DNA of 64,000 nt from Natronomonas moolapensis 8.8.11 (GTDB lineage Archaea > Halobacteriota > Halobacteria > Halobacteriales > Haloarculaceae): contig NC_020388.1 of the NCBI RefSeq assembly GCF_000591055.1, positions 2,790,001 to 2,854,000 on the forward strand. The letters are read 5' to 3'. Below, piece by piece: positions 1 to 64,000 of this stretch (the first letter of the stretch is position 1; each line of letters begins with the position of its first letter). The notes below the pieces were generated by a model. The model searched no databases. It was not told the origin of the DNA and saw only the letters and a program-made list of their open reading frames with translations. The translations under genes and the position numbers were made by a program.

Positions 1-2
1 GG

Positions 3-1703
3 CTCGGGAGCTACGTCGGAGCGACGGTCCACGCCGGAGGTGATCGATACGGAACCGTGTGGTTCGGCAGCGAGTCCTCCAGACCGGCGTACTCGGGGAG
101 CGAGCGACGGTTCCTGGAGTTGCTCGCCGGGCTGGTCGGCAAGCGGATCGAGGCCGACCGGTGGCGCCAAGACCGACGGGCGAGCGAGGACCGACACCGC
201 CGAGCGGTCGGCGCGTTGATCGAGGCGGGTCGGTCGCTGCGCGCGGCCGGGACTCCGGCCGAGATAGCCGAGATCACGGCTGAGATAGCCGAGCGGACCG
301 CGGACGTCGAAATAAGCGCGGTCAGGCTCTTCGAGGACGGTGCCCCGGTCGCAGCGGCGGCCGACACCGGGGACGCGCCCGAACGGAGCGAGAGCCGGCC
401 GCGCCGAGGGGACTCGAGCGCGGGCGAACTCGTCATCGGGGACGGCTCCGGGGGGGCCGGGGGCGTCACGCGTTCGGCGGCGGTGGCGCTCGGCGAACGC
501 GGGGCGTTGTCCGTCGACGACGGAGCGGGATCGATCACGGAGAGCGAGCGCCGGCGGTTGGCGCTGTTGGCGGCGCTGGTCGAGGCAGCGCTCGAACGCC
601 TCGGCGACGGGGCAAAGTCGAAACGAAGCGACTCGGTGCCGGATGCCGAGACCCCCTCCGTCGGGGATGCGGGGAGGGATCGCCGCGAGGGGCGGTTCGG
701 ACACCTCTTCGACGCGCTCCCGGACGCCGTCGTCGACGTGGAGTTCGTCGACGCCGAACCGATCGTCAGGCGCGTCAACGACGCCTTCGAGAAGACGTTC
801 GGCTACGACGAGGCCGACGTCATCGACACGCCGTTGCTGGAGGCGATCGTCCCGCCAGAGGGCAGCCTGGAGCTCGAACGGCCGAACGGGACCGACTCCC
901 GACAGCGCCACGAGACGCTCGAGGTCGAGCGGCTGACCGCCGAGGGACGACGGACGTTCCTGTTTCGGGGGTTCAGCTACCGCCACGAGGGGGCCGAGCG
1001 CGGGTTCGGCATCTACACCGACGTGACGGGACGGCTCGAGCAGGAACGCCGGCTCCGGGTCCTCCATCGCGTGCTGCGACACAACCTCCGAAACGAGATG
1101 ACCGCGATTATCGGCTACGCGAACATCCTGGCGGAGGAAGCGCCGATGGAGGAGTACCGAACACAGGCCGAGCGAATCTACGAGCGGGCGATGAACGTCT
1201 CGAAGCTCGGCGAACAGGTCAGACGTATCCAGCAGGCGCTTGATATCGACCGTCAGTGGGTCGCACTCGATCCCGAGCCGCTCGTGACCGATCTCGCCGA
1301 GCGGTTCCGTTCGAGCCACCCCGAGGCGACGATACGGGTCTCGAGCGACGACTCCGGGGAGGCCGTCGCCGACGAGCTGTTGAAGATCGCCATCGAGAAC
1401 CTCATCGAAAACGCCATCGAGCACCACCCGGGTACGGCGACCGTCGACATCGAGCTGACGGCCGAAGACGGATGGATCGACATCACGGTCGCCGACGACG
1501 GTCCCGGCATTCCGGAGCGCGAGCGGGCCGTCGTCAGCGGCGCTCGTGAAATAACCCAGCTCGATCACAGCGTCGGGCTCGGGCTGTGGCTCTCGCGGTG
1601 GATCGTAAGCGGCGTCGACGGCCAGCTCCTGTTCGGCGACTGCGAGTGTGGGTCCGAAGTGACGCTTCGGCTGCGTCGGGCGGACGGTCGAGACGGAGTG
1701 TGA
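3..1703 (+). CDS. sensor histidine kinase, GAF-GAF-PAS-HisKA-HATPase (5' end outside window)
   Basis: The reading frame is open from base 3, so the N-terminus lies outside the window; the first GTG (57) sits inside the end of a GAF-like domain and is not the true start. In order I see: tail of a GAF domain, a second degenerate GAF domain (about nt 200-620), a PAS domain (about 690-1040), an H-box of the haloarchaeal type (HRVLRHNLRNEM, nt ~1068-1103) and a HATPase domain with N box (ENLIENAIEHH), G1 box (DDGPGIP) and a GLGLWL G2 box. Such proteins autophosphorylate on the H-box histidine and pass phosphate to a response regulator; none is encoded nearby. No membrane segments are visible in the part seen, so a cytosolic redox, light or ligand sensor is likely. 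Signal unknown. Confidence 0.9.
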   Translation, partial: LGSYVGATVHAGGDRYGTVWFGSESSRPAYSGSERRFLELLAGLVGKRIEADRWRQDRRASEDRHRRAVGALIEAGRSLRAAGTPAEIAEITAEIAERTADVEISAVRLFEDGAPVAAAADTGDAPERSESRPRRGDSSAGELVIGDGSGGAGGVTRSAAVALGERGALSVDDGAGSITESERRRLALLAALVEAALERLGDGAKSKRSDSVPDAETPSVGDAGRDRREGRFGHLFDALPDAVVDVEFVDAEPIVRRVNDAFEKTFGYDEADVIDTPLLEAIVPPEGSLELERPNGTDSRQRHETLEVERLTAEGRRTFLFRGFSYRHEGAERGFGIYTDVTGRLEQERRLRVLHRVLRHNLRNEMTAIIGYANILAEEAPMEEYRTQAERIYERAMNVSKLGEQVRRIQQALDIDRQWVALDPEPLVTDLAERFRSSHPEATIRVSSDDSGEAVADELLKIAIENLIENAIEHHPGTATVDIELTAEDGWIDITVADDGPGIPERERAVVSGAREITQLDHSVGLGLWLSRWIVSGVDGQLLFGDCECGSEVTLRLRRADGRDGV

Positions 1704-1754
1704 ACGGCTGCGTCGGGCGGACGGTCGAGACGGAGTGTGAACGGCTGCGTCGGG
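1668..1754 (+). repeat. 37-bp tandem duplication across a stop codon (2.35 copies)
   Basis: A 37-bp unit (1668-1704) containing the last codons and TGA stop of the kinase is repeated exactly at 1705-1741, with 13 bases of a third copy at 1742-1754. Because 37 is not a multiple of three and the stop lies in copy one, the protein is unaffected. Confidence 0.95.
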
Positions 1755-1800
1755 AGCGAGCGGTCCGGGGACCGGACGCGATCGGTCGCGCACAGGCCGT

Positions 1801-1814
1801 GGGTATGAATACCC
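1801..1814 (+). promoter_or_regulatory. TATA-like palindrome upstream of the MBL hydrolase
   Basis: GGGTATGAATACCC is a perfect 6-bp inverted repeat with a 2-base centre, positioned about 27 nt before the ATG at 1834. That is the expected TATA-box distance for a leaderless haloarchaeal mRNA; the symmetry could also serve a repressor. Confidence 0.45.
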
Positions 1815-1833
1815 CGGCGGCCTACGCTCCGGT

Positions 1834-2445
1834 ATGGACGTAACTAACGTGACGGCGGCGGCGGAGGCGTTCACCTGCAACGCCTATCTCGTCGAGGGCG
1901 ACCGGACGGTCCTCGTCGACGCCGGAGCCTACGGGAGCGTCGTCGACGTCATCTCGGACCACACCGACACCGTCGACGCCGTCGTCGTGACCCATCAACA
2001 CAGCGACCACGTCGCGCAGTTGGACGCGGTGTTGGACGCCTTCGACGCGCCGCTGTACGCCTACGCCGACCACCCACGGCGTGACGGGGCCTTGGACGAC
2101 GGCGATCAGCTCTTCGTCGGCGACGAACCGTTCGACGTGGTCTACACGCCGGGCCACGCCGACGACCACGTGGCTCTGCTCTCCGAGACGACGCTTTTCA
2201 GCGGCGACGTGGTCGTCCACGACGACGGGGCCTTCAAGTACGGGAGCTTCGGACGGACCGACATGCCCGGCCAGTCCAGGGAGCGGCTCATCGAGAGCAT
2301 CGAGGCGCTGTTGGAGGCGATGGGCGACGGCGTCGAGCAGCTGTGCGCCGGCCACGGCGGGACGTTCCACGGCGACGTCCGCGACGTCGTCGAAACCGCG
2401 CTCTCGCGGGCGAAAAGACGGGAGCCGAAATACCCGGAGGGGTGA
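1834..2445 (+). CDS. metallo-beta-lactamase fold hydrolase (glyoxalase II-like)
   Basis: 203 aa. The THQHSDH motif (HxHxDH, about residues 53-59) near the N-terminal third, a GHADDHV segment and an FSGDVV segment with the bridging Asp are the dinuclear metal ligands of the metallo-beta-lactamase superfamily; a further His lies in CAGHGG. Length and the single-domain layout fit hydroxyacylglutathione hydrolase-like or related thioester hydrolases, but substrate cannot be read from the sequence. The ATG at 1834 is preceded by a TATA-like box at leaderless spacing. The gene ends exactly where the convergent ccdA gene ends (2445/2446). Confidence 0.85.
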   Translation: MDVTNVTAAAEAFTCNAYLVEGDRTVLVDAGAYGSVVDVISDHTDTVDAVVVTHQHSDHVAQLDAVLDAFDAPLYAYADHPRRDGALDDGDQLFVGDEPFDVVYTPGHADDHVALLSETTLFSGDVVVHDDGAFKYGSFGRTDMPGQSRERLIESIEALLEAMGDGVEQLCAGHGGTFHGDVRDVVETALSRAKRREPKYPEG

Positions 2446-3159
2446 TCACCCGGCGAGCGGGATCGACGGCGGCGTCGGCGGTGGTCCGGGGAGGACAGCG
2501 AAGACGAACACGAGGTAGTAGACGGCGACGAGGAGCAAGAACGCGCCGACCGCGCGGTTGATCGGGTCCGAGTACCGCGCGAGGGTTCTCGTGATCCGAC
2601 GGCCGAACGACTCCGAGAGCAACGCAAAGGCCAAAAGCGGCGCGCCGATACCCAGCCCGAAGAGGAGAAAGCCGGCCAGATTCGAGGTGGGGCCGTCGAA
2701 CAACACCGCCTGGCGGGCGAAAAAGAGCCCGATAAACCCCGGGTTACACGGGACGACGATCCCGCCGAAAAAGAACCCGTAGCCGAACGCCGACGCGTAG
2801 GGGTGGTCAGCGTGTGGCGGGTCCACCGAGGGGAGCCGCGAGAACCCCGCGGGATCTGCGAGCAACACCGCGCCGATCACGCCGAGGACGCCGAAGGCCC
2901 ACGGGCCGAACCGACCGACGAACCCGCTCTCGATGCCGACGCCCAACACGACGACGAAGAGGTAGCCGGCGGCGGCCATGAAGCTGACGACGCCGGCGAC
3001 GACCAGAAGGCCGAGAACGGCGGGCGACCGGGCGCGTTCGCCGCCGCCCGCGCTGGCGAGGTACGAGACGAAGGCGGGGTACAGCGGTAGGACACAGACG
3101 GCTGTCAGTGGCGTCGCAACGCCGATCCAGAACATCTCCGCGAACGCCGAGAGGCTCAT
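2446..3159 (-). CDS. ccdA: CcdA/DsbD-type transmembrane thiol electron carrier
   Basis: 237 aa, about six membrane segments. Conserved cysteines lie in TM1 (TAVCVLPLYP) and in the fourth segment (VVPCNPGF), the pair that CcdA/DsbD proteins use to shuttle reducing equivalents from cytosolic thioredoxin to extracytoplasmic thioredoxin-like partners, for example in cytochrome c maturation. It starts on the ATGA that ends the upstream TlpA-like gene (overlap 3156-3159), so the two are co-transcribed and probably functional partners. Other haem maturation genes are not in view, so the final target is unknown. Confidence 0.88.
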   Translation of the reverse strand: MSLSAFAEMFWIGVATPLTAVCVLPLYPAFVSYLASAGGGERARSPAVLGLLVVAGVVSFMAAAGYLFVVVLGVGIESGFVGRFGPWAFGVLGVIGAVLLADPAGFSRLPSVDPPHADHPYASAFGYGFFFGGIVVPCNPGFIGLFFARQAVLFDGPTSNLAGFLLFGLGIGAPLLAFALLSESFGRRITRTLARYSDPINRAVGAFLLLVAVYYLVFVFAVLPGPPPTPPSIPLAG

Positions 3160-3722
3160 TCACAGTCGGCGTCGATCCGGGCGTCTATCGTCTCGGCGTC
3201 CGAGATCTTGTCGATTTCGTGTGTTCCGCCGCCCGGACACTGGAGGACGACGGGCGATTGTGGCGGCGAGACCGCGGTGGGGCCGAACTCCTCGACGAGA
3301 GCGTTGGCGACGGGGGTGGGCGCAACGGCGAAGCGGCTGTGGTCGGCGTAGCCGTTTTCTTCGGCGTATTCGAGAACCTCGTCGTCGGTCTCGCCGTCGC
3401 CGATGTTCAGTTGGACGACCTCGCGGTCGCCCCCGAACTCGCGCTGGAGCGTGTCGATCTCGCGGTTCTGGCTGCCGCAGGTGCTACACCAGACAGCGAA
3501 AGGATGGACGAGGGCCGGATCGTCGAACCCGGAGACGCTGAACTGCTCGCCGGTGGTCACGTCAGTCAACTCGGCCGTCCGCCACGCCGTCGTGTCCGCG
3601 TCGCCGTCGTCCTCGCCCGCCGCGTCCGCGGATCCGGCGTCGTCCCCGGTACCGAGACACCCCGAAACGGCGACCGAACCGCCGAGAACCGCGAGAACCC
3701 CCCGGCGCGTCTGTCGAATCAT
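3156..3722 (-). CDS. TlpA-like thioredoxin-fold lipoprotein
   Basis: 188 aa from the ATG at 3722. This start puts a Tat-type signal (RQTRRGVLAVLGG) and a lipobox ending in SGC at the N-terminus; longer readings would bury them. After a low-complexity acidic Asp/Ala linker comes a thioredoxin fold with WCSTC as the redox CXXC (about residue 78) and a cis-Pro in APTPV. Predicted role: extracytoplasmic thiol reductase or oxidase anchored by lipid, reduced by the overlapping CcdA. Divergent from the DoxX gene, 137 bp apart. Confidence 0.87.
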   Translation of the reverse strand: MIRQTRRGVLAVLGGSVAVSGCLGTGDDAGSADAAGEDDGDADTTAWRTAELTDVTTGEQFSVSGFDDPALVHPFAVWCSTCGSQNREIDTLQREFGGDREVVQLNIGDGETDDEVLEYAEENGYADHSRFAVAPTPVANALVEEFGPTAVSPPQSPVVLQCPGGGTHEIDKISDAETIDARIDADCE

Positions 3723-3859
3723 AGTGTTTCTATAGTGCTGAAGTGTGAAAACCCCCTCGTCGACCGTGCGCTCTCGGCACACGCCCGGTCCGACGTCGGG
3801 ACGGACGGTCGTTCGGTACGGTAACAAAAAACTATCTGGCGACGGACACTACGACCACC

Positions 3860-4954
3860 GTGTCCCACCGACCGACCCTGGTCGCCGTTTCGGGCGCGTT
3901 CGCGTGGCTGCTCGCCCGGCCGGCGGCCGCACACGTCGACTACGTCACCGAGGGTGAAGGCGAATCGATCGACCCGATCGCGTTCGTCGTCGAGGTGCTC
4001 TCTGATCCGTTCAACGCCGCGGTGTTCTTCGGCCCGGGAGCCGCGGTCACTGGTGTCCTCGCCGGATACCTGTGGCTGCGGCCGACGGTCACCGACGTCG
4101 TCGTCCTCCGGGGGAAACTCGCCAGTTACGGCGACCTCGTTCCGTGGATGCTCCGGCTATCGGTCGGGCTTCCCCTCGTCGGAGCCGGCTTCCAGGGATA
4201 CCTGTTCGCACCGACCCTGGCATTCGATCCGACGGCGAATCCCGCCCTCAGGGCGTCGTTCGTCGGTCTCGGTTTCTTCGTGCTGTTCGGACTCGCGACT
4301 CGGATCGTCTCGGCGCTCGGCCTGTTGCTCTTCGGCTGGGTGCTCGTGACTACCGACCCCGGCGTCGTCATCGCACTGGAGTACGTGCCGATTTTCCTCT
4401 CGTTGCTCGTCGTCGGGGGGGGACGGCCGAGCGCCGACGACATGCTGTTGGAGGTCGCGAGCACCGCCGGCACGTACTACGGTCGAATCGATCCGGTCCA
4501 TCACCTGAAGGCGTTCCTCGGCGGGACGATGGCCCCGCTTCGTCGGTACGTCCCGACGATCCTCCGGATCGGGATGGGGATCACGTTCGTCTATCTCGGT
4601 TTGGTACAGAAACTCGCCAGCCCCGGCCAGTCGCTGCTCGTCGTCGAGCGGTACGATCTCACGTCGGTCGTCCCGGTCGATCCCGGTCTGTGGGTCGTCG
4701 GGGCGGGCCTCACGGAGATCGCCGTCGGGTCGGCGCTGATCGTCGGCTTCTTCACCCGTGGCGCGGCCGCCGTCTCGTTCGTCCTGTTTACGACGACGCT
4801 GTTCGGGTTACCCGGCGATCCGGTGTTGGCCCACGTCACGCTCTTCGGGATGGCATCGGCGGTGTTCACCCTCGGCGCCGGGCCGCTCTCGATCGACCGG
4901 TGGGTCGGCCGTCCCGCACTCGAGGACGGCGAGCAGGCGATCCCGGCGGACTGA
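3860..4954 (+). CDS. DoxX/DoxD-like membrane protein
   Basis: 364 aa with a GTG start. A short N-terminal hydrophobic segment ending in RPAAAH could be a signal peptide or first helix. At least eight hydrophobic segments follow in two blocks: residues ~50-200, and a C-terminal block (about 235-350, beginning RYVPTILRIGMG) that resembles the DoxX four-helix domain. DoxX-like proteins act in membrane thiol or quinone-linked electron transfer in some organisms; the adjacent divergent TlpA-CcdA pair makes a redox role attractive, but that is inference from position only. Confidence 0.75.
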   Translation: MSHRPTLVAVSGAFAWLLARPAAAHVDYVTEGEGESIDPIAFVVEVLSDPFNAAVFFGPGAAVTGVLAGYLWLRPTVTDVVVLRGKLASYGDLVPWMLRLSVGLPLVGAGFQGYLFAPTLAFDPTANPALRASFVGLGFFVLFGLATRIVSALGLLLFGWVLVTTDPGVVIALEYVPIFLSLLVVGGGRPSADDMLLEVASTAGTYYGRIDPVHHLKAFLGGTMAPLRRYVPTILRIGMGITFVYLGLVQKLASPGQSLLVVERYDLTSVVPVDPGLWVVGAGLTEIAVGSALIVGFFTRGAAAVSFVLFTTTLFGLPGDPVLAHVTLFGMASAVFTLGAGPLSIDRWVGRPALEDGEQAIPAD

Positions 4955-5020
4955 CGCGTTCGCGCCGGGCGGTGGCTGGGCGGGTGTTCGATGTCTCGAC
5001 CGGGCTGTCTATTCTCATAT

Positions 5021-5118
5021 TGACAGACAAACGAATATACACACGACGCACGAAATCACGCCGTTCGACGGGGCGACCGGCGGATCACTCGTGAGTCGGT
5101 GTCATGTGATTTCGTCCA
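5021..5118 (+). repeat. dispersed ~98-bp repeat, copy A
   Basis: By hand alignment this stretch matches the reverse strand of 56590-56688 at about 83 of 99 aligned positions with one 1-base gap. It lies 66 bp downstream of the DoxX stop, in the same orientation as that gene. After the gap both copies can encode a similar peptide (FDG[AV]TGGSLV[SR]RCH), but no start codon with a convincing promoter is visible. Could be a mobile non-coding element, a 3' processing element or a micro-gene. Confidence 0.75.
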
Positions 5119-5246
5119 CCAGTATCATACGTCCCGAGTTGAATCTGCGAATCGCAAGCCTGCAAACATCCCCAATACGAATCGTGATGGAATCGCCAGC
5201 GATGTTACATATAAGAGCTACGCTGCTGTCCGTGGATTCGGTATTT

Positions 5247-5348
5247 AAATGGACTCGCCGGGACTGAGCAAACCCGAAGGGTTTGCGAGGGTCGGCGAGT
5301 TCATTGACTGAGCGAGTGAAACGAGCGAAGGAAATGGACTCGCCGGGA
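5247..5348. repeat. 17-bp direct repeat of the tRNA-Ala 3' end (att-like)
   Basis: AAATGGACTCGCCGGGA at 5247-5263 repeats exactly at 5332-5348, the latter being the 3' end of tRNA-Ala. The 68 bases between hold a perfect hairpin (GCAAACCC GAA GGGTTTGC, 5268-5286). Integrating elements leave such tRNA 3'-end copies; no integrase is nearby, so this may be a scar or a local duplication. Confidence 0.6.
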
Positions 5349-5406
5349 TTTGAACCCGGGGCCTCTTCCTTGCGAAGGAAGCGATCTGCCGCTGATCTAC
5401 GAGCCC
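5335..5406 (-). tRNA. tRNA-Ala (anticodon CGC)
   Basis: On the minus strand a complete cloverleaf can be drawn: 7-bp acceptor stem GGGCTCG/CGAGTCC, D-arm, anticodon stem CTTCC/GGAAG with loop TTCGCAA (anticodon CGC), T-arm with GGTTCAAATCC, discriminator A. The acceptor stem has the G3:U70 wobble pair, the identity element for alanine, which independently confirms the assignment. CCA is not encoded. 72 nt, no intron. Confidence 0.96.
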
Positions 5407-5556
5407 GCAACCGTACTTGCCGGGAGCGTCGTTTGAACCTTCTGGTTTGGAGTGCGAAAGCGACCGTGGGGGGCCGCGCGTGAGGGCTGCAGCGGACACG
5501 GCAAATGCGTCGGCCGTGCGTCGCAGGGCGTTACCCCACTCGGCGTCCGACCTCGG

Positions 5557-5865
5557 CTAGTCCTCGAGGACGATCTCGATGGAGACGTCGTTCGGGACCT
5601 GGATCCGCATGAGCTGGCGGAGCGCGCGTTCGTCGGCGTCGATATCGATGAGCCGCTTGTGGACGCGCATCTCCCAGTGCTCCCACGTCGCGGTACCCTC
5701 GCCGTCGGGGGATTTGCGCGCGGGGATTTCGAGCGTCTTCGTCGGGAGTGGAACCGGTCCCGACAGCGTCACGCCCGTCTTGTCCGCGATCTCGCGGACG
5801 TCGTCGCAGATGTTGTCGAGGTCCTCCGGAGCCGTGCCCGCGAGGCGAACGCGTGCCTGCTGCAT
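5557..5865 (-). CDS. rps10: 30S ribosomal protein S10 (uS10)
   Basis: 102 aa, the usual archaeal length. It reads as uS10 throughout: N-terminal ARVRLAGT, the loop [18 protein letters not shown] that reaches into the 30S head, and C-terminal [11 protein letters not shown]10 (NusE in bacteria) also links ribosomes to transcription. It is the last gene of the tuf end of the str cluster, starting 3 nt after the tuf stop, so it is co-transcribed with EF-1alpha. Confidence 0.97.
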
Positions 5866-5868
5866 GCG

Positions 5869-7134
5869 TTATCGCTCGTTGACGCTGAGGACTTTGCCGG
5901 CCGCGACGGTCTGACCCATGTCGCGGATGGCGAAGCTGCCCAGCTCGGGGATCTCGTTCGAGGACTCGATGCTGAGCGGCTTCTGGGGACGGACCGTCAC
6001 GACGGCCGCGTCGCCCGACTGGATGAAGTCCGGGTTCTCCTCGGCGACCTCGCCGGAGGAGGGGTCGATCTTCTTGTCGATCGACTCGACCGTGCAGGCG
6101 ACCTGTGCGGTGTGGGCGTGGAAGACCGGGGTGTACCCAGCCGTGATCACCGAGGGGTGCTGCATGACGACGACCTGGGCCTGAAACGTCTCGGCGACCG
6201 TCGGCGGGTCGTCAGCCGGGCCACAGACGTCACCGCGTCGGATGTCGTCCTTGCCGATGCCGCGGACGTTGAAGCCGACGTTGTCGCCGGGCTCGGCTTT
6301 CGGAACTTCCTCGTGGTGCATCTCGACCGTTTTGACTTCTCCGCCCACGTCGGAGGGCTGGAAGGAGACGTTGTCGCCGGTGTTGAGGATGCCCGTCTCG
6401 ACGCGGCCGACCGGGACGGTCCCGATGCCGGAGATGGTGTAGACGTCCTGGATCGGGAGGCGAAGCGGTGCGTCCGTCGGCGGCTGCGGTTCCGGCAGGT
6501 CGTTGAGCGCCTCGAGCAGCGAGGGGCCGTCGTACCACGGCGTGTTCTCTGAGTCCTCGGAGACGTTGTCGCCCTCGAAGGCGGAGGTCGGAATGAACTC
6601 CGCGTCGTCGACATCGAAGCGGACCTGCTGGAGGAGCTGTTTGACCTCCTCGACGACCGTCTTGTACTTGGACTCCTCGTAGTCGACGAGGTCCATCTTG
6701 TTGACGGCGACGATGAGTTCGTCGATGCCCAGGGTGCGCGCCAAGAAGACGTGCTCCTGTGTCTGTGGCTGGACGCCGTCGTCGGCCGCGACGACCAACA
6801 CCGCGTTGTCGGCCTGGCTCGCGCCCGTGATCATGTTCTTCACGAAGTCACGGTGGCCCGGACAGTCGACAATAGTGAAATTGTACTTGTCGGTGTCGAA
6901 CTCCTGGTGGGCGATGTCGATGGTGACACCACGCTCTCGCTCCTCGGCGAGGTTGTCCATGACGTAGGCGAACTCGAAGCCGCCCTTGCCCTTCTCCTCT
7001 GCTTCCTCTCGGTACTGCTCGATTACGTGCTCGGGGACGCTCCCAGTCTCGAAGAGGAGCCGCCCGACCATTGTGCTCTTTCCGTGGTCGACGTGGCCGA
7101 TGACGGCCAGGTTCTGGTGGGGTATGTCGCTCAT
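5869..7134 (-). CDS. tuf: translation elongation factor EF-1 alpha (EF-Tu homologue)
   Basis: 421 aa from the ATG at 7134 ([11 protein letters not shown]), the normal archaeal length; the open frame upstream has no family resemblance. GTPase motifs are intact: G1 GHVDHGKS, G3 DCPGH, G4 NKMD, followed by the two beta-barrel domains that bind aminoacyl-tRNA. Delivers aminoacyl-tRNA to the ribosomal A site. A TTTTACGG box near 7184-7191 (minus strand) suggests its own promoter with a short leader. Followed by rps10 after 3 nt. Confidence 0.97.
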
Positions 7135-7309
7135 TGTTGTCTCACGCGCGGATGCGCTGTATCGGAAGCTTTTGTCGGTGCCCCGTAAAACGATTTCGAA
7201 AGGGTTCGGCCGAATCCGGACGCGTCGGGCGGTTTGCGACCCGATACCACGGGATGCGTCGGGTCCAGAGGGAACGGGTTGTGTCGTCTGGCGACCACTC
7301 AGCCGGGGA

Positions 7310-8254
7310 TCACTCGGAGGGTAGACGGCCGACGTCCGCGAGTATCGCACTCGCCGTTTCGGGACCGCCCGCGCCGCGTCCGGAGATGTTGAGCCGTCCA
7401 GCGTGTTGGGTCTCCAGCTGGACGATATTGAGCGTCCCCGAGACGGCGAGCGTCCCGTTCTCGGGGACGAGCCGCGGGCCGACCCGGACGTCGCCGTCCG
7501 CGACCTCGCCGATGAGCCGTATCGTCCGTCCGTCCTCGGCGGCCAGCTCTAAGGCGCTCCCCGGCAGATCGTCGATCCCCTCGACCTCGGCGTCTTCGAG
7601 GGTGTAGGTGTCCTCGTAGAGGACGTTCGCGAGGATGACGCATTTCAGGGCCGCGTCGACCCCCTCGACGTCGAAAGTCGGGTCGGCCTCGGCGACGCCG
7701 AGATCCTGTGCTTCGGCCAGAACGTGCTCGTAGCCGAGGCCCTCGGCGGCCATCCGCGAGAGGACGAAGTTGGCCGTCCCGTTCAGGACGCCCCGGGCGG
7801 CAGTCACTTGACCGTTGAGGTCGTCGATCGTCGAGAGCACCGGGATCGCGCCGCCGACGGCGGCCTCGAAGAGGACGCTCCCGGCCGAGTCGGCCTCCAG
7901 CGCCCGGACGTCGTCGTAGCGCTCGGCGACCGGCCCCTTGTTCGCCAACACGACGTGGCGGTCGCGCTCGAGGGCGCACTCGACGTGCGAAAAGCCCGGT
8001 TCGGCGTCGCCGAGCGTCGTTGGCGTCGCCTCGACCAATACGTCGTAGTCGGCCTCGAGAACGTCCTCGGGCGTTCCGTCGCCGACGGTGTCCTGCTCGT
8101 GCTTCCGCGAACGCACCGCTTCGGGATCGAGGCCGGCTGCGTCGACCGCGCCGCTCGAGGAGTCGGCGACGCCGACGACGTCGTGGCCGTAGCCGCCGGC
8201 CAACTCGAGGACCGACGTTCCGACGGCGCCCGAACCGACGATCGCGAGCCTCAC
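7310..8254 (-). CDS. hom: homoserine dehydrogenase
   Basis: 314 aa with GTG start overlapping the preceding ACT gene (GTGA). N-terminal Rossmann motif [11 protein letters not shown] binds NAD(P); the catalytic domain shows the ANKGPVA segment, [19 protein letters not shown] and the [16 protein letters not shown] signature. Reduces aspartate semialdehyde to homoserine for threonine and methionine. Its own regulatory ACT domain is absent, as in many archaea; the adjacent stand-alone ACT protein probably fills that role. Confidence 0.95.
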
Positions 8255-8775
8255 GCCGACCCCTCCATCAGCGGCTCGACGACGCGGAGGTCCTTCTCCT
8301 CGGCGACCGTCCGAACCGTCTCGAGGGCATCGGCGCTTCGGCCCTCGGTCGCAACTAGCCGGAGCCGCGCGCTGGAGGGGCCTTCGGTCCCGGCGGGGGC
8401 CGACAGCGAGACGTCCGCCACGGAGACCCCACCGCAGCCGGTGAACCGCCGGAGCGTGTCCGAGAGGTCCGTCTCGACGAGGTGCCCGACGAGTACCACC
8501 GTCAACTCCTCGCTGTAGCGTTCGGCCCCGGCCTGAATGACGTTGACACCCGCCTCCCGGAGCGCGTCGACGATGACGTCGAAACGCGCCTCCGTCGCCT
8601 CGAGGTCGACCTCGACGGGGATGTGTCCCCGCGGCGTGAGGTTTCCCCGCTCGTGGAAGATCGAGAGGAGGTTCCCCCCGTTGTCGGCGATGGGTTCGAG
8701 CGCGCGCAGCAGTTCTCCGGGTTCGTCGACGAGTTCGAGCCGGACCGTGTACGAGTTCGTGTCGGTCCCGCTCAT
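8251..8775 (-). CDS. ACT-domain amino-acid-binding regulatory protein
   Basis: 174 aa. Two ACT-like units: residues ~8-80 (VRLELVDEPGELLRALEPI, the usual betaalphabeta start) and ~85-170. No catalytic domain. It overlaps the GTG of homoserine dehydrogenase, so the two are translationally coupled; most likely it senses threonine or a related end product and modulates Hom. The true start is taken as the ATG at 8775, which overlaps the stop of a 9-codon upstream ORF. Confidence 0.85.
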   Translation of the reverse strand: MSGTDTNSYTVRLELVDEPGELLRALEPIADNGGNLLSIFHERGNLTPRGHIPVEVDLEATEARFDVIVDALREAGVNVIQAGAERYSEELTVVLVGHLVETDLSDTLRRFTGCGGVSVADVSLSAPAGTEGPSSARLRLVATEGRSADALETVRTVAEEKDLRVVEPLMEGSA

Positions 8776-8801
8776 CGACGCACCTCCGTACGTTCGCTCA
8801 T
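8772..8801 (-). CDS. putative 9-aa leaderless leader peptide (MSERTEVRR) before the ACT gene
   Basis: An ATG at 8801 opens a 9-codon frame whose TGA overlaps the ATG of the ACT gene (ATGA). The ATG is 27 nt downstream of the TATA box at 8825-8831, exactly where a leaderless transcript would begin, while the ACT gene's own ATG is 26 nt further in another frame. Ribosomes starting on the 5' end would therefore translate this peptide and reinitiate. Could be chance; the overlap and spacing argue for function. Confidence 0.4.
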   Translation of the reverse strand: MSERTEVRR

Positions 8802-8823
8802 TGGGTGTATTTTTGTCCCCCCA

Positions 8824-8833
8824 GTTATAAGAA
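8824..8833 (-). promoter_or_regulatory. TATA box of the ACT-hom operon
   Basis: CTTATAACT on the minus strand, centre near 8828. A start of transcription 25-27 nt on would fall at about 8802, on the ATG of the 9-aa ORF. Confidence 0.6.
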
Positions 8834-8914
8834 CGCCGCCATTCGCAGGCGTGAGTACCGGTGACGTCTCGGACGGGAGCCGACGTTTCGCGGACCGTCG
8901 TTCGCGGAGGGTAA

Positions 8915-9240
8915 GTGACATCCTCCCGCGGCTAAAGGCGCGGGCCTCCCACCCGGTGTTGACCGGGCAGGTCAATCCTGAACGTTGGGAGTCTCAGGTT
9001 TGCTGGACAGTCAGCCAGTGGCTCTGCCACGAAGCCGTTACTCGTACCCGCTGAAGGGCTTCGAGATAGCTGATTGTTTTACGACTGTCGGCGTGGTCGG
9101 CTTACTTTTTGATTCCGGTTAAAAACCGTGGCAAACACCGAGTCAACTGCCAGTTTCCCACGTACAATTATATGTACTGTGTCTATACATAAACTTTTGT
9201 CGGATTCATCTGGTGGCTAAAGCCACCAGTATTCTCCTTG
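8915..9240 (-). mobile_element. decayed, non-autonomous IS200/IS605-type element (PATE-like)
   Basis: Both ends carry hairpins typical of haloarchaeal IS200/IS605 (IS1341/tnpB) elements: near 8915 the end ...GAGGATGTCAC (minus strand) preceded by CGCGGG/CCCGCG (8925-8944, one arm mutated), and near 9230 a perfect stem CTGGTGGC TAAA GCCACCAG (9210-9229). A third hairpin CCCGGT GTTG ACCGGG lies at 8952-8967. The ~325 bp between encode no transposase; AT-rich compared with flanks. Family knowledge: such internally deleted copies are called palindrome-associated transposable elements in haloarchaea. It sits between fusA and the ACT-hom operon. Confidence 0.7.
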
Positions 9241-9270
9241 TATCTCTATAAACAGCGGGAAGCCGCTCTG

Positions 9271-11460
9271 TCAGAAGTAGTCGACCTGTTGGGGCAACTC
9301 GAGTTTCATGCCCTTGCGTTCGCGGATCTCGTCGATGATCTCCGGCTGGAGGTTGTCGGCCATGACCCGGAAGCCGGCGTTCTCGGTGTTCCAGGAGGCG
9401 CGTCCCTCCGTCGCGGACCGGATGTCCGAGGAGAAGCCGATCATCTCGTCGACGGGAGCGATTCCCTCCACGACCATCAGATCGCCTTCCTGGTACATGT
9501 CGTCGACGCGGCCGCGTCGACCCTGGATCTCGCCGGAGGCGGCACCCATGTGTTCGTTCGGCACGTCGATGCGGACCTCCTGGATCGGCTCGAGCAGTTT
9601 GATTTCGCCGTCCATCAACGCGTTGTGGACCGCACGGCGAACCGCGGGGATGACCTGTGCGGGGCCGCGGTGGATGGCGTCCTCGTGGAGCCGGGCGTCG
9701 TGCAGTCGGATCAGCGCGCCCTCGACGGGTTCGGCGGCGAGGGGACCGTCCTCTAAGGCCTCTTCGAGGCCCTCGATGACGAGCTCCATCGTCTCGTTGA
9801 GGTGCTGGATCCCCTTCGTGTCGTCGATGAAGACGTTCGTGTTGAAGATGTGCTCGACGTTCTGGGCGGTGTCTTTGTCCATGCCTTCCTCCATGAGCGC
9901 CTCGCGACGCTCGAGTTCGGGCATGTCCATCGACGCCTCGCCGAGTTTGATCGCCTCGACGACGTCGTCGTCGAGCGGTTCGACCGTAATATAAAACCGG
10001 TTGTGGTTGTTCGGCGACCGGCCCTCGACTTCGCGGGAGTCGCTCTGGGGGGCCTCGCGGTAGACGACGATCGGTTCGCCGGTGTTGACCGGAATGCCCT
10101 GGTTGCGCTCGATACGCTGGGTGATGACCTCGAGGTGGAGTTCGCCCTGTCCCGAAATGAGGTGTTCGCCGGTGTCCTCGTTGATCTCGATCTGTATCGT
10201 CGGGTCCTCCTTGGCGACCTGCTGGAGCGTCTCGATGAGCTTCGGCAGGTCGTCCATGCTCTTGGCCTCGACGGACTTCGTGATGACCGGCTCGGAGATG
10301 TGCTCGATGGACTCGAACGGCGTCATTTCGACGCTCGAGACCGTCGACCCGGCGATGGCGTCTTTCAGCCCCGTGACGGCGGCGATGTTGCCGGCCGGGA
10401 CGCGATCGACCTCCTCGCGCTCCCCGCCCATGTAGACGCCGACGCTTTGGACGCGGTTCGTGCCGGCCGTCCCGGAAACGTAGAGGTCTTGACCCTTCTC
10501 GATCGTGCCGGAGAAGACCCGCCCAGCCGCGATTTCGCCGGCGTGGGGGTCGACCCCGATGTCGGTGACCATCAGCACGATCTCGCCGTCCTCGTCGACG
10601 AGGCGCATCGTCTCGGCGAGATCGGAGTCGGCGTCGCCGCGCCAGATCCGCGGGATACGCCGGGGTTGGGCGTCGACCGGGTTCGGGAAGTGCTCACAGA
10701 CCATATCGAGGACGACGTCCGACAGGGGCGTGCGCTCGTGGAGCTCCTGTCGTTTGTCGGCCTGCTCGAGATCGATGATTTCGCCGAAGTCCATCCCGGT
10801 GCGCTGCATCGACGGCATCGAGACGCCCCACTTGTACAGCGCCGAGCCGAAGCCGACCGTTCCCTCCTCGACGGAGACAGTCCAGTCGTCGTTGATGTCG
10901 TCCATTTCCTCGGTCATCCCGCGGATGAGCTCGTTGACGTCGGCGATGACGCCCATGAGACGCTGTTGCATCTCCTCGGGACCCTCTTGGAGCTCCGAAA
11001 TGAGGCGGTCGACCTTGTTGATAAAGAGCGCCGGCTTGACGCCCTCCCGTAGCGCCTGCCGAAGGACGGTTTCGGTCTGGGGCATCGCGCCCTCGACGGC
11101 GTCGACGACGACCAACGCGCCGTCGACGGCGCGCATCGCCCGGGTCACGTCGCCGCCGAAGTCGACGTGGCCCGGCGTGTCGATGAGGTTGATGAGGTGG
11201 TTTTGCTCGTCGTACTCGTGGGTCATCGAGACGTTGGCCGCGTCGATGGTGATCCCACGTTCCTGTTCGTCCTCCTCGGTGTCCATCGCGAGCTGTTGGC
11301 CCGCGGTGTCGTCGGAAATCATCCCCGCACCGGCCAGCAGGTTGTCAGTAAGCGTCGTCTTTCCGTGGTCGACGTGGGCGGCGATGGCGATGTTCCGGAT
11401 GTGCTCCGGGGCGTCCATCAGCCGTTCACACTCCTGTACGATCTTCTTGCGTCGGCCCAT
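9271..11460 (-). CDS. fusA: translation elongation factor EF-2
   Basis: 729 aa from the ATG at 11460 ([15 protein letters not shown]), the normal haloarchaeal length. GTPase motifs [20 protein letters not shown] and NKVD are intact. The diphthamide histidine lies in HEDAIHRG (about residue 600), as in archaeal and eukaryotic EF-2. Catalyses translocation. The predicted TATA (CCTTTTCACC) lies about 28 nt upstream, and just beyond it begins a 137-bp tandem array. Expected next to rps7 in the str cluster but separated here by 3 kb. Confidence 0.97.
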
Positions 11461-11495
11461 TATACCGCATAATTTCGACAGCAAGGTGAAAAGGG

Positions 11496-11978
11496 TAGTG
11501 TTTCGTCGTTGCGGAGCGAGCGTAAGCGAGCGATGCAACGCCGAGGCTCGGAAGACGAGCCTCGCGAGTCTTCCGGTGTTTCGGCGCGGCGGGTTCGCGC
11601 CGAAGCTTGTGAGGCGAGCGTAGCGAGTCTCACAGTGTTTCGTCGTTGCGGAGCGAGCGTAAGCGAGCGATGCAACGCCGAGGTTCGGAAGACGAGCCTC
11701 GCGAGTCTTCCGGTGTTTCGGCGCGGCGGGTTCGCGCCGAAGCTTGTGAGGCGAGCGTAGCGAGTCTCACAGTGTTTCGTCGTTGCGGAGCGAGCGTAAG
11801 CGAGCGATGCAACGCCGAGGTTCGGAAGACGAGCCTCGCGAGTCTTCCGGTGTTTCGGCGCGGCGGGTTCGCGCCGAAGCTTGTGAGGCGAGCGTAGCGA
11901 GTCTCACAGTGTTTCGTCGTTGCGGAGCGAGCGTAAGCGAGCGATGCAACGCCGAGGTTCGGAAGACGAGCCTCGCGA
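11496..11978. repeat. 137-bp tandem repeat array, about 3.5 copies, upstream of fusA
   Basis: Units start at 11501, 11638, 11775 and 11912 (last one partial, diverging near 11978); copies are nearly identical (one T/C difference in copy 1). Each unit contains four hairpins: CGTTGC...GCAACG; CGGAAGAC...GTCTTCCG (8 bp); TTCGGCGCG...CGCGCCGAA (9 bp); TGTGAG...CTCACA. Loops share GCGAGCGTAGCGAGT-like sequence. The end nearest fusA contributes CGAAAC just upstream of the predicted fusA TATA, so the array abuts or includes the BRE position. Open frames through it are by-products of the period. Confidence 0.95.
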
Positions 11979-12004
11979 TCGGAGGGGACGAAACCGCCCC
12001 ACCG

Positions 12005-12232
12005 TCACCCGGTCCGGATCAGCTCCCGGACGACGTGGCCGAGAAAGCCGACGAACGGCGGGACGAACACCGAGGCGTGGATCGCCGCGGTGTAGGTGAC
12101 GTCGGCCGGCTTCGCGAGGAGGAACAGGCCGTAGACGGCCGACATGATACCGATCCAGATCACCGTGATGACGAGAAACGGGACGGTGTCTCGAATCGCA
12201 GTGCCGACGGACGACTGCAGCGTGCGTGTCAT
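12005..12232 (-). CDS. small two-helix membrane protein, haloarchaeal
   Basis: 75 aa from the ATG at 12232. A TTTATATAT box at 12254-12262 lies 25-28 nt before it, which fits a leaderless mRNA and rules out the in-frame ATG seven codons earlier. Two hydrophobic helices (about residues 17-40 and 52-66). No motif recognised; function unknown. Located between the fusA-upstream repeat array and the DUF5781-like gene (divergent). Confidence 0.65.
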   Translation of the reverse strand: MTRTLQSSVGTAIRDTVPFLVITVIWIGIMSAVYGLFLLAKPADVTYTAAIHASVFVPPFVGFLGHVVRELIRTG

Positions 12233-12325
12233 GCGCCCGCCGTCGCCCGGCATATATAAAAGAATGCTGGAGAGGGCTCGAACGGCGAAACAATCAAACC
12301 GGTACAGCTCTTGCTAATAGATAAC

Positions 12326-13081
12326 ATGGACGTTCACGTGAGAGGAAGCGGGGCAGTCGAGCCGTTTCTCGCCGCACGGGACTTACTCGAGACGGAGTAC
12401 GACCTCGAGTTGCCCGTGATCGTGAAGATACGAGAGGACCCGGACGAGCGGACGATGGCGGGCCACTACGACGACCGCCACGAGTTGCTCGTCTCACGGC
12501 GGGCCGCCACCTCCGCGATGGCACGCGAACTCGCACTCCACGAGTTCGCCCACATGGCGCGCTACGAGGAGGGCCACCCCTCTCACGTCCAGTCGACCGA
12601 GGAAGCGCTGTTTTTGGCGCTCGCGGGGCGCAGCGTCGAGCGGCGGAAGCTTTCGCAGTGTTATCAGATCGCCAACCACATGAAGGACATCTACGCCGAC
12701 GACATCACACTCGACATCGGGCCGACGGGGAAACTCGTCGATTTTATGGAGTCGTCACTCGCGGCCGCGCTGGCGGAGACGCCGCCGCCCGCGCCGGGGG
12801 AGTGGACCCACGAGACGGCGTCGGCCGACCCGGAGATCACGGCCGTCAACGCCGCGTTCGCGCTCGCCCTCCTGGAGCGACACGGCGCGATCGAGGAGGA
12901 ACACCGCCTCTACGACCTCGCAGACGCGGCCGCCGCCGACGCGCCTGGCGTTTCGCTGTCGCGGTTCAAACAGCACTTCCGGTCGCTCGTCGAGGACCCC
13001 GGCGAATCGGAGTACCGGAAAGCACTGGTCGAGGTGACCCGCGAGTACACCCTTTCGGGCGGGACTCGCGCCGCGGACTAG
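12326..13081 (+). CDS. DUF5781-like protein with HExxH motif
   Basis: 251 aa from the ATG at 12326. It carries LHEFAHMARYE (about residues 72-82), a canonical HExxH zinc-protease motif, followed by conserved EEALFLALAGRSVERRKLSQCYQIANHMKDIYAD. The rest is alpha-rich with no other recognised domain. I match it from memory to a haloarchaeal family of unknown function (DUF5781). A zinc metallopeptidase is plausible; no signal peptide, so cytoplasmic. A BRE/TATA-like CGAAACAATCAAA lies ~30 nt upstream. Converges on and overlaps the sugar dehydrogenase by 4 bp. Confidence 0.75.
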   Translation: MDVHVRGSGAVEPFLAARDLLETEYDLELPVIVKIREDPDERTMAGHYDDRHELLVSRRAATSAMARELALHEFAHMARYEEGHPSHVQSTEEALFLALAGRSVERRKLSQCYQIANHMKDIYADDITLDIGPTGKLVDFMESSLAAALAETPPPAPGEWTHETASADPEITAVNAAFALALLERHGAIEEEHRLYDLADAAAADAPGVSLSRFKQHFRSLVEDPGESEYRKALVEVTREYTLSGGTRAAD

Positions 13082-14415
13082 TCCCGCTGGACGATCCTGA
13101 CGAGCCGGTCGTCGCCCTCAACCGGGAACGGCTGGTTCGCTCGGCCGTCGCGGTTCGAGGTGATCGCGTACAGCCCGCCGTCTGGACCCGCTTCGACGTG
13201 GCGGATCCGCCCCAACTCGTCGGCCAAGAGGCCGTGGGCGACCGACTCGTAGCCGGGGTGGAGCCACGCCTCGTCGTATCGCGACCCGCCGATCTCCGGG
13301 GCGTCCCCGCCGTGGACGCTGATCGAGAACAGCGTCTGCGAGCGGAGGCCACCGACGAGGAGGCGGTTCCGGAGCGCCGGGACGGCCGACCCGGTGTAGA
13401 ATACCCCTCCGGAGGGAGCCCACGTCTCGTCCGCTCCGGTGTTCACGAGCGGGCTCGTGACGTCCTCAGAGTCGCCGTACCGTCCGTATTGGTCGTCTTC
13501 GCCGCCGCTTCGTACCTCGGGCCAGCCGTGATTTTGGCCCCGTTCGACGAGGACGACCTCGTCGCGGGCGGCGGGGCCGTGCTCGGTGACGACCGGCGTG
13601 CCGTCCGGGAGGAACGCCATCGCCTGCGGGTTCCGGTGGCCGTAGCTGTACACGCGGGGGTCGCCGACCCCGGGGTTGTCCTCCGGAGCAGTACCGTCCG
13701 GGTTCAATCGCAACACCTTCCCGGCGAGGCTGTTCGGATCGGCGCTCAGCGCCTCGGCGCCGGCGTCGCCAGTGGTGACCCAGAGGTAGTTCCGGGGGCC
13801 GAACGCGAGTCGGGCGCCGTTGTGGTAGTCCTCGCCCGGAAGCCCGTCGATGACGACGGTCTCCTCGGGATCGTCGCCGTCCAACTCGAACAGCGACAGC
13901 CGGTTTCGAAGGTTCTCGGAGCCGTACGTGTAGAACCCATACAGGACGGGGACATCGGGATAGTTCGGGTGGAGTGCGACTCCGAGCAGGCCGCCCTCGC
14001 CGCCGCCGTCCCACCAGCCGCCGTCCTCGCCCGGGGCGACCGAACTCGCCTGTTCGGTAACCGCTTCGGGTTCGGCGATCGTCTCGAGGGACCCGGACTC
14101 GTAGCGGTTGATTCGGCCGACGCGCTCTGAAAAAAAGCACGTTCCGTCGGAAGCGAACGTCATTCCCCACGGGATTTCGAGCCCCTCGGCGAGCGTTTCG
14201 ACCTCGAACGTCGCTTCGAGCGGGGATGTCTCGGGGGCGGTCCAGTCGGGATCGTAGCGGTCCCACGACTCGATGTCGTGGCCGACGGCGAGGTCGAACG
14301 CGGAGTCGACCGGCTCCGAACCCGCGGGAAGGGAGTCGGCATCCAGGCAACCGGCGGTGCTCGCGCCGGCGCCGACGGCGAGCAGAAACCGGCGACGGGG
14401 CAGGCGGGGGGACAT
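13078..14415 (-). CDS. PQQ-dependent sugar (aldose/sorbosone) dehydrogenase, Tat lipoprotein
   Basis: 445 aa. N-terminal twin-arginine signal (PRLPRRRFLLAVGAG) with lipobox STAGC, so exported folded and lipid-anchored. The six-bladed propeller family GSDH is recognised by IPWGMTFASDG, FFSERVGRI, LLGVALHPNYP, HRNPQAMAFLPDG and GQNHGWPEV. These enzymes oxidise sugars with pyrroloquinoline quinone; no PQQ synthesis gene is in view and cofactor use is inferred from family. It stands between rps7 and the EF-2 gene, an insertion relative to the canonical str order. Confidence 0.88.
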   Translation of the reverse strand: MSPRLPRRRFLLAVGAGASTAGCLDADSLPAGSEPVDSAFDLAVGHDIESWDRYDPDWTAPETSPLEATFEVETLAEGLEIPWGMTFASDGTCFFSERVGRINRYESGSLETIAEPEAVTEQASSVAPGEDGGWWDGGGEGGLLGVALHPNYPDVPVLYGFYTYGSENLRNRLSLFELDGDDPEETVVIDGLPGEDYHNGARLAFGPRNYLWVTTGDAGAEALSADPNSLAGKVLRLNPDGTAPEDNPGVGDPRVYSYGHRNPQAMAFLPDGTPVVTEHGPAARDEVVLVERGQNHGWPEVRSGGEDDQYGRYGDSEDVTSPLVNTGADETWAPSGGVFYTGSAVPALRNRLLVGGLRSQTLFSISVHGGDAPEIGGSRYDEAWLHPGYESVAHGLLADELGRIRHVEAGPDGGLYAITSNRDGRANQPFPVEGDDRLVRIVQRD

Positions 14416-14494
14416 ACCGATGTTGTGGAATCCGAAGCGCTAAAACGTACTGCTCGCGGCGTCGGAGAACGAAAGGGGAAGAAACGAACGGCGG

Positions 14495-15106
14495 TCAGCG
14501 AGCGGCGGCCGCGACGCGTTCTTGTTCTTCTTTCTGGCTAACCGGGTAGGCCTGCAGATCGTAGTTGGAGGCGCCGATGAGCTGGTTCGCCAGCGCCTCG
14601 GCGGCCGACGTCGTCGTTTTGAACGAGCCGTTGTGCGTGCCCTGAGCGATGTACTTCAGAGACTGGTCGACACGACGCTGGGGTGCGACGTCGACGGCCT
14701 TCGGCACCGAGATGCCACCGTACTTCAGCCGCACCGTCTCCTCGCGGGGACCGGCGTTCTCGACGGCCGTCACGAGCACCTGAATCGGGTTCTCGTCGGT
14801 CCGCTCCTCGACGAGATCGAAGGCGTCGCGGACGATCCGGGTCGCCTGCTGTTTTTTGCCCGTGTTCTCGTCGGTCTGCATCAGGCGGTTGATCAACCGC
14901 TCGACGACCGAGATCTCGGATTTCTTGAACTGCTTTTCGGAGTGGCGGCCCATCGTGTGAGCGATCGGCGTCACGGTGATATACCGACGGGTCGAGGGGT
15001 CTGCGTACTCGATGCCGTCGATCTCGTACTCGCCGAAGAGCTTCGCCGAGACGCGCTCGTCGTCGGTCGAGGCCGGAGCCTCGGGCTCGGGGGCGTCGGA
15101 ACTCAT
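14495..15106 (-). CDS. rps7: 30S ribosomal protein S7 (uS7)
   Basis: 203 aa from the ATG at 15106, which overlaps the rps12 stop (ATGA). An acidic N-terminal extension (about 25 residues) precedes the conserved body: [45 protein letters not shown], the [19 protein letters not shown] loop and the C-terminal [13 protein letters not shown]. Primary binder of the 16S 3' domain. Part of a two-gene rps12-rps7 unit. Confidence 0.97.
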
Positions 15107-15531
15107 CGTACCGGCTTCTCCGCGTTCCCGCGAACGAGTTCGATCATCGAGACGCCGTTGACCTTCTCGACTTTGTAGTTGACGCCGGAGAGATCGCCCA
15201 TCGCGCGGCCCTTTGCACCACCGATGCCGGCGATCGTGACCTCGTCGTGTTCGTCGATGAAGGAGATCGCGCCGTCGCCGGGGCAAAAGGCGGTGACCTG
15301 CTTGCCGTTCTTGATGAGCTGCACCCGGACACACTTCCGGATGGCCGAGTTGGGCTGTTTGGCTTCGATTCCGACCTTCTCGAGGACGATACCCCGTCCC
15401 TGCGGGGCTCCCTCGAGGGGGTCGGACTTCTTTCCAAGTCCACGGGCACGACGCGCGTAATCGGAGTCGGACCACCGGTGTTTCTGGCGGTCCTTCTTGA
15501 GTTTGCGCGCGGCGTATTTGCCGTTCGCCAT
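15103..15531 (-). CDS. rps12: 30S ribosomal protein S12 (uS12)
   Basis: 142 aa, normal archaeal length. Basic N-terminus [16 protein letters not shown], the decoding-centre loop with [13 protein letters not shown] and the [17 protein letters not shown] segment identify uS12. It is the first gene of the rps12-rps7 pair and has its own promoter (see 15556-15576), needed because a PadR-like gene separates it from nusA. Confidence 0.97.
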
Positions 15532-15555
15532 AGTACATCCTGTTTCCCTACGGAG

Positions 15556-15576
15556 CTACTTAAGCGTCCCTTTTCG
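15556..15576 (-). promoter_or_regulatory. rps12: BRE/TATA of rps12-rps7
   Basis: Minus strand CGAAAAGGGACGCTTAAGTAG: BRE-like CGAAAA at 15571-15576 and TATA-like CTTAAGTAG at 15556-15564, centred 30 nt before the rps12 ATG. Confidence 0.55.
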
Positions 15577-15800
15577 GACCGCAACGCGTGGGAGCAGCCC
15601 ACGATCCGAAAGCGACCGGGTCACGGGAGAGCAGACATCGCCGGGGGCCACGGCGAACGTCGGCTGATATCGGTGCTCGCCACGGGTGGATTCCCCGTCC
15701 GCCGTCGAGGCGGTATCACTCCGCTGTCGACGGCCACAGTCAGGAGAGGTGGTGTTAAGATCGTTCAACGCCCGCCGACAGGGCTGATAATAGTATTTAT

Positions 15801-15884
15801 TCGAAGCCGCGTTCCTCGAAGTCGCGTTGTTCGTTGCGTTGTTCGAAGCCGCGCTACTCGAAGTCGCCTTCTTCGAGGGCGGCC
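15801..15884 (-). repeat. imperfect 42-bp duplication of the PadR-like gene's 3' end
   Basis: TCGAAGCCGCG...TCGAAGTCGC at 15801-15842 repeats from 15843 with a few changes; the second copy holds the last codons and stop of the regulator gene and the first lies just beyond the stop. The rest of 15577-15800 shows no gene or clear signal apart from an AT-rich patch at ~15786-15800. Confidence 0.7.
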
Positions 15885-16354
15885 CGCAGGACCATCCCGA
15901 GCGCGAGGTGCTGGCGGGCGGCTTCGGCGACGTCCTCGCGGGCGGTGGCGGCGTCGTCGAGGGTGTACTCTTTGGTTTTGACGAGTTCGCGCTGTTCGAG
16001 GACGGCCTCGTCACAGAGGTCGTGCAGGCGCGGGTAGACGGTTCCGGGGCTGAGAATCGTATCGAACTCCTGGGCCAGATCGTCCAGCAGCTGTTTGCCG
16101 TGGGTGTCGGCGCTCCGCAGCGCCACCAGCGACACCAACAACTCGTCCAGCGAGGATTTGACGTGCGTCTCCTCGAAACTGAACGCCTCCGCCCCGAACA
16201 ACGACGTCTCCACCTCGCCGACGACTTCCGAGACCGCCGTCCCCGGCGTCTCCGATTTGCCCGTCCCGTTCAGTTCGGCGCGCAACTGCGACACCGTGAT
16301 CGAATCCTCGTTGTCCGTCCCGCCGATTTCCGCCGGTGAGTCCATCTCCGACAT
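15854..16354 (-). CDS. PadR-like winged-helix transcriptional regulator
   Basis: 166 aa from the ATG at 16354. An acidic N-terminal ~68 residues is followed by a PadR-type winged helix (about 69-133): LDELLVSLVALRSADTHGKQ, LSPGTVYPRLHDLCDEAVL and the wing ending KTKEYTL, then a C-terminal helix for dimerisation. A second in-frame ATG at 16402 would add 16 residues (MKSRGGRIYEWCVRER). Each ATG has a TATA box 25-28 nt upstream, so both forms may be made from separate leaderless mRNAs. The gene is inserted between nusA and rps12, normally adjacent. Target genes unknown; autoregulation likely given its promoter complexity. Confidence 0.85.
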   Translation of the reverse strand: MSEMDSPAEIGGTDNEDSITVSQLRAELNGTGKSETPGTAVSEVVGEVETSLFGAEAFSFEETHVKSSLDELLVSLVALRSADTHGKQLLDDLAQEFDTILSPGTVYPRLHDLCDEAVLEQRELVKTKEYTLDDAATAREDVAEAARQHLALGMVLRAALEEGDFE

Positions 16355-16375
16355 ACGTTCCCGCACACACCACTC

Positions 16376-16438
16376 ATATATACGCCCCCCTCGGCTTTTC
16401 ATCGCCCGAACACCGACCACTAAATTTATATATAAGCG
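16376..16438 (-). promoter_or_regulatory. two tandem TATA boxes of the PadR-like gene
   Basis: TATATA at 16376-16382 lies 25 nt before the ATG at 16354; TTATATATAAATT at about 16424-16436 lies ~28 nt before the in-frame ATG at 16402. The second box is nearly palindromic and could also fire on the plus strand, where I find no ORF. Confidence 0.6.
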
Positions 16439-16707
16439 CCTGACGCACGGCACCACGATTCCGGAAGAGCGTGTGACGGCGATCGGTGAGGGACGAACCG
16501 TCGCCATCGATCCCGTGTAGACGGGGAACCGCTCGGTGGTGGAAATGGAGTCACCTGTCCCTGCGGGACGGCCTACTCGCGTTCGTGATATAAAATACGC
16601 ATCCGCTTCACCGTCCGAAACGGGGACGGGAACCGATTCGGTCCGACCCGAGGCCGGCGGTCGCCGGAGTGTATGGCGACGGCCCACCCGGTCGCGAGGG
16701 TGTGTCG
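16439..16707. other. intergenic region between nusA end and the PadR-like promoter
   Basis: No gene supported. It holds a 5-bp hairpin GTCCC TGC GGGAC (16557-16569) and an AT-rich TGATATAAAATACG (about 16587-16600) that reads as a TATA box on either strand. The hairpin lies downstream of nusA and may terminate the rpo transcript. Confidence 0.4.
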
Positions 16708-17127
16708 CTACGTCAACTCGATCTCGTCGACGTCGAAATGTCGCTTCGCCAGCCGCCGGGCGAGGTCGATCCGGCGGCCGTCGGACCCGATCGCGACGCC
16801 GCGGTCCTCGGTGTCGACCTCGGCGTAGGCGACCGTCGTATCGTTCTCACTTATTGTGACGTTGTACACCGCCGCGGGGGCGAGGGCGTTCGCGACGAAG
16901 TCCGCAGCCGTATCGGCGTTCTCGACGATCGTCACGTCGCGCCCGAGTACCGATTCGACACGGCGGACGTGGTCCCCGTCGGGACCGATCGCCTGCCCCA
17001 TCGTCCCCACGGGGACGACGAACGCGAGGCGATCCTCGTCGACGAGACAGTCGATCGCCGGGACGTCCGTCTCGTCGTCGAACAGCGCGATGTAGCGTCT
17101 GGCTTCGTCCGAGAGTGTGACGGGCAT
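16708..17127 (-). CDS. nusA: NusA-like KH-domain transcription factor
   Basis: 139 aa. Two KH modules with GxxG-type loops: GQAIGPDGDHVRR (about residues 44-56) and GVAIGSDGRRIDLARRLA (about 112-129). Archaeal NusA consists only of the KH part and is encoded next to rpoA2, as here (31 nt downstream). RNA-binding factor thought to act in termination or elongation; last gene of the RNA polymerase operon in this genome. Confidence 0.93.
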   Translation of the reverse strand: MPVTLSDEARRYIALFDDETDVPAIDCLVDEDRLAFVVPVGTMGQAIGPDGDHVRRVESVLGRDVTIVENADTAADFVANALAPAAVYNVTISENDTTVAYAEVDTEDRGVAIGSDGRRIDLARRLAKRHFDVDEIELT

Positions 17128-17157
17128 GTGGAATGTGCGTGAAGCTCCGAGTCGGGA

Positions 17158-18384
17158 TCAGTCGTCCAGGGCGGGACTCCCCGACTGTCGGGCACCCATC
17201 CGCAGGTCGACGTCTCCGGTCCCGAGTTTGATCGGTTTGCCGACGATGACGTTCTCCGTGACGCCGTCGAGGTCGTCGACCTCGCCGTGGATTGCGGCGT
17301 CGAGCAGGTGGTTGACTGTCACCTCGAAGGCCGCCCGCGCGAGCACCGAGTCCTTGTTCCCGGAGATGCCGTGGCGACCGATCGACTCGATGTCCCCGGT
17401 GTTCGTCATGATGTCGGCGACGAGCATCAGGTGCCGGATGTTCACGTCGTCGAGACCCTGTTCTTCGAGGGTGTTCATCGTCTCCTCGATGATCGCTTCG
17501 CGGGCCGCCTCGATGCCGAGGTTGTTGTGGATCTCGTGGATGTTGTTACACGTCGTCCGCGAGGCGTCGACGCCCTCGATGTCGAGGACTTTCTTCAGGT
17601 TCGATCCCTCCGTATAGAGGATGAACTCCTCGCGGCCGCTACCGGACTGCGTGTCGTCGAGTTCCTCCTTGCGGATGACGACCCGGCTGATCTCCTCGAT
17701 CCCCTTGAACACGATTTCGCGGAGATCCTCGACGAGCTGCAGCAGCTGTCGATACGAGGGCTCCTCGGGACCGAACTGGATGACGGTCGTCGCCGGGCGA
17801 TCCGTCTCGACGCCCAGTTCGGATTCGATCGTCCCCGCGATCCGGCCCGCGATGTCGTCGATGTCGTCGATCGTCGGCCACCGCTCGGCGAGCGTCTCCT
17901 CGTTGAGGTCGATCCGCACCAGCATGTCGGCGACGTTCGTCGAGACGTCGCCCAGCGCGAGGATCTTCGTCGCCTCGATCTGCCAGACGACCTCGTGGGC
18001 GCGCTCGCGGTCCTCCGCGTAGACGCCGTCGAGGTGGACCGTCATCATCGGCGTGTCGGGCGTCTTCCGGGCGTCGACCAACTCGATGAGCCGGGGCAGC
18101 CCCTGCGTGACGTCGATCTCCGCGACGCCCGCGTAGTGGAACGTGTTCATCGTCATCTGGGTTCCGGGTTCCCCGATACTCTGTGCGGAGACGGTCCCGA
18201 CCGGGTCGAGGGGATCGACGCGGTTTTCGAGATACTTCGACTCGACGCCGTAGACGATGTCCTCGATCTGCTCGTCGGTCAGGTTCTCCCGGATCTGGAT
18301 CGTTTCGTAGACGTCCTGTTTCAGCCGCCGCGGGAGGTCGCTGTCCTCGACGATCGACTCGACCGAATCGGTGATCTCAGTCAT
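17158..18384 (-). CDS. rpoA2: DNA-directed RNA polymerase subunit A'' (RpoA2)
   Basis: 408 aa; corresponds to the C-terminal third of the bacterial beta' subunit. Recognised by [25 protein letters not shown] (trigger loop region; quoted in part as [18 protein letters not shown]), [13 protein letters not shown], and the C-terminal [17 protein letters not shown]. With RpoA1 forms the largest polymerase subunit. Overlaps the end of rpoA1 by 8 nt. No intein. Confidence 0.97.
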
Positions 18385-21300
18385 CGGACTCCACCTCCTG
18401 GCCGCCGGCCGAACGCCACGACTCGCCGTGTTCGGAGATGTTCGTCGCCGGTTCTTCGATCCCGAGGAACGCCTCTCGCTCGGCCGGCGAGTCGAACTCC
18501 GAGTCGACGACGCGGTCCGCGATGGCCTCGATGTCGATGTCGAAGTCCGTGTTCGAGGAGACCTGCACGGGCGAGGTGCCGTCCTCGCCGAACTCGAACT
18601 GGACGACCGTATCCGAGGTGTCCCGGACGGTGCCGTCGTACTGCGCTTCGAGTTCCGAAAGCGCGTTGATCAGCCGCCGTTGGAGGTAGCCGGACTTGGA
18701 GGTCCGCACGGCCGTATCGACCAGCCCCTCGCGGCCGCCCATCGCGTGGAAGAAGAACTCCCGCGGCGTCAGGCCGTTCCGGTAGGAGTTCTCGACGAAG
18801 CCGTGGGCCTCCGAGGAGAGGTCGTTGGGCTTGAAGTGACTCAGCGTCCGGTCCTCGTAGCCGCGGTTGATCCGCTCGCCGCGGACCGCCTGCTGGCCGA
18901 CACAGCCGGCCATCTGAGTCAGGTTCAGCATCGACCCACGCGCGCCGGATTGGGCCATCACGACCGCCGGGTTATCGTCGCCGAAGTGGTCGTCGGCGAT
19001 GTCGCCGGCGGAGTCGCGGGCCTTCCCGAGCGTCTGCATGATCTTCATCTCCAGGGTCTCATCGACCGTCCGGCCGGGCAACGACTCGAGTTCGCCGTTG
19101 CGGTAGGTCTCGATGAGCGTCTCGACGCGCTCGTTGGCGTTGTCGATCGCCTCGGCGATCTGCTCTTCGGCCTCCCGTTCGATCGACTCGTCGTCGATTC
19201 CGATCGAGAACCCGAAGTGCATGATCGAGCGCATCGCGAGCGTCGCGACCTCGTTGACGAACACGCGGGCGCGGGTGTTGCCGTACACCTTACAGATGGT
19301 GTCGACGATCTCGCCGCCGAAGGCGCCGACCGCGTCCTCGTCAATCGTGCCCTCGACGAGTTGGCCGTCCTCGACGGTCACCGAATCGCCGGCCGAAGAG
19401 GTGAACTCGAGGTCGAGCCCGTCGGGGAGCAGTTCCGAAAAGAGACTCCGGCCGGTCCAGTACTCGATGCCGTCGTCGTCGACGCCGTCGGGGGCGGGCA
19501 ACCCGTCGATGCTCGTCGCCCGCAGCAGGTCGAGCGCCTGCGTCTCGTTGAACTGCGGGTTCTCGTGGGTCAGCAGGTACAGCCCCGAGATGTGGTCCTG
19601 GATCGCGCCGATGATGTTCTCGCCGAAGCGCGGGCTGAGAATCTGCTCTTGGACGCGCATGAGCACGCGGGCCTCGGCGCGAGCCTCCTCGTTTTGCAGC
19701 GCGTGCATGTTCATCTCGTCGCCGTCGAAGTCGGCGTTGTACGGCGGACAGACCGTCGTGTTCAGCCGGAACGTCTTGTACGGCATCACGACGACCTCGT
19801 GGGCCATGATCGACATCCGGTGCAGCGACGGTTGCCGGTTGAAGATGACGATGTCGCCGTCGATGAGATGGCGGGCGACCTCCCATCCGGGTTGGATCTT
19901 CTCGGCGAGTTCCTCGCAGTTCTTTTCGGTCACCTTCAGGCGGCGGCCGTCGGGCCGTTTGACGTAGTTCGCGCCCGGATGAACCTCGGGACCGTTCGAG
20001 ACGTAGCGGCGGGCGTCCTGGAGGTTCCGCTCGTTGACGTTCATCGTCTGGGTCATCTCGCTTGCGACCCGATCGGGGACGCCGACCTCGTTCAGCGAGA
20101 GCGTCGGATCGGGCGAGATGACGGTTCGGGCCGAGAAGTTCACGCGCTTGCCGGACAGCGAGCCGCGGAAACGGCCCTCCTTGCCCTTCAGGCGCTGGCT
20201 GAGCGTCTTCAGGGGCCGCCCGGAGCGGTGTCGCGCCGGCGGCGTCCCCGAGATCTCGTTGTCCATGAACGTCGTAACGTGGTATTGCAACAGCTCCCAG
20301 AGGTCCTCGATGATGAGTTGGGGCGCACCGGCCTCGCGGTTCTCCATGAACCGCTGGTTGATGCGGATGATGTCGACGAGCTTGTGGGTGAGGTCGTCCT
20401 CGGATCGCTGGCCGTTATCGAGGGTGATCGAAGGGCGGGCCGTCACGGGCGGCACCGGCAGCACGGTCAGGATCGTCCACTCGGGCCGAGACCGATCCGA
20501 GTTGATCCCGAGCGTTTCGATGTCCTCGTCGGGGATCGCCTCGAAGCGGTCTCGAATGTTGCTCGGCATCAACTTGTCGCCGCTGTAGGAGACGAGAAAG
20601 TCCGAGGCCGGCGCGCTCTCGAATCGCCCGCCGAAGGCGCCGTCGGAGGACATCACTTCGCCGGCGATCTGCAACAAGGAGACGTGTTCGCGACCGATCC
20701 GCTCGCTGTCGCCCGGTCCCTGCCCGCTCATCAGGCGGCTTATATCCGCGACGGTGATGCGCTCGTCGCCACCCCACCTCGCGACGACGTCGTTGACCGC
20801 CTCGACGAGTTCGTCGAGTTCGATCTCGGTGCCGCCCTCGCCACCCTCTAAGGCCTCGGCGAGCAGGTCGCGAACGTCGCCGTCCGGGACCGGCCCCTGT
20901 TCGAGGTACGTCGAGGGCTTCTCGTGGGTGATGTCGTACTGTGCCGTCGGGTAGCCCTTGCGGTAGTCGTCGTCCTCCGTGCAGTAGGGGCAGTAGTCGG
21001 CGTCGCGGGCCTGGCGGATGCCCGCCTTCAATACGTCGGAGGGGTCCTCCCCGAGGTCTCGGGTCCGTTCGAGTTGTTCGAGGAACTGCTCGCGTTTGCG
21101 TTCGGCCGCCCGCTCGGCTTTCTCCTGGGCCTTTCGGGCGTCCTCGGGGGAGACGAACCAGTTCCGCGGCGGGGTGTCGTCTCGCTCTTTGAAGTACTCG
21201 CGGCGGTACTCCCGGTCGGAGGGGTCCGCAAGGGTGAGTCGGCCGCACTCCCGGCAGGTGCCCCGGAGCAGCCGCCGGATCAACTTGGCGTGGCCGACAT

Positions 21301-21556
21301 GGACTACGGGCGCGGCGAGTTCGATGTGACCGAAGTGGCCGTTACACGACCCCGAGTGTTTCCCGCAGGTCTTGCACTCCAGTCCGGGGTCGATGACGCC
21401 CAGCCGGGGGTCCATAAGCCCCATGTCGATCGGGAAGCCGTCGTCGTCGTAGGTGTCGGCCGTAATGATCTTCGTGGCCGACATATTGCGGTACTCCTCG
21501 GGGTCCATCAGCCCGAAGCTCAGCGTTCCGATCTCCTTTGGTGTTTGTCCTTGCAT
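18377..21556 (-). CDS. rpoA1: DNA-directed RNA polymerase subunit A' (RpoA1)
   Basis: 1059 aa, somewhat longer than the ~970-1000 aa I expect for haloarchaeal RpoA1. The extra length appears to lie in the N-terminal zinc/clamp region: a charged helical stretch (about residues 140-175, rich in Lys/Arg/Glu) and an acidic Gly/Glu-rich stretch around 240-260. Zinc ligands [17 protein letters not shown] and CRECG...CPYC are present. The catalytic Mg loop [10 protein letters not shown] is intact, and the bridge-helix region [14 protein letters not shown] is normal. No intein boundaries seen. Start overlaps the rpoB1 stop (TAATG). Confidence 0.97.
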
Positions 21557-23382
21557 TATACTGCATCCTCCAGTTCGATCCGCGGGGCGATACCGAGCGC
21601 CTTCATTTCGTCGAGCAGTAGTTTGAACGCGTAGCTCATCTCGACTTCGTGGACGTCCGTCTCCTCGTCACAGTTCGGGCAGTATACCCGGCGTTGTTCG
21701 ACGTTCTCGACCGCGCTCATGCCGCACTGTCCGCAGACGTAGATCTCCTCGCGGTCGGACTCGTCGAGGAGCCGCTCCTTGAGCGTCATCGCCGCGCCGT
21801 GGCCGATGAAGACGTCGCGCTCCATCTCGCCGATTCGGAGACCGCCCTCTCGGGCACGGCCTTCGGTCGGCTGTCGCGTCAGCACCTGTACCGGCCCGCG
21901 CGAGCGGGCGTGCAACTTGTTCGAGACCATGTGATAGAGCTTCTGGTAGAAGATGACGCCGACGAAGATCTCGGCCTCGATTTTCTCGCCGGTGACGCCG
22001 GAGTACATGACCTCCTTGCCGTCGGATTTGTACCCTCGCTCGACCAGCGCCTCGCGGAGTTCGTCCTCGTTCTCGCCGAGGAACGGCGTCCCGTCGACGC
22101 GTCTGCCTTCGAGGGAGCCGACCTTGCCGCCGAGCATCTCGAGGATGTGGCCGACCGTCATCCGCGAGGGCAACGCGTGGGGGTTCAACACGAGGTCGGG
22201 CACCAGCCCCTCCTGGGTGAACGGCATATCCTCCTGGGGGGCGAGGTGGCCGACAACGCCCTTCTGGCCGTGCCGGGAGGCGAACTTGTCGCCCAGTTCG
22301 GGGACGCGCTCGTCCCGAACCTTCACCTTCGAGAGCTTCGAGCCGTCCTCGCCCTCCATCAGCGTGACGGTGTCGACGACGCCGGACTCGCCCGACCGCA
22401 TCGTCACCGACGTTTCGCGGCGCTTCTGTGGGCTGAGGCCACCCATGTCGTCGGGTTCCTCCAGGAAGCGCGGTGGCGACGTCTTGCCGAGCAACACGTC
22501 GTTCTCGCCGACGTCGGTCTCGGGGTTGACGAGGCCGTCCTCGTCGAGGTGGGTGTAGGCCTCCTCGCCGCGCGCGCCGCGGACGTCGTCTTCGGGGATC
22601 TCGAAGCGGTCCTCCTGGCCGCCCGGATACCGGCGCTCTTCGCCCTCGTAGGTCCGGAAGAAGTGCGAGCGGGCCAGGGCGCGCTCGACGCTCGCTTTGT
22701 TCATGACGAGGGCGTCCTCGATGTTGAACCCCTCGTAGCTCATCACGGCGACGACGAAGTTCTGGGCGGCGGGGCGGTCATCGTAGCCGATCTGTTCGGT
22801 CGTCTGGGTCTTGACGATCGACAGCTGGGGGTAGTGCAGCAGGTGTTGTCGGGTGTCGGGACGGATCCGGTAGTTCGCGCTCGGCAGGCCGAGCGACTGT
22901 TTGATCATCCCCGATCCCATCGTGATCCGCGGCGAAGCGTTGTGTTCGGGGTAGGGGATCATTCCCGCGCCGATTCCGAACATCAACTGCGGATCGATCT
23001 CGAGGTGGGTGTGATCCGTCGTGAGGTCGTCCTCGTCGACGGCGACGAGGATGTCTTCTTCCTCCTCGGCGTCGATGAACTCGACGTAGCCGCGGTCGAC
23101 GAGCGATTCGAACTCGAGGTCGCCGTCCGTGACGGCCTGGAGCTCCTCGTCGCTCATGATCGGCTCGCCGTCCTCGACGACGATGAGGGGCCGGCGGGCG
23201 CGGCCGGCGTCGGCGTTGACGATGACCTCGTCAGTTCGATCCCGAACCGAGACGTTCACCATCTCGTCGATCTCGCCGCGGCGGCGGGATTCTCGGATGT
23301 CGTTCGCGAGTCTGTGCGGGTCCGGATGGGTGCCGATGAGGCTCCCGTTGACGTACACTTTGGCTTCTCTTCCCTGGCTCAT
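21556..23382 (-). CDS. rpoB1: DNA-directed RNA polymerase subunit B' (RpoB1)
   Basis: 608 aa; the C-terminal half of a split beta/RpoB chain, as in haloarchaea and methanogens. Features: GYNIEDA-type motif here as [29 protein letters not shown] (active site), [17 protein letters not shown], and a C-terminal zinc ribbon CGQCG...CPNC. Follows rpoB2 with a 1-nt gap and abuts rpoA1. Confidence 0.97.
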
Positions 23383-23383
23383 G

Positions 23384-24949
23384 TTAGTCGTCCGCCGCGT
23401 GTGTTTCGACCGTCTCGATTCCCGGAATGCCCTCGACGCCCATCGAAGCGAGTTCGCGTTTCAGTTCGCGCTCGTCGTCGACGTTCTGGGACAGTTCCAT
23501 CGCCTGTGCGAAGTTCTTCACGAGGCCGCAGTTGGGGCCCTCCGGCGTCTCGGAGGGACAGATCCGCCCCCACTGGGTGGCGTGGAGGTCCCGCGCCTCG
23601 AAGTGCGGCTGCGAGCGGGAAAGCGGCGAGCGCAGGCGACGCAGGTGGCTCAGAACGCCCATGTAGTCGGTTCGATCGACCAGCTGGGAGACGCCGGATC
23701 GGCCGCCGACCCAGTTGCCCGTCGCGATCGGGTGTTCGAGCCGCTCGGTGAGCACGTCCGAGCGGACGACCGTACTCACCGAGAGCTGGCGGTTCCGCAT
23801 GTTGGCCCGTTCGAGCTGATACTTCACGTCCCGGGCCAGCTTGTTCAGCGCCGTCCGGAACAGGTCCTTCATCAGATCGCCGGAGACCTTCAGCCGCTTG
23901 TTCGCGTAGTGGTCCTTGTCGTCGGACTCGCGGCGATCGAGCGCCAACTCGAAGCACGCCTCGGCCATCCGACAGAGATAGACGGCCTTGTTCATCCGGG
24001 TCTCCTCGTCCTCGACGCCCTCCTCGTGGAGGTGCGGCAGGAGATACCGATCGATGACGTAGTTGGCGCGTTTGAGCTGGTAGTTTTTGCCCTGGCCGGC
24101 GGCGACGCGCTGACCGAGCGTCTCGATGGCCTCGGCGGTCGAGCCGACCTCCGCGGCCTCCAGGTTCTCGAGCATGAACTTCACGATCTCGGGGTCGTCG
24201 CTCACGCGGTGGACGATCTCCTCGTCGGATTCCAGCCCGAGAGCGCGGACGAGCGTCACGAAGTTGATGCTGCCCGAGACGGAGGGGAACGACACCTCGA
24301 GGATGCCGCTTCGGTTCCGCTCACACAGCACCAGCGCGCGGTAGCCGCGGCGCTGGGAGAACGTCTTCGCGATCTGGATCTCGTCGCCGTACTTCGTGTC
24401 GTACTCCGCGAGGATCTTGTTCGGCGCGAGGTCCTCGCTCGTCATCAGCACGCGCTCGGAACCGTTGACGATGAAGTAGCCACCGGGGTCGGCGGGGTCC
24501 TCGCCGATCTCGACGAGTTCGGCGTCGGTGAAATCGGCGATGTTACACTTGTTCGAACCCACCATGATCGGCATCCGGCCGACTTTCGTTTCGGCCTGGT
24601 CGACGACGTGTTCTTCCTCCTCCTCGCCGCCGCGGACGATGGACATCTCCATGAACACCGGCGCGGAGTAGGTGATGTTCCGGAGGCGTGCCTCCTGGGG
24701 ATACAGCAGTTCCTCGGAGCCGTCGGCCTCCCGGACCCGTGGCGTCACGACCCGGACGTTCGAGAGGTCGACGCGGACGGGCTCTTGGCCCTCCTTGTCG
24801 CCGATATCGGTGTTGATCGACTCCTTCTCGTCGACGACACGCTGCATGCCGCGGTCGAGGAAGTTGTTGAACGATCGGAAGTGATGCTCCGCGAGCCGTT
24901 CCCGCGAAAAGTACTCCCGCGAGATCGCGCGTCGGTCCTGTCGGTTCAT
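23384..24949 (-). CDS. rpoB2: DNA-directed RNA polymerase subunit B'' (RpoB2)
   Basis: 521 aa from the ATG at 24949 ([15 protein letters not shown]); a TTG seven codons earlier is in frame but the ATG matches the family N-terminus. Contains protrusion/lobe motifs [26 protein letters not shown] and fork region [30 protein letters not shown] (key part [13 protein letters not shown]). N-terminal half of the split beta subunit. Second gene of the rpo operon, 22 nt after rpoH. Confidence 0.97.
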
Positions 24950-24971
24950 GCGATCACCGCTCGGGGCCAAG

Positions 24972-25199
24972 TCATTCTACCACCAGTCGATACACGATCG
25001 CTTCGTCCGTGGTCCGGGAGTCTCGGACGATCTTTATTACGTCGCCGACCTCAGCGTCCTCGGGGAGGGCAGCGTCGCGGCGCTGTATTTTCGGCAGATC
25101 TGTGCGTCGGATGTCGTACTCCGCGAGCAGTTCCTCGACCGAATCGCGATCGAGGACGGTGTGCTCCGGAACCTGATTATGTTGGCTTACGTCTACCAT
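24972..25199 (-). CDS. rpoH: DNA-directed RNA polymerase subunit H (Rpb5-like)
   Basis: 75 aa, the archaeal length (C-terminal assembly domain of Rpb5). [20 protein letters not shown] and [10 protein letters not shown] ... [23 protein letters not shown] are diagnostic. First gene of the RNA polymerase operon. Two AT-rich boxes, TTTATCG near 25250 and CTTAAATCC near 25264 (minus strand), are candidate promoter elements giving a leader of roughly 25-40 nt. Confidence 0.96.
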
Positions 25200-25525
25200 G
25201 TGTGGGGCTGGCCGGGCAAAGAAGCTGTCACGAGATACTACAGTTCGATAAATCTGCGAGGGATTTAAGCGTTGTCAAATAGGACGGCGGTGGCTACTCG
25301 GCCCCGCCTCCCGTGCGGGCCGAAAACTGCTGGTTGAAGCGTCTTTCGTCGGCGTCCCTGAAAAACCCTCGTGTCGGAGCCGCGATGGCGGGGGCGGCCA
25401 GGCGAGATATGTTTAATTCGGACGGGTCCGTCCGGGACCCGCTCATGTATACACGCCATCAGCTCGCGACACGGCTTCTAGATACCACGCGGCGCGAGGC
25501 TTAGGACACGTCGCCCGGGGCGTCG
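25200..25525 (+). other. rpoH-pheA intergenic region with a possible micro-ORF
   Basis: No established gene. On the plus strand TTTAATTC (25412-25419) is followed ~29 nt later by an ATG at 25445 that opens a 19-codon frame (MYTRHQLATRLLDTTRREA, stop 25502-25504), with the hairpin GGGTCC GTCCG GGACCC between them. The spacing fits a leaderless micro-gene or a small RNA promoter; without comparative data it stays a candidate. The minus strand carries the rpoH promoter. Confidence 0.35.
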
Positions 25526-26329
25526 TCAGAGGACGTGCTCCGTGTCGTAGGAGCCGAGCACCCGGACCCATCCGTGGGTCGCGATGTCGCGCAACTCGTC
25601 GATCGCCCCCCGGGTGCGGTCCTCGTAGAGGCCGGCGGCGAAGTCCAGATGGAAGACGTAGTCGCCGAGGCGCTCCCCGCTGGGTCGGGACTCGACCCGC
25701 GAGAGGTTGATGTCGCGGTCGGCGAACGGTTCGAGCATTTCGAGGAGGAGCCCGGGAAAGTTCGTGTTCGGGTAGACGATCACCGTGCTCTTGCCACCGG
25801 CGTCGGAGCGTTCGGACTCGGGTGCGAGCACGAGAAAGCGAGTCGCGTTCGAGGTGCTGTCCTGGATGTCGCGGGCGAGCACCTGCAGGTCGTCCCCGGC
25901 CGTCGCCGGGTGGCCGATCGCCGCCACCGTCGGGTCCTCGCGGGCGCGCTCGACGCCGCGGGCAGTCGAGGCGACCGCCTCCGTCGTCGCGCTCGGATAC
26001 TCCTCGCTCAGGAAGTTCCGGCACTGCGCGAGCGCCTGGGGGTGGCTGGCGACGACGTCGAACTCGCCGGTCTGAGCCAGGAGGGCGTGTTGGATCGGCG
26101 TCACGATCTCGCGGACGATCGCGACGTTCCGGTCGGCCAGAGCGTCGAGGGACTCGGTGACGGACCCCTCGATGCTGTTTTCGATCGGGACGACACCGCG
26201 TCCGTACTCGCCGCCAGCGACTCCCTCAACGATCCCCGTCACCGATTCGACGAACTCGATGTCGTCGGTGACGGACTTCGCCGCGCGGTGGGAGTACGTT
26301 CCGTCCGGGCCGAGCGTGAGGGCTCTCAT
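25526..26329 (-). CDS. pheA: prephenate dehydratase
   Basis: 267 aa. Catalytic PDT domain with LGPDGTYSHRAA, VVPIENSIEGSV and the active-site TRFLVL (about residues 160-165), then a C-terminal ACT domain (FPGLLLEMLEPFADRDINL, ESRPSGERLGDYVFHLD) for phenylalanine feedback. Converts prephenate to phenylpyruvate in phenylalanine synthesis; monofunctional, no chorismate mutase. TTTTAAATT at 26352-26361 lies ~27 nt before the ATG: leaderless mRNA. Confidence 0.95.
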   Translation of the reverse strand: MRALTLGPDGTYSHRAAKSVTDDIEFVESVTGIVEGVAGGEYGRGVVPIENSIEGSVTESLDALADRNVAIVREIVTPIQHALLAQTGEFDVVASHPQALAQCRNFLSEEYPSATTEAVASTARGVERAREDPTVAAIGHPATAGDDLQVLARDIQDSTSNATRFLVLAPESERSDAGGKSTVIVYPNTNFPGLLLEMLEPFADRDINLSRVESRPSGERLGDYVFHLDFAAGLYEDRTRGAIDELRDIATHGWVRVLGSYDTEHVL

Positions 26330-26429
26330 TGCCGTCGGATACTCCGGCCGAATTTAAAAGGCGTTGGGTCGGGCGGCGGCCCGTGTGTCCGCCAGCGGCC
26401 AAACCTGTCATCAGCGAGTGGCCCCGCGG

Positions 26430-27185
26430 TCACCGACGGAACGCGTCATCGGAGTCCGAGGCGGCGTAGACGCCGGCTCGCCACGCGGCGTCGAGCGCGG
26501 CCGTCACAACGAGGCCAACGACGGTCCCGGCGACGAGGAGCGACGGCGAGGGGGGCAACGTCGCGACGACGGAGCGGGCGGCGACCGGCCCGCCAACGGC
26601 GGTGCCGAGCCCCCACCCGCCAGCCGCGAGCGCAGCCGTCCCGGCGAGACCGCCGATTTGGATCCGTTCGCGTCCCGAGCGCGGGACAACTCGGTTCGCC
26701 CGGTCGACCGCTGCGGGCAGCGACGCGGCGTCAAGGACGATCGCTGGGAGGACGAACCCACCACAGCCGGCGGCGATCTCGGCCGGGGCGGTGTCGTTCT
26801 CGGTGAGGAGTCGGTCGGCGAGCGCCCCGACAGCGACTGTTGTCTTCGCCCAGCGGTACAGCGGCTCCGAGCGGGCGCGGACAACATTCAGCGTCGTGGC
26901 GACCGGGACGGGCTGCCCCCGCACCCGGCGGCCGACGGCGTAAGCGATGGCCGCAGCACAGGGCAGCCAGACGACGGCCGAGACGGTGCCAACGGCCGCG
27001 AGAACGACAGCAGCGAGAACGACTGCGCCGAGGTCCCCAAGGACCGCTGCATCGGCGATCGCCGAGCTCGACGCGAGAACGACCGCCAGTTCCCACCCGG
27101 CGGCGACGGTCGCGCCGATCCCAACCAGCGCGGCGAGCGTCCACGCGAGCGCGGCCGGGGAACGAACGTACGTTCGGGCGCTCAT
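26430..27185 (-). CDS. haloarchaeal multi-pass membrane protein, unknown function
   Basis: 251 aa, Ala/Val-rich, with about five or six hydrophobic segments (about residues 12-32, 40-70, 78-88, 135-155, 175-200, 210-230) and short charged loops; TLNVVRARSEPLYRWAKTTVAVGALADRL is the most distinctive loop and looks like a conserved re-entrant or amphipathic helix. No signature known to me. A TTTTTATACC box at 27208-27217 lies 27 nt before the ATG (leaderless). Stands alone between pheA and uvrB. Confidence 0.7.
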   Translation of the reverse strand: MSARTYVRSPAALAWTLAALVGIGATVAAGWELAVVLASSSAIADAAVLGDLGAVVLAAVVLAAVGTVSAVVWLPCAAAIAYAVGRRVRGQPVPVATTLNVVRARSEPLYRWAKTTVAVGALADRLLTENDTAPAEIAAGCGGFVLPAIVLDAASLPAAVDRANRVVPRSGRERIQIGGLAGTAALAAGGWGLGTAVGGPVAARSVVATLPPSPSLLVAGTVVGLVVTAALDAAWRAGVYAASDSDDAFRR

Positions 27186-27220
27186 AGAAATTGTTTCGGA
27201 CGGATGGTATAAAAAGGGTT

Positions 27221-29272
27221 TTAGCCCGAATCGTCCGGGGCTGGGACCCCGTCATCGGGGGCGTCGAGCTCCTCGAACGTCTCTTTGAGTTTGCGGATCC
27301 GATCGCGAATGTCGGCTGCGAGTTCGAATTCGAGGTTGTCTGCAGCCTCCTCCATACGGCGTTCGAGCCGTTCGACAAGCTCCTCGGCCTCCGCGGGCGA
27401 GTCGGCGTCGACGCCGGAGACGCCGTCGGTGTCGGTCTTCGAGCCGGGAAGGCTCGTCTCGCTGACGGCCTTCTCGATTGTTCGGGGCTCGTGGCCGTGT
27501 TCCTCGTTGAATTCGGTCTGGATCTCTCGGCGGCGGCGGGTCTCCGCAATGGCTGACTGCATTGAATCGGTCGTTTCGTCGGCGTAGAGGACGACCCGCC
27601 CTTCGACGTTTCGGGCCGCCCGCCCCATCGTCTGAACGAGCGTCGTCTCCGAGCGCAGGAAGCCCTCTTGATCGGCGTCGAGGATGGCGACGAGGCTCAC
27701 CTCGGGGATGTCGAGTCCCTCCCGCAGGAGGTTGATACCGACGAGTACCTGAATTTCACCCAATCGGAGCGACCGGATCAGCTCGTGGCGTTCGAGGGTG
27801 TCCGTCTCGTCGTGCATGTAGGCGACGTCGACGCCCGAACCCTCTAGGTACTCGGTGAGGTCCTCGGCCATCCGTTTGGTGAGCGTCGTCACGAGGACGC
27901 GTTCACCTTCGGGGGTCGCCTCAATCCGTTCTATGAGGTCCTCGATTTGCTCCTCGGCGGGGGAGATCTCGATTTCCGGATCGACCAGGTGGGTCGGCCG
28001 GACGATCTGTTCGACGATCGCCTCGGAGTGTTGGCGCTCGTAGTCGCCGGGCGTCGCGGAGACGTACAGCGTCCGGTCGGTCTTGTCCTCAAACTCCTCG
28101 AACGTCAGAGGGCGGTTGTCGTAGGCGGTCGGCAGCCGGAAACCGTTCTCGACCAGCGAGTCCTTGCGTGATTTATCACCCTCGTATTGGCCCTTGATCT
28201 GCGGGATAGACTGGTGGGATTCGTCGACGACCGTCAGGAAGTCGTCGGGAAAGTAATCGAGCAGCGTGTAGGGCGGCTCCCCCGACTGCCGATCGGACAT
28301 GTGCACGGAGTAGTTCTCGATGCCGGAGCAGTAGCCGGTCTCCTCGAGCATCTCGAGGTCGAAGGTCGTCCGCTCCTCGATGCGCTGGGCCGCGACGAGA
28401 TCGCCCTGGCGCTCGAAGTAGCTTACGCGCTGTTCTTTCAGCTCCTCGATTTCCTCGATCGCGCGCCGGAGCTTCTCCTCCGGCATCGAGTAGTGCTCCG
28501 CGGGGTGGACGAGGGCCGCGGGCTCCGTCGAGACGACATCGCCGTTCAGTACGTCGACTTTCATGATGCGATCGATCTCGTCGCCCCAGAACTCCACACG
28601 GAGGGCGTGGCGGCCGTACATCGGGTAAATCTCAACGGTGTCACCCCGGACCCGAAAGGTACCCTGCTGGAAGTCGACGTCGTTGCGCTCGTAGTTCAGG
28701 TCGACGAGCCGTTTCAACAGGTCCTCGCGCCCGACCTCGTCGCCCGGCTCGAGGCGCATCGCCATCCCCTCGTAGTTGCCCGGGTCGCCGAGGCCGTAGA
28801 TAGCAGACACTGACGCGACAACGATCACGTCGTCTCGCGTGAGCAGCGATCGCGTCGCGGAGTGTCTGAGCCGGTCGATCTCCTCGTTTATCGACATATC
28901 CTTGTCGATGTAGGTGTCGGTGCGCTCGACGTAGGCTTCGGGCTGGTAGTAGTCGTAATAGGAGACGAAATACTCGACGGCGTTGTCGGGAAAGAGGCTT
29001 CGGAACTCCTCGTAGAGCTGTGCCGCGAGCGTCTTGTTGTGTGCGAGCACGAGCGTCGGCTGCTGGAGCTCCTCGATCAACCACGAGACGGTGTTGGTCT
29101 TCCCCGAGCCGGTGACCCCGAGGAGGGTCTGTTTCTCCGCGCCGGCCTCGTACCCGGCGACCAGCTCCGCAATCGCGTCGGGTTGATCGCCCGCGGGATC
29201 GAAGGGGGCCTCGACCCGGAACGCCCGGTCGAGGTCCGGGCGGTCGGGTTGTAGGGGACCGCTGTCGCTCAT
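27221..29272 (-). CDS. uvrB: excinuclease ABC subunit B
   Basis: 683 aa from the ATG at 29272 ([18 protein letters not shown]), normal length. Helicase-like core: Walker A GVTGSGKT, beta-hairpin region [24 protein letters not shown]-type VDESHQS, motif [20 protein letters not shown] and [10 protein letters not shown]-terminal UVR motif [22 protein letters not shown] binds UvrC. Damage verification in nucleotide excision repair; haloarchaea took uvrABC from bacteria. Followed by no partner gene here. Confidence 0.97.
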
Positions 29273-29527
29273 TGTCGGACGATAGGTGCTCGCGCACTTG
29301 AGCCGTGGGTTTGCGGCCAGCGGTTCGGGTCGAGGATAGAGAGGTCGGGACCGCCGCCGACGGGGGCGAGCGGGGCGGCGGCCGGAGTCGCACCCGATCC
29401 GTGGGTCGGTCCGACACGCGGACGGCGTGGCGAGCAGACGGGGACGGCTTCGGTCGACCCGTCCCCGTACTCCCGCCTCGGGGGCCGACCGCGACTCGTC
29501 AGCGCACGGAGGGACTGGTCGCGTGCT

Positions 29528-29539
29528 GGTATATAAATC
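29528..29539 (+). promoter_or_regulatory. TATA box upstream of the 221-aa hypothetical gene
   Basis: GTATATAAATC on the plus strand would start RNA near 29560, leaving a ~130-nt leader before 29691 that contains two short ORFs (29580-29633, 17 codons; 29635-29691, 18 codons). The rest of 29273-29527 shows nothing I can support. Confidence 0.5.
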
Positions 29540-29634
29540 GTGGCCTGCTGGTGGCCCGGGCGGCCCGACGTAGAGCACGATGCCTCGACGGCGAGGCGGA
29601 AACACTAATCGGCTTCGACCCCCCTACTCGTGAT

Positions 29635-29691
29635 ATGAACCGTCCGAATCCGGCCCGATCCATCGACGCCGAACGTGGGGTGAACCGCTGA
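29635..29691 (+). CDS. putative 18-aa upstream ORF overlapping the next start codon
   Basis: ATG at 29635, 18 codons (MNRPNPARSIDAERGVNR), TGA at 29689-29691 whose last base is the A of the downstream ATG. A weak BRE/TATA (GCGGAAACACTAATC) lies ~27 nt before this ATG, which would make it the 5' end of a leaderless mRNA. Same arrangement as the 9-aa ORF before the ACT gene. Confidence 0.35.
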   Translation: MNRPNPARSIDAERGVNR

Positions 29692-30356
29692 TGGTTGGCG
29701 AGTTCGAGCGACCGCCACAGGGGGAGTTCGAGCGGGAGCTGCGGTCGTTTCCGGAGTTCTTCGACCGCCTGGAGGCCCAAGGGGCGCTCGATTTCTGGGA
29801 CGCCGTCGACTCCGAAACCGAGATCGAGGGGCTCGTCTATCACCACCGCGGAGCGCAGATCCCGAGTTACGACGGCCGCTTCGTCCAGGAACCGACCAGC
29901 GAGGGCCGCGAAACGCCGACGTTCAGCGTCGAGTTCGGCACCGTGGGCCCCCGGAGCGTCTGGGCGGCGTTCGATCACACGTTCTCGTGGGACGTCTACC
30001 TCATCCTGTACGAGGAGGGTGCTGTCGTGGCCTGGATGAGCGACGCCGAGTTCGAGTCCGAGGAGTCGGCTCACTTCGCTTCGAAGGCCAGGGCGGTCGA
30101 GGCCGGGCAGTTCTCCTTCGGCGTCTTCTTCCGGTTCGGTCCCGACTGGGTCGAACGCGAGGAGTGGGGCCAATCCTCGAGCGCGCCGGCGATGCTCCAA
30201 CTCGGGGACGGGCGACTTCTGACCCCCGACACCGAGTCGGAGTTCTACGAGAACGCCCACGCGGTCCCCGACGAGTTCCGTCCCGCCGTCGACGGCGGCG
30301 CGCCGTCGTTCTACGGCCTCCTGGACGCCGGGCTATCGGCCAATCCGGAGGAGTAA
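29691..30356 (+). CDS. haloarchaeal hypothetical protein, 221 aa
   Basis: 221 aa, acidic, no membrane segments, no signal peptide. Mixed beta/alpha pattern with many Phe, Trp and Tyr (for example FSWDVYLILYEEGAVVAWMSD and FSFGVFFRFGPDWVEREEWG). No motif recognised. GC3-rich codon use supports coding. Start at 29691 follows a short overlapping ORF. Ends 16 bp before the end of the convergent CPBP protease gene. Confidence 0.7.
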   Translation: MVGEFERPPQGEFERELRSFPEFFDRLEAQGALDFWDAVDSETEIEGLVYHHRGAQIPSYDGRFVQEPTSEGRETPTFSVEFGTVGPRSVWAAFDHTFSWDVYLILYEEGAVVAWMSDAEFESEESAHFASKARAVEAGQFSFGVFFRFGPDWVEREEWGQSSSAPAMLQLGDGRLLTPDTESEFYENAHAVPDEFRPAVDGGAPSFYGLLDAGLSANPEE

Positions 30357-30371
30357 CGCCCGGACGACGCG

Positions 30372-31148
30372 CTACGTCGACCCGAACGGCTCGTAGCCGA
30401 TCCCCTCCGCCAGAACGAACTCCACGGCGTTGACGACGTAGTGGGCGACGACGACGACTGCCAAGCTCTCAGTCATCACGAACACAACGGCGAGAACCAG
30501 TCCGAGGGCACCCGTCACGGCGATCCCAAGTCGCCCCTGTGCGCCGTGGCCGGCGGCGAAAGCAACCGAGGAACCCACGGCGAGGAGCCACGGCGAAATC
30601 CCGAAGCCGCTTGAGAACGCGCCGATCAGGATCGCCCGAAACAGCAGTTCTTCGAAGCCTGCGATGACCGGCAGGGCGACGAGGAGGAGAAGCGCCCAGC
30701 CGGGGGCGGATTCGGGGCCGAGAAGGTCCCGAAGTGCTGCACTCGGGTCGGCATCGATCAGCCCGCCGAGAAGCGTGTTTGCGGCCGCGACCGCAAGCCC
30801 GAGGCCGGTTCCGGCAACGATGGCGTCCGCGGCGGTTGCCGTCCCGACACCGAGTGACGAAAGCGGGATCTCGGCCAGCCAGACGCCGACAGCGAGGACG
30901 GCGGCCAGCAGGGCGTGTGAGGCGCCGACGTTCGCCAGCATCGCCATCGGGCCGGGCCGAGAACTCTGGGCACGCCAGACGCCGGCGCGATCTGTCGCGT
31001 CGAGATGATCGGCCCCGTCCGAAAGCGACGCTGGCCGTGGCGTCGGTTCCGCGAGTTCGGAGACGACGCGCTCGGACGCACGAGCCGAAAAAAGAACCAA
31101 CGCCAACACGACGAGGGTGAGCGCCGAGAAGGCGACCCACCGGGGCAC
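30372..31148 (-). CDS. CPBP family intramembrane protease
   Basis: 258 aa, about eight hydrophobic segments. The CPBP (Rce1/CAAX-type) signature is present: EExxxR in FEELLFRAILIG (about residue 166), a His in FAAGHGAQG, and HxxxN in VAHYVVNAV near the C-terminus. Such proteins cleave membrane substrates or process peptides. It starts 3 nt after the lonB stop, so the ATP-dependent membrane protease LonB and this intramembrane protease form an operon. Confidence 0.85.
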   Translation of the reverse strand: MPRWVAFSALTLVVLALVLFSARASERVVSELAEPTPRPASLSDGADHLDATDRAGVWRAQSSRPGPMAMLANVGASHALLAAVLAVGVWLAEIPLSSLGVGTATAADAIVAGTGLGLAVAAANTLLGGLIDADPSAALRDLLGPESAPGWALLLLVALPVIAGFEELLFRAILIGAFSSGFGISPWLLAVGSSVAFAAGHGAQGRLGIAVTGALGLVLAVVFVMTESLAVVVVAHYVVNAVEFVLAEGIGYEPFGST

Positions 31149-31151
31149 GCC

Positions 31152-33332
31152 TTACTGTGGGCTCGGACTGCTGGCCCCGCCGACCTCGCGCTGTTCGAGC
31201 GCGGAACCGGTGATGTTCTTGAGGCGGTCGATGAGCGAGTCCTTCGCGGGTTCGCCCGCCAGCGCGACGTCGAGCACCTCGGAGATGTGTGAGACCGGAA
31301 TGATCTCGATCTGCTCTTTGTACTCGTCTTCGATCATCACGTCCTGCTCGTTGGCCTTCGGAATGATCACGGTGTCGAGGCCGGACTTCGCGGCGGCCTC
31401 GATCTTGTGGGTGACGCCACCGACGGGCAAGACGTCGCCGCGAACCGAGAGCGATCCAGTCATGGCCATGTCCTGTCGGACCGGAATGCCCTCGAGCGCC
31501 GAAATGACGGCCGTCGCGACGGTAATCGAGGCGGAGTCGCCGTCGACGCCGCCCTCGCCGGCCTGGACGAACTGGATGTGGACGTCCTTCTCGGAGATGT
31601 CCTCGTCGGAGAACTTCTTGATGATCGCCGAGACGTTCTGGACGGCCTCTTGAGCCATCTCCTTCAGTTGGCCGGTCGCGATGACTTCGCCGGGGCCCTG
31701 ACTCGGCGTGACCTCGGCCATCACGGGGAGGACGATACCGGAGTCCTCGCCCATCACGGCGAGGCCGTTGACGCGGCCGACCACGTCGCCTTGGTTGACC
31801 GTGAGCTCGTAGTCCTTGCGGCGCTCGATGTAGTCGTCGGCGAGTTGCTGTTCGATCGAACGCGAACGCGCCTTCGCCTGTAACACGTCCTCGCGGCGGG
31901 TGCGTTCGCGGCTCTCGGCTCGGGCGATGTCGCCCGAGACGCGGACGAGGCCGCCGAGACTCCGGAACTTCAGCGTCAGGTGACCCTTCCGGCCCGCGCG
32001 TCGGCGGGCCTCGAGGATGATCTCTTCTATCGCCTCGTCGGTGAACGGCGGGAGGCGACCGTCGTTTTGGACCTCCTGGGCGACGAAGCGGGCGTACTTC
32101 CGGCGCATCTCGGGGGAGTCCTCGATCGTGTCGTCCATGTAGACCTCGTATCCGTACCCCTTGATGCGAGAGCGGAGCGCGGGGTGCATGTTCTCCATCG
32201 CGTCGAGGTTCCCCGCGGCGACCATGACGAAGTCGGTCGGGACGGGTTCGGTCTGAACCATCGCGCCCGAGGAGCGCTCGCTTTGGCCGGTGATGGCGAA
32301 CTCGCCCTCCTGGATCGCGGTCATCAGTTTCTGCTGGGAGCGGATGTCGAGGGTGTTGATCTCGTCGACGAACAGGACGCCCTTGTTGGATTTGTGGATC
32401 GCGCCGGCCTCGACACGGTCGTGGCTAGGCGTCTCCATCCCGCCTGACTGGAAGGGGTCGTGACGGACGTCGCCGAGCAACGCGCCGGCGTGGGCACCGG
32501 TCGCGTCCTCGAAGGGGGCGACCTGCTGGTCGGCGTTGTTGACGAGCAGGTTCGGCACCATTGCGTCCGAACCGCGGCTCATGTACTTGAACGCGAGGTA
32601 GATAACCCCCGCAGCGATGATGCCCAACAGCAGCGCCTGCGCGATGAGGATCGCGTAGCCGAAGACGACGGCGATGATGATCCACATCAGGAAGCTCCGC
32701 ATCTGGTTGCGCTTTCGGGCTTCCTCCTTGTGGGCGTCGACGATCTGTTCGCCCTTGCCTGCCGGCACCGTCCGGACCTTCGGCTCGTTGCCGTCGTCGG
32801 GGTTGTGATACACCAGAACGTCTTGGAGTTCCTCCTTCGGGAGCAGTTGGCTCATCGCCTTCGCGAGCATCGACTTGCCCGTCCCGGGCGAACCGATCAT
32901 CATCACGTGGCGGCGCTGTTTGGCCGCCTTGAGGATGATGTCGCGGGCGTGATCCTGCCCGATGACCTGATCGACGAGCCGATCGGGAACCTCGATGTCG
33001 GCGCTCGAATTTATCTGTAGCCCGCCGAGGAGGTTGTCCTCCTCTTCTTCGTCGATTTCGACGTCGCTGTCGACGTGGACCTCGCTGCCGAGGTCCGAGC
33101 CGTCGAGGAGTTCCTCGTCCTCGTCGAGACGATCGCTCGCCCCCTGCTCCTCGGAGCGGTCCGGATACGGCTCCTCGATGTCCGGCCCGGGGAGATCGGT
33201 CCCATCCCCGCGCTCGCGGCCGGATCCGCCGCCGTCCGGATCAGACGCTCCGGGCGCGTCAGCCGGCTCTTCCTGTGGCGTCCGGCGCTCGTCCGCGTCG
33301 GAGGCCTCGTTTTTTTCCTTTTCGTTGCTCAT
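31152..33332 (-). CDS. lonB: ATP-dependent membrane protease LonB
   Basis: 726 aa. Residues 1-105 are an acidic disordered extension; Walker A GSPGTGKS is at 147-154; two membrane helices lie within the AAA+ domain (about 213-250), the mark of archaeal LonB; Walker B/sensor region LFVDEINTLD; C-terminal protease with catalytic Ser in DGDSAS and Lys in GGVTHKIEAA. Degrades membrane and regulatory proteins; essential in studied haloarchaea, where it controls carotenoid levels. AAGTATATC near 33372-33380 gives a promoter with a short leader. Confidence 0.97.
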   Translation of the reverse strand: MSNEKEKNEASDADERRTPQEEPADAPGASDPDGGGSGRERGDGTDLPGPDIEEPYPDRSEEQGASDRLDEDEELLDGSDLGSEVHVDSDVEIDEEEEDNLLGGLQINSSADIEVPDRLVDQVIGQDHARDIILKAAKQRRHVMMIGSPGTGKSMLAKAMSQLLPKEELQDVLVYHNPDDGNEPKVRTVPAGKGEQIVDAHKEEARKRNQMRSFLMWIIIAVVFGYAILIAQALLLGIIAAGVIYLAFKYMSRGSDAMVPNLLVNNADQQVAPFEDATGAHAGALLGDVRHDPFQSGGMETPSHDRVEAGAIHKSNKGVLFVDEINTLDIRSQQKLMTAIQEGEFAITGQSERSSGAMVQTEPVPTDFVMVAAGNLDAMENMHPALRSRIKGYGYEVYMDDTIEDSPEMRRKYARFVAQEVQNDGRLPPFTDEAIEEIILEARRRAGRKGHLTLKFRSLGGLVRVSGDIARAESRERTRREDVLQAKARSRSIEQQLADDYIERRKDYELTVNQGDVVGRVNGLAVMGEDSGIVLPVMAEVTPSQGPGEVIATGQLKEMAQEAVQNVSAIIKKFSDEDISEKDVHIQFVQAGEGGVDGDSASITVATAVISALEGIPVRQDMAMTGSLSVRGDVLPVGGVTHKIEAAAKSGLDTVIIPKANEQDVMIEDEYKEQIEIIPVSHISEVLDVALAGEPAKDSLIDRLKNITGSALEQREVGGASSPSPQ

Positions 33333-33502
33333 AGAAACGTTTCTGCTACCTGTATCGAAGGGTTATCGACTGATATACTTTCTCCCCGAGTCAGTCGCTG
33401 CCGACGGGTGAAACCGCAGTAGGGGGACTGCACCTGCCGGATCCGTACGGCGCCCGGCAGCGACTCGTCGGGTTTATCAGAGCCGCCCACGCACCCAATG
33501 AC

Positions 33503-34027
33503 ATGACGCGTGGGTTCTACATCGGGCGGTTCCAGCCCTACCACGAAGGCCACCACGCGATGGTCGATCGGATCCGCGAGGAGATCGACGAGCTCGTCGT
33601 CGGCATCGGGAGCGCGGACCAATCCCACACCGTCCGAAACCCCTTCACCGCCGGCGAGCGCATCATGATGATCACGAAAGCGCTTGCGGAGTTCGAGATG
33701 ACGACCTACGCGGTTCCGATCGAGGACCTCAACCGCAATTCGGTCTGGGTGAGCCACGTCCAGTCGATGAGCCCCAATTTCGATGTGGCGTACTCGAACA
33801 ACCCCCTCGTAGTCAGGCTCTTCGAGGAGGCGGGGATCGAGGTCAGACAGTCACCGATGTTTCAACGCGAGGAGTTCGAGGGAACCGAGGTCCGGACGCG
33901 GATGGCGGCCGGCGGCGACTGGGAGTCGCTCGTCCCCCGAACGGTCGCCGAGGTGATCGGGGAAATAGAGGGCGTCGAGCGCATCCAGCGAATCACCGAA
34001 ACTGACACCAACGGGACCGACGAGTGA
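33503..34027 (+). CDS. nadM: nicotinamide-nucleotide adenylyltransferase, archaeal type
   Basis: 174 aa. Nucleotidyltransferase signature GRFQPYHEGHHAMV (HxGH type) at the N-terminus and VGIGSADQSHTVRNPFTAGER, C-terminal motif EEFEGTEVRTRMAAG (ISSTxxR-like). Joins NMN and ATP to make NAD. TTTATC at 33472-33477 lies 28 nt upstream (leaderless). Four nt before the SAM hydrolase gene, so an operon of two adenosyl/adenylyl enzymes. Confidence 0.95.
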   Translation: MTRGFYIGRFQPYHEGHHAMVDRIREEIDELVVGIGSADQSHTVRNPFTAGERIMMITKALAEFEMTTYAVPIEDLNRNSVWVSHVQSMSPNFDVAYSNNPLVVRLFEEAGIEVRQSPMFQREEFEGTEVRTRMAAGGDWESLVPRTVAEVIGEIEGVERIQRITETDTNGTDE

Positions 34028-34031
34028 GAAC

Positions 34032-34829
34032 ATGATTACGCTCGCTTCCGACTTCGGGACGCCGTATCCGGCGGCGATGAAGGGCGCGATACTCGGCCGC
34101 TGTGACGCCCGCCTCGTCGACGTCAGCCACGACTTCCCCAGACAGAACGTGCGTGCGGCCGCGTTTTGGCTCGCGAAGATCCTCCCCGAGTTCCCGCCTG
34201 CGGTGCATCTGGTCGTCGTCGACCCCGGTGTCGGCACCGACCGCGCCGCCCTGGTCGTGCGGGTCGGCGAGCACGCGCTCGTCGGTCCGGACAACGGCGT
34301 GTTGCTCCCGCCCGCTCGCGCGCTCGCTGAAACGGTGCCGGACGCCGCCGCTGCGTCCGGCACCCCCCGCGACCCGCCGATCGACACCTACGAACTCGAC
34401 CCCGACAGGCCCCGGAGTTCGACGTTCCACGGCCGGGACGTGTTCGCCCCCGGCGCGGCCGCGGTCCACGAGATGGGGGTCGAACGGCTCGGTGAACTGG
34501 ACGGTCTCGCACCGACCGACAGCGTCGTCGACCTCGAGTTCCCCGACCCGGAGCGGATCAACGAGGGGTTTCTCGGCGAAGTACTCGTCGTCGACGGGTT
34601 CGGCAACGTCGTCACCAACGTCCCCGGCGAGGTGCTCGGTAACCGCAGCGTCGCGCGGATCGACGGGGAGCCGGTTCAGATCGTCCGGTCGTACGCCCAC
34701 GCAGAGGCTGGCGAGGCCGTCGTGATAGTCGGCAGCCACGGCAACGTCGAGTGCGCGGTCAACCGGGGACGTGGCGACGACCGGTTCGGCGTCGAACCCG
34801 GCGACGCACTCCGGATCGAGTTTTCCTGA
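34032..34829 (+). CDS. S-adenosylmethionine hydrolase (SAM hydroxide adenosyltransferase family)
   Basis: 265 aa. Family DUF62 signatures: LASDFGTPYPAAMKG at the N-terminus, DVSHDFP, VVDPGVGTDR and GPDNGVLLP, and a C-terminal beta-barrel with FGNVVTNVP. Members cleave SAM to adenosine and methionine with water (relatives fluorinate or chlorinate SAM). Co-transcribed with nadM (4-nt gap). Physiological role in archaea is not settled. Confidence 0.88.
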   Translation: MITLASDFGTPYPAAMKGAILGRCDARLVDVSHDFPRQNVRAAAFWLAKILPEFPPAVHLVVVDPGVGTDRAALVVRVGEHALVGPDNGVLLPPARALAETVPDAAAASGTPRDPPIDTYELDPDRPRSSTFHGRDVFAPGAAAVHEMGVERLGELDGLAPTDSVVDLEFPDPERINEGFLGEVLVVDGFGNVVTNVPGEVLGNRSVARIDGEPVQIVRSYAHAEAGEAVVIVGSHGNVECAVNRGRGDDRFGVEPGDALRIEFS

Positions 34830-34964
34830 ATCGCGGGTATCCGGATCGGTCGGCCGTGAGGCGCGAGGGCCGTCTACACCGACGACCCGTTCGAAAAGCG
34901 TGTCACGGTAGCCGCGGGGGTCGGGACCGAAAAGCAGCGAGCTCGGCGGTCGGACGAGCGCGGT

Positions 34965-35168
34965 CTACCGACAGTAGGCGTTCTCGTCGTCCACGAGGTT
35001 CTTCAACCGGTTCCGGGCCGTCGGCTCGAACTGGCGTTGAGCTCCGGCGGCGACCGAGGACGGCGATTCGCCGGGGGCGGCCCAGGGGTCGATACCACGC
35101 CGGGCGGCGATTTCAGTCGTCCGTGCGGTCGATTGCGGTTCGGGCGTCGTCTGCGGGTTCGTGCTCAT
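34965..35168 (-). CDS. small haloarchaeal hypothetical protein, 67 aa
   Basis: 67 aa, low-complexity Thr/Pro/Ala N-terminal half, then a conserved-looking C-terminal segment (RQFEPTARNRLKNLVDDENAYCR). No known motif; the single Cys is next to last. GTATATGCG on the minus strand near 35277-35285 may be its TATA, giving a leader of ~85 nt. Codon use is less distinctive than that of neighbours, so it may be spurious. The flanks (34830-34964, 35169-35373) show no other gene. Confidence 0.5.
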   Translation of the reverse strand: MSTNPQTTPEPQSTARTTEIAARRGIDPWAAPGESPSSVAAGAQRQFEPTARNRLKNLVDDENAYCR

Positions 35169-35373
35169 TGTTGCGGTAGGGGGGTGTGGGGTAGTCGTCG
35201 TCAGTACGGGCCAGAAGAGATCAGGCTACGTGTACCCCGAGGGCGAGCAGCGATCCGCGGTCGCGAGTGGTGTCTCGCATATACCCGACTATACCTCATT
35301 ATCGTTCATAAAGATACCGGAACACCGGCGAGGGCCGGGCGATCGGACGCCGACGTCCGGGCGCGTGGGGCGA

Positions 35374-36525
35374 TCAGGGTTCCCAGACGACGATGGCGGC
35401 GTCGAGACGGCCGTACGGGATGTTGTAGCGCTCCGTCGGCTCGACCGGGAGCAGTTCGGGGCTCGTCGTCAGGGCGACGAGCCGTCCGATGTCGCCCGCT
35501 TCGAGCCGATCGACAAACGCCCCGTAGAGCTCCCGGAGGTCGGTCCCCGTCCGGACGCCGAACGGGAGGTTCGTCACGACGCGGTCGGCGTCGATGGACG
35601 CCTCGCGGGCGTCGGCGTCGACGACGTCGAAGGCGTCTTCGAGACCGGCCGCCTCGCGGTTGACGCGCGCACAGCGACGCCACCGCGAGCGTATTTCGCG
35701 CGCCTCGATGTCGAGAGCGGACGCGTCAAGTGCGCCCCCGGTCGACGGCCTGTCGGCGGGTGACCCTCCGCGCGTCGTCCCCGGTCCCGACGGGGGGTCC
35801 GCGTACGCGTCGCGGCGGCGGCGGAACCGGTCGACGTCGTAGCCGGGGAGCGCCCCGAAGCTCGGTTCGAGGTCCGGTCGGGGCACCGCGCCAGTGGCGG
35901 CCAGCGCGGCCTCGGTGGGGATAGTCGCCGACCCGGCCATCGGGTCGACCAGCCGATCCGTCGGCGTCCACCCCGCGATCCGGAGCATCGCGTACGCGAG
36001 CGTGCCCCGGACGGGCGCGTCGTGTTCGCAGATCCGGTAGGGTCGTTTGTGGAGGGACTCGCCGGTCAGATCGACAGCGAGCGTGAAGCGGTCGTCGTAG
36101 AGGTACGCCTCCAGTTTGACCGTCGGGTCGTCGAGGTCGACCGGGAGACGCGTCCCCGCCGCGTCCCGATAGGCGTCGATAACGGCTTGTCCGACCCGTT
36201 CGGCGACGTCGACGCTCGTGAACTCGTGATCGCCGTGGCGGGTGCCGACGACGCCGAAGTCCGACGACGGGAGGCGCGCCTCGACGGGAGCGCTCGCCGT
36301 CAGTTCGTAGACGTCCGCCAGCTCCTCGACGACCCCGTCGGCCAGCACCGCCATGATCCGATGGAGAGTCCGACCCCGGTAGTGGAGGTCGTAGACGTCC
36401 TCGACGTCGCCGTCGAACTCGACGACGCCGCGGTGGTGTATTGACGCGTCGCGGCCGACGAGGTCGTCGATCTCGCCGGCCGCGACCGACTCCAGCCCGC
36501 CGTTCGTCGTCGCGAGGAGGTGCAT
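35374..36525 (-). CDS. THUMP-domain RNA guanosine N2-methyltransferase (Trm14/Trm-G10 type)
   Basis: 383 aa. N-terminal ferredoxin-like/THUMP module (about residues 1-165; LLATTNGGLESVAAGEI) for tRNA binding, then a Rossmann methyltransferase with SAM motif DPMAGSATIPTEAAL (about 193-207) and the catalytic NLPFG (about 310), a variant of N/DPPY used for exocyclic amine methylation. An insert of ~50 low-complexity residues (about 240-275, Gly/Pro/Ser-rich) interrupts the methyltransferase. Probably methylates G in tRNA; exact position cannot be told. Confidence 0.85.
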   Translation of the reverse strand: MHLLATTNGGLESVAAGEIDDLVGRDASIHHRGVVEFDGDVEDVYDLHYRGRTLHRIMAVLADGVVEELADVYELTASAPVEARLPSSDFGVVGTRHGDHEFTSVDVAERVGQAVIDAYRDAAGTRLPVDLDDPTVKLEAYLYDDRFTLAVDLTGESLHKRPYRICEHDAPVRGTLAYAMLRIAGWTPTDRLVDPMAGSATIPTEAALAATGAVPRPDLEPSFGALPGYDVDRFRRRRDAYADPPSGPGTTRGGSPADRPSTGGALDASALDIEAREIRSRWRRCARVNREAAGLEDAFDVVDADAREASIDADRVVTNLPFGVRTGTDLRELYGAFVDRLEAGDIGRLVALTTSPELLPVEPTERYNIPYGRLDAAIVVWEP

Positions 36526-36740
36526 GTTCCCCCGGTAGCGCCGGGGCAGGCAAAAGGATCGTGTTGCGGCCGAGGATCGCGTGGGAACCCACGTCGAGGC
36601 CCACGGCTAGGCGATCGATGCCACCGAAGGGACGGCGGGCGGTGCGTGCTTCGAGCGCACCGGCGTCGACGAACTCGACGGCTGAACGCGTCGGGAACCC
36701 CGACAGGGAGACGTGCCGAGAGCGTCGGGACGGACCGACC

Positions 36741-37727
36741 CTATAGCGCCAACAGCCCGACCAGCGCGATCGCGATCCACAGTATCTTCAGGGAGGTGTT
36801 CACGGCGATCACCTTCGTCCCGAACTCCGCCCCCCAGATGCCGTACTGAAAGGGGATCGACCGCTTGAACGTCGAGACGGTAAACGAGACGATGCCGCCG
36901 ACAAGCATCGCCGAGACGGCGGTCCGGGCGGTGAACGTCCCGTCCTGGACGAAGGGCGCAAGCGTCACCGCGCCGCTCGTCGTGTCGAACGCGTAGACGA
37001 CGATAACGGGGACGGCGGCGCTCGGCAGCCCCGTCAGCGCCGCCAGCGGGTCGGCCGCCCCGCCGGTCAACGCCTCGAGGTCGTAGTACGTCGTCCCGAG
37101 CACGACGAGCGTGTAGACGACGGCGAGTCGGGGCAGGATCTCGCGGGTCTTCTCGAGGCCGCCTCGCCCGGCGTCGAGCAGTTTCTCGCCGGGCGGGCGG
37201 GCGTCGTCGCCGCCGTCGGCGCGAGCCTCGGGGTCGACCTCCGACATCGCTTCGGGGGTTATATTGCGGTCCGACAGGAGGACGGCACCGGCGAACACGC
37301 CCGTGGCCGTGATGGCGAGGGAGATGCCGGCCCGGGTGCCGACGTACAGCAGGCCGACGCGGAGCCCGAGGATCGGGATCAACACCGGCGCATAGAAGGT
37401 GAATATGTGCTGGACGAACCCGAAGAACGTGTTGATCGTGACGGCGACGAGCGTCGCCCGGTCGTCGAGCAGCCCCGAGTCGCGGTACTCGGCGAGCATC
37501 CCGTAGCCGGCGGTCGTCGAGGCGGCCGTCGTCAGGATCGCCCCACCGACCTCGTCCGGAAGGTTCGCGGGGCCGGTCAGGGGCTTCGATAGCGCCGCGA
37601 TGTAGCGGATCACGCCGAAGGCGACGAGGGCGTTCGCGAAGGCGACGCCCCCGGCGATGGCGACCGCAACGGTCGCGACTCGCGGCAACACCTCCCCGAC
37701 GAGTACCGAACTGACGGCGGGATCCAT
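36741..37727 (-). CDS. Gate/nucleoside-recognition domain membrane protein
   Basis: 328 aa from the ATG at 37727. About eight membrane helices in two halves separated by an acidic loop (about residues 165-195). The Gate (nucleoside recognition) pattern appears as GGAILTTAASTTAGYGML and, in the second half, YAFDTTSGAVTLAPFVQDG, reminiscent of SpoIIS/spore maturation and FeoB/NupC-like gates. Predicted transporter; substrate unknown. Upstream region to the divergent proline operon is 151 bp. Confidence 0.75.
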   Translation of the reverse strand: MDPAVSSVLVGEVLPRVATVAVAIAGGVAFANALVAFGVIRYIAALSKPLTGPANLPDEVGGAILTTAASTTAGYGMLAEYRDSGLLDDRATLVAVTINTFFGFVQHIFTFYAPVLIPILGLRVGLLYVGTRAGISLAITATGVFAGAVLLSDRNITPEAMSEVDPEARADGGDDARPPGEKLLDAGRGGLEKTREILPRLAVVYTLVVLGTTYYDLEALTGGAADPLAALTGLPSAAVPVIVVYAFDTTSGAVTLAPFVQDGTFTARTAVSAMLVGGIVSFTVSTFKRSIPFQYGIWGAEFGTKVIAVNTSLKILWIAIALVGLLAL

Positions 37728-37878
37728 TCGGTTCCGGGTTCGGGCGACGGAACCGAAACAGTTGCGCTTCGGTCGCCGCCCCGGCGGGTCGTAGTTAACG
37801 AGGAAACGGCCGGGCGCGACCGCCACGCGAGCGAAAACCGTAGTTGGTATGCCGTTCGATGCACTCGGTAGGGCCAAG

Positions 37879-38655
37879 ATGACACGAGTGAGCGTGATCG
37901 GCTGCGGCAACATGGGCGGTGCGTTTTTAAAAGGGCTCGCCCGCGCCGGCGGCCACCACCTGATGGCGATCGACCTCGACTCCGAGGCGCTGGCGGCGGT
38001 CGAGGCACACGCCGACGAGACGAGCAACGACACCGCGGCGGCGGCCGACGCCGACGTCGTCGTCCTCGCGGTCAAGCCGGACGTCGCCGAGGCGGTGCTC
38101 GAGGGGCTCGACCTCTCGGCCGATCAGACGCTCGTCACGCTGGCGGCCGGGGTCTCGCGGGAGTTCGTCGCCGGGCGAACCGACGCCTCGGTGGTCCGAA
38201 TCATGCCGAACCTCGCGGCCGAGACGGGCGATATGGCGGCGGCCGCGACGACCGAGGGTCTCACCGACGAGGTCCGAGAACTGCTCGAGGACCTCGGGGC
38301 GTTCGTCGAGATCGACGAGTCGCTGATGGACGTTTCGACGGCGGTCAACGGGAGCGGTCCGGCCTTCGCGTTTTATATCATCGACGCGATGAAGACCGCC
38401 GGCGTCGAGGGCGGCCTCGACCCCGAACAGGCCGAGACCCTCGCAGCCCAGACGTTCAAGGGGGCCGCCGAAACCGTCCTCCGGGACGACCGGAGCGTCG
38501 ACGAGCTCGTCGACGCGGTCTGCTCGCCGAACGGGACCACCATCGAAGGGATGGAGGTGCTGTGGGACAGCGACGCCGACGAGGCGGTCGCCGAGGCCGT
38601 CGGCGCGGCCGAGAGGCGTTCGCGGGAACTCGCCGAGGCGTTCGAGAATGCGTGA
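37879..38655 (+). CDS. proC: pyrroline-5-carboxylate reductase
   Basis: 258 aa from the ATG at 37879; an in-frame ATG ten codons earlier precedes no family sequence. Rossmann start [13 protein letters not shown], middle [14 protein letters not shown], and the C-terminal signature [21 protein letters not shown] (quoted core [12 protein letters not shown]). Last step of proline synthesis, NAD(P)H-dependent. First gene of proC-proB-proA; overlaps proB by 8 nt. Confidence 0.96.
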
Positions 38656-39508
38656 GACGGTCGCCGTCGAGGCGCTCGACGACCAGACAGTCGATCGAGC
38701 GCGCGCGCGAGCCGCCGCGGCCGGCCGGGTCGTCGTCAAGGCCGGGACGAACTCGCTGACCGACGAGGACTCGCGGCTCGACCGCGTCAAACTCGACAAA
38801 CTCGTCACGGACATTATGGATCTCCGGGATCGCGGCACCGACGTCGTGTTGGTCTCCTCGGGCGCGGTCGGGGCCGGGACGGGCCTGCTCGGCGCCGACG
38901 TCGGGCAGGACCCGAACCTGATCGAGGAGAGCCAGGCGCTCTCGACGGTCGGGCAGGGCCACCTGATGCGACACTACACCCAGAGCTTCGAGCGCTACGA
39001 CCAGCGGGTCGCTCAGATCCTCCTCACCGGCAAAGACCTCGACACGCCCGAGCGGTTCAGAAACTTCACCAACACGGTCGAGACGCTTCTGGAGTGGGGC
39101 GTCGTCCCGATCATCAACGAGAACGACGCGGTCGCGACGGAGGAACTCCGCATCGGCGACAACGACATGCTGTCGGCCTCCGTCGCGATCGGCCTCGACG
39201 TCGAACTGTTGGTCACGCTGACGGACGTCGGCGGCGTCTACACGGGCAACCCGAAACGCAACCCCGACGCCGAGTTGATCGACGCCGTCGGGGCGAACTA
39301 CGAATCCGTACTGGGGCTTGTCGACGAGAGCACGACCGCGGCCTTCGGCGGCATCCAGACCAAATTCGAGGGAGCCAGAGACGTAAGCGAGTGCGGCATC
39401 CCGGCGATCATCGCCGGGTCCGCCGACCCCGATGTCTTGGATCGGATCGCCGAGGGGGAATCCGTCGGAACCATATTCGTTCCGATGGACGGTGAGACCG
39501 ATGACTGA
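38648..39508 (+). CDS. proB: glutamate 5-kinase
   Basis: 286 aa; amino-acid kinase fold with [55 protein letters not shown] (core [11 protein letters not shown]), [16 protein letters not shown] and [10 protein letters not shown]. No C-terminal PUA domain, unlike the E. coli enzyme. First, feedback-controlled step of proline synthesis. Overlaps proC and proA by 8 nt each, giving stoichiometric co-expression. Confidence 0.96.
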
Positions 39509-40868
39509 GTCCGATCACGACCCCGGGGGCGACCGCGACACCGACACGCAGGTGACGGCGGCGGGAAGCGCCGCGTTGCGACTCGCGAACGTCGAGTCGG
39601 CCGACCGGAACGCGGCGCTCGAATCGATCGCCGGTGCCGTCCGCGAGCGCGAGGCGGAGATACTCGAGGCCAACGCCGAGGACGTCGCCGAGGCCGAGGC
39701 GATGCTCGAGCGCGGCGAGTACACCCAGGCGCTCGTCGACCGGCTGAAACTCGACGCCGCAAAGCTCGACGACATCGCCTCGATGGTCGAAAGCGTCGCC
39801 GAGCAGGACGACCCCCTCGGGGCGACGCTGTCGGCGCGAGAACTCGACGACGGTCTCGAACTCTACCGGGTCGCCGTCCCCATCGGCGTCGTCGCGACGG
39901 TGTTCGAGTCCCGCCCCGACGCTCTGGTCCAGATCGCCGCCCTCGCGCTGAAATCGGGCAACGCCGTCATCCTCAAGGGCGGCAGTGAGGCCAGCGAGTC
40001 GAACCGGATCCTCTATGAGGTCATCCGGGAGGCGACGGACGGGCGCTTCGAGACGATCCCGAACGGGTGGGCGCAGTTGATCGAGGCCCACGAGGCGGTC
40101 GATCGCCTCCTGGAGTTGGACGAACAGGTCGACCTCGTGATGCCGCGTGGCTCCTCGGAGTTCGTCTCTTACATCCAGGACAACACCCAGATCCCCGTGT
40201 TGGGCCACACCGAAGGCGTCTGTCACGTCTACGTCGACAGCGAGGCCGACCTCGGGATGGCCGAGGACGTCGCCTTCGACGCGAAGGTCCAGTACCCCGC
40301 AGTGTGTAACGCCGTCGAGACGCTGCTCGTCAACGAGTCGGTCGCCGCCGACGTCCTGCCGGGTCTCGTCGAGCGCTACGAGGAGGCGGGCGTGGAGGTG
40401 CGCGGCGACGCCGCGACCCGCGAGGTCGTCGACGTGGGCGCGGCGACGGCCGAGGACTGGCGGACGGAGTACGGCGACCTCGAGCTGTCGGTCAAGCTCG
40501 TCGGCGACGTCTACGAGGCCGTCGAACACATCAACGAGAACGGCTCGAAACACACCGAATCGATCCTCACCGAGGACGCCGACACCGCCGAGACGTTCAT
40601 GACTGGGATCGACGCCGCGTCGGTCTTTCACAATGCCTCGACGCGCTTCGCCGATGGCTACCGCTACGGCCTCGGCGCGGAGGTCGGCATCTCGACCGGC
40701 AAGATTCACGCCCGCGGACCGGTCGGGCTGGAGGGGCTGACGACCTACAAGTACTACCTCGAGGGCGACGGTCACCTCGTCGCGAGCTATTCGGGCGCGG
40801 ACGCGTTGCCCTTCACCCACGCCGAACTCGACGCCGAATGGACGCCCGGCCGCCGATCGGGCGAGTAG
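39501..40868 (+). CDS. proA: glutamate-5-semialdehyde dehydrogenase
   Basis: 455 aa from the ATG at 39501. Aldehyde dehydrogenase fold: [28 protein letters not shown], and the catalytic Cys in [23 protein letters not shown] and [20 protein letters not shown] are diagnostic of ProA. Second step of proline synthesis. The full glutamate-to-proline route is thus encoded in one operon. Confidence 0.96.
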
Positions 40869-40941
40869 CGGAGCCGATCGGGCGTCGAACGGCGTCGTCG
40901 CGTTCGCCCATTTATATACGCCGTCGGCCCGTATCGGGGTC

Positions 40942-41496
40942 ATGCTCGACCGCGAAACCACCCGGATGAACTACGAGACCAGCCAGGGGCACATGGATCT
41001 CCTCCGATACACGTGTGAGACGCTGAGCCTCGAGTTCGACCGCTGGGACGAGCCGTACGTCTCCGGACCGAGCCTGTACTTTCTCATCGTCGCCGACGTC
41101 GACTTCGTGGAGTACACCGACCCCCTCGGCGCGAACACCTGGCCGATCGATCGTTGCGGCGTCGTCTCCGAGTCGGCCGAGCCGTTCGTCGACGTGGCCC
41201 GGGACGTGGCGTTCAGTTGCGACGGGGCCGTCGTCGTCGCCGCCGACGGGACGATCCAAGAACAGATGGTCCGCGTTCGGAGCCCCTCTCCGGAGGAGAT
41301 GGACACCGACGAGGCGTTGTCCTACCCCGACTGGATGGGCACTAAACACCTGAGCGCGCTCGAGATTTCTACCCGCGAGGAGGTGCTGTGGGCGGTCACG
41401 CTGAGCGAAGAGGACGGCCGCGTCACGTCCTTTCTGAACGGGACGTACAAGGACTACCCGCGCGAGGGGATCGGCGGGCGGTGGCGGCCGGAATAG
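40942..41496 (+). CDS. dacZ: diadenylate cyclase-like protein (DisA_N domain, DacZ type)
   Basis: 184 aa. A DAC (DisA_N) domain makes up most of the chain: DGA motif in SCDGAVVVAADGTI (94-96) and the second motif region GTKHLSALEIS (133-143), followed by AVTLSEEDGRVTSFLNG. In bacterial cyclases the second motif is GTRHRAAL; here Arg-His-Arg reads Lys-His-Leu. Archaeal c-di-AMP synthases of this type are known from haloarchaea, so I call it dacZ from resemblance. TTTATATAC at 40910-40918 lies 25-28 nt before the ATG (leaderless). c-di-AMP controls osmotic balance. Confidence 0.72.
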   Translation: MLDRETTRMNYETSQGHMDLLRYTCETLSLEFDRWDEPYVSGPSLYFLIVADVDFVEYTDPLGANTWPIDRCGVVSESAEPFVDVARDVAFSCDGAVVVAADGTIQEQMVRVRSPSPEEMDTDEALSYPDWMGTKHLSALEISTREEVLWAVTLSEEDGRVTSFLNGTYKDYPREGIGGRWRPE

Positions 41497-41544
41497 CAGG
41501 CGGCGTATTGGCGAGCCGAACAGCTAATTTAACTACCGGGCGCG

Positions 41545-42303
41545 CTACTCGACGAGTTCGCCGAAGCCGAACCGCGGTTTCACGCCCGTCACCCGGATCT
41601 CGACCGTCTCGCCGGGGTCGGTGTCGGGGACGAACACGGTGTAGCCTGCGAGTTTCGCGATGCCGTCGCCCTCGCGGCCGACGTCCTCGACGTCGACCTC
41701 GACCCGGTCGCCCTCCCGGACGGGCGCGGTGAGCCGACCCTTCGCGACCATGTACAGCTCCGAGGAGGAGTCCCGCGAGGCGTCGGGGTGGATCGTCCGG
41801 ACGTACTCGAACTCCTCGTCGATGTCGGCCCGCAACGCGTCGGTGTCGGGCCCCTCGAACACCTTCGCGACGAAGTCGCCGCCGGGGGCGAGCAGCTCCA
41901 GTGCCGTCTCGAAGGCCATCCGGGCGAGATACACCGAGCGAGCGTGATCCAGCGAGTACTCGCCGGTCATGTTCGGGGCCATATCGGAGACGACGGCGTC
42001 GGCCTCGCCGACCGACTCGACGATCTGCTCGCGCGTCCCCTCGTCGGTCATGTCGCCTCGGATCGTCTCGACGCCGTCGATCGAATCGATCCGCTGGAGG
42101 TCGACGCCGACGACGGTGCCGCCCTCGCCGACGAGTTCGCTCGCGACCTGGAGCCACCCGCCGGGGGCGGCGCCCAGATCGACGACCGTGTCGCCGTCGC
42201 TCACGAGGCCCGCGTCCGAATCGAGCTGTTTGAGCTTGTAGGCGGCCCGCGAGCGGTAGCCCTGCTGTTTGGCCCGGTTGTAGTAGTCGTCTTTGCCGCT
42301 CAT
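41545..42303 (-). CDS. rlmE: 23S rRNA uridine-2'-O-methyltransferase RlmE with C-terminal TRAM domain
   Basis: 252 aa from the ATG at 42303 (MSGKDDYYNRAKQQGYRSRAAYKL). FtsJ-type methyltransferase: SAM motif VVDLGAAPGGWLQVA, catalytic K-D-K-E residues in RSRAAYKL, DAVVSDMAPNMTGEY, VAKVFEG and ELYMVAKG. The last ~60 residues (VREGDRVEVDVEDVGREGDGIAKLAGYTVFVP) form a TRAM RNA-binding barrel, an addition typical of haloarchaea. Methylates U2552-equivalent in the A loop. Confidence 0.94.
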   Translation of the reverse strand: MSGKDDYYNRAKQQGYRSRAAYKLKQLDSDAGLVSDGDTVVDLGAAPGGWLQVASELVGEGGTVVGVDLQRIDSIDGVETIRGDMTDEGTREQIVESVGEADAVVSDMAPNMTGEYSLDHARSVYLARMAFETALELLAPGGDFVAKVFEGPDTDALRADIDEEFEYVRTIHPDASRDSSSELYMVAKGRLTAPVREGDRVEVDVEDVGREGDGIAKLAGYTVFVPDTDPGETVEIRVTGVKPRFGFGELVE

Positions 42304-42367
42304 ACGTACCCCTCCGAATTCCCCGCCGTGGTCCGCGTGAGAACGGCGGACGGATTCGTGTTCATAC

Positions 42368-42398
42368 GGCAAGGAACACCGTCGAAGCGGAAAGGAAC
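42368..42398 (+). repeat. imperfect direct repeat flanking vapBC (left copy)
   Basis: CGGC...GAACACCGTCGAA..GGAAAGGAA resembles 43133-43162 (GGC..AAACACCGTCGAA..CGAAAGGGA), roughly 80 percent identical by eye. The two copies bracket vapB-vapC. Possible boundary duplication of an inserted module or repeated promoter-like sequence. Confidence 0.45.
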
Positions 42399-42490
42399 GT
42401 CGGATGATACCTGCGGTGGCCCTCCCGGAACTCCCACGTTAGCCGGGAAAGTGGGAACAGATATTAATTGTGCCCACCCCTACAACTGGT

Positions 42491-42739
42491 ATGGCTGGAG
42501 AGGTTCGAGCGGACGACCGCGGGCGGGTCACGATACCGAAAGAGTTGCGCGACCGGTATGGCGACCAGTACCGGCTGGTGGAACTGGACAGCGGCATCAA
42601 ACTGGTGCCAATCCCGGACGACCCACTTGAGGAACTCCGGGCGGCCGCGACCGACGAACTCCGCGAAGCATCGTTGAGTGATCTCGAAGCCGCAGCCAGC
42701 GAGGAGGCCGGAGAGCAAGCGAGTGAGCATGTACGCTGA
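42491..42739 (+). CDS. vapB: AbrB/SpoVT-type antitoxin (VapB)
   Basis: 82 aa from the ATG at 42491. N-terminal swapped-hairpin AbrB domain (VRADDRGRVTIPKELRDRY, then LVELDSGIKLVPIPDDP) binds DNA; the C-terminal acidic helix (about 55-80) should wrap the toxin. An AT-rich ATATTAATTG box at ~42460-42469 lies ~27 nt upstream, consistent with a leaderless autoregulated mRNA. Overlaps vapC by 11 nt. Confidence 0.9.
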   Translation: MAGEVRADDRGRVTIPKELRDRYGDQYRLVELDSGIKLVPIPDDPLEELRAAATDELREASLSDLEAAASEEAGEQASEHVR

Positions 42740-43115
42740 TTTGGACGTGTGGCTGGCGCTCCTGAAGAACGACGACTGGCTGAGCGACCGCGCCGAACGG
42801 CTCCTCGACGAACACGAGGGGGAACTGGAGGTGTCGCTGGCTACGTTTATCGAGCTGTTCCTCGTCGAGGAACGGTTTGCCTTCGACCGCGAACGAGCGG
42901 TGACAGCAATCCTCGAGCTGGCAACGTACGACGGCGATCCCGACGTCGTGTATCAGGCCTCGGAACACATCGACGAGGGACTGACAACGTTCGACGCGTT
43001 CCACGCCGCACTCTCGGGTGGGCGCATCGTCTCCAGTGACGGTGCATACGATTGCCTCGGTGGTGTCCAACGCGTTCGGCTCGAACCCGACGAGAGCGAG
43101 GACGCCGCGGGGTGA
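42729..43115 (+). CDS. vapC: PIN-domain ribonuclease toxin (VapC)
   Basis: 128 aa from the ATG at 42729. PIN fold with the acidic metal ligands visible: D4/D6 in YADLDVW, E42 in TFIELF, D89 in TTFDAFHAAL and D104 in SSDGAYD. Such toxins cleave RNA (often tRNA or rRNA) when released from VapB. Translationally coupled to vapB. The pair sits between rlmE and the SNF symporter with repeat and IS-end-like sequence around it, suggesting insertion. Confidence 0.9.
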   Translation: MYADLDVWLALLKNDDWLSDRAERLLDEHEGELEVSLATFIELFLVEERFAFDRERAVTAILELATYDGDPDVVYQASEHIDEGLTTFDAFHAALSGGRIVSSDGAYDCLGGVQRVRLEPDESEDAAG

Positions 43116-43132
43116 GTGTGATGGCGCTCGGT

Positions 43133-43162
43133 CGGCAGAAACACCGTCGAAATCGAAAGGGA
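43133..43162 (+). repeat. imperfect direct repeat flanking vapBC (right copy)
   Basis: Partner of 42368-42398; shares the core AACACCGTCGAA and a following GAAAGG. Confidence 0.45.
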
Positions 43163-43257
43163 TTCAAATGACGGTGGGATCGTGGACCGGGATACGCTTC
43201 GGGGGTACCATCGATGGGACTCACCGAGGTCTGTCCGTGGAGTACGGAAACAGGATG

Positions 43258-43290
43258 AAGGCCCCGCCCTGCAGGCGGGGAGGGTGTCAA
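43258..43290 (+). mobile_element. hairpin resembling an IS200/IS605 right end
   Basis: CCCCGCC CTGCA GGCGGGG (43262-43280) with flanks GAAG...AGGGTGTCA closely follows the layout of the right end at 8915-8950 (GGAGG..., ...GGAGGATGTCAC). No transposase is present, so this would be a solo end. Alternatively it is a terminator for the microprotein gene that ends at 43287 or for vapBC. Confidence 0.4.
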
Positions 43291-43421
43291 GCGTCGTCGG
43301 AGTCGTCGCCGCCGTCGGTCAACAACTCCGCGTCGGTGCTCGCTTCCTCGTTCAGGAACGACGGGATCTCGTCGGTCTGTTCCTCTTCGGGTCGGTCGCG
43401 GGGCATGTGGTGATGACACAT
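43287..43421 (-). CDS. 44-aa CHHH-motif haloarchaeal microprotein
   Basis: 44 aa from the ATG at 43421: begins MCHHHMPRDRPEEE, then an acidic tail. A TTAAATATATCC box (43442-43453, minus strand) lies ~27 nt before the ATG, a textbook leaderless promoter that decides this start over longer frames. The Cys-His3 cluster at positions 2-5 could bind a metal such as copper, zinc or nickel. No larger domain; function unknown. Confidence 0.65.
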   Translation of the reverse strand: MCHHHMPRDRPEEEQTDEIPSFLNEEASTDAELLTDGGDDSDDA

Positions 43422-43441
43422 GGTACGGTCGCGGATTTGAC

Positions 43442-43453
43442 TGGATATATTTA
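43442..43453 (-). promoter_or_regulatory. TATA box of the CHHH microprotein gene
   Basis: TTAAATATATCC on the minus strand, centre about 27 nt from the ATG at 43421. Confidence 0.65.
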
Positions 43454-43588
43454 ACCCTTGCGCCGGCAGTCGCCCCCCGGTTTTGGGGCCGGGAGCGCCG
43501 TGTTCGGCCCGAAACACAGGGTGACAGCGGTCCCAAGGGGCAAGTCGATGTACCCACATTTATCGGCACCTGCGTCCACAGCGGAGGT

Positions 43589-44956
43589 ATGTCTTCTCTC
43601 GAAGCGGACCGCGAACAGTGGTCGACGCGTGCGGGGTTCGTGCTCGCGGCGGTCGGTAGCGCCGTCGGACTCGGAAACATCTGGCGGTTCCCGTTCGTGA
43701 CCGGCGAGGGCGGTGGGGCGGGGTTTCTGCTCGTGTACTTGCTCTTCGTCGCCTCGATCGGTCTCCCGGCGATCCTCATCGAGTTCGTCGTCGGGCGACG
43801 GACCCGCTCCAATCCGATCGGGGCGTTCGAGCGGATCGGAACCGGCGTCTGGCGGTACGTCGGATGGGTCTTCGTCGTGACGACGTTCGTCATCATGTCG
43901 TACTACAGCGTCGTCGCGGGGTGGACGATCCGCTATACGATCCTCGGGCTGGGCGAGGGATACGCCACCGATCCGGGGGCCGCGGGCGAGCAGTTCCTGA
44001 CGCTGGCCCAGGGCGTCGAGGCGATGGCGTTTCACGCGCTCTTCTTGCTCGTCATCGTCGCCATCGTCGGGTTGGGTATCCGCCGCGGGATCGAGGTGGC
44101 CGTGAAAGTCATGATGCCGGCGATCGTCCTCATTGTGGCCGGTCTCGCCGTCTGGGCGGCGACGCTCGACGGCGCGAGCGCGGCGTACGCATACTACCTT
44201 TCGCCGGACTTCGGCTCGATCGCCGCCGACTGGACGTCGATCCTCCCCGCGGCGGCGGGGCAGGCGTTCTACACGCTCTCGCTCGGGTTCGGCATCATGA
44301 TCACCTACGCCTCCTATCTGGGCGAGGACCGGAACCTGATCGAGGACGCGGCGATCATCATCGGCTTCGACACCGCGATCGCGCTCGCCGTCGGGTTGGT
44401 CGTCTTCCCGATCCTCTTTACCGCGGGGATCGACCCGGGCGATCCGGGCGTCGGTGCGATCTTCATCACGCTCGCGGCGGCCTTCGGCGGACTCACTGCG
44501 GGCGGGCTAGTCGGAGCGGTGTTCTTTCTCACCGTCGCCGTCGCCGCACTGTCGAGCGCAATCAGCCTGACGGAGGTGGTCGTCGCCTACGCGATCGACG
44601 AACGCGGGATGGGCCGATTGCGGGCGACGGCGCTCGTCTGCGCCGCGCTCTTCGTCCTCGGACTCGGCCCGGCCTACGACATCGTGTTGCTGGAGTTGTA
44701 CGACGGGTTCGCCGACGGGGTGTTGTTGCTCCTCGGCGGGCTTCTCGTGACGGCCTACGTCGCCTGGGGATGGTCAGAGGAGGCGATCGAGGAGCTCGAA
44801 GCGGGGATCGGCCACCTCGACCGCCTCGGCACCTGCTGGATCTGGCTGGCCCGCGTGCCGGTGCTCGTCGTGGTCGCCGTCTCGCTCGCGCTCGGGGTCG
44901 TGGAGTACGTCGGGTTCATCGAGGAGTCGTTTCTCCCGTGGCTGCGAGGCTCATAG
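43589..44956 (+). CDS. SNF family Na+-dependent transporter
   Basis: 455 aa, about eleven helices. The neurotransmitter:sodium symporter signature is present in TM1: GFVLAAVGSAVGLGNIWRFP (unwound Na/substrate site), with GEGGGAGFLLVYLLF in TM2 and FFLTVAVAALSSAISLTE in TM8. Imports an amino acid or similar solute with Na+; substrate unassigned. TTTATC near 43559 lies ~30 nt upstream. Confidence 0.93.
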   Translation: MSSLEADREQWSTRAGFVLAAVGSAVGLGNIWRFPFVTGEGGGAGFLLVYLLFVASIGLPAILIEFVVGRRTRSNPIGAFERIGTGVWRYVGWVFVVTTFVIMSYYSVVAGWTIRYTILGLGEGYATDPGAAGEQFLTLAQGVEAMAFHALFLLVIVAIVGLGIRRGIEVAVKVMMPAIVLIVAGLAVWAATLDGASAAYAYYLSPDFGSIAADWTSILPAAAGQAFYTLSLGFGIMITYASYLGEDRNLIEDAAIIIGFDTAIALAVGLVVFPILFTAGIDPGDPGVGAIFITLAAAFGGLTAGGLVGAVFFLTVAVAALSSAISLTEVVVAYAIDERGMGRLRATALVCAALFVLGLGPAYDIVLLELYDGFADGVLLLLGGLLVTAYVAWGWSEEAIEELEAGIGHLDRLGTCWIWLARVPVLVVVAVSLALGVVEYVGFIEESFLPWLRGS

Positions 44957-44996
44957 GAGGTCGAAGACACGGCCGCCGTCGAAACGGCCGTCCCGA

Positions 44997-45713
44997 TCAG
45001 GCCACGCTGGGATCGGAGCGACGCACCGCGCCCGTGATGAGGTATACCAACGGCGTATCGAGGAGCGCAATCAACAGCTTGAGGAGGTACTGACCGATCA
45101 TCAGCGACACCACGGCCGCAGTCGGGAGTTGCGGGCCGATTCCGAACGCGGTCGGCATCGCCCAAAAGGCGATACCGACGAAGAGGACGGTGTCGAGCAA
45201 CTGGCTCGTTCCCGTCGAGGCGATGTTCCGGAGCCACAGATACCGACCGTCAGTTCGTCGTTTGATCGCGTCGAAGACGATTACGTCGTAGTTCTGGCTG
45301 ACGACGTAGGCGAGTAAGCTTCCGGCGACGATATTCGTCGACGCGCCGAGCACCTCGGCGAAGGTGCCGGCGAACTCCGGATCAGCCGCCGGCGCGAGGA
45401 TCGTACTCCAGACCAACGCGAGCACGAGGAAGTTCATCGCGAAGGCGGCGTTGACGAGTACCTGCGCGGCCCGTCGTCCGTAGAGTTCGGTGTAGCAATC
45501 GGAGGCCAAAAACGTCAACGCGTACGCCAGCGCCGCGCCCGGCAGCGCCAACTCGGCCCCCGTCAGCGGGAGCGCAACGGGGAGTTCGAACGCCAACACC
45601 TTCGCCGCCGTCAGCTGGGCCGTCGCGAGCGAGGCGACGAAAACCGCCGCGAGGACGACCGCACCCGCGGGCGGGGCAGGGCGGGCGGTCGCGGTCGCGG
45701 CCGGCCTACTCAT
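44997..45713 (-). CDS. queuosine-precursor-family transporter (YhhQ/VUT type)
   Basis: 238 aa, about six helices. COG1738 features: TAQLTAAKVLAFELP, FLASDCYTELYGRRAA and VSQNYDVIVFDAIKRR near the middle, LRNIASTGTSQLLDTVLFV. Bacterial members take up preQ0/preQ1; in archaea the product would feed archaeosine, fitting arcS 3 kb away. Overlaps the preceding RHH gene by 8 nt, so one operon. Confidence 0.88.
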   Translation of the reverse strand: MSRPAATATARPAPPAGAVVLAAVFVASLATAQLTAAKVLAFELPVALPLTGAELALPGAALAYALTFLASDCYTELYGRRAAQVLVNAAFAMNFLVLALVWSTILAPAADPEFAGTFAEVLGASTNIVAGSLLAYVVSQNYDVIVFDAIKRRTDGRYLWLRNIASTGTSQLLDTVLFVGIAFWAMPTAFGIGPQLPTAAVVSLMIGQYLLKLLIALLDTPLVYLITGAVRRSDPSVA

Positions 45714-45885
45714 CGTCGACCTCGAGGCGGTCGTGACGGGCGTCGATGTCGTCGAGCAGGTCGAGCGTCTTCCGGATCGACGCCCGGACGGCGTCGCTTC
45801 GATTGACGAACTTCCCGTCGTCGCCGACGTGGTCGTCGAGGTCAGCGAGCAACTCCGAGGGGATCTCTACGCTTATTTTGGGCAT
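45706..45885 (-). CDS. ribbon-helix-helix DNA-binding protein, 59 aa
   Basis: 59 aa, ATG at 45885: MPKISVEIPSELLADLDDHV (beta strand then helix), a Gly-Asp turn, then FVNRSDAVRASIRKTLDLL. This is a complete CopG/Arc-type ribbon-helix-helix. A TATTAATAG box near 45911-45919 (minus strand) gives leaderless spacing. It overlaps the YhhQ-type transporter start, so it likely regulates that operon. Confidence 0.88.
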   Translation of the reverse strand: MPKISVEIPSELLADLDDHVGDDGKFVNRSDAVRASIRKTLDLLDDIDARHDRLEVDDE

Positions 45886-45941
45886 ACTCGAGTCGTACCC
45901 GAAGAATACCTATTAATATCACGGTCCGGGTGTCCCGGCCG

Positions 45942-46001
45942 GGACCGCGCGATGCGTCGACGAAGGGAGCCTTTCAAGTCGGACCGCGCGATACGTCGAC
46001 G
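45942..46001 (+). repeat. 21-bp direct repeat upstream of gatD
   Basis: GGACCGCGCGATGCGTCGACG at 45942-45962 recurs at 45981-46001 with one change (20/21), 39 bp apart. The second copy ends two bases before the gatD ATG at 46003. Possible duplicated operator or a small tandem duplication. Confidence 0.8.
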
Positions 46002-46002
46002 C

Positions 46003-47247
46003 ATGAACCCAGGGGACCGCGTCCGCGTCGATCGCACCGGGACCACCTACGAGGGGGTCCTGTTGCCCTCGACGACGACGGAGGAACTCGTCGTCAAACT
46101 CGACGGCGGCTACAACGTCGGGATCGACCGGAGCGACGCAAGCGTCGACGTACTGGAGCGGGACACCTACGACATCGAGTCGGGTGGCGACGCCGACGGG
46201 CGCTCGGAGATCACCTTCGAGGAGGACCTCCCGACGGTGGCGCTCATCTCGACGGGCGGCACCATCGCCTCGACGGTGGACTACCGGACCGGCGCGGTCA
46301 CCGCCCAGTTCGACGCCGAGGACGTGTTGCGTGCCGTCCCGGAACTCGCCGGGCGAGCGAACTACCGCGGACGCGTCGTGGCGAACATCCTTTCGGAGAA
46401 CATGACGCCGGCGGTGTGGACGGAGTTGGCCGAGGCGGTCCACGAGGAGATCGAGGCGGGGGCCGACGGCGTCGTCGTGATGCACGGCACCGACACGATG
46501 CAGTACACCGCCGCCGCGCTGTCGTTCACCCTCGAAACGCCCGTCCCGGTCGTGTTGACTGGCAGCCAACGCTCCGCGGATCGGCCCTCCTCGGACAACG
46601 TCATGAACGCCGTCTGTGCGGTCGAGGCCGCGACCGCAGATCACTCCGAGACGCTCGTCTGTATGCACGAGTCCGAATCCGACGAGACGTGTACGCTACA
46701 CCGCGGCACCCGGGTCCGAAAGAACCACACCTCCAGGCGGGACGCCTTCGGAACCGTCGGGGGCGAACCGATCGGGCGCGTCGAGTGGGCCACCGGCGAG
46801 GTCTCCTTCCGGCAATCCGTCGCCGAACGCGGCGCGGACGACCTCCGGCTCGCGCCGGCCCTCGACACCGATGTCGAACTGCTCAAGTTCGTCCCCGGAG
46901 CGGACCCGGCTCGGCTCGATCTCGCCGAGGGGGCCTCGGGTCTCGTGATCGAGGGGACCGGACTGGGCCACGTCAACACCGAATGGATCGACCGGATCGA
47001 GGCGTTGATCGAGGACGGCACGACGGTGGTGATGACGAGTCAGTGCATCGAGGGGCGTGTCTGCGACCGCGTCTACGACACTGGCCGGGACCTCCTCGAC
47101 GCCGGCGTCGTCGAGGCCGGCGACACGCTGCCCGAGACGGCCTACGTCAAGTTGATGTGGGCGCTCGAGAACGTCGAGAGCGTCGAGGAGACGATGCGAC
47201 GACCGGTCGCCGGGGAGCTACAGGAACGGTCGGTCCCCTGGACCTGA
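46003..47247 (+). CDS. gatD: glutamyl-tRNA(Gln) amidotransferase subunit D
   Basis: 414 aa from the ATG at 46003. N-terminal ~80 residues form the SH3/Tudor-like domain (GDRVRVDRTGTTYEGVLLPS); then an L-asparaginase fold with catalytic Thr in ISTGGTIAST, HGTDTMQYTA, and the Lys region TRVRKNHTSRRDAF. With GatE it converts Glu-tRNA(Gln) to Gln-tRNA(Gln); GatE is not in the window. In-frame sequence upstream of 46003 is not family-like. Confidence 0.96.
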   Translation: MNPGDRVRVDRTGTTYEGVLLPSTTTEELVVKLDGGYNVGIDRSDASVDVLERDTYDIESGGDADGRSEITFEEDLPTVALISTGGTIASTVDYRTGAVTAQFDAEDVLRAVPELAGRANYRGRVVANILSENMTPAVWTELAEAVHEEIEAGADGVVVMHGTDTMQYTAAALSFTLETPVPVVLTGSQRSADRPSSDNVMNAVCAVEAATADHSETLVCMHESESDETCTLHRGTRVRKNHTSRRDAFGTVGGEPIGRVEWATGEVSFRQSVAERGADDLRLAPALDTDVELLKFVPGADPARLDLAEGASGLVIEGTGLGHVNTEWIDRIEALIEDGTTVVMTSQCIEGRVCDRVYDTGRDLLDAGVVEAGDTLPETAYVKLMWALENVESVEETMRRPVAGELQERSVPWT

Positions 47248-47343
47248 GTGTGTGGCTCGAGAGAGCGACCGTCCGGGGCGGAGGCCCCGCCGCGAGCCGT
47301 TTCGACCCCGTCGCGGGGGGCTCCCTCCCGCAGCAGGGGGCGA

Positions 47344-47712
47344 CTATTCGCATCCGATCACGACGACTTCGCGCACGTCGAGAGCCGTCTCGAACTCGGC
47401 GCGGCGATCGAGAGACCCCCCGAGTTGTTTGAGGTGTTCGCCGTGGACGCGCCGCAGCGCCGTCCACTCGCGGCGCTCGAGGGCGAGTTCAGCCCCGAGG
47501 TCGGCCCAGTGGCCCTCCTCGACTAGGAACACCGCGCCGTCGTCGTCCTCGTGGACGCACTCGTAGCGGTGCTCGTAGCGCTCGCGGCGCGTGGCGAGGC
47601 GATCCTGAGCCCGGTCGACGAGGTCGGGCAGGCGCTCGCCCGAGACGGACGCCTTCGCCGCCGCGAGCACGACCGCGTTGCCGTCGAGTGGACCGTCCGG
47701 CACGTCACCCAC
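47344..47712 (-). CDS. haloarchaeal hypothetical protein, last gene of the SAMP1 operon
   Basis: 122 aa, mostly helical and acidic with an Arg/Glu-rich stretch (RLATRRERYEHRYECVHEDD). No motif recognised. It overlaps the preceding 86-aa gene by 8 nt and so belongs to the four-gene SAMP1 operon. The C-terminus ends VREVVVIGCE with a Cys two from the end. Confidence 0.7.
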   Translation of the reverse strand: MGDVPDGPLDGNAVVLAAAKASVSGERLPDLVDRAQDRLATRRERYEHRYECVHEDDDGAVFLVEEGHWADLGAELALERREWTALRRVHGEHLKQLGGSLDRRAEFETALDVREVVVIGCE

Positions 47713-47965
47713 CGGCGCGCATCGCCTTCTGGGCGAAGCGTTCGATGAGCGGTTCGAGCGCCTCGGCTTCGCCCTCGAATCGGATCTCGACCTCGTTGAG
47801 CGTGATCGATCCCATCGGGTTTACTTTCCGCTCGGAGAGGGCGGCCGACCAGCGCGCGCCCTCGATCCGGTCGCCGGCCTCGTCGAGGCGTTCGCCGCCG
47901 AGCCCTTCGAGATAGTTGGCGGCCAGCCGCTTCGATATCCCGCGGAACTCGCGCGTTTGCTCCAT
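47705..47965 (-). CDS. 86-aa protein ending in Gly-Gly, adjacent to SAMP1 (MoaD-associated domain-like)
   Basis: 86 aa, starting on the base next to the SAMP1 stop. N-terminal helix (EFRGISKRLAANYLEGLGG) then a beta hairpin region (GSITLNEVEIRFEGE) and a terminal helix (LEPLIERFAQKAM) ending RAGG. From memory it resembles the small domain fused behind MoaD/ThiS in some bacteria (DUF1952-like); this needs a profile search. The C-terminal Gly-Gly echoes that of SAMP1 and might be activated by the same E1-like enzyme, or it may be a partner of SAMP1. Confidence 0.7.
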   Translation of the reverse strand: MEQTREFRGISKRLAANYLEGLGGERLDEAGDRIEGARWSAALSERKVNPMGSITLNEVEIRFEGEAEALEPLIERFAQKAMRAGG

Positions 47966-48283
47966 CTATCCCCCCGCAACCGGCGGGAAGACGCTGAGCG
48001 TGTCGCCGTCCGCCAGGTCGGTGTCGGTCCCCTCGATGTGGACGACTTCCCGGCCGTTCTTGAGGACGCTCAATTGGGGTTTGATGCCGCCCGATTCGTC
48101 GAGGACGTCTCCGGCGAGATCGGCGAACTCGGACTCCAGTGCGGCGAGGACGTCGCCGACACTCGAGCCGGCCTCGAACTCCCGCTCGATCGACTTTTGA
48201 CCGACCGCCTCGCGAAAGTTCGCGAAAAACCGGAGCTCGAGAGCGATCGTCTCGCCGTCCGGGTCGGCGCGTGCGTCGCTCAT
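47966..48283 (-). CDS. samp1: ubiquitin-like small archaeal modifier protein SAMP1 (MoaD/ThiS family)
   Basis: 105 aa from the ATG at 48283. Beta-grasp fold: ALELRFFANFREAVGQKS, SVGDVLAALESEFADL, QLSVLKNGREVVHIEG and the diagnostic C-terminus DTLSVFPPVAGG. The terminal Gly-Gly is adenylated by UbaA and then either carries sulfur for molybdopterin or is conjugated to lysines. Extended acidic N-terminus of ~14 residues. Overlaps the 128-aa gene upstream (ATGA). Confidence 0.92.
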   Translation of the reverse strand: MSDARADPDGETIALELRFFANFREAVGQKSIEREFEAGSSVGDVLAALESEFADLAGDVLDESGGIKPQLSVLKNGREVVHIEGTDTDLADGDTLSVFPPVAGG

Positions 48284-48666
48284 AGGTCTGAGAGCCGGAT
48301 GCCGTCCTCGACGAGGCGGGCGTTGCGTTCGCGGTCGAGTTGGGTGGCGAGCCACCCGTGGTCGTACAACTGCTCGATCAAGTCCGCATAGAGGTTCCGC
48401 CAGGCGATGGCGAAGATCGGCGACTGCCCCCACGCACGGAGTTCGGGGACGAACGCGTGAAACCGCTCGACGCGGTCCTCGAAGTGCTCGATGATGTCGA
48501 GGATCCGGGTGGCGGCCTCGCCGTCGTCGTCGGCGGTCTCGATCGCGCTCCGCACCCGGGCGTTGTAGCCCTCCACAGCGCGTTGCATGTCCTGGCGGGC
48601 GCCGGCGTCGTCCTCGGGCAGGGAGTCGAGGAGCGGCTTCGGGACGCCGAGTTGGATCTCGTCCAT
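48280..48666 (-). CDS. haloarchaeal hypothetical protein, first gene of the SAMP1 operon
   Basis: 128 aa, all-helical pattern, no signal or membrane segment. Two long amphipathic helices (about 24-70) and a conserved-looking aromatic segment SPIFAIAWRNLYADLIEQLYDHGWLATQLDRE (key residues W-R-N-L-Y and Y-D-H-G-W). Function unknown; its ATGA overlap with SAMP1 suggests a role in modifier metabolism or regulation. Confidence 0.7.
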   Translation of the reverse strand: MDEIQLGVPKPLLDSLPEDDAGARQDMQRAVEGYNARVRSAIETADDDGEAATRILDIIEHFEDRVERFHAFVPELRAWGQSPIFAIAWRNLYADLIEQLYDHGWLATQLDRERNARLVEDGIRLSDL

Positions 48667-48709
48667 ACACGGCGATGGCGCGCCACGAATAAAAAGCTAC
48701 TCGGGTGTG

Positions 48710-50461
48710 TCAGCGCTCCGCACAGTGCCGGACGTCGACCGCGACGCCACGCGAGCCCTCGACCATCGCGCGGCCGTGCGAGGCCGCGCGGCCGACGCCG
48801 AACGCCTTCGGCCCCTCGAAGACGACCTCGTCGCCCGGCCGGATCGCGTCGTCGGCGTCGACCACACCGGGGGCGAGGACGCTCCCGCTCGGCACGAAGC
48901 CGTCGATGTCGACCCGTTTCGTCGGCATGCCGCTTTCGATCCACGCGCGCGCGCCGGCGAGCGTCAACGACAGCGTGCCGTATTGGGGAACCATCGTCGC
49001 CAGGTGTTCGCCCTCGGCGTCCCTGACACGCAGTTTGGGGTAGAACCCGTCCGTCGTCGCGTCGGGCCCGAACACCGCGTCACCCCCGCCGTCGCCGAAC
49101 TGGAAGTCCGCAATCGCCCGCACCGTTGCGAGTTCGCGCTCGCTCTTGTAGTAGGTATCCTCGCCGTCGAGGGCCGCCGAGAGGGCGGCCAGGGACTCGT
49201 CGGTGGTCGGATGTCCCGACGCGGTGTACTCGAAGTCGATCCCGAGCGACGCCTCGACGCGCTCGCAGATCTCGCGGTAGTCGGCCGGGACGTGGGCGAT
49301 GTGGCGGTCGTAGTCGGCGCGCTCGAGGTAGCGCTCGAGGACCGCGGCGACGAACTCGATCTCCGTTTCGGTCCACTCGCCCGTCACGACGCTGTCGTAG
49401 TGTTGGGCCGGATAGGTCGTCTCGAGTTCGTTCGGGACGACGCCGATCGGCGAGGTCATCGAGACGACGTGGCCCCGGTAGCCGATCGCGCGGGCGAACT
49501 GCTCGTGGCTCTGGGAGTCGCTGTAGGGTTTCCGGGCCGAACAGGGCAAAAGCACCACGGGCGCGTCGAGGCGGCGGCGATACCGCGTCGTCACCCGCTC
49601 GGCGAAGCGCTGGATCTCGGGGCGTCGGAGGGTGTCGTCCGTCGCCGCCAGCAGTTCGTTGCGCCGGAACATCGGCGTCCGCTCCTCGAGGTAGCCGTAC
49701 TGCTGGTCGAGACGACGGACCGTCGCCGTCAGCCACGCCTCGTGACGGGCCTGTCCCTCGACGTAGTCGCGGAGGCGGCCCTCGTCGATCCGGCCCCGAA
49801 CGCGGGCGAGTTCGGCCGCGAGCGCGGTGGCGTTGTGCTCGGCGCAGTCAGTCCGATCGAACGAGTCGATGCCGCTCCGGCAGGCCGGGCAGGGACACGG
49901 CAACTCCTCGAGGTCCTCGAGGAACGCCTCGCCGTCGGTCGTGAGGTAGAACCCCTCGAGACCCCGCGCTCTGGCGCGTTTCTCGTCGACGAGGTCGACG
50001 CCGGCGTAGGCGAGCGTGGCGACGTTGGCGGGCGTCGCGGCCCCGGGGCAGTACAGTGCGGCGTCGTCGGGGATCGACCGCTTGAGGGACAACAGCGCCT
50101 CGACGAACGCCTCGGCGTGGCCGACGTAGCCGCCGGCGTTCGAGAGCACGTACGCGTCGGCCCCGTAGTCGTCGGCCGTCGTCGGCGAGACGACCGCGGC
50201 GCTCGGGAACTCGACGTCGTCGGGGTCAGTGCCGAAGGCGTCCTCGACGGGCGGTTCGGTTCCGGGGGGGAGCGCCCGGTGGGGCAGGATCGTCAGGGCG
50301 GACGCCTCGCCCGCCGAGACGGACTGGTCGGCGTGCCAGCGGCTCCCGCCGTCCTCGACGACGTCGTCGGCGAGGGCGGGCGTCGGGAGGGGTCCGGGGA
50401 GTCGCAACTCCCCCCGGCGGGCCGCGCCGTCGCGGCCGTGGATCTCGAAGTACTCGGTCAT
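48710..50461 (-). CDS. arcS: archaeosine synthase ArcS (TgtA2)
   Basis: 583 aa. A degenerate TGT-like N-terminal region with Cys cluster CPCPACRSG, the ArcS core motif PCSARKPYSDSQSHEQF (about residue 310), a TSPIGVVPNELE segment, and a C-terminal PUA domain (about 505-575: RVDIDGFVPSGSVLAPGVVDAD). Converts preQ0 at tRNA position 15 to archaeosine. Lies near a preQ0-family transporter (45.0-45.7 kb), so this area serves tRNA G15 modification. Confidence 0.93.
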   Translation of the reverse strand: MTEYFEIHGRDGAARRGELRLPGPLPTPALADDVVEDGGSRWHADQSVSAGEASALTILPHRALPPGTEPPVEDAFGTDPDDVEFPSAAVVSPTTADDYGADAYVLSNAGGYVGHAEAFVEALLSLKRSIPDDAALYCPGAATPANVATLAYAGVDLVDEKRARARGLEGFYLTTDGEAFLEDLEELPCPCPACRSGIDSFDRTDCAEHNATALAAELARVRGRIDEGRLRDYVEGQARHEAWLTATVRRLDQQYGYLEERTPMFRRNELLAATDDTLRRPEIQRFAERVTTRYRRRLDAPVVLLPCSARKPYSDSQSHEQFARAIGYRGHVVSMTSPIGVVPNELETTYPAQHYDSVVTGEWTETEIEFVAAVLERYLERADYDRHIAHVPADYREICERVEASLGIDFEYTASGHPTTDESLAALSAALDGEDTYYKSERELATVRAIADFQFGDGGGDAVFGPDATTDGFYPKLRVRDAEGEHLATMVPQYGTLSLTLAGARAWIESGMPTKRVDIDGFVPSGSVLAPGVVDADDAIRPGDEVVFEGPKAFGVGRAASHGRAMVEGSRGVAVDVRHCAER

Positions 50462-50634
50462 GCCCGTCCGTCCACGCCGGGGCGGTAACTGTCCGTCGGT
50501 TCCGCCCGCGGCCGCGTCACGGTGACCCGGACGCCTCGAGGGTGTTGTCTATCAGCTCACGGACGCTGCCGCAACACAGATCCCTGCCCGAACACCGCTA
50601 CGCTGTAGTAACCATCGCAAGTGATTACACATCG

Positions 50635-50728
50635 ATCGCACTGCCATCGTGCGATCGAGTGTGCAGTGCCTTCCGATCGCTACTATACACCCCCGATCGA
50701 GTGTCTGCAAACACGGTGGCAGACACTC
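50635..50728. promoter_or_regulatory. strong inverted repeats upstream of the XPD-like gene
   Basis: Two perfect inverted repeats: GATCGCA...TGCGATC (50635-50657) and GAGTGTCTGC-N10-GCAGACACTC (50699-50728). CGATCGAGTGT also occurs directly at ~50653 and ~50695. They lie 90-180 bp before the helicase start and could be operators or encode a structured RNA. The rest of 50462-50815 holds only the TATA CCTTTTATTCG (50785-50795), ~26 nt before the GTG start. Confidence 0.6.
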
Positions 50729-50815
50729 GCCGCGTGTCCACAGCGGCCACAGATGCGACGGGAAGCGAACTGAGATCGCCGAACCCTTTTATTCGAAAGC
50801 GACCAACGAACGGCC

Positions 50816-52984
50816 GTGTCGGAATCGGACGACCACCGTCGGTACTTCCCATACGAGGAGCCCTACGACCACCAGAGAGACGCGATGGGGCGGATCCGGG
50901 AGGCGCTCGTCGAGGAGCGGGACGTGCTCTTCGAGGGGGCCTGCGGGACCGGGAAGACGCTCGCTTCCCTGGTGCCGGCCCTCGAATACGCGGCGGCGGC
51001 GGGCAAGACAGTCCTCATCACCACCAACGTCCACCAGCAGACCAGACAGTTCATCGAGGAGGCCCGCGCGATCGCCGAAACGGAGCCGATCAGAGCCGTC
51101 GTCTTCCGCGGGAAGGCATCGATGTGTCATATCGACGTGGGCTACGAGGAGTGTCAGGCGCTCCGGGACACGACCCGCGAGCTGGTGGACAAAGAGCGCG
51201 ACATCGCCGAACTCGAGGAGCGCGAGGGGGAACTCCTCGAGGCGAGCCGCGGGGGAAACGGGGCGGCTGCCGACGCCCGCGGGACGGTGCTCTCGGAGCT
51301 GGAGGATCTGGAGACCGGGGCCGAAGCCATCCGCGAGGAGGAGACCATCTGCGAGCGCTACTACAACAATCTCACCGCCGACACCGACGCGTTCTACGGG
51401 TGGCTCTACGAGGACGTCCGGACGCCCGAGGAGATCTACGAGTACGCCCACGGCCGGGACCTCTGTGGGTACGAGTTGCTGAAGGAGGGAATGGAGGGCG
51501 TCGACCTCGTCGTCTGTAACTACCACCACCTCCTCGATCCGACGATCCGCGAGCAGTTCTTCCGCTGGGTCGGCCGCGACCCCGAGGACATCGTCGCCGT
51601 CTTCGACGAGGCCCACAACGTCGCGGATTCGGCCCGCGATCACGCGACGCGGACGCTCGCCGAGCGGACCATAGAGGGCGCGCTCGACGAGCTCGAAGGG
51701 GTCGAGGACGCCCGGGCGGAGCCGGCGGCGAACGTCGTCGGGGCGTTTCGGGAGGCGCTCGTCGAGACCTACGAGGACTCCTTCGGGTTCGGGGAGCGCG
51801 AATCGATCGGCGAGGAGTGGACCGACGTGGCGATCGACAACGAAACCGGGCGCGACGACCTCTCGGTCGGCTTCCTGCGGAACTACACCGGACAGGGGTT
51901 CGGGGCCGACCTGGAGGCGGCGCTCGCGCTCGGGGAGGAACTCGACAGGCGTTACGAGCGAGCCTACAAGGAGGGCGAGACGACGACCCGCAAGGAGTGT
52001 CCGACGCTGACCGCGGCGGGCTTCATCGAGCGCTGGATGGAATCGAGCGTCGAGCCCGGGCAGTACCCGGTCGCGGGCGTCCGGCGGGCCGAGACCGGCG
52101 TCGTCGGACGGGCCGAACTGTACACGTGCCTGCCGAGACAGGTCACCGAGCCGCTGTTCGAGGAGCTGCACGCGACGATTCTGATGAGCGCGACGCTTCG
52201 GCCCTTCGACGTCACCGAGGACGTGTTGGGTCTCGATGACCCGCTCACGATGGCCTACGGCGAGCAGTTCCCCGAGTCGCGGCGACGCACCTACGCCGTC
52301 GAGACGCCCGCACTCTTCGCGAGCAAGCGCGACGATCCCGCGGTCCAGCGCGAGGTCGGCGACGTCGTCGAGGACACGATTCGATTCACTCCGGGGAACA
52401 CGCTCGCCTTCTTTCCGAGTTACGCCGAGGCCGAACGGTACTACCACCGCTTCGCCGGCGAATCGACCCCCTTCCTCGACGAGCCGGGGACGCGCGCCGA
52501 GGAGCTCCGTCGGGAGTTCGTCGCGGCCGACGACGCCGTGTTGTTCACCTCGCTTTGGGGGACGCTCGCGGAGGGCGTCAGCTTCGATGACGACGACGCC
52601 CGGAGCGTGATCGTCGTCGGGGTGCCGTATCCCCACCTCGACGACCGAATGGAGGCCGTCGAGCGCGCCTACGAGGGGGCCTTCGGCGACGGCGACGGGG
52701 AGGCAGGGTGGCGCTACGCCGTCGAGATACCGACCGTCCGAAAGACCCGGCAGGCGCTCGGCCGCGTCGTGCGCTCGCCCGAGGACTTCGGCGTCCGCGT
52801 GCTGGTCGACGAGCGCTACACCGGATCGAGGCGCTCGGAGCTGGGCGAGTACAGCGTCTACCCGAGTTTCCCGCCGGAGGAGCGAAGCGAGCACATCGAC
52901 ATCGAGCCGGGAAAGCTGAAGTTCGCGCTGTTGAACTTCTACGCCGATATGGACGCCTGGGAGGGGTCGCCGCCGGAGCCATGA
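50816..52984 (+). CDS. XPD/Rad3-like superfamily 2 DNA helicase
   Basis: 722 aa, GTG start placed by a TATA box 26 nt upstream (leaderless). Walker A FEGACGTGKT (about 39-48), motif II VFDEAHN, and C-terminal motifs SLWGTLAEGVSFDDDDA and RKTRQALGRVVRSPEDFG. Four cysteines between motifs Ia and II (C104, C113, then in ETICERYY and LCGYELL) are placed like the XPD iron-sulfur ligands. A long acidic coiled stretch (about 120-175) is inserted between them. 5'-3' helicase in repair or DNA processing. The stop overlaps the HNH-like gene start (ATGA). Confidence 0.92.
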   Translation: MSESDDHRRYFPYEEPYDHQRDAMGRIREALVEERDVLFEGACGTGKTLASLVPALEYAAAAGKTVLITTNVHQQTRQFIEEARAIAETEPIRAVVFRGKASMCHIDVGYEECQALRDTTRELVDKERDIAELEEREGELLEASRGGNGAAADARGTVLSELEDLETGAEAIREEETICERYYNNLTADTDAFYGWLYEDVRTPEEIYEYAHGRDLCGYELLKEGMEGVDLVVCNYHHLLDPTIREQFFRWVGRDPEDIVAVFDEAHNVADSARDHATRTLAERTIEGALDELEGVEDARAEPAANVVGAFREALVETYEDSFGFGERESIGEEWTDVAIDNETGRDDLSVGFLRNYTGQGFGADLEAALALGEELDRRYERAYKEGETTTRKECPTLTAAGFIERWMESSVEPGQYPVAGVRRAETGVVGRAELYTCLPRQVTEPLFEELHATILMSATLRPFDVTEDVLGLDDPLTMAYGEQFPESRRRTYAVETPALFASKRDDPAVQREVGDVVEDTIRFTPGNTLAFFPSYAEAERYYHRFAGESTPFLDEPGTRAEELRREFVAADDAVLFTSLWGTLAEGVSFDDDDARSVIVVGVPYPHLDDRMEAVERAYEGAFGDGDGEAGWRYAVEIPTVRKTRQALGRVVRSPEDFGVRVLVDERYTGSRRSELGEYSVYPSFPPEERSEHIDIEPGKLKFALLNFYADMDAWEGSPPEP

Positions 52985-53694
52985 GCCTGGATCTCGAACC
53001 CCGAGCGGAAAAACGCCGGACGAGGGACGGAAGCGGCCCCCGGTGGGACGTCATCAGGGGCGACGTCCTCGAGCGCGACGGGTACGCCTGTCAGCGCTGC
53101 GGGTACGAAGCCAGCGTGGGGGACCCGGATCAGGAACTCGAGGTCCACAACACCGAGGCACTCGGGTCGCCATCGCTCGGGGATCTCGACGGGCTGGTGA
53201 CGCTGTGTCGGCCCTGCCACGCGACGCTGCACGGCGACGATCCGGCGTACGGCGATCTCGGCGACGACGCGCCGATGTTTCCCCGTCCCGAGGCCCCGCC
53301 GGCGGTCGCGACGATGCGATCGGAGCGCCAACACGTCTGCGAGCGGTGTCAGCTGGTCGCCGACGAGGCTGGCGAACTCGCGGCCTACACCGGGGCGGAC
53401 CGGCCGCACGCCCTCTGTAAGCCCTGTGCCGGCGCGCTGCTGGAGGTCGGCTACGGCCCGGACGCGTTCGAGACCGCCGGGCGATTCGACGCGGAGGCGT
53501 TGCGGGCGCGGGCGGGCGACGCGCCGGTGCGGCCCTCGCTGTTGGCTTCGGGGCCGGTCCGGGCGACTCGCCCGCCCGAGACGGCGATCGAACGGTTCGT
53601 CCACGACACCCCGATCCGGTACGTCGCCAACCCAATCGGCGTCACCGTCCTGTTCGTCCTGTTGGGCGTGCTCGCGTCGTTTTATTTGTTCTGA
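52981..53694 (+). CDS. HNH-fold zinc protein with C-terminal membrane anchor; catalytic residues missing
   Basis: 237 aa, ATG at 52981 overlapping the helicase stop. HNH-type module at residues ~28-85 with zinc knuckle pairs CQRC (37-40) and CRPCH (76-80), but the expected VHH is VHN (H56-N57) and the usual Asp-Asn before LVTLC is Asp-Gly (D70-G71), so both catalytic positions are altered. A second zinc ribbon follows (CERC...CKPC, about 118-150). Residues ~212-236 form one membrane helix with a very short tail. Likely a membrane-tethered nucleic-acid-binding protein working with the helicase. Confidence 0.8.
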   Translation: MSLDLEPRAEKRRTRDGSGPRWDVIRGDVLERDGYACQRCGYEASVGDPDQELEVHNTEALGSPSLGDLDGLVTLCRPCHATLHGDDPAYGDLGDDAPMFPRPEAPPAVATMRSERQHVCERCQLVADEAGELAAYTGADRPHALCKPCAGALLEVGYGPDAFETAGRFDAEALRARAGDAPVRPSLLASGPVRATRPPETAIERFVHDTPIRYVANPIGVTVLFVLLGVLASFYLF

Positions 53695-53753
53695 GTCCCA
53701 TCGGCGGGGACCGATCGCGTGTTCCGTCGGACGAACGGCCCAAACCGCCGGTC

Positions 53754-54353
53754 TCAAACCGGGTACTCGGCGTCGGGATCGACGACGCGGTCGGCCTCCG
53801 GCGGCATCCGCCAGTCGGTCGCGAGTTCGAGAAACTGCACCAGCATGCGGCCGGTCGCCCCCCAGACGGTGTAGCCGTCGACCCGGAAGTAGTGGATCCG
53901 GATATCGCCGTAAAAGGAGTGTTCGCGACGCTCGGACTCGTAGTTGTCGAGGTCGGTGAGATCGGCGACGGACAACACCGCGATCTCGGCGACCTCGCCC
54001 TCGTAAGGGACGTACTCGCGGTCGGGGATCCGGCCGACGAACGGGCGGACCGAGTAGTTCGACACGGTCGGGATGTCGTCGAGGCGCCCGACGATCTCGG
54101 CGTTGTCGGGGTCGAGGCCGACCTCCTCGAAGGCCTCGCGTTTGGCCGTGGCCTCGAGCGTCTCGTCGACGGGTTCGCGCCCGCCACCCGGGAAGCTCAT
54201 CTGACCGGGGTGTTCGCCGAGGTGGTCGGCGCGTTTCGTAAAGAGCAGGTGGGTGCCGTCCGGGCGCGAGACGACCGGCACGAGGACTGCGGCCTCCCGG
54301 TCCCCCTCGACCGCCTCGGCCGGCTCGTGGGCCACGACCCGCTCCCAGTCCAT
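53754..54353 (-). CDS. Nudix hydrolase, CoA diphosphatase type
   Basis: 199 aa. Complete Nudix box GGGREPVDETLEATAKREAFEEVGL (key residues G-x5-E-x7-REAFEEVG; about 57-81), preceded by the UPF0035 motif LLFTKRADHLGEHPGQMSFPGG seen in coenzyme A pyrophosphatases (key part HPGQMSFPGG). C-terminal YTVWGATGRML is also typical. Hydrolyses CoA or related nucleotide diphosphates. Starts 22 nt after the DUF gene upstream; probably co-transcribed. Confidence 0.9.
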   Translation of the reverse strand: MDWERVVAHEPAEAVEGDREAAVLVPVVSRPDGTHLLFTKRADHLGEHPGQMSFPGGGREPVDETLEATAKREAFEEVGLDPDNAEIVGRLDDIPTVSNYSVRPFVGRIPDREYVPYEGEVAEIAVLSVADLTDLDNYESERREHSFYGDIRIHYFRVDGYTVWGATGRMLVQFLELATDWRMPPEADRVVDPDAEYPV

Positions 54354-54374
54354 ACCCGGAATACGCGCTCGATG

Positions 54375-54836
54375 TTAATAGTTGGTCCCCTCGCCGACCG
54401 CGTCGAGTCGGGCCCTGAGCCCGGAGAGGTCGTGGGCGCCCCAGGCCTCGAGATCGTAGCTGACGTCGACGAGTTCGGCCGCGCGGGCCTCGTCCTCGCA
54501 TCGTGCGGCCTGGACGGCTGCCTCGCGAAAGCGGGCGAGCGCGGCGGCGGCGGCGGGTTCCCGATCGAGAGTCCGCCCGTCGGTCTCGAGGATGTGCGGG
54601 AGGTCCTCCGCGCCGTCGGGGAGTTCGGGGAACGCCGTCGGCCCCGGGACGAGGAGTCGCCCGTCGCCGCGGTCGACGCCGACGAGCGCGAACGCCGCGA
54701 GCGCGGCGTCGACGTCGCTCTCCGGTGGCTCCGCGCCGCGCCGGTAGGCGAGTTCCGAGAGCGCCGTCTCGAGTTCCGGCCGGGACAGCGCGCCGAAGAG
54801 GTCGACGACCCCGGCCACCTCGTCGGGCGTGAACAT
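54375..54836 (-). CDS. haloarchaeal conserved hypothetical protein, 153 aa
   Basis: 153 aa, acidic, Ala-rich, all-helical N-terminal part (FTPDEVAGVVDLFGALSRPE) resembling a compact helix-turn-helix-like bundle, with a VDRGDGRLLVPGPTAFPELP loop and an ATY-type C-terminal helix. From memory similar to a family annotated DUF7109; not verified. Sits 22 nt before the Nudix gene on the same strand. Confidence 0.65.
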   Translation of the reverse strand: MFTPDEVAGVVDLFGALSRPELETALSELAYRRGAEPPESDVDAALAAFALVGVDRGDGRLLVPGPTAFPELPDGAEDLPHILETDGRTLDREPAAAAALARFREAAVQAARCEDEARAAELVDVSYDLEAWGAHDLSGLRARLDAVGEGTNY

Positions 54837-54952
54837 GATTGGCCGTCACTCGTCGGCCGAGCGACGTGAACGTTCCGGCACCGCCGGGGATCGCCTCGGG
54901 GGCCGTCCTGCGCATCGGTCAGGTTTAACCCGCCGCCGCCGGACATCCGGGT

Positions 54953-55549
54953 ATGATCCTCTCGGACACCGACATCCGGCGGCGGCTGACCGACGGCGAC
55001 CTCGTCGTCGACCCGCTGGCCGACCCGGAGTTGCAGATCCAGCCGGCGAGCATCGACCTCCGTCTCGGCCGGGAGTTCCTGGAGTTCAAACGCACCAACA
55101 TCCCCTGTATCCACCCGAACAGCGAGCAGGAGGTCGACGAGTACGTCGAAGAGACCCACGTCAGCGAGGGCGAGGAGTTCATCCTCCACCCCGGCGACTT
55201 CGTCCTCGGGACGACCAAAGAGCGCGTCGAGATCCCCGACGACCTCCTCGGGACGGTCCAGGGGCGCTCCTCGCTGGGCCGGCTCGCGGTCGTCATCCAC
55301 GCGACCGCCGGCATCGTCGACCCGGGGTACCGCGGCCAGATCACCCTCGAGCTGTCGAACCTCGGGACGGCCCCCGTGGCCCTGCAGCCCGACATGCGTA
55401 TCTCACAGGTCATCTTCACCGAGTTGCAAAGCGCCGCCTCGGAGCCCTACGGAAGCGATCGGGGCTCGAAATACCAGGATCAGGCGGGACCACAGGCCTC
55501 GCGGATCCAGTCCGACGAGGAGTTCGGCGGGGGGCAACTCGACCGATGA
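54953..55549 (+). CDS. dcd: dCTP deaminase
   Basis: 198 aa. Trimeric dUTPase-like fold with [45 protein letters not shown] and [15 protein letters not shown] (catalytic Glu in TLELSN). Makes dUTP (or dUMP if bifunctional) from dCTP for dTMP synthesis. GGTTTAACCC at 54922-54931 lies 26 nt before the ATG (leaderless). Overlaps thiR by 4 nt (ATGA). Confidence 0.95.
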
Positions 55550-56445
55550 AGTTCATAGAGGAGGTCGTCGTCGAGGAGTTCGTTCCGACGTTCCGGACGA
55601 TGCTGGCGGGCGAGCTCCGCGAGCGCGGCCGCACCCAAAGCGAGGTCGCGGAGCTTCTGGGGATCAGCCAGAGCGCGGTCTCGAAGTACGCCCACGGGGA
55701 GGTCGAAACCAACGAGCAGGTCGCCGGCGACGAGGCCGTCCGCGAGTTGGTCGAACGGCTCGGCGAGGGGCTCGCAAACGGCGACGTGAGCCGCGCGCAG
55801 GCGCTCGTCGAGGCGGAGGTGCTCGTCCGGCAACTCGAACGCGGCGGCGTCCTCGCCCGCGTCCACGAATCGGCGTACCCGCCGATCGCCGACTACGACG
55901 GGCCGATCGACATCCACGATCCCGAGGGGGAGTTTCGGATGACAGAACGGGTGCGGTCGTCGGTCCGCCGGGGCGTCAGGGCCCTCGAGAACACGAGCGG
56001 GTTCGCCGCCCACATCCCGGCGGTGGGCTCGAACCTCGTCGAGGCGCTGCCCGACGCGACGACGATCGACGGCGTTGCGGGCGTGCCGGGGCGGATCCTC
56101 GATATAAAAGGGCGCGCGACCGTCCCCGGGGAACCGGAGTTTGGCGTCTCCGAGCACGTCGCCTCGCTGTTGCTCGCTGCCCGGGCGGCCGGCTCGGAGG
56201 CGCGGGCGGCGCTCAACGTCCGGTACGACCCGGAGACACTCGAAGCGCTCGAGGCCGCCGGCTACGCGGCAGTGGCGTTCGACGCCGAAGCCGACGTCGA
56301 GGCCGCGGTCGCCGAGGCCGTCGGCGAGAACCCGACGGCGGACGCGCTGTATCAGACCGGCGGATTCGGCGTCGAGCCGATCTGTTATATACTCGGGCCG
56401 GATGCTCCGGCCGTCGTCGAGGCTGTGCGGCACGTCACCGAGTGA
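55546..56445 (+). CDS. thiR: ThiR-type regulator: HTH plus ThiN (thiamine phosphate-binding) domain
   Basis: 299 aa from the ATG at 55546. N-terminal helix-turn-helix [20 protein letters not shown] (about residues 28-47); C-terminal ThiN domain from ~140 with [25 protein letters not shown] and [26 protein letters not shown]. In Haloferax this protein senses thiamine phosphate and represses thi genes. Targets thi4 and thiD lie immediately beyond. Coupled to dcd by a 4-nt overlap. Confidence 0.9.
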
Positions 56446-56506
56446 CGTTCGATGGGCGAGGAAAACAGCGCGAGCGACGAGATAGGACGTTCGGTCTCGG
56501 GTTCGT

Positions 56507-56556
56507 CGGAGTAACGAGTGGGACGGTTCGGAGTAACGAGTGGGACGGTTCGGAGT
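56507..56556 (+). repeat. 22-bp tandem duplication in the thiR-thi4 intergenic region
   Basis: CGGAGTAACGAGTGGGACGGTT at 56507-56528 is repeated exactly at 56529-56550, with six bases of a third copy. Confidence 0.9.
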
Positions 56557-56589
56557 CGCTCGGGGAGATAGCGACAGGACTCATACAGA

Positions 56590-56688
56590 TGGACGAACTC
56601 GTATGACACCGACGCACGAGTGATCCGCCGGTCACGCCGTCGAACGACGTGCGCCTCGTGCGTCGTGTGTCCGTTCGTTTGGCCGTCA
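56590..56688 (-). repeat. dispersed ~98-bp repeat, copy B
   Basis: Reverse-strand partner of 5021-5118 (about 83/99 identical). It starts 4 nt beyond the thi4 stop and runs in the same direction as thi4, just as copy A lies behind the DoxX gene. See copy A. Confidence 0.75.
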
Positions 56689-56691
56689 GTA

Positions 56692-57621
56692 TCAGTCGTC
56701 GGCGGGTTCGGGGCTGGCCGTCATTTCGACGGCGGGGCCGTCGACGCCGAGTTCGTCGATCGCGGCCTGCGCGGCGCGCTTGCCGGACAAAAGCATGGCT
56801 CCGAACGTCGGCCCCATCCGCGGGAGGCCGTGCGTCGTCGCCGTCGCCATCCCCGTCGCGATCAGGCCGTCGTGGACCACGCCGGTGTGCTCGACGACCG
56901 CGTCCTCGCTCTCGGCGACCCACATCGAGTCGTGGCCGGGCGAGTCGTGGCCGGGCGCGCCGTATTGGCCGTCCTCGGTGTTGTCCATCCCGGTGTTGTG
57001 CTCCTCGGCGTGTTCGATGCCGGGGGCCTCGAGGACGCCTCGCTCCTGGAGTTTCGAGACCGCAACGGCGTCGTGGCCGGTCGCGTCGATGACGAGGTCG
57101 GCCTCGACGGCGATCGGGTCAACGCAGGTGATCTCCCGCGGCAGGGCGTGGACCGGCGTCCAGTTCATCACGATGCCGCCGACGCGGTGGTCCTCGCGGA
57201 TGACGATGTCGGTGAACTCCGTCATGTTCTGCATCTTCGCGCCGGCGTCGCAGGCGGCCTTGATGAGCCCCGAACAGGCCTCTGGGCCGTTGGCGACGTG
57301 GAGGCCTTCGGCCTCGTCGGTGTCGGTGTAGTCGACGTCGAGTTCGTCGAGCACCGTCTGGGCCGGATCGCGGACGGTCACCTTGTTCATGAGGAAGCCG
57401 CCGAGCCAAAAGCCGCCGCCGAGGTAGTTGTTCTTCTCGACGATCATCGTCTTTACGCCGCGTTCGGAGAGTTCTTTCGCCGCCATCAGCCCCGAGGGAC
57501 CGCCACCGACGATGATCACGTCGGATTCGGTGAACTCCATGAACTCGTCGGTCCACTGGCTCCCGATCGCTCGTGTTACTTCCGCCTCGCCGACGTCGCT
57601 GAACTCGTTGAACTGCGTCAT
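56692..57621 (-). CDS. thi4: thiamine thiazole synthase Thi4, suicide-cysteine type
   Basis: 309 aa from the ATG at 57621. FAD/NAD-binding [13 protein letters not shown] (39-51), [14 protein letters not shown], and the C-terminal [18 protein letters not shown]. The residue aligned with the sulfur-donating Cys205 of yeast is present (C166 in REITCVDP), implying the single-turnover enzyme rather than the His-type catalytic form of methanogens. Makes the thiazole moiety from NAD and glycine. A TTTGTATTC box near 57647-57655 (minus strand) is the likely TATA, under ThiR control. Confidence 0.93.
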
Positions 57622-57724
57622 ACAACCAAGTGGTACCATCTCCGAATACAAAGTAGTTGGGGTCGAAAGCGCGGCGGGACAGGGGTTCGTAAGGGTTAGG
57701 GCCTCACGCCCGGAAGGCGAGCAT

Positions 57725-58015
57725 ATGAGCGACACCGACGAGGAGACGGAGGGGCCGGCGGTCCCGCTCGGCGAGGGCGAACCGGTCGAGGGCGCGCCGC
57801 TCGCGCGGGTGGCATCGCGGCTACACTACGCCATCGGAAAGAGCGACGTCGTCCGCCGGGAGGGCGATACGGTCGTCCGGACCCCCGACGGCCCCCGCGA
57901 GTTGGCGGCGATCCTGGAGGAGACGGACGAGGTGTACTTCGACACCAGACGCGCCTTCGAGACGGCCGTCCGGGACGTGATCGGTACCGGGCCGATCCCG
58001 ACGGCCGAGGAGTAA
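57725..58015 (+). CDS. haloarchaeal small protein, DUF5789-like
   Basis: 96 aa from the ATG at 57725. Acidic N-terminus (~17 residues) then a compact alpha/beta region with [23 protein letters not shown] and [29 protein letters not shown]. From memory this matches a haloarchaeal family labelled DUF5789; no known function. It lies between divergent thi4 and thiD, 53 bp before thiD. Confidence 0.7.
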
Positions 58016-58068
58016 CGCGTCGAGACCCCACCATCACCTGTTTGTACGTCCGGGTTATACTCCCGCGT

Positions 58069-59307
58069 ATGAGCGACATGCGCGCCGCGGCACCGATGGA
58101 AAAGCCGGTCGTGTTGACCGTCGCCGGCAGCGACTCGGGCGGCGGGGCCGGCATCCAGGCCGACCTCAAGACGATCGAGGCGACCGGCGGGTTCGGCGTC
58201 TCAGCGATAACCGCCATCACCGCCCAGAACACGACCGGCGTCGAGTCGAGTCACCCCCTCCCGATAGCGGAGATCACCGCCCAGATCGACGCCGTCCGCG
58301 AGGACTTCGACGTGCGGGCCGTCAAGACCGGGATGTTGGCGACCGCAGAGGTCGTCGAGACGGTTGCCGACTACGCGGCGGGGGTCGACGCGCCCGTCGT
58401 CGTCGATCCCGTGATGGTCGCCACGAGCGGGGATCGACTGTTGACCGAGGCCGCCGAGACCGCCTACGAGGACCTCCTCGCCGAGGCGGCGCTCGCGACG
58501 CCGAACGCCGACGAGGCGGCCGTGCTGACGGGAATCGAACCGACCGACGAGGCGAGCGCGATGGCGGCGGGGCGGGAACTCCGTTCGATGGGAGCCGAGG
58601 CCGCCCTTATAAAAGGCGGGCACGTTCCCGGGGCGGCGGTGCTCGACGTCCTCGTCGGTCCCGACGGAGCGGAGACGATGCGGCACCCCCGTATCGACAC
58701 CGAGGCGACGCACGGTTCCGGCTGTACGCTCTCGGCGACGATCGCGACGCGACTCGCGCGCGGCGTACCCCTCGAAACGGCGGTCGAACGCGGCGTCTCG
58801 TTCATGGAGCGGGCGGTGCGGTACCACCACGCCGCCGGGACGGGGCCGGGCGCGGTGCATCACCTCGTCGACCTCCGGAACGAGGCCGGCCGCGCCGAGG
58901 CGACCGAGACCGTCCGGGAGGCGATCGATCGGCTCGCGGAGGGCGGCGGGGACGGGTCCGGATCCGCCGCCTCGGCGATCGACAACGTCGCCAGCGCGAC
59001 CCCGTACGCCGAGACGGACAGAGACGTCGCGGCGGTCGAGGGCGGGTGGCCGCCGGGGGCGGACAGCGCCGCCCCCGGCCGGATCCGCTTCGGCGCGGCC
59101 CCGGCACTCGGGGCGGCGCTGCTCGACGGACGCGAGCGCGACCCCGACCTCCGGGTCGCGCTCGCGTGTCGCCCCGACGTCGACCTCGAGGACGCGCTCG
59201 ACGCCTCGCCGTGTGTCGTCGCCGACGTCGACGGCGGGGGGATCGCCGTACTCTCCGAAGACATCGACGCCGCGCTCGAAGCGGTCGAGACCGCCCACTC
59301 CGCGTGA
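58069..59307 (+). CDS. thiD: hydroxymethylpyrimidine (phosphate) kinase ThiD with shortened ThiN-like C-terminus
   Basis: 412 aa from the ATG at 58069. Residues ~10-275 are a complete ThiD kinase: [40 protein letters not shown] and [18 protein letters not shown]. The C-terminal ~130 residues ([18 protein letters not shown]..., [30 protein letters not shown]) recall ThiN, but the VGSN motif present in thiR (56025-56036) is absent and the domain is short. ThiDN fusions phosphorylate HMP-P and couple it to thiazole; here the synthase part may be weak or lost. Confidence 0.9.
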
Positions 59308-59392
59308 ACGACCGTCGGCCGTCGACCGGTATCGACACGATAGACGGTGGGCACAGGGGCACACGGATGGATGCGCCGAGAGCGCGAGTCAG

Positions 59393-59467
59393 TTATAAGC
59401 GAACGGACGGAGGAACGCGGGGGCTTATAAACAGGTGGGTGGACGGGCACGGCTAGTTGATAAATAT
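59393..59467 (+). promoter_or_regulatory. three tandem TATA boxes before the nonapeptide-repeat ORF
   Basis: TTATAA at 59393-59398, TTATAA at 59425-59430 and GATAAATAT at 59459-59467, spaced 32-36 bp. The third is 22-25 nt before the GTG at 59485; the others would give longer leaders. Confidence 0.5.
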
Positions 59468-59484
59468 CGGCACGCCGGTGGGAC

Positions 59485-59808
59485 GTGGCACCCGAACGGT
59501 TCGTCCGCGTCGCGACGACGACCGTCGGCATCGAAGCCAGCACCGCCCTCTATCGGGACGTCCTCGGCGACGTGTTTGTACTGGGCAACGACGGCGACGT
59601 GTCGGTGCTGGGTAACGACGGCGACGTGTCGGTACTGGGCAACGACGGCGACGTGTCGGTGCTGGGTAACGACGGCGACGTGTTTATTTCGGGCGACGAC
59701 GGCGGCATATTCAGACAACGGCGACGACAGCGGCCCTCCTCGGGGCCGGCCGAAGCCGCGGCCGACCCGTCACTCTTTAACGGCCTGCACCCCCCGATTC
59801 GGGCATGA
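59485..59808 (+). CDS. nonapeptide-repeat protein, unknown function
   Basis: 107 aa, GTG start placed by the TATA box at 59459-59467. Residues ~28-73 consist of five 9-residue repeats of the form GDVSVLGND (outer copies vary: GDVFVLGND, GDVFISGDD). The three central copies differ only at silent third positions (GTG/GTA, GGT/GGC), which favours coding in this frame. The pattern suggests a small beta-solenoid, vaguely like bactofilin or RTX repeats but matching neither. C-terminal ~30 residues are low complexity and end on the mutS ATG (ATGA overlap); mutS has its own TATA. Confidence 0.5.
   Translation: MAPERFVRVATTTVGIEASTALYRDVLGDVFVLGNDGDVSVLGNDGDVSVLGNDGDVSVLGNDGDVFISGDDGGIFRQRRRQRPSSGPAEAAADPSLFNGLHPPIRA
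59566..59700 (+). repeat. 27-bp tandem repeat, five copies
   Basis: GGCGACGTGT... units begin at 59566, 59593, 59620, 59647 and 59674; the middle three are nearly identical, the outer two diverged. Confidence 0.9.
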
Positions 59809-62573
59809 GTTCGGGCATCGTCGCGGAGTTCTTCGAGTTGAAGGCCGACAGCGGGGCCGACCTGCTGGCGATGCAGATGGGCGATTTCTACGAGTTCTTC
59901 GGCGAGGACGCCGAGTTGGTCGGCGAGGAGCTCGATCTGAAGATTTCGGAGCGCTCCTCGGGCGGCGAGCGCTACGCGATGGCCGGGGTGCCGGTCGACG
60001 AACTGACGCCGTATATAAAAGCGCTCGCCGAGCGGGGCCACCGGGTCGCCGTCGCCGACCAGCGCGACGAGGACGGCGACATCGTCCGCGAGGTGGTCCG
60101 GATCGTCACCCCCGGGACGCTCCTCGAGACCGACCGATCCGACGCCCAGTACCTCGCGAGTGTCGCGTGCGACGGCGAGGACGCCTACGGACTCGCGGTC
60201 TGTGACGTGACGACCGGGCGCTTTCGGGCGACGACGCTGTCGGGCGGGGACGCTGCCGCCCGGACGCTCTCGGAACTGTACCGCTTCGATCCCGTCGAGG
60301 TGCTGCCGGGGCCGCGAGTCCGAAGCGACGACGACTTCCTCGCGTCGGTCCGCGAGGAGTTGAACGCCCGGCTGACGCTGCACGAGACGGAGGCGTTCGC
60401 GCCGGGGCGGGCACGACACCGGCTCGTCGAACAGTTCGGCGACGCCCCCGAGAGCGTAGGGCTTTCCGAAACCGCCGTCGCCGCGGCGGGGGCGGCGATC
60501 GACTACGTCGAGGCGACGGGCGTCGGCGCGCTCGCCTCGATCACCCGGATCGGCGCGTACGAACCCGACGATCACGTCGCCGTCGACGCGACCACACAGC
60601 GGAACCTCGAGGTGACCGAGCCGATGACGCCGGGCGGGCGGACGCTGTTCGGGACGATCGACCACACCGAGACGAGCGCCGGCGGACGACTCCTCAGAGA
60701 GTGGCTCACCCGGCCGCTGCGCCGGGCGGGGACCCTCGAAGCCAGACACGACGCCGTCGACGCCCTCCTCGGGGACGCCCTGGTCCGGGAGGGGATCGCG
60801 GAGGCGCTCTCGGGGGCTTACGACGTCGAGCGCGCCGCCTCCAGGGCTGTCTCGGGGAGCGCCGACGCCGACGCCCTGTTGCGCGTCCGGGAGACGCTGG
60901 CGCTGGTGCCCGACCTTTACGAACGCATCGATGGCTCGCCGGAGCTGGCCGACTCGCCGGCCGCGGCGCTGTTCGCGGAGCTCGACCGGGCCGCGATAGC
61001 CGACCTCCGGTCGGAGCTGGAGGCGCTCGCCGACGACCCCCCGAAGACGCTGCACGAGGGTGGGCTGATCGAACGCGGCTACGACGAGACCCTCGACGAG
61101 CTGGTCGCCCACCACGAGGCGGCCCTCGAGTTCTTCGAGACCCTCGAGGAGCGCGAGAAGCGCCGCCACGGCTTCTCGCGGGTGACGGTAGGGCGGAACA
61201 AGACCGACGGCTACTACGTCCAGATCCCCAAATCCGAGGCCGGGTCGGTGCCGGAGGAATACGAGGGCATCAAGACGCTGAAGAACGCCGAACGGTACGT
61301 CTTCGAGGCGCTCCGCGAGAAGGAACGGGAGATATTCCGGCTGGAAGAAAAGCGCGGCGAGCGCGAATACGAAGCGTTCTGTCGGCTCCGGGCGTCGGTG
61401 GCCGACCGGGCGGACCTGTTGGGGGCGGTCGGCCGGGCGCTCGCGGAACTCGACGCCTACTGCTCGCTCGCGACCCACGCCGCACGGCAGGGGTGGACGC
61501 GGCCGGAACTGGCCGACGAGCGCGTCCTCGACATCGAGGCCGGGCGCCACCCAGTCGTCGAGACCGAGACCCAGTTCGTCCCGAACGACCTGTATCTCGA
61601 CCGGGAGCGGCGGTTCTTGCTCGTCACCGGCCCGAACATGTCGGGCAAGTCGACCTACATGCGGCAGGCCGCGCTCGTGACGCTTTTGGCGCAGGTCGGC
61701 TCGTTCGTCCCCGCCGACTCGGCGCGAGTCGGCATGGTGGACGGGATCTACACCCGCGTCGGCGCGCTCGACGAACTCGCGGGCGGGCGCTCGACGTTCA
61801 TGGTCGAGATGGAGGAGCTCTCGAACATTCTCCACTCGGCGACCGACGAGTCGCTCGTCGTCCTCGACGAGGTCGGCCGCGGCACCGCGACCTACGACGG
61901 CATCTCGATCGCGTGGGCGGCCACCGAGTACCTCCACAACGAGGTCGGCGCGTTCGCGCTGTTTGCGACCCACTATCACGAGTTGACGTCGCTGGCCGAG
62001 GAGTTGCCCCGCGTCGAGAACGTCCACGTCGCCGTCGCGGGGGAGCCGAACGCAGCGGTGGAGGCGGGAACGGAGACGGAGACGAGCACGGAGACGGAGC
62101 CGAGCACGGATGCGGCGTCCAACGGGGGCGTCACCTTCCTCCGGACGATCGAACCGGGGGCGACCGACCGATCCTACGGCGTCCACGTGGCCGACCTGGC
62201 AGGCGTCCCGGCGCCCGTCGTCGACCGGGCCGGCGAGGTGCTCCGGCGGCTCCGCGAGGAGCGAGCGATCGAGGCGAGAGGGGGCGACTCCGGGGCGCCG
62301 GTACAGACGGTGTTCGACCTCGGGAGCGGGGAGTTTCACAGCGACGACGGACACCCGGACGGCGACGACGCGGTCGGCGAGAGTGCGTCCGACGACGGCG
62401 ATGCGGGTGCGGTCGACCCGGAAGCGGCAGCCGTCCTCGACGAGATCCGCGAGACGGCGCTCGCCGAGACCTCGCCCGTCGAGTTGATGAACCGGGTCGG
62501 GGAGTGGCAACGCCGCCTCGGGGAGGAACCGGACGCCGACGACCGAGCCAGCGGGGGCGAGCGAAACGGTTAG
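59805..62573 (+). CDS. mutS: DNA mismatch repair protein MutS
   Basis: 922 aa. N-terminal mismatch-binding domain with the Phe-x-Glu motif in MGDFYEFFGEDA (reads F-Y-E), connector and clamp domains, then the ABC ATPase: Walker A TGPNMSGKSTYM, Walker B VVLDEVGRGTATYDG, and FATHYHELT. A low-complexity Glu/Thr insert (about residues 745-770) sits after the ATPase core, and the C-terminal ~120 residues are acidic before the terminal helix-turn-helix. Haloarchaeal MutS came from bacteria. CTCTTTAACGG at 59770-59780 gives its own leaderless promoter. Confidence 0.96.
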   Translation: MSSGIVAEFFELKADSGADLLAMQMGDFYEFFGEDAELVGEELDLKISERSSGGERYAMAGVPVDELTPYIKALAERGHRVAVADQRDEDGDIVREVVRIVTPGTLLETDRSDAQYLASVACDGEDAYGLAVCDVTTGRFRATTLSGGDAAARTLSELYRFDPVEVLPGPRVRSDDDFLASVREELNARLTLHETEAFAPGRARHRLVEQFGDAPESVGLSETAVAAAGAAIDYVEATGVGALASITRIGAYEPDDHVAVDATTQRNLEVTEPMTPGGRTLFGTIDHTETSAGGRLLREWLTRPLRRAGTLEARHDAVDALLGDALVREGIAEALSGAYDVERAASRAVSGSADADALLRVRETLALVPDLYERIDGSPELADSPAAALFAELDRAAIADLRSELEALADDPPKTLHEGGLIERGYDETLDELVAHHEAALEFFETLEEREKRRHGFSRVTVGRNKTDGYYVQIPKSEAGSVPEEYEGIKTLKNAERYVFEALREKEREIFRLEEKRGEREYEAFCRLRASVADRADLLGAVGRALAELDAYCSLATHAARQGWTRPELADERVLDIEAGRHPVVETETQFVPNDLYLDRERRFLLVTGPNMSGKSTYMRQAALVTLLAQVGSFVPADSARVGMVDGIYTRVGALDELAGGRSTFMVEMEELSNILHSATDESLVVLDEVGRGTATYDGISIAWAATEYLHNEVGAFALFATHYHELTSLAEELPRVENVHVAVAGEPNAAVEAGTETETSTETEPSTDAASNGGVTFLRTIEPGATDRSYGVHVADLAGVPAPVVDRAGEVLRRLREERAIEARGGDSGAPVQTVFDLGSGEFHSDDGHPDGDDAVGESASDDGDAGAVDPEAAAVLDEIRETALAETSPVELMNRVGEWQRRLGEEPDADDRASGGERNG

Positions 62574-62606
62574 GCCCGCCCAGACACACCGTCGAACCGA
62601 GACGCG

Positions 62607-64000
62607 ATGTCACGGGAGATCAGGGAGCTCGACGCCGAGACGCGCGATCGGATCGCCGCCGGAGAGGTCGTCGAGCGCCCGGCCTCCGTCGTCAAGGAAC
62701 TGGTGGAGAACGCCCTCGACGCCGACGCGGGCCGGATCGAGGTGGCCGTCGAGGCGGGCGGGACCGACCGGATCGTCGTCTCGGACGACGGCGTCGGGAT
62801 GACCGAATCCGACGCCCGCCTGGCGGTCGAAGAACACACCACGAGCAAGCTCCGGGACGTCTCCGACCTCGATTCGATCGGCACGCTCGGCTTCCGCGGG
62901 GAGGCGCTGCACGCCATCGGCTCGGTCGCGCGCCTGCGGATCGAGACGAAGCCGCAGGGCGAGGCCTACGGCACCGAGTTGGTCGTCGAGGGCGGCGAGG
63001 TCGCCTCCTGTGGCCCGACCGGCTGCCCGGAGGGGACGACCGTCGAAGTGGTCGAACTCTTCGGGAACGTCCCGGCCCGCCGGAAGTACCTCAAGACGGA
63101 AGCGACGGAGTTCGACCACGTCGCCCGGATCCTCACCGGCTACGCCCTGGCCCGCCCCGACGTCGCGGTGTCGCTCTCGCGGGACGGCCGCGAGACGTTC
63201 GCTACGACGGGCGACGGCGACCGCACGGGCGCGGTGATGGCGGTGTACGGCCGCGACGTAGCCGAGTCGATGGTCCCCGTGGAGTACGAGGGCGAGGGGG
63301 AACAGCCGGTGGCGGGCGTCGAAGGGCTCGTCAGCCACCCCGAGACGAACCGGGCGGGCAGCGAGTACGTGACGACGCTCGTCGACGGCCGGTACGTGAC
63401 CGCGAGCGCGGTCCGGGAGGCGGTCGTCGACGCCTACGGCGACGGCCTCGCGCCGGATCGGTACCCGTTTGCCGTCGTCGATCTGCGGCTCCCGCCGGGC
63501 GGCGTCGACGTGAACGTCCACCCCCGCAAGCTGGAGGTGCTGTTCGCCGAGGAGGCGGCGGTCAAATCGGCCGTCACCGAGGCCGTCGAGACGGCGCTCT
63601 TGGGGTCGGGGCTGCTCCGGTCGCGTGCGCCGCGCGGGCGGTCGGCCCCCGAGCAGACCGATGTGTCGCCCGGGACCCCCGACGACGCCGGCGACGACGC
63701 GGAAACGAGGGGAGGGTCCGATGAAAAAAGCCCGGAGGATCGAGACGTGTCCGGGAAACGCGACGGTCGGAGCGACGGCCACGGCGATCGGAACGACGCC
63801 GACGAACGGGTGCGAAGCGTCGACACCGGGGCGGACGAGGCGCCCACCGCGGAAGCCGGGGGGACCGCCACCGACGGAGCGGACGGGGCAGCTGTGACCG
63901 CTTCGGACCCGGAGGGCACGCGTTCGCGAGACCGCACCGAAAGCGGGTCCCGAACGTCGGATTCGGGCGCGACGGGCGACGTCGGGGCGGCGGCCGACGC
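62607..64000 (+). CDS. mutL: DNA mismatch repair protein MutL (3' end outside window)
   Basis: 464 codons visible; open at the right edge. GHKL ATPase motifs are complete: RIAAGEVVERPASVVKELVENALDA (key E in LVENALDA), DDGVGM, HTTSKL, GTLGFRGEAL, and the transducer domain (about 210-330) with VNVHPRKLEVLF. From about residue 350 the chain becomes a long, acidic, Gly/Asp/Glu/Thr-rich linker that is still running at 64000; the C-terminal dimerisation domain is not seen. Starts 34 nt after mutS, so an operon. Confidence 0.95.
   Translation, partial: MSREIRELDAETRDRIAAGEVVERPASVVKELVENALDADAGRIEVAVEAGGTDRIVVSDDGVGMTESDARLAVEEHTTSKLRDVSDLDSIGTLGFRGEALHAIGSVARLRIETKPQGEAYGTELVVEGGEVASCGPTGCPEGTTVEVVELFGNVPARRKYLKTEATEFDHVARILTGYALARPDVAVSLSRDGRETFATTGDGDRTGAVMAVYGRDVAESMVPVEYEGEGEQPVAGVEGLVSHPETNRAGSEYVTTLVDGRYVTASAVREAVVDAYGDGLAPDRYPFAVVDLRLPPGGVDVNVHPRKLEVLFAEEAAVKSAVTEAVETALLGSGLLRSRAPRGRSAPEQTDVSPGTPDDAGDDAETRGGSDEKSPEDRDVSGKRDGRSDGHGDRNDADERVRSVDTGADEAPTAEAGGTATDGADGAAVTASDPEGTRSRDRTESGSRTSDSGATGDVGAAAD

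Follow-up and report, generated by a model that had tools for sequence, protein, structure and literature searches.

RosR, which belongs to the PadR regulators, is listed as one of the targets that it represses, and it recognises a 20-bp palindrome (PMC4287449). Two transcription start sites (TSSs) are known for 139 genes of Haloferax volcanii, and for 111 of them one transcript is leaderless and the other leadered (PMC4983044). The gene described here, from Natronomonas moolapensis 8.8.11, has predicted features of both systems. It is probably a RosR-like PadR gene that regulates itself and has tandem promoters, which would give a leadered and a leaderless mRNA and a single protein starting at position 16354 of the window, by which we mean the whole 64,000-nt stretch of DNA that was analysed. 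The organism has one 2.9-Mb chromosome and no plasmids (PMC3623002), and the genome was searched as a single contig of 2,912,573 bp.

Identity and origin of the PadR gene

The features discussed below are the following, in window coordinates:

15775..16452, minus strand: duplicated unit consisting of promoter and gene, matching the fumC-gatB copy (genome 966.6-967.3 kb) at 95% identity
15854..16354, minus strand: coding region of the PadR-type winged-helix regulator, 166 aa, starting at M17 of the long ORF (from Pfam PadR, orthologue starts and structure-profile matches)
16355..16402, minus strand: upstream extension of 16 in-frame codons, including ATG 16402; not considered a conserved coding region
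16375..16382, minus strand: inner TATA box TATATATG, ~28 nt before ATG 16354, with a TATA-like element at the same place in orthologues, weak in a few
16396..16412, minus strand: operator-like inverted repeat TGTTCGGGCGATGAAAA containing ATG 16402 (from the family consensus; the only match in the window)
16425..16435, minus strand: outer TATA box TTATATATAAA (from sequence, its count in the window and conservation in fumC-locus orthologues)

The assignment of the product as a PadR-like regulator, made in an earlier note on this DNA, is borne out by Pfam PadR (PF03551), which scores 27.5 bits and so just exceeds its cut-off of 27, at residues 92-151 of the long ORF. When the family profile was compared with solved structures, the best match was Rv3488 (E 2e-6), and hsRosR was matched with E 0.001. 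The C-terminal segment ARQHLALGMV, a candidate for the dimerisation helix of PadR regulators, is conserved; with a mean pLDDT of 42, the AlphaFold model built on a 7-row alignment is a low-confidence one. We take the gene to encode a haloarchaeal winged-helix regulator of the PadR family, similar to RosR, with DNA binding and regulation as predicted functions.

A second copy of the gene, coding for a protein 96% identical, lies between fumC and gatB of the same genome. The DNA match of the two copies extends over 680 bp with 95% identity. It begins a little upstream of the outer TATA box and ends beyond the stop codon, and therefore the promoter moved along with the gene. Other Natronomonas genomes with readable flanks carry a close homologue between fumC and gatB as well, and a homologue is absent from the nusA-rps12 gap of every genome for which both of these genes were located. 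It is because of this distribution that we regard the window copy as derived: judged by gene order, it is a duplicate residing in the nusA-rps12 junction, and fumC-gatB is the ancestral locus. The neighbour names fumC, gatB, nusA and rps12 were read from the sequences, with Pfam support for nusA and rps12 only. The junction had been described as otherwise conserved, which is overstated. Its length varies across the genus, and the two relatives inspected hold other, unrelated ORFs, by eye a cation-efflux-like one on the opposite strand (G017) and a flavin-reductase-like one (G004). The nusA-rps12 gap is apparently a tolerant place. Elsewhere in the window, at 11460-11950, near-identical tandem repeats of ~137 bp stand just upstream of an EF-2-like gene and appear as repeated identical ORFs.

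Two TATA boxes around a dyad

On the minus strand CTTATATATAAATTTAG (TATA 16435-16425) stands 5' of ATG 16402-16400 and GTATATATGAG (TATA 16382-16375) stands 5' of ATG 16354-16352, so that the earlier claim of two TATA boxes, each before an in-frame ATG, is confirmed in the sequence. The distance from the TATA start to the ATG is ~32 nt for the outer and ~28 nt for the inner pair, within a few bases of the ~28 and 25 nt given previously. The outer box must be more than a chance occurrence, because its TATATAAA is present in 5 copies in the 64-kb window as compared to 0.02 expected.

Conservation of the two boxes was followed in 16 aligned promoters of the fumC-type gene, 14 of them from other Natronomonas genomes and two being the copies of this genome; several of the aligned orthologues form close pairs and are thus non-independent. 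Counted from the conserved start, the outer TATA lies near −78 and the inner TATA at −28 ± 2, the distance between the boxes is constant at ~50 bp, and indels between them do not exceed 0-1 nt. Pairwise identity is 0.58 for the outer TATA, 0.55 for the dyad and 0.54 for the inner TATA, as compared to 0.33-0.37 for the upstream flank, the spacer from dyad to inner TATA and the stretch from inner TATA to ATG. At the level of sequence, two conserved core promoters are located upstream of one start. The proposal of two promoters is supported by the fixed spacing at which both boxes are kept in orthologues.

The dyad between the boxes has the family consensus TTTTCA-N5-TGAAAA, and the site at 16396-16412 is its sole match in the whole window. 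In the wider family, 31 of 56 promoters have a dyad with at least 10 of 12 matches, where Markov shuffles lead to expect ~0.5, although many of these promoters are interrelated and do not amount to 56 independent tests. The gap is nearly always 5 bp. In three related species (L011, L012 and L013) both arms have changed symmetrically, giving TTTTCT-N5-AGAAAA. In two dispersed paralogues of N. aquatica (L034, L036) the dyad between the TATAs is doubled, with 20 bp from one to the other, in the region 55-100 nt ahead of the PadR start. A pattern search of 20 Natronomonas genomes, counted by hand, placed 9 of 27 distinct near-consensus sites in promoters of the PadR family. The sole perfect TTTCA-N5-TGAAAA site of this genome (L120:1220-1320, genome ~2,886,750) is found between a divergent gene pair that by eye is PHA-granule-like (AbrB-like/phasin and MaoC/PhaJ-like). 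Sites outside the PadR family, such as this intergenic one, may belong to another regulator.

Could one of the two boxes be something other than a promoter? If transcription came from the inner promoter alone, the outer TATA would be an architectural or regulatory AT-rich element of the operator, such as a bending site or one that depends on TBP. The rigid spacing of ~50 bp and the fixed phase to the dyad, which exceed what an independent second promoter needs, speak for this possibility. However, the outer element makes a good TATA box, followed ~10 nt downstream by a conserved GG, it is still present in L014-L019, the more distant fumC-locus orthologues, whose dyad is degenerate, and genes with two TSSs are common in Haloferax (PMC4983044). 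We consider a purely architectural outer box unlikely. The opposite case, in which the outer promoter acts alone and every mRNA is leadered, is very unlikely, although the outer TATA is the stronger box and orthologues L008 and L013 have a Shine-Dalgarno-like GGAGG or GGTGAT. In most orthologues the inner TATA has the spacing from the ATG that is standard for leaderless mRNAs (it is weak in L014-L016), and the module of dyad, TATA and ATG also occurs in paralogues without an evident outer TATA, e.g. L062-L064. For most orthologues, Shine-Dalgarno matches ahead of the conserved start do not reach significance.

Some PadR paralogues (L062, L063, L068, L069, L074 and L079) have a 9-codon mini-ORF upstream, with the peptides MVILPKVRR, METLQVVSQ, MPHTQVVDE, MLLAEVTNE and MLCTPEVAA; by eye, L064 seems to carry a similar one. 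The mini-ORFs start ~28 nt after a TATA box, contain a Shine-Dalgarno-like GGTGA/GGAGGTG and overlap the padR start at their end, in the sequence ATGA. Such a mini-ORF has the look of a leader ORF, itself leaderless, that couples translation.

The upstream ATG and the 16-codon extension

It had been suggested that promoter choice produces two proteoforms, with an outer leaderless mRNA from ATG 16402 adding 16 basic/aromatic residues (MKSRGGRIYEWCVRER) and the inner mRNA giving the short form. The 16 residues were read correctly, the frame being open from ATG 16402 as well as from ATG 16354 down to the stop at 15854. Moreover, the TATA-ATG geometry fits, and both copies in this genome retain ATG 16402 and the open frame, so that the extra residues are uninterrupted here.

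Orthologues, however, lack the extension, having in-frame stops or no start. Not a single orthologue from relatives has ATG or GTG at the position of ATG 16402, where the sequence is TTGAAAAC / TTGAAAACG or similar. In five fumC-locus orthologues (L006, L008, L012, L015, L016) the 48 nt are interrupted by in-frame stops; in L009 the frame is open there and includes an in-frame TTG. The conserved start of orthologues is ATG 16354 (M17) or lies at most two codons from it. Of the two TATA-ATG pairs and the extension for which conservation in relatives had been proposed as a check, the outer TATA is kept and the 16-residue extension is not; the two start codons are not both conserved in close relatives. 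When the two copies of this genome are compared, the extension differs at 8 of 48 positions and the gene body at 12 of 501 (Fisher p = 1e-4), a divergence ~7 times higher, and 3 of the 7 changed codons alter the residue. GC3 is 0.50 in the extension versus 0.87 in the gene body. Because relatives have no start and carry stops there, and because of the GC3 and the fast divergence, the extension does not behave as a selected coding region.

The dyad accounts for the upstream ATG. The repeat of the window occupies 16396-16412, and ATG 16402 is therefore part of it, namely of its right half, ATGAAAA. ATG 16402 most likely belongs to a predicted, conserved, operator-like DNA-binding site between the promoters. 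Two functional start codons and two proteoforms are unsupported, and regulation of the N terminus by promoter choice is highly improbable. It is conceivable, if most improbable, that in N. moolapensis alone the TATA-operator-TATA switch became a proteoform switch, the operator half-site doubling as a leaderless start codon. If this is true, regulator binding would also decide which N terminus is made.

A putative autoregulatory module and its known relatives

In the autoregulated tandem promoter that we favour, the order of elements would be outer TATA, dyad operator, inner TATA. The inner promoter would give the usual leaderless mRNA from ATG 16354. The outer promoter would give an mRNA starting ~48 nt earlier, within the operator, and in relatives this would mean that an identical protein is made from an mRNA with a leader of ~48 nt. 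Probably the regulator binds its own dyad and would thereby cover and block the outer start, which makes repression the presumed direction of regulation there. Bound to the dyad immediately upstream of the inner TATA, it could modulate the inner promoter as well. Against this reading speak the degenerate dyad of L014-L019, the weak inner TATA of L014-L016 and, as regards translation of a leadered mRNA, the non-significant Shine-Dalgarno matches in most orthologues.

The fixed TATA-dyad-TATA architecture is the part of the finding worth keeping. With two TATA boxes at a constant distance around one dyad, it represents a clear, conserved and testable candidate module of archaeal autoregulation for the haloarchaeal PadR regulators, a family that is largely uncharacterised. 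The case also calls for caution in the annotation of haloarchaeal start sites: an ATG that happens to be in frame within an operator can pass for an alternative leaderless start.

Regarding known systems, Rv3488 (PDB 5zhc) belongs to the PadR family but is bacterial and shorter (113 residues) than the window protein, which scores only 17.9 of 140 bits with the NCBIfam model of the Rv3488 family, far under the cut-off. RosR (VNG0258H) of Halobacterium salinarum is, like the window gene, a haloarchaeal PadR-type winged helix-turn-helix regulator, and it is reported to repress its own gene via a palindromic site (PMC4287449), as is proposed for the window gene. The window protein of ~166 aa is longer than the RosR chains of 116-127 residues in the PDB. 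The operators differ too: TTTTCA-N5-TGAAAA in the window gene and TCGnCGACGAGnTCGnCGAC in RosR. RosR motifs are on average 18 bp from the ATG, whereas the window-gene dyad is upstream of the inner TATA. A TCGnCGA-type palindrome is absent from the window gene's own promoter, where the TTC/GAAAA dyad is found instead; on this ground we rejected the identification of the gene as RosR itself and place it in the wider family. The two-TSS genes of Haloferax volcanii that combine a leaderless with a leadered transcript have two promoters for one reading frame, which is the arrangement proposed here (PMC4983044). Their two TSSs are experimental, whereas the Natronomonas ones are predicted, and come with a shared operator and a TATA-TATA spacing that is fixed genus-wide.
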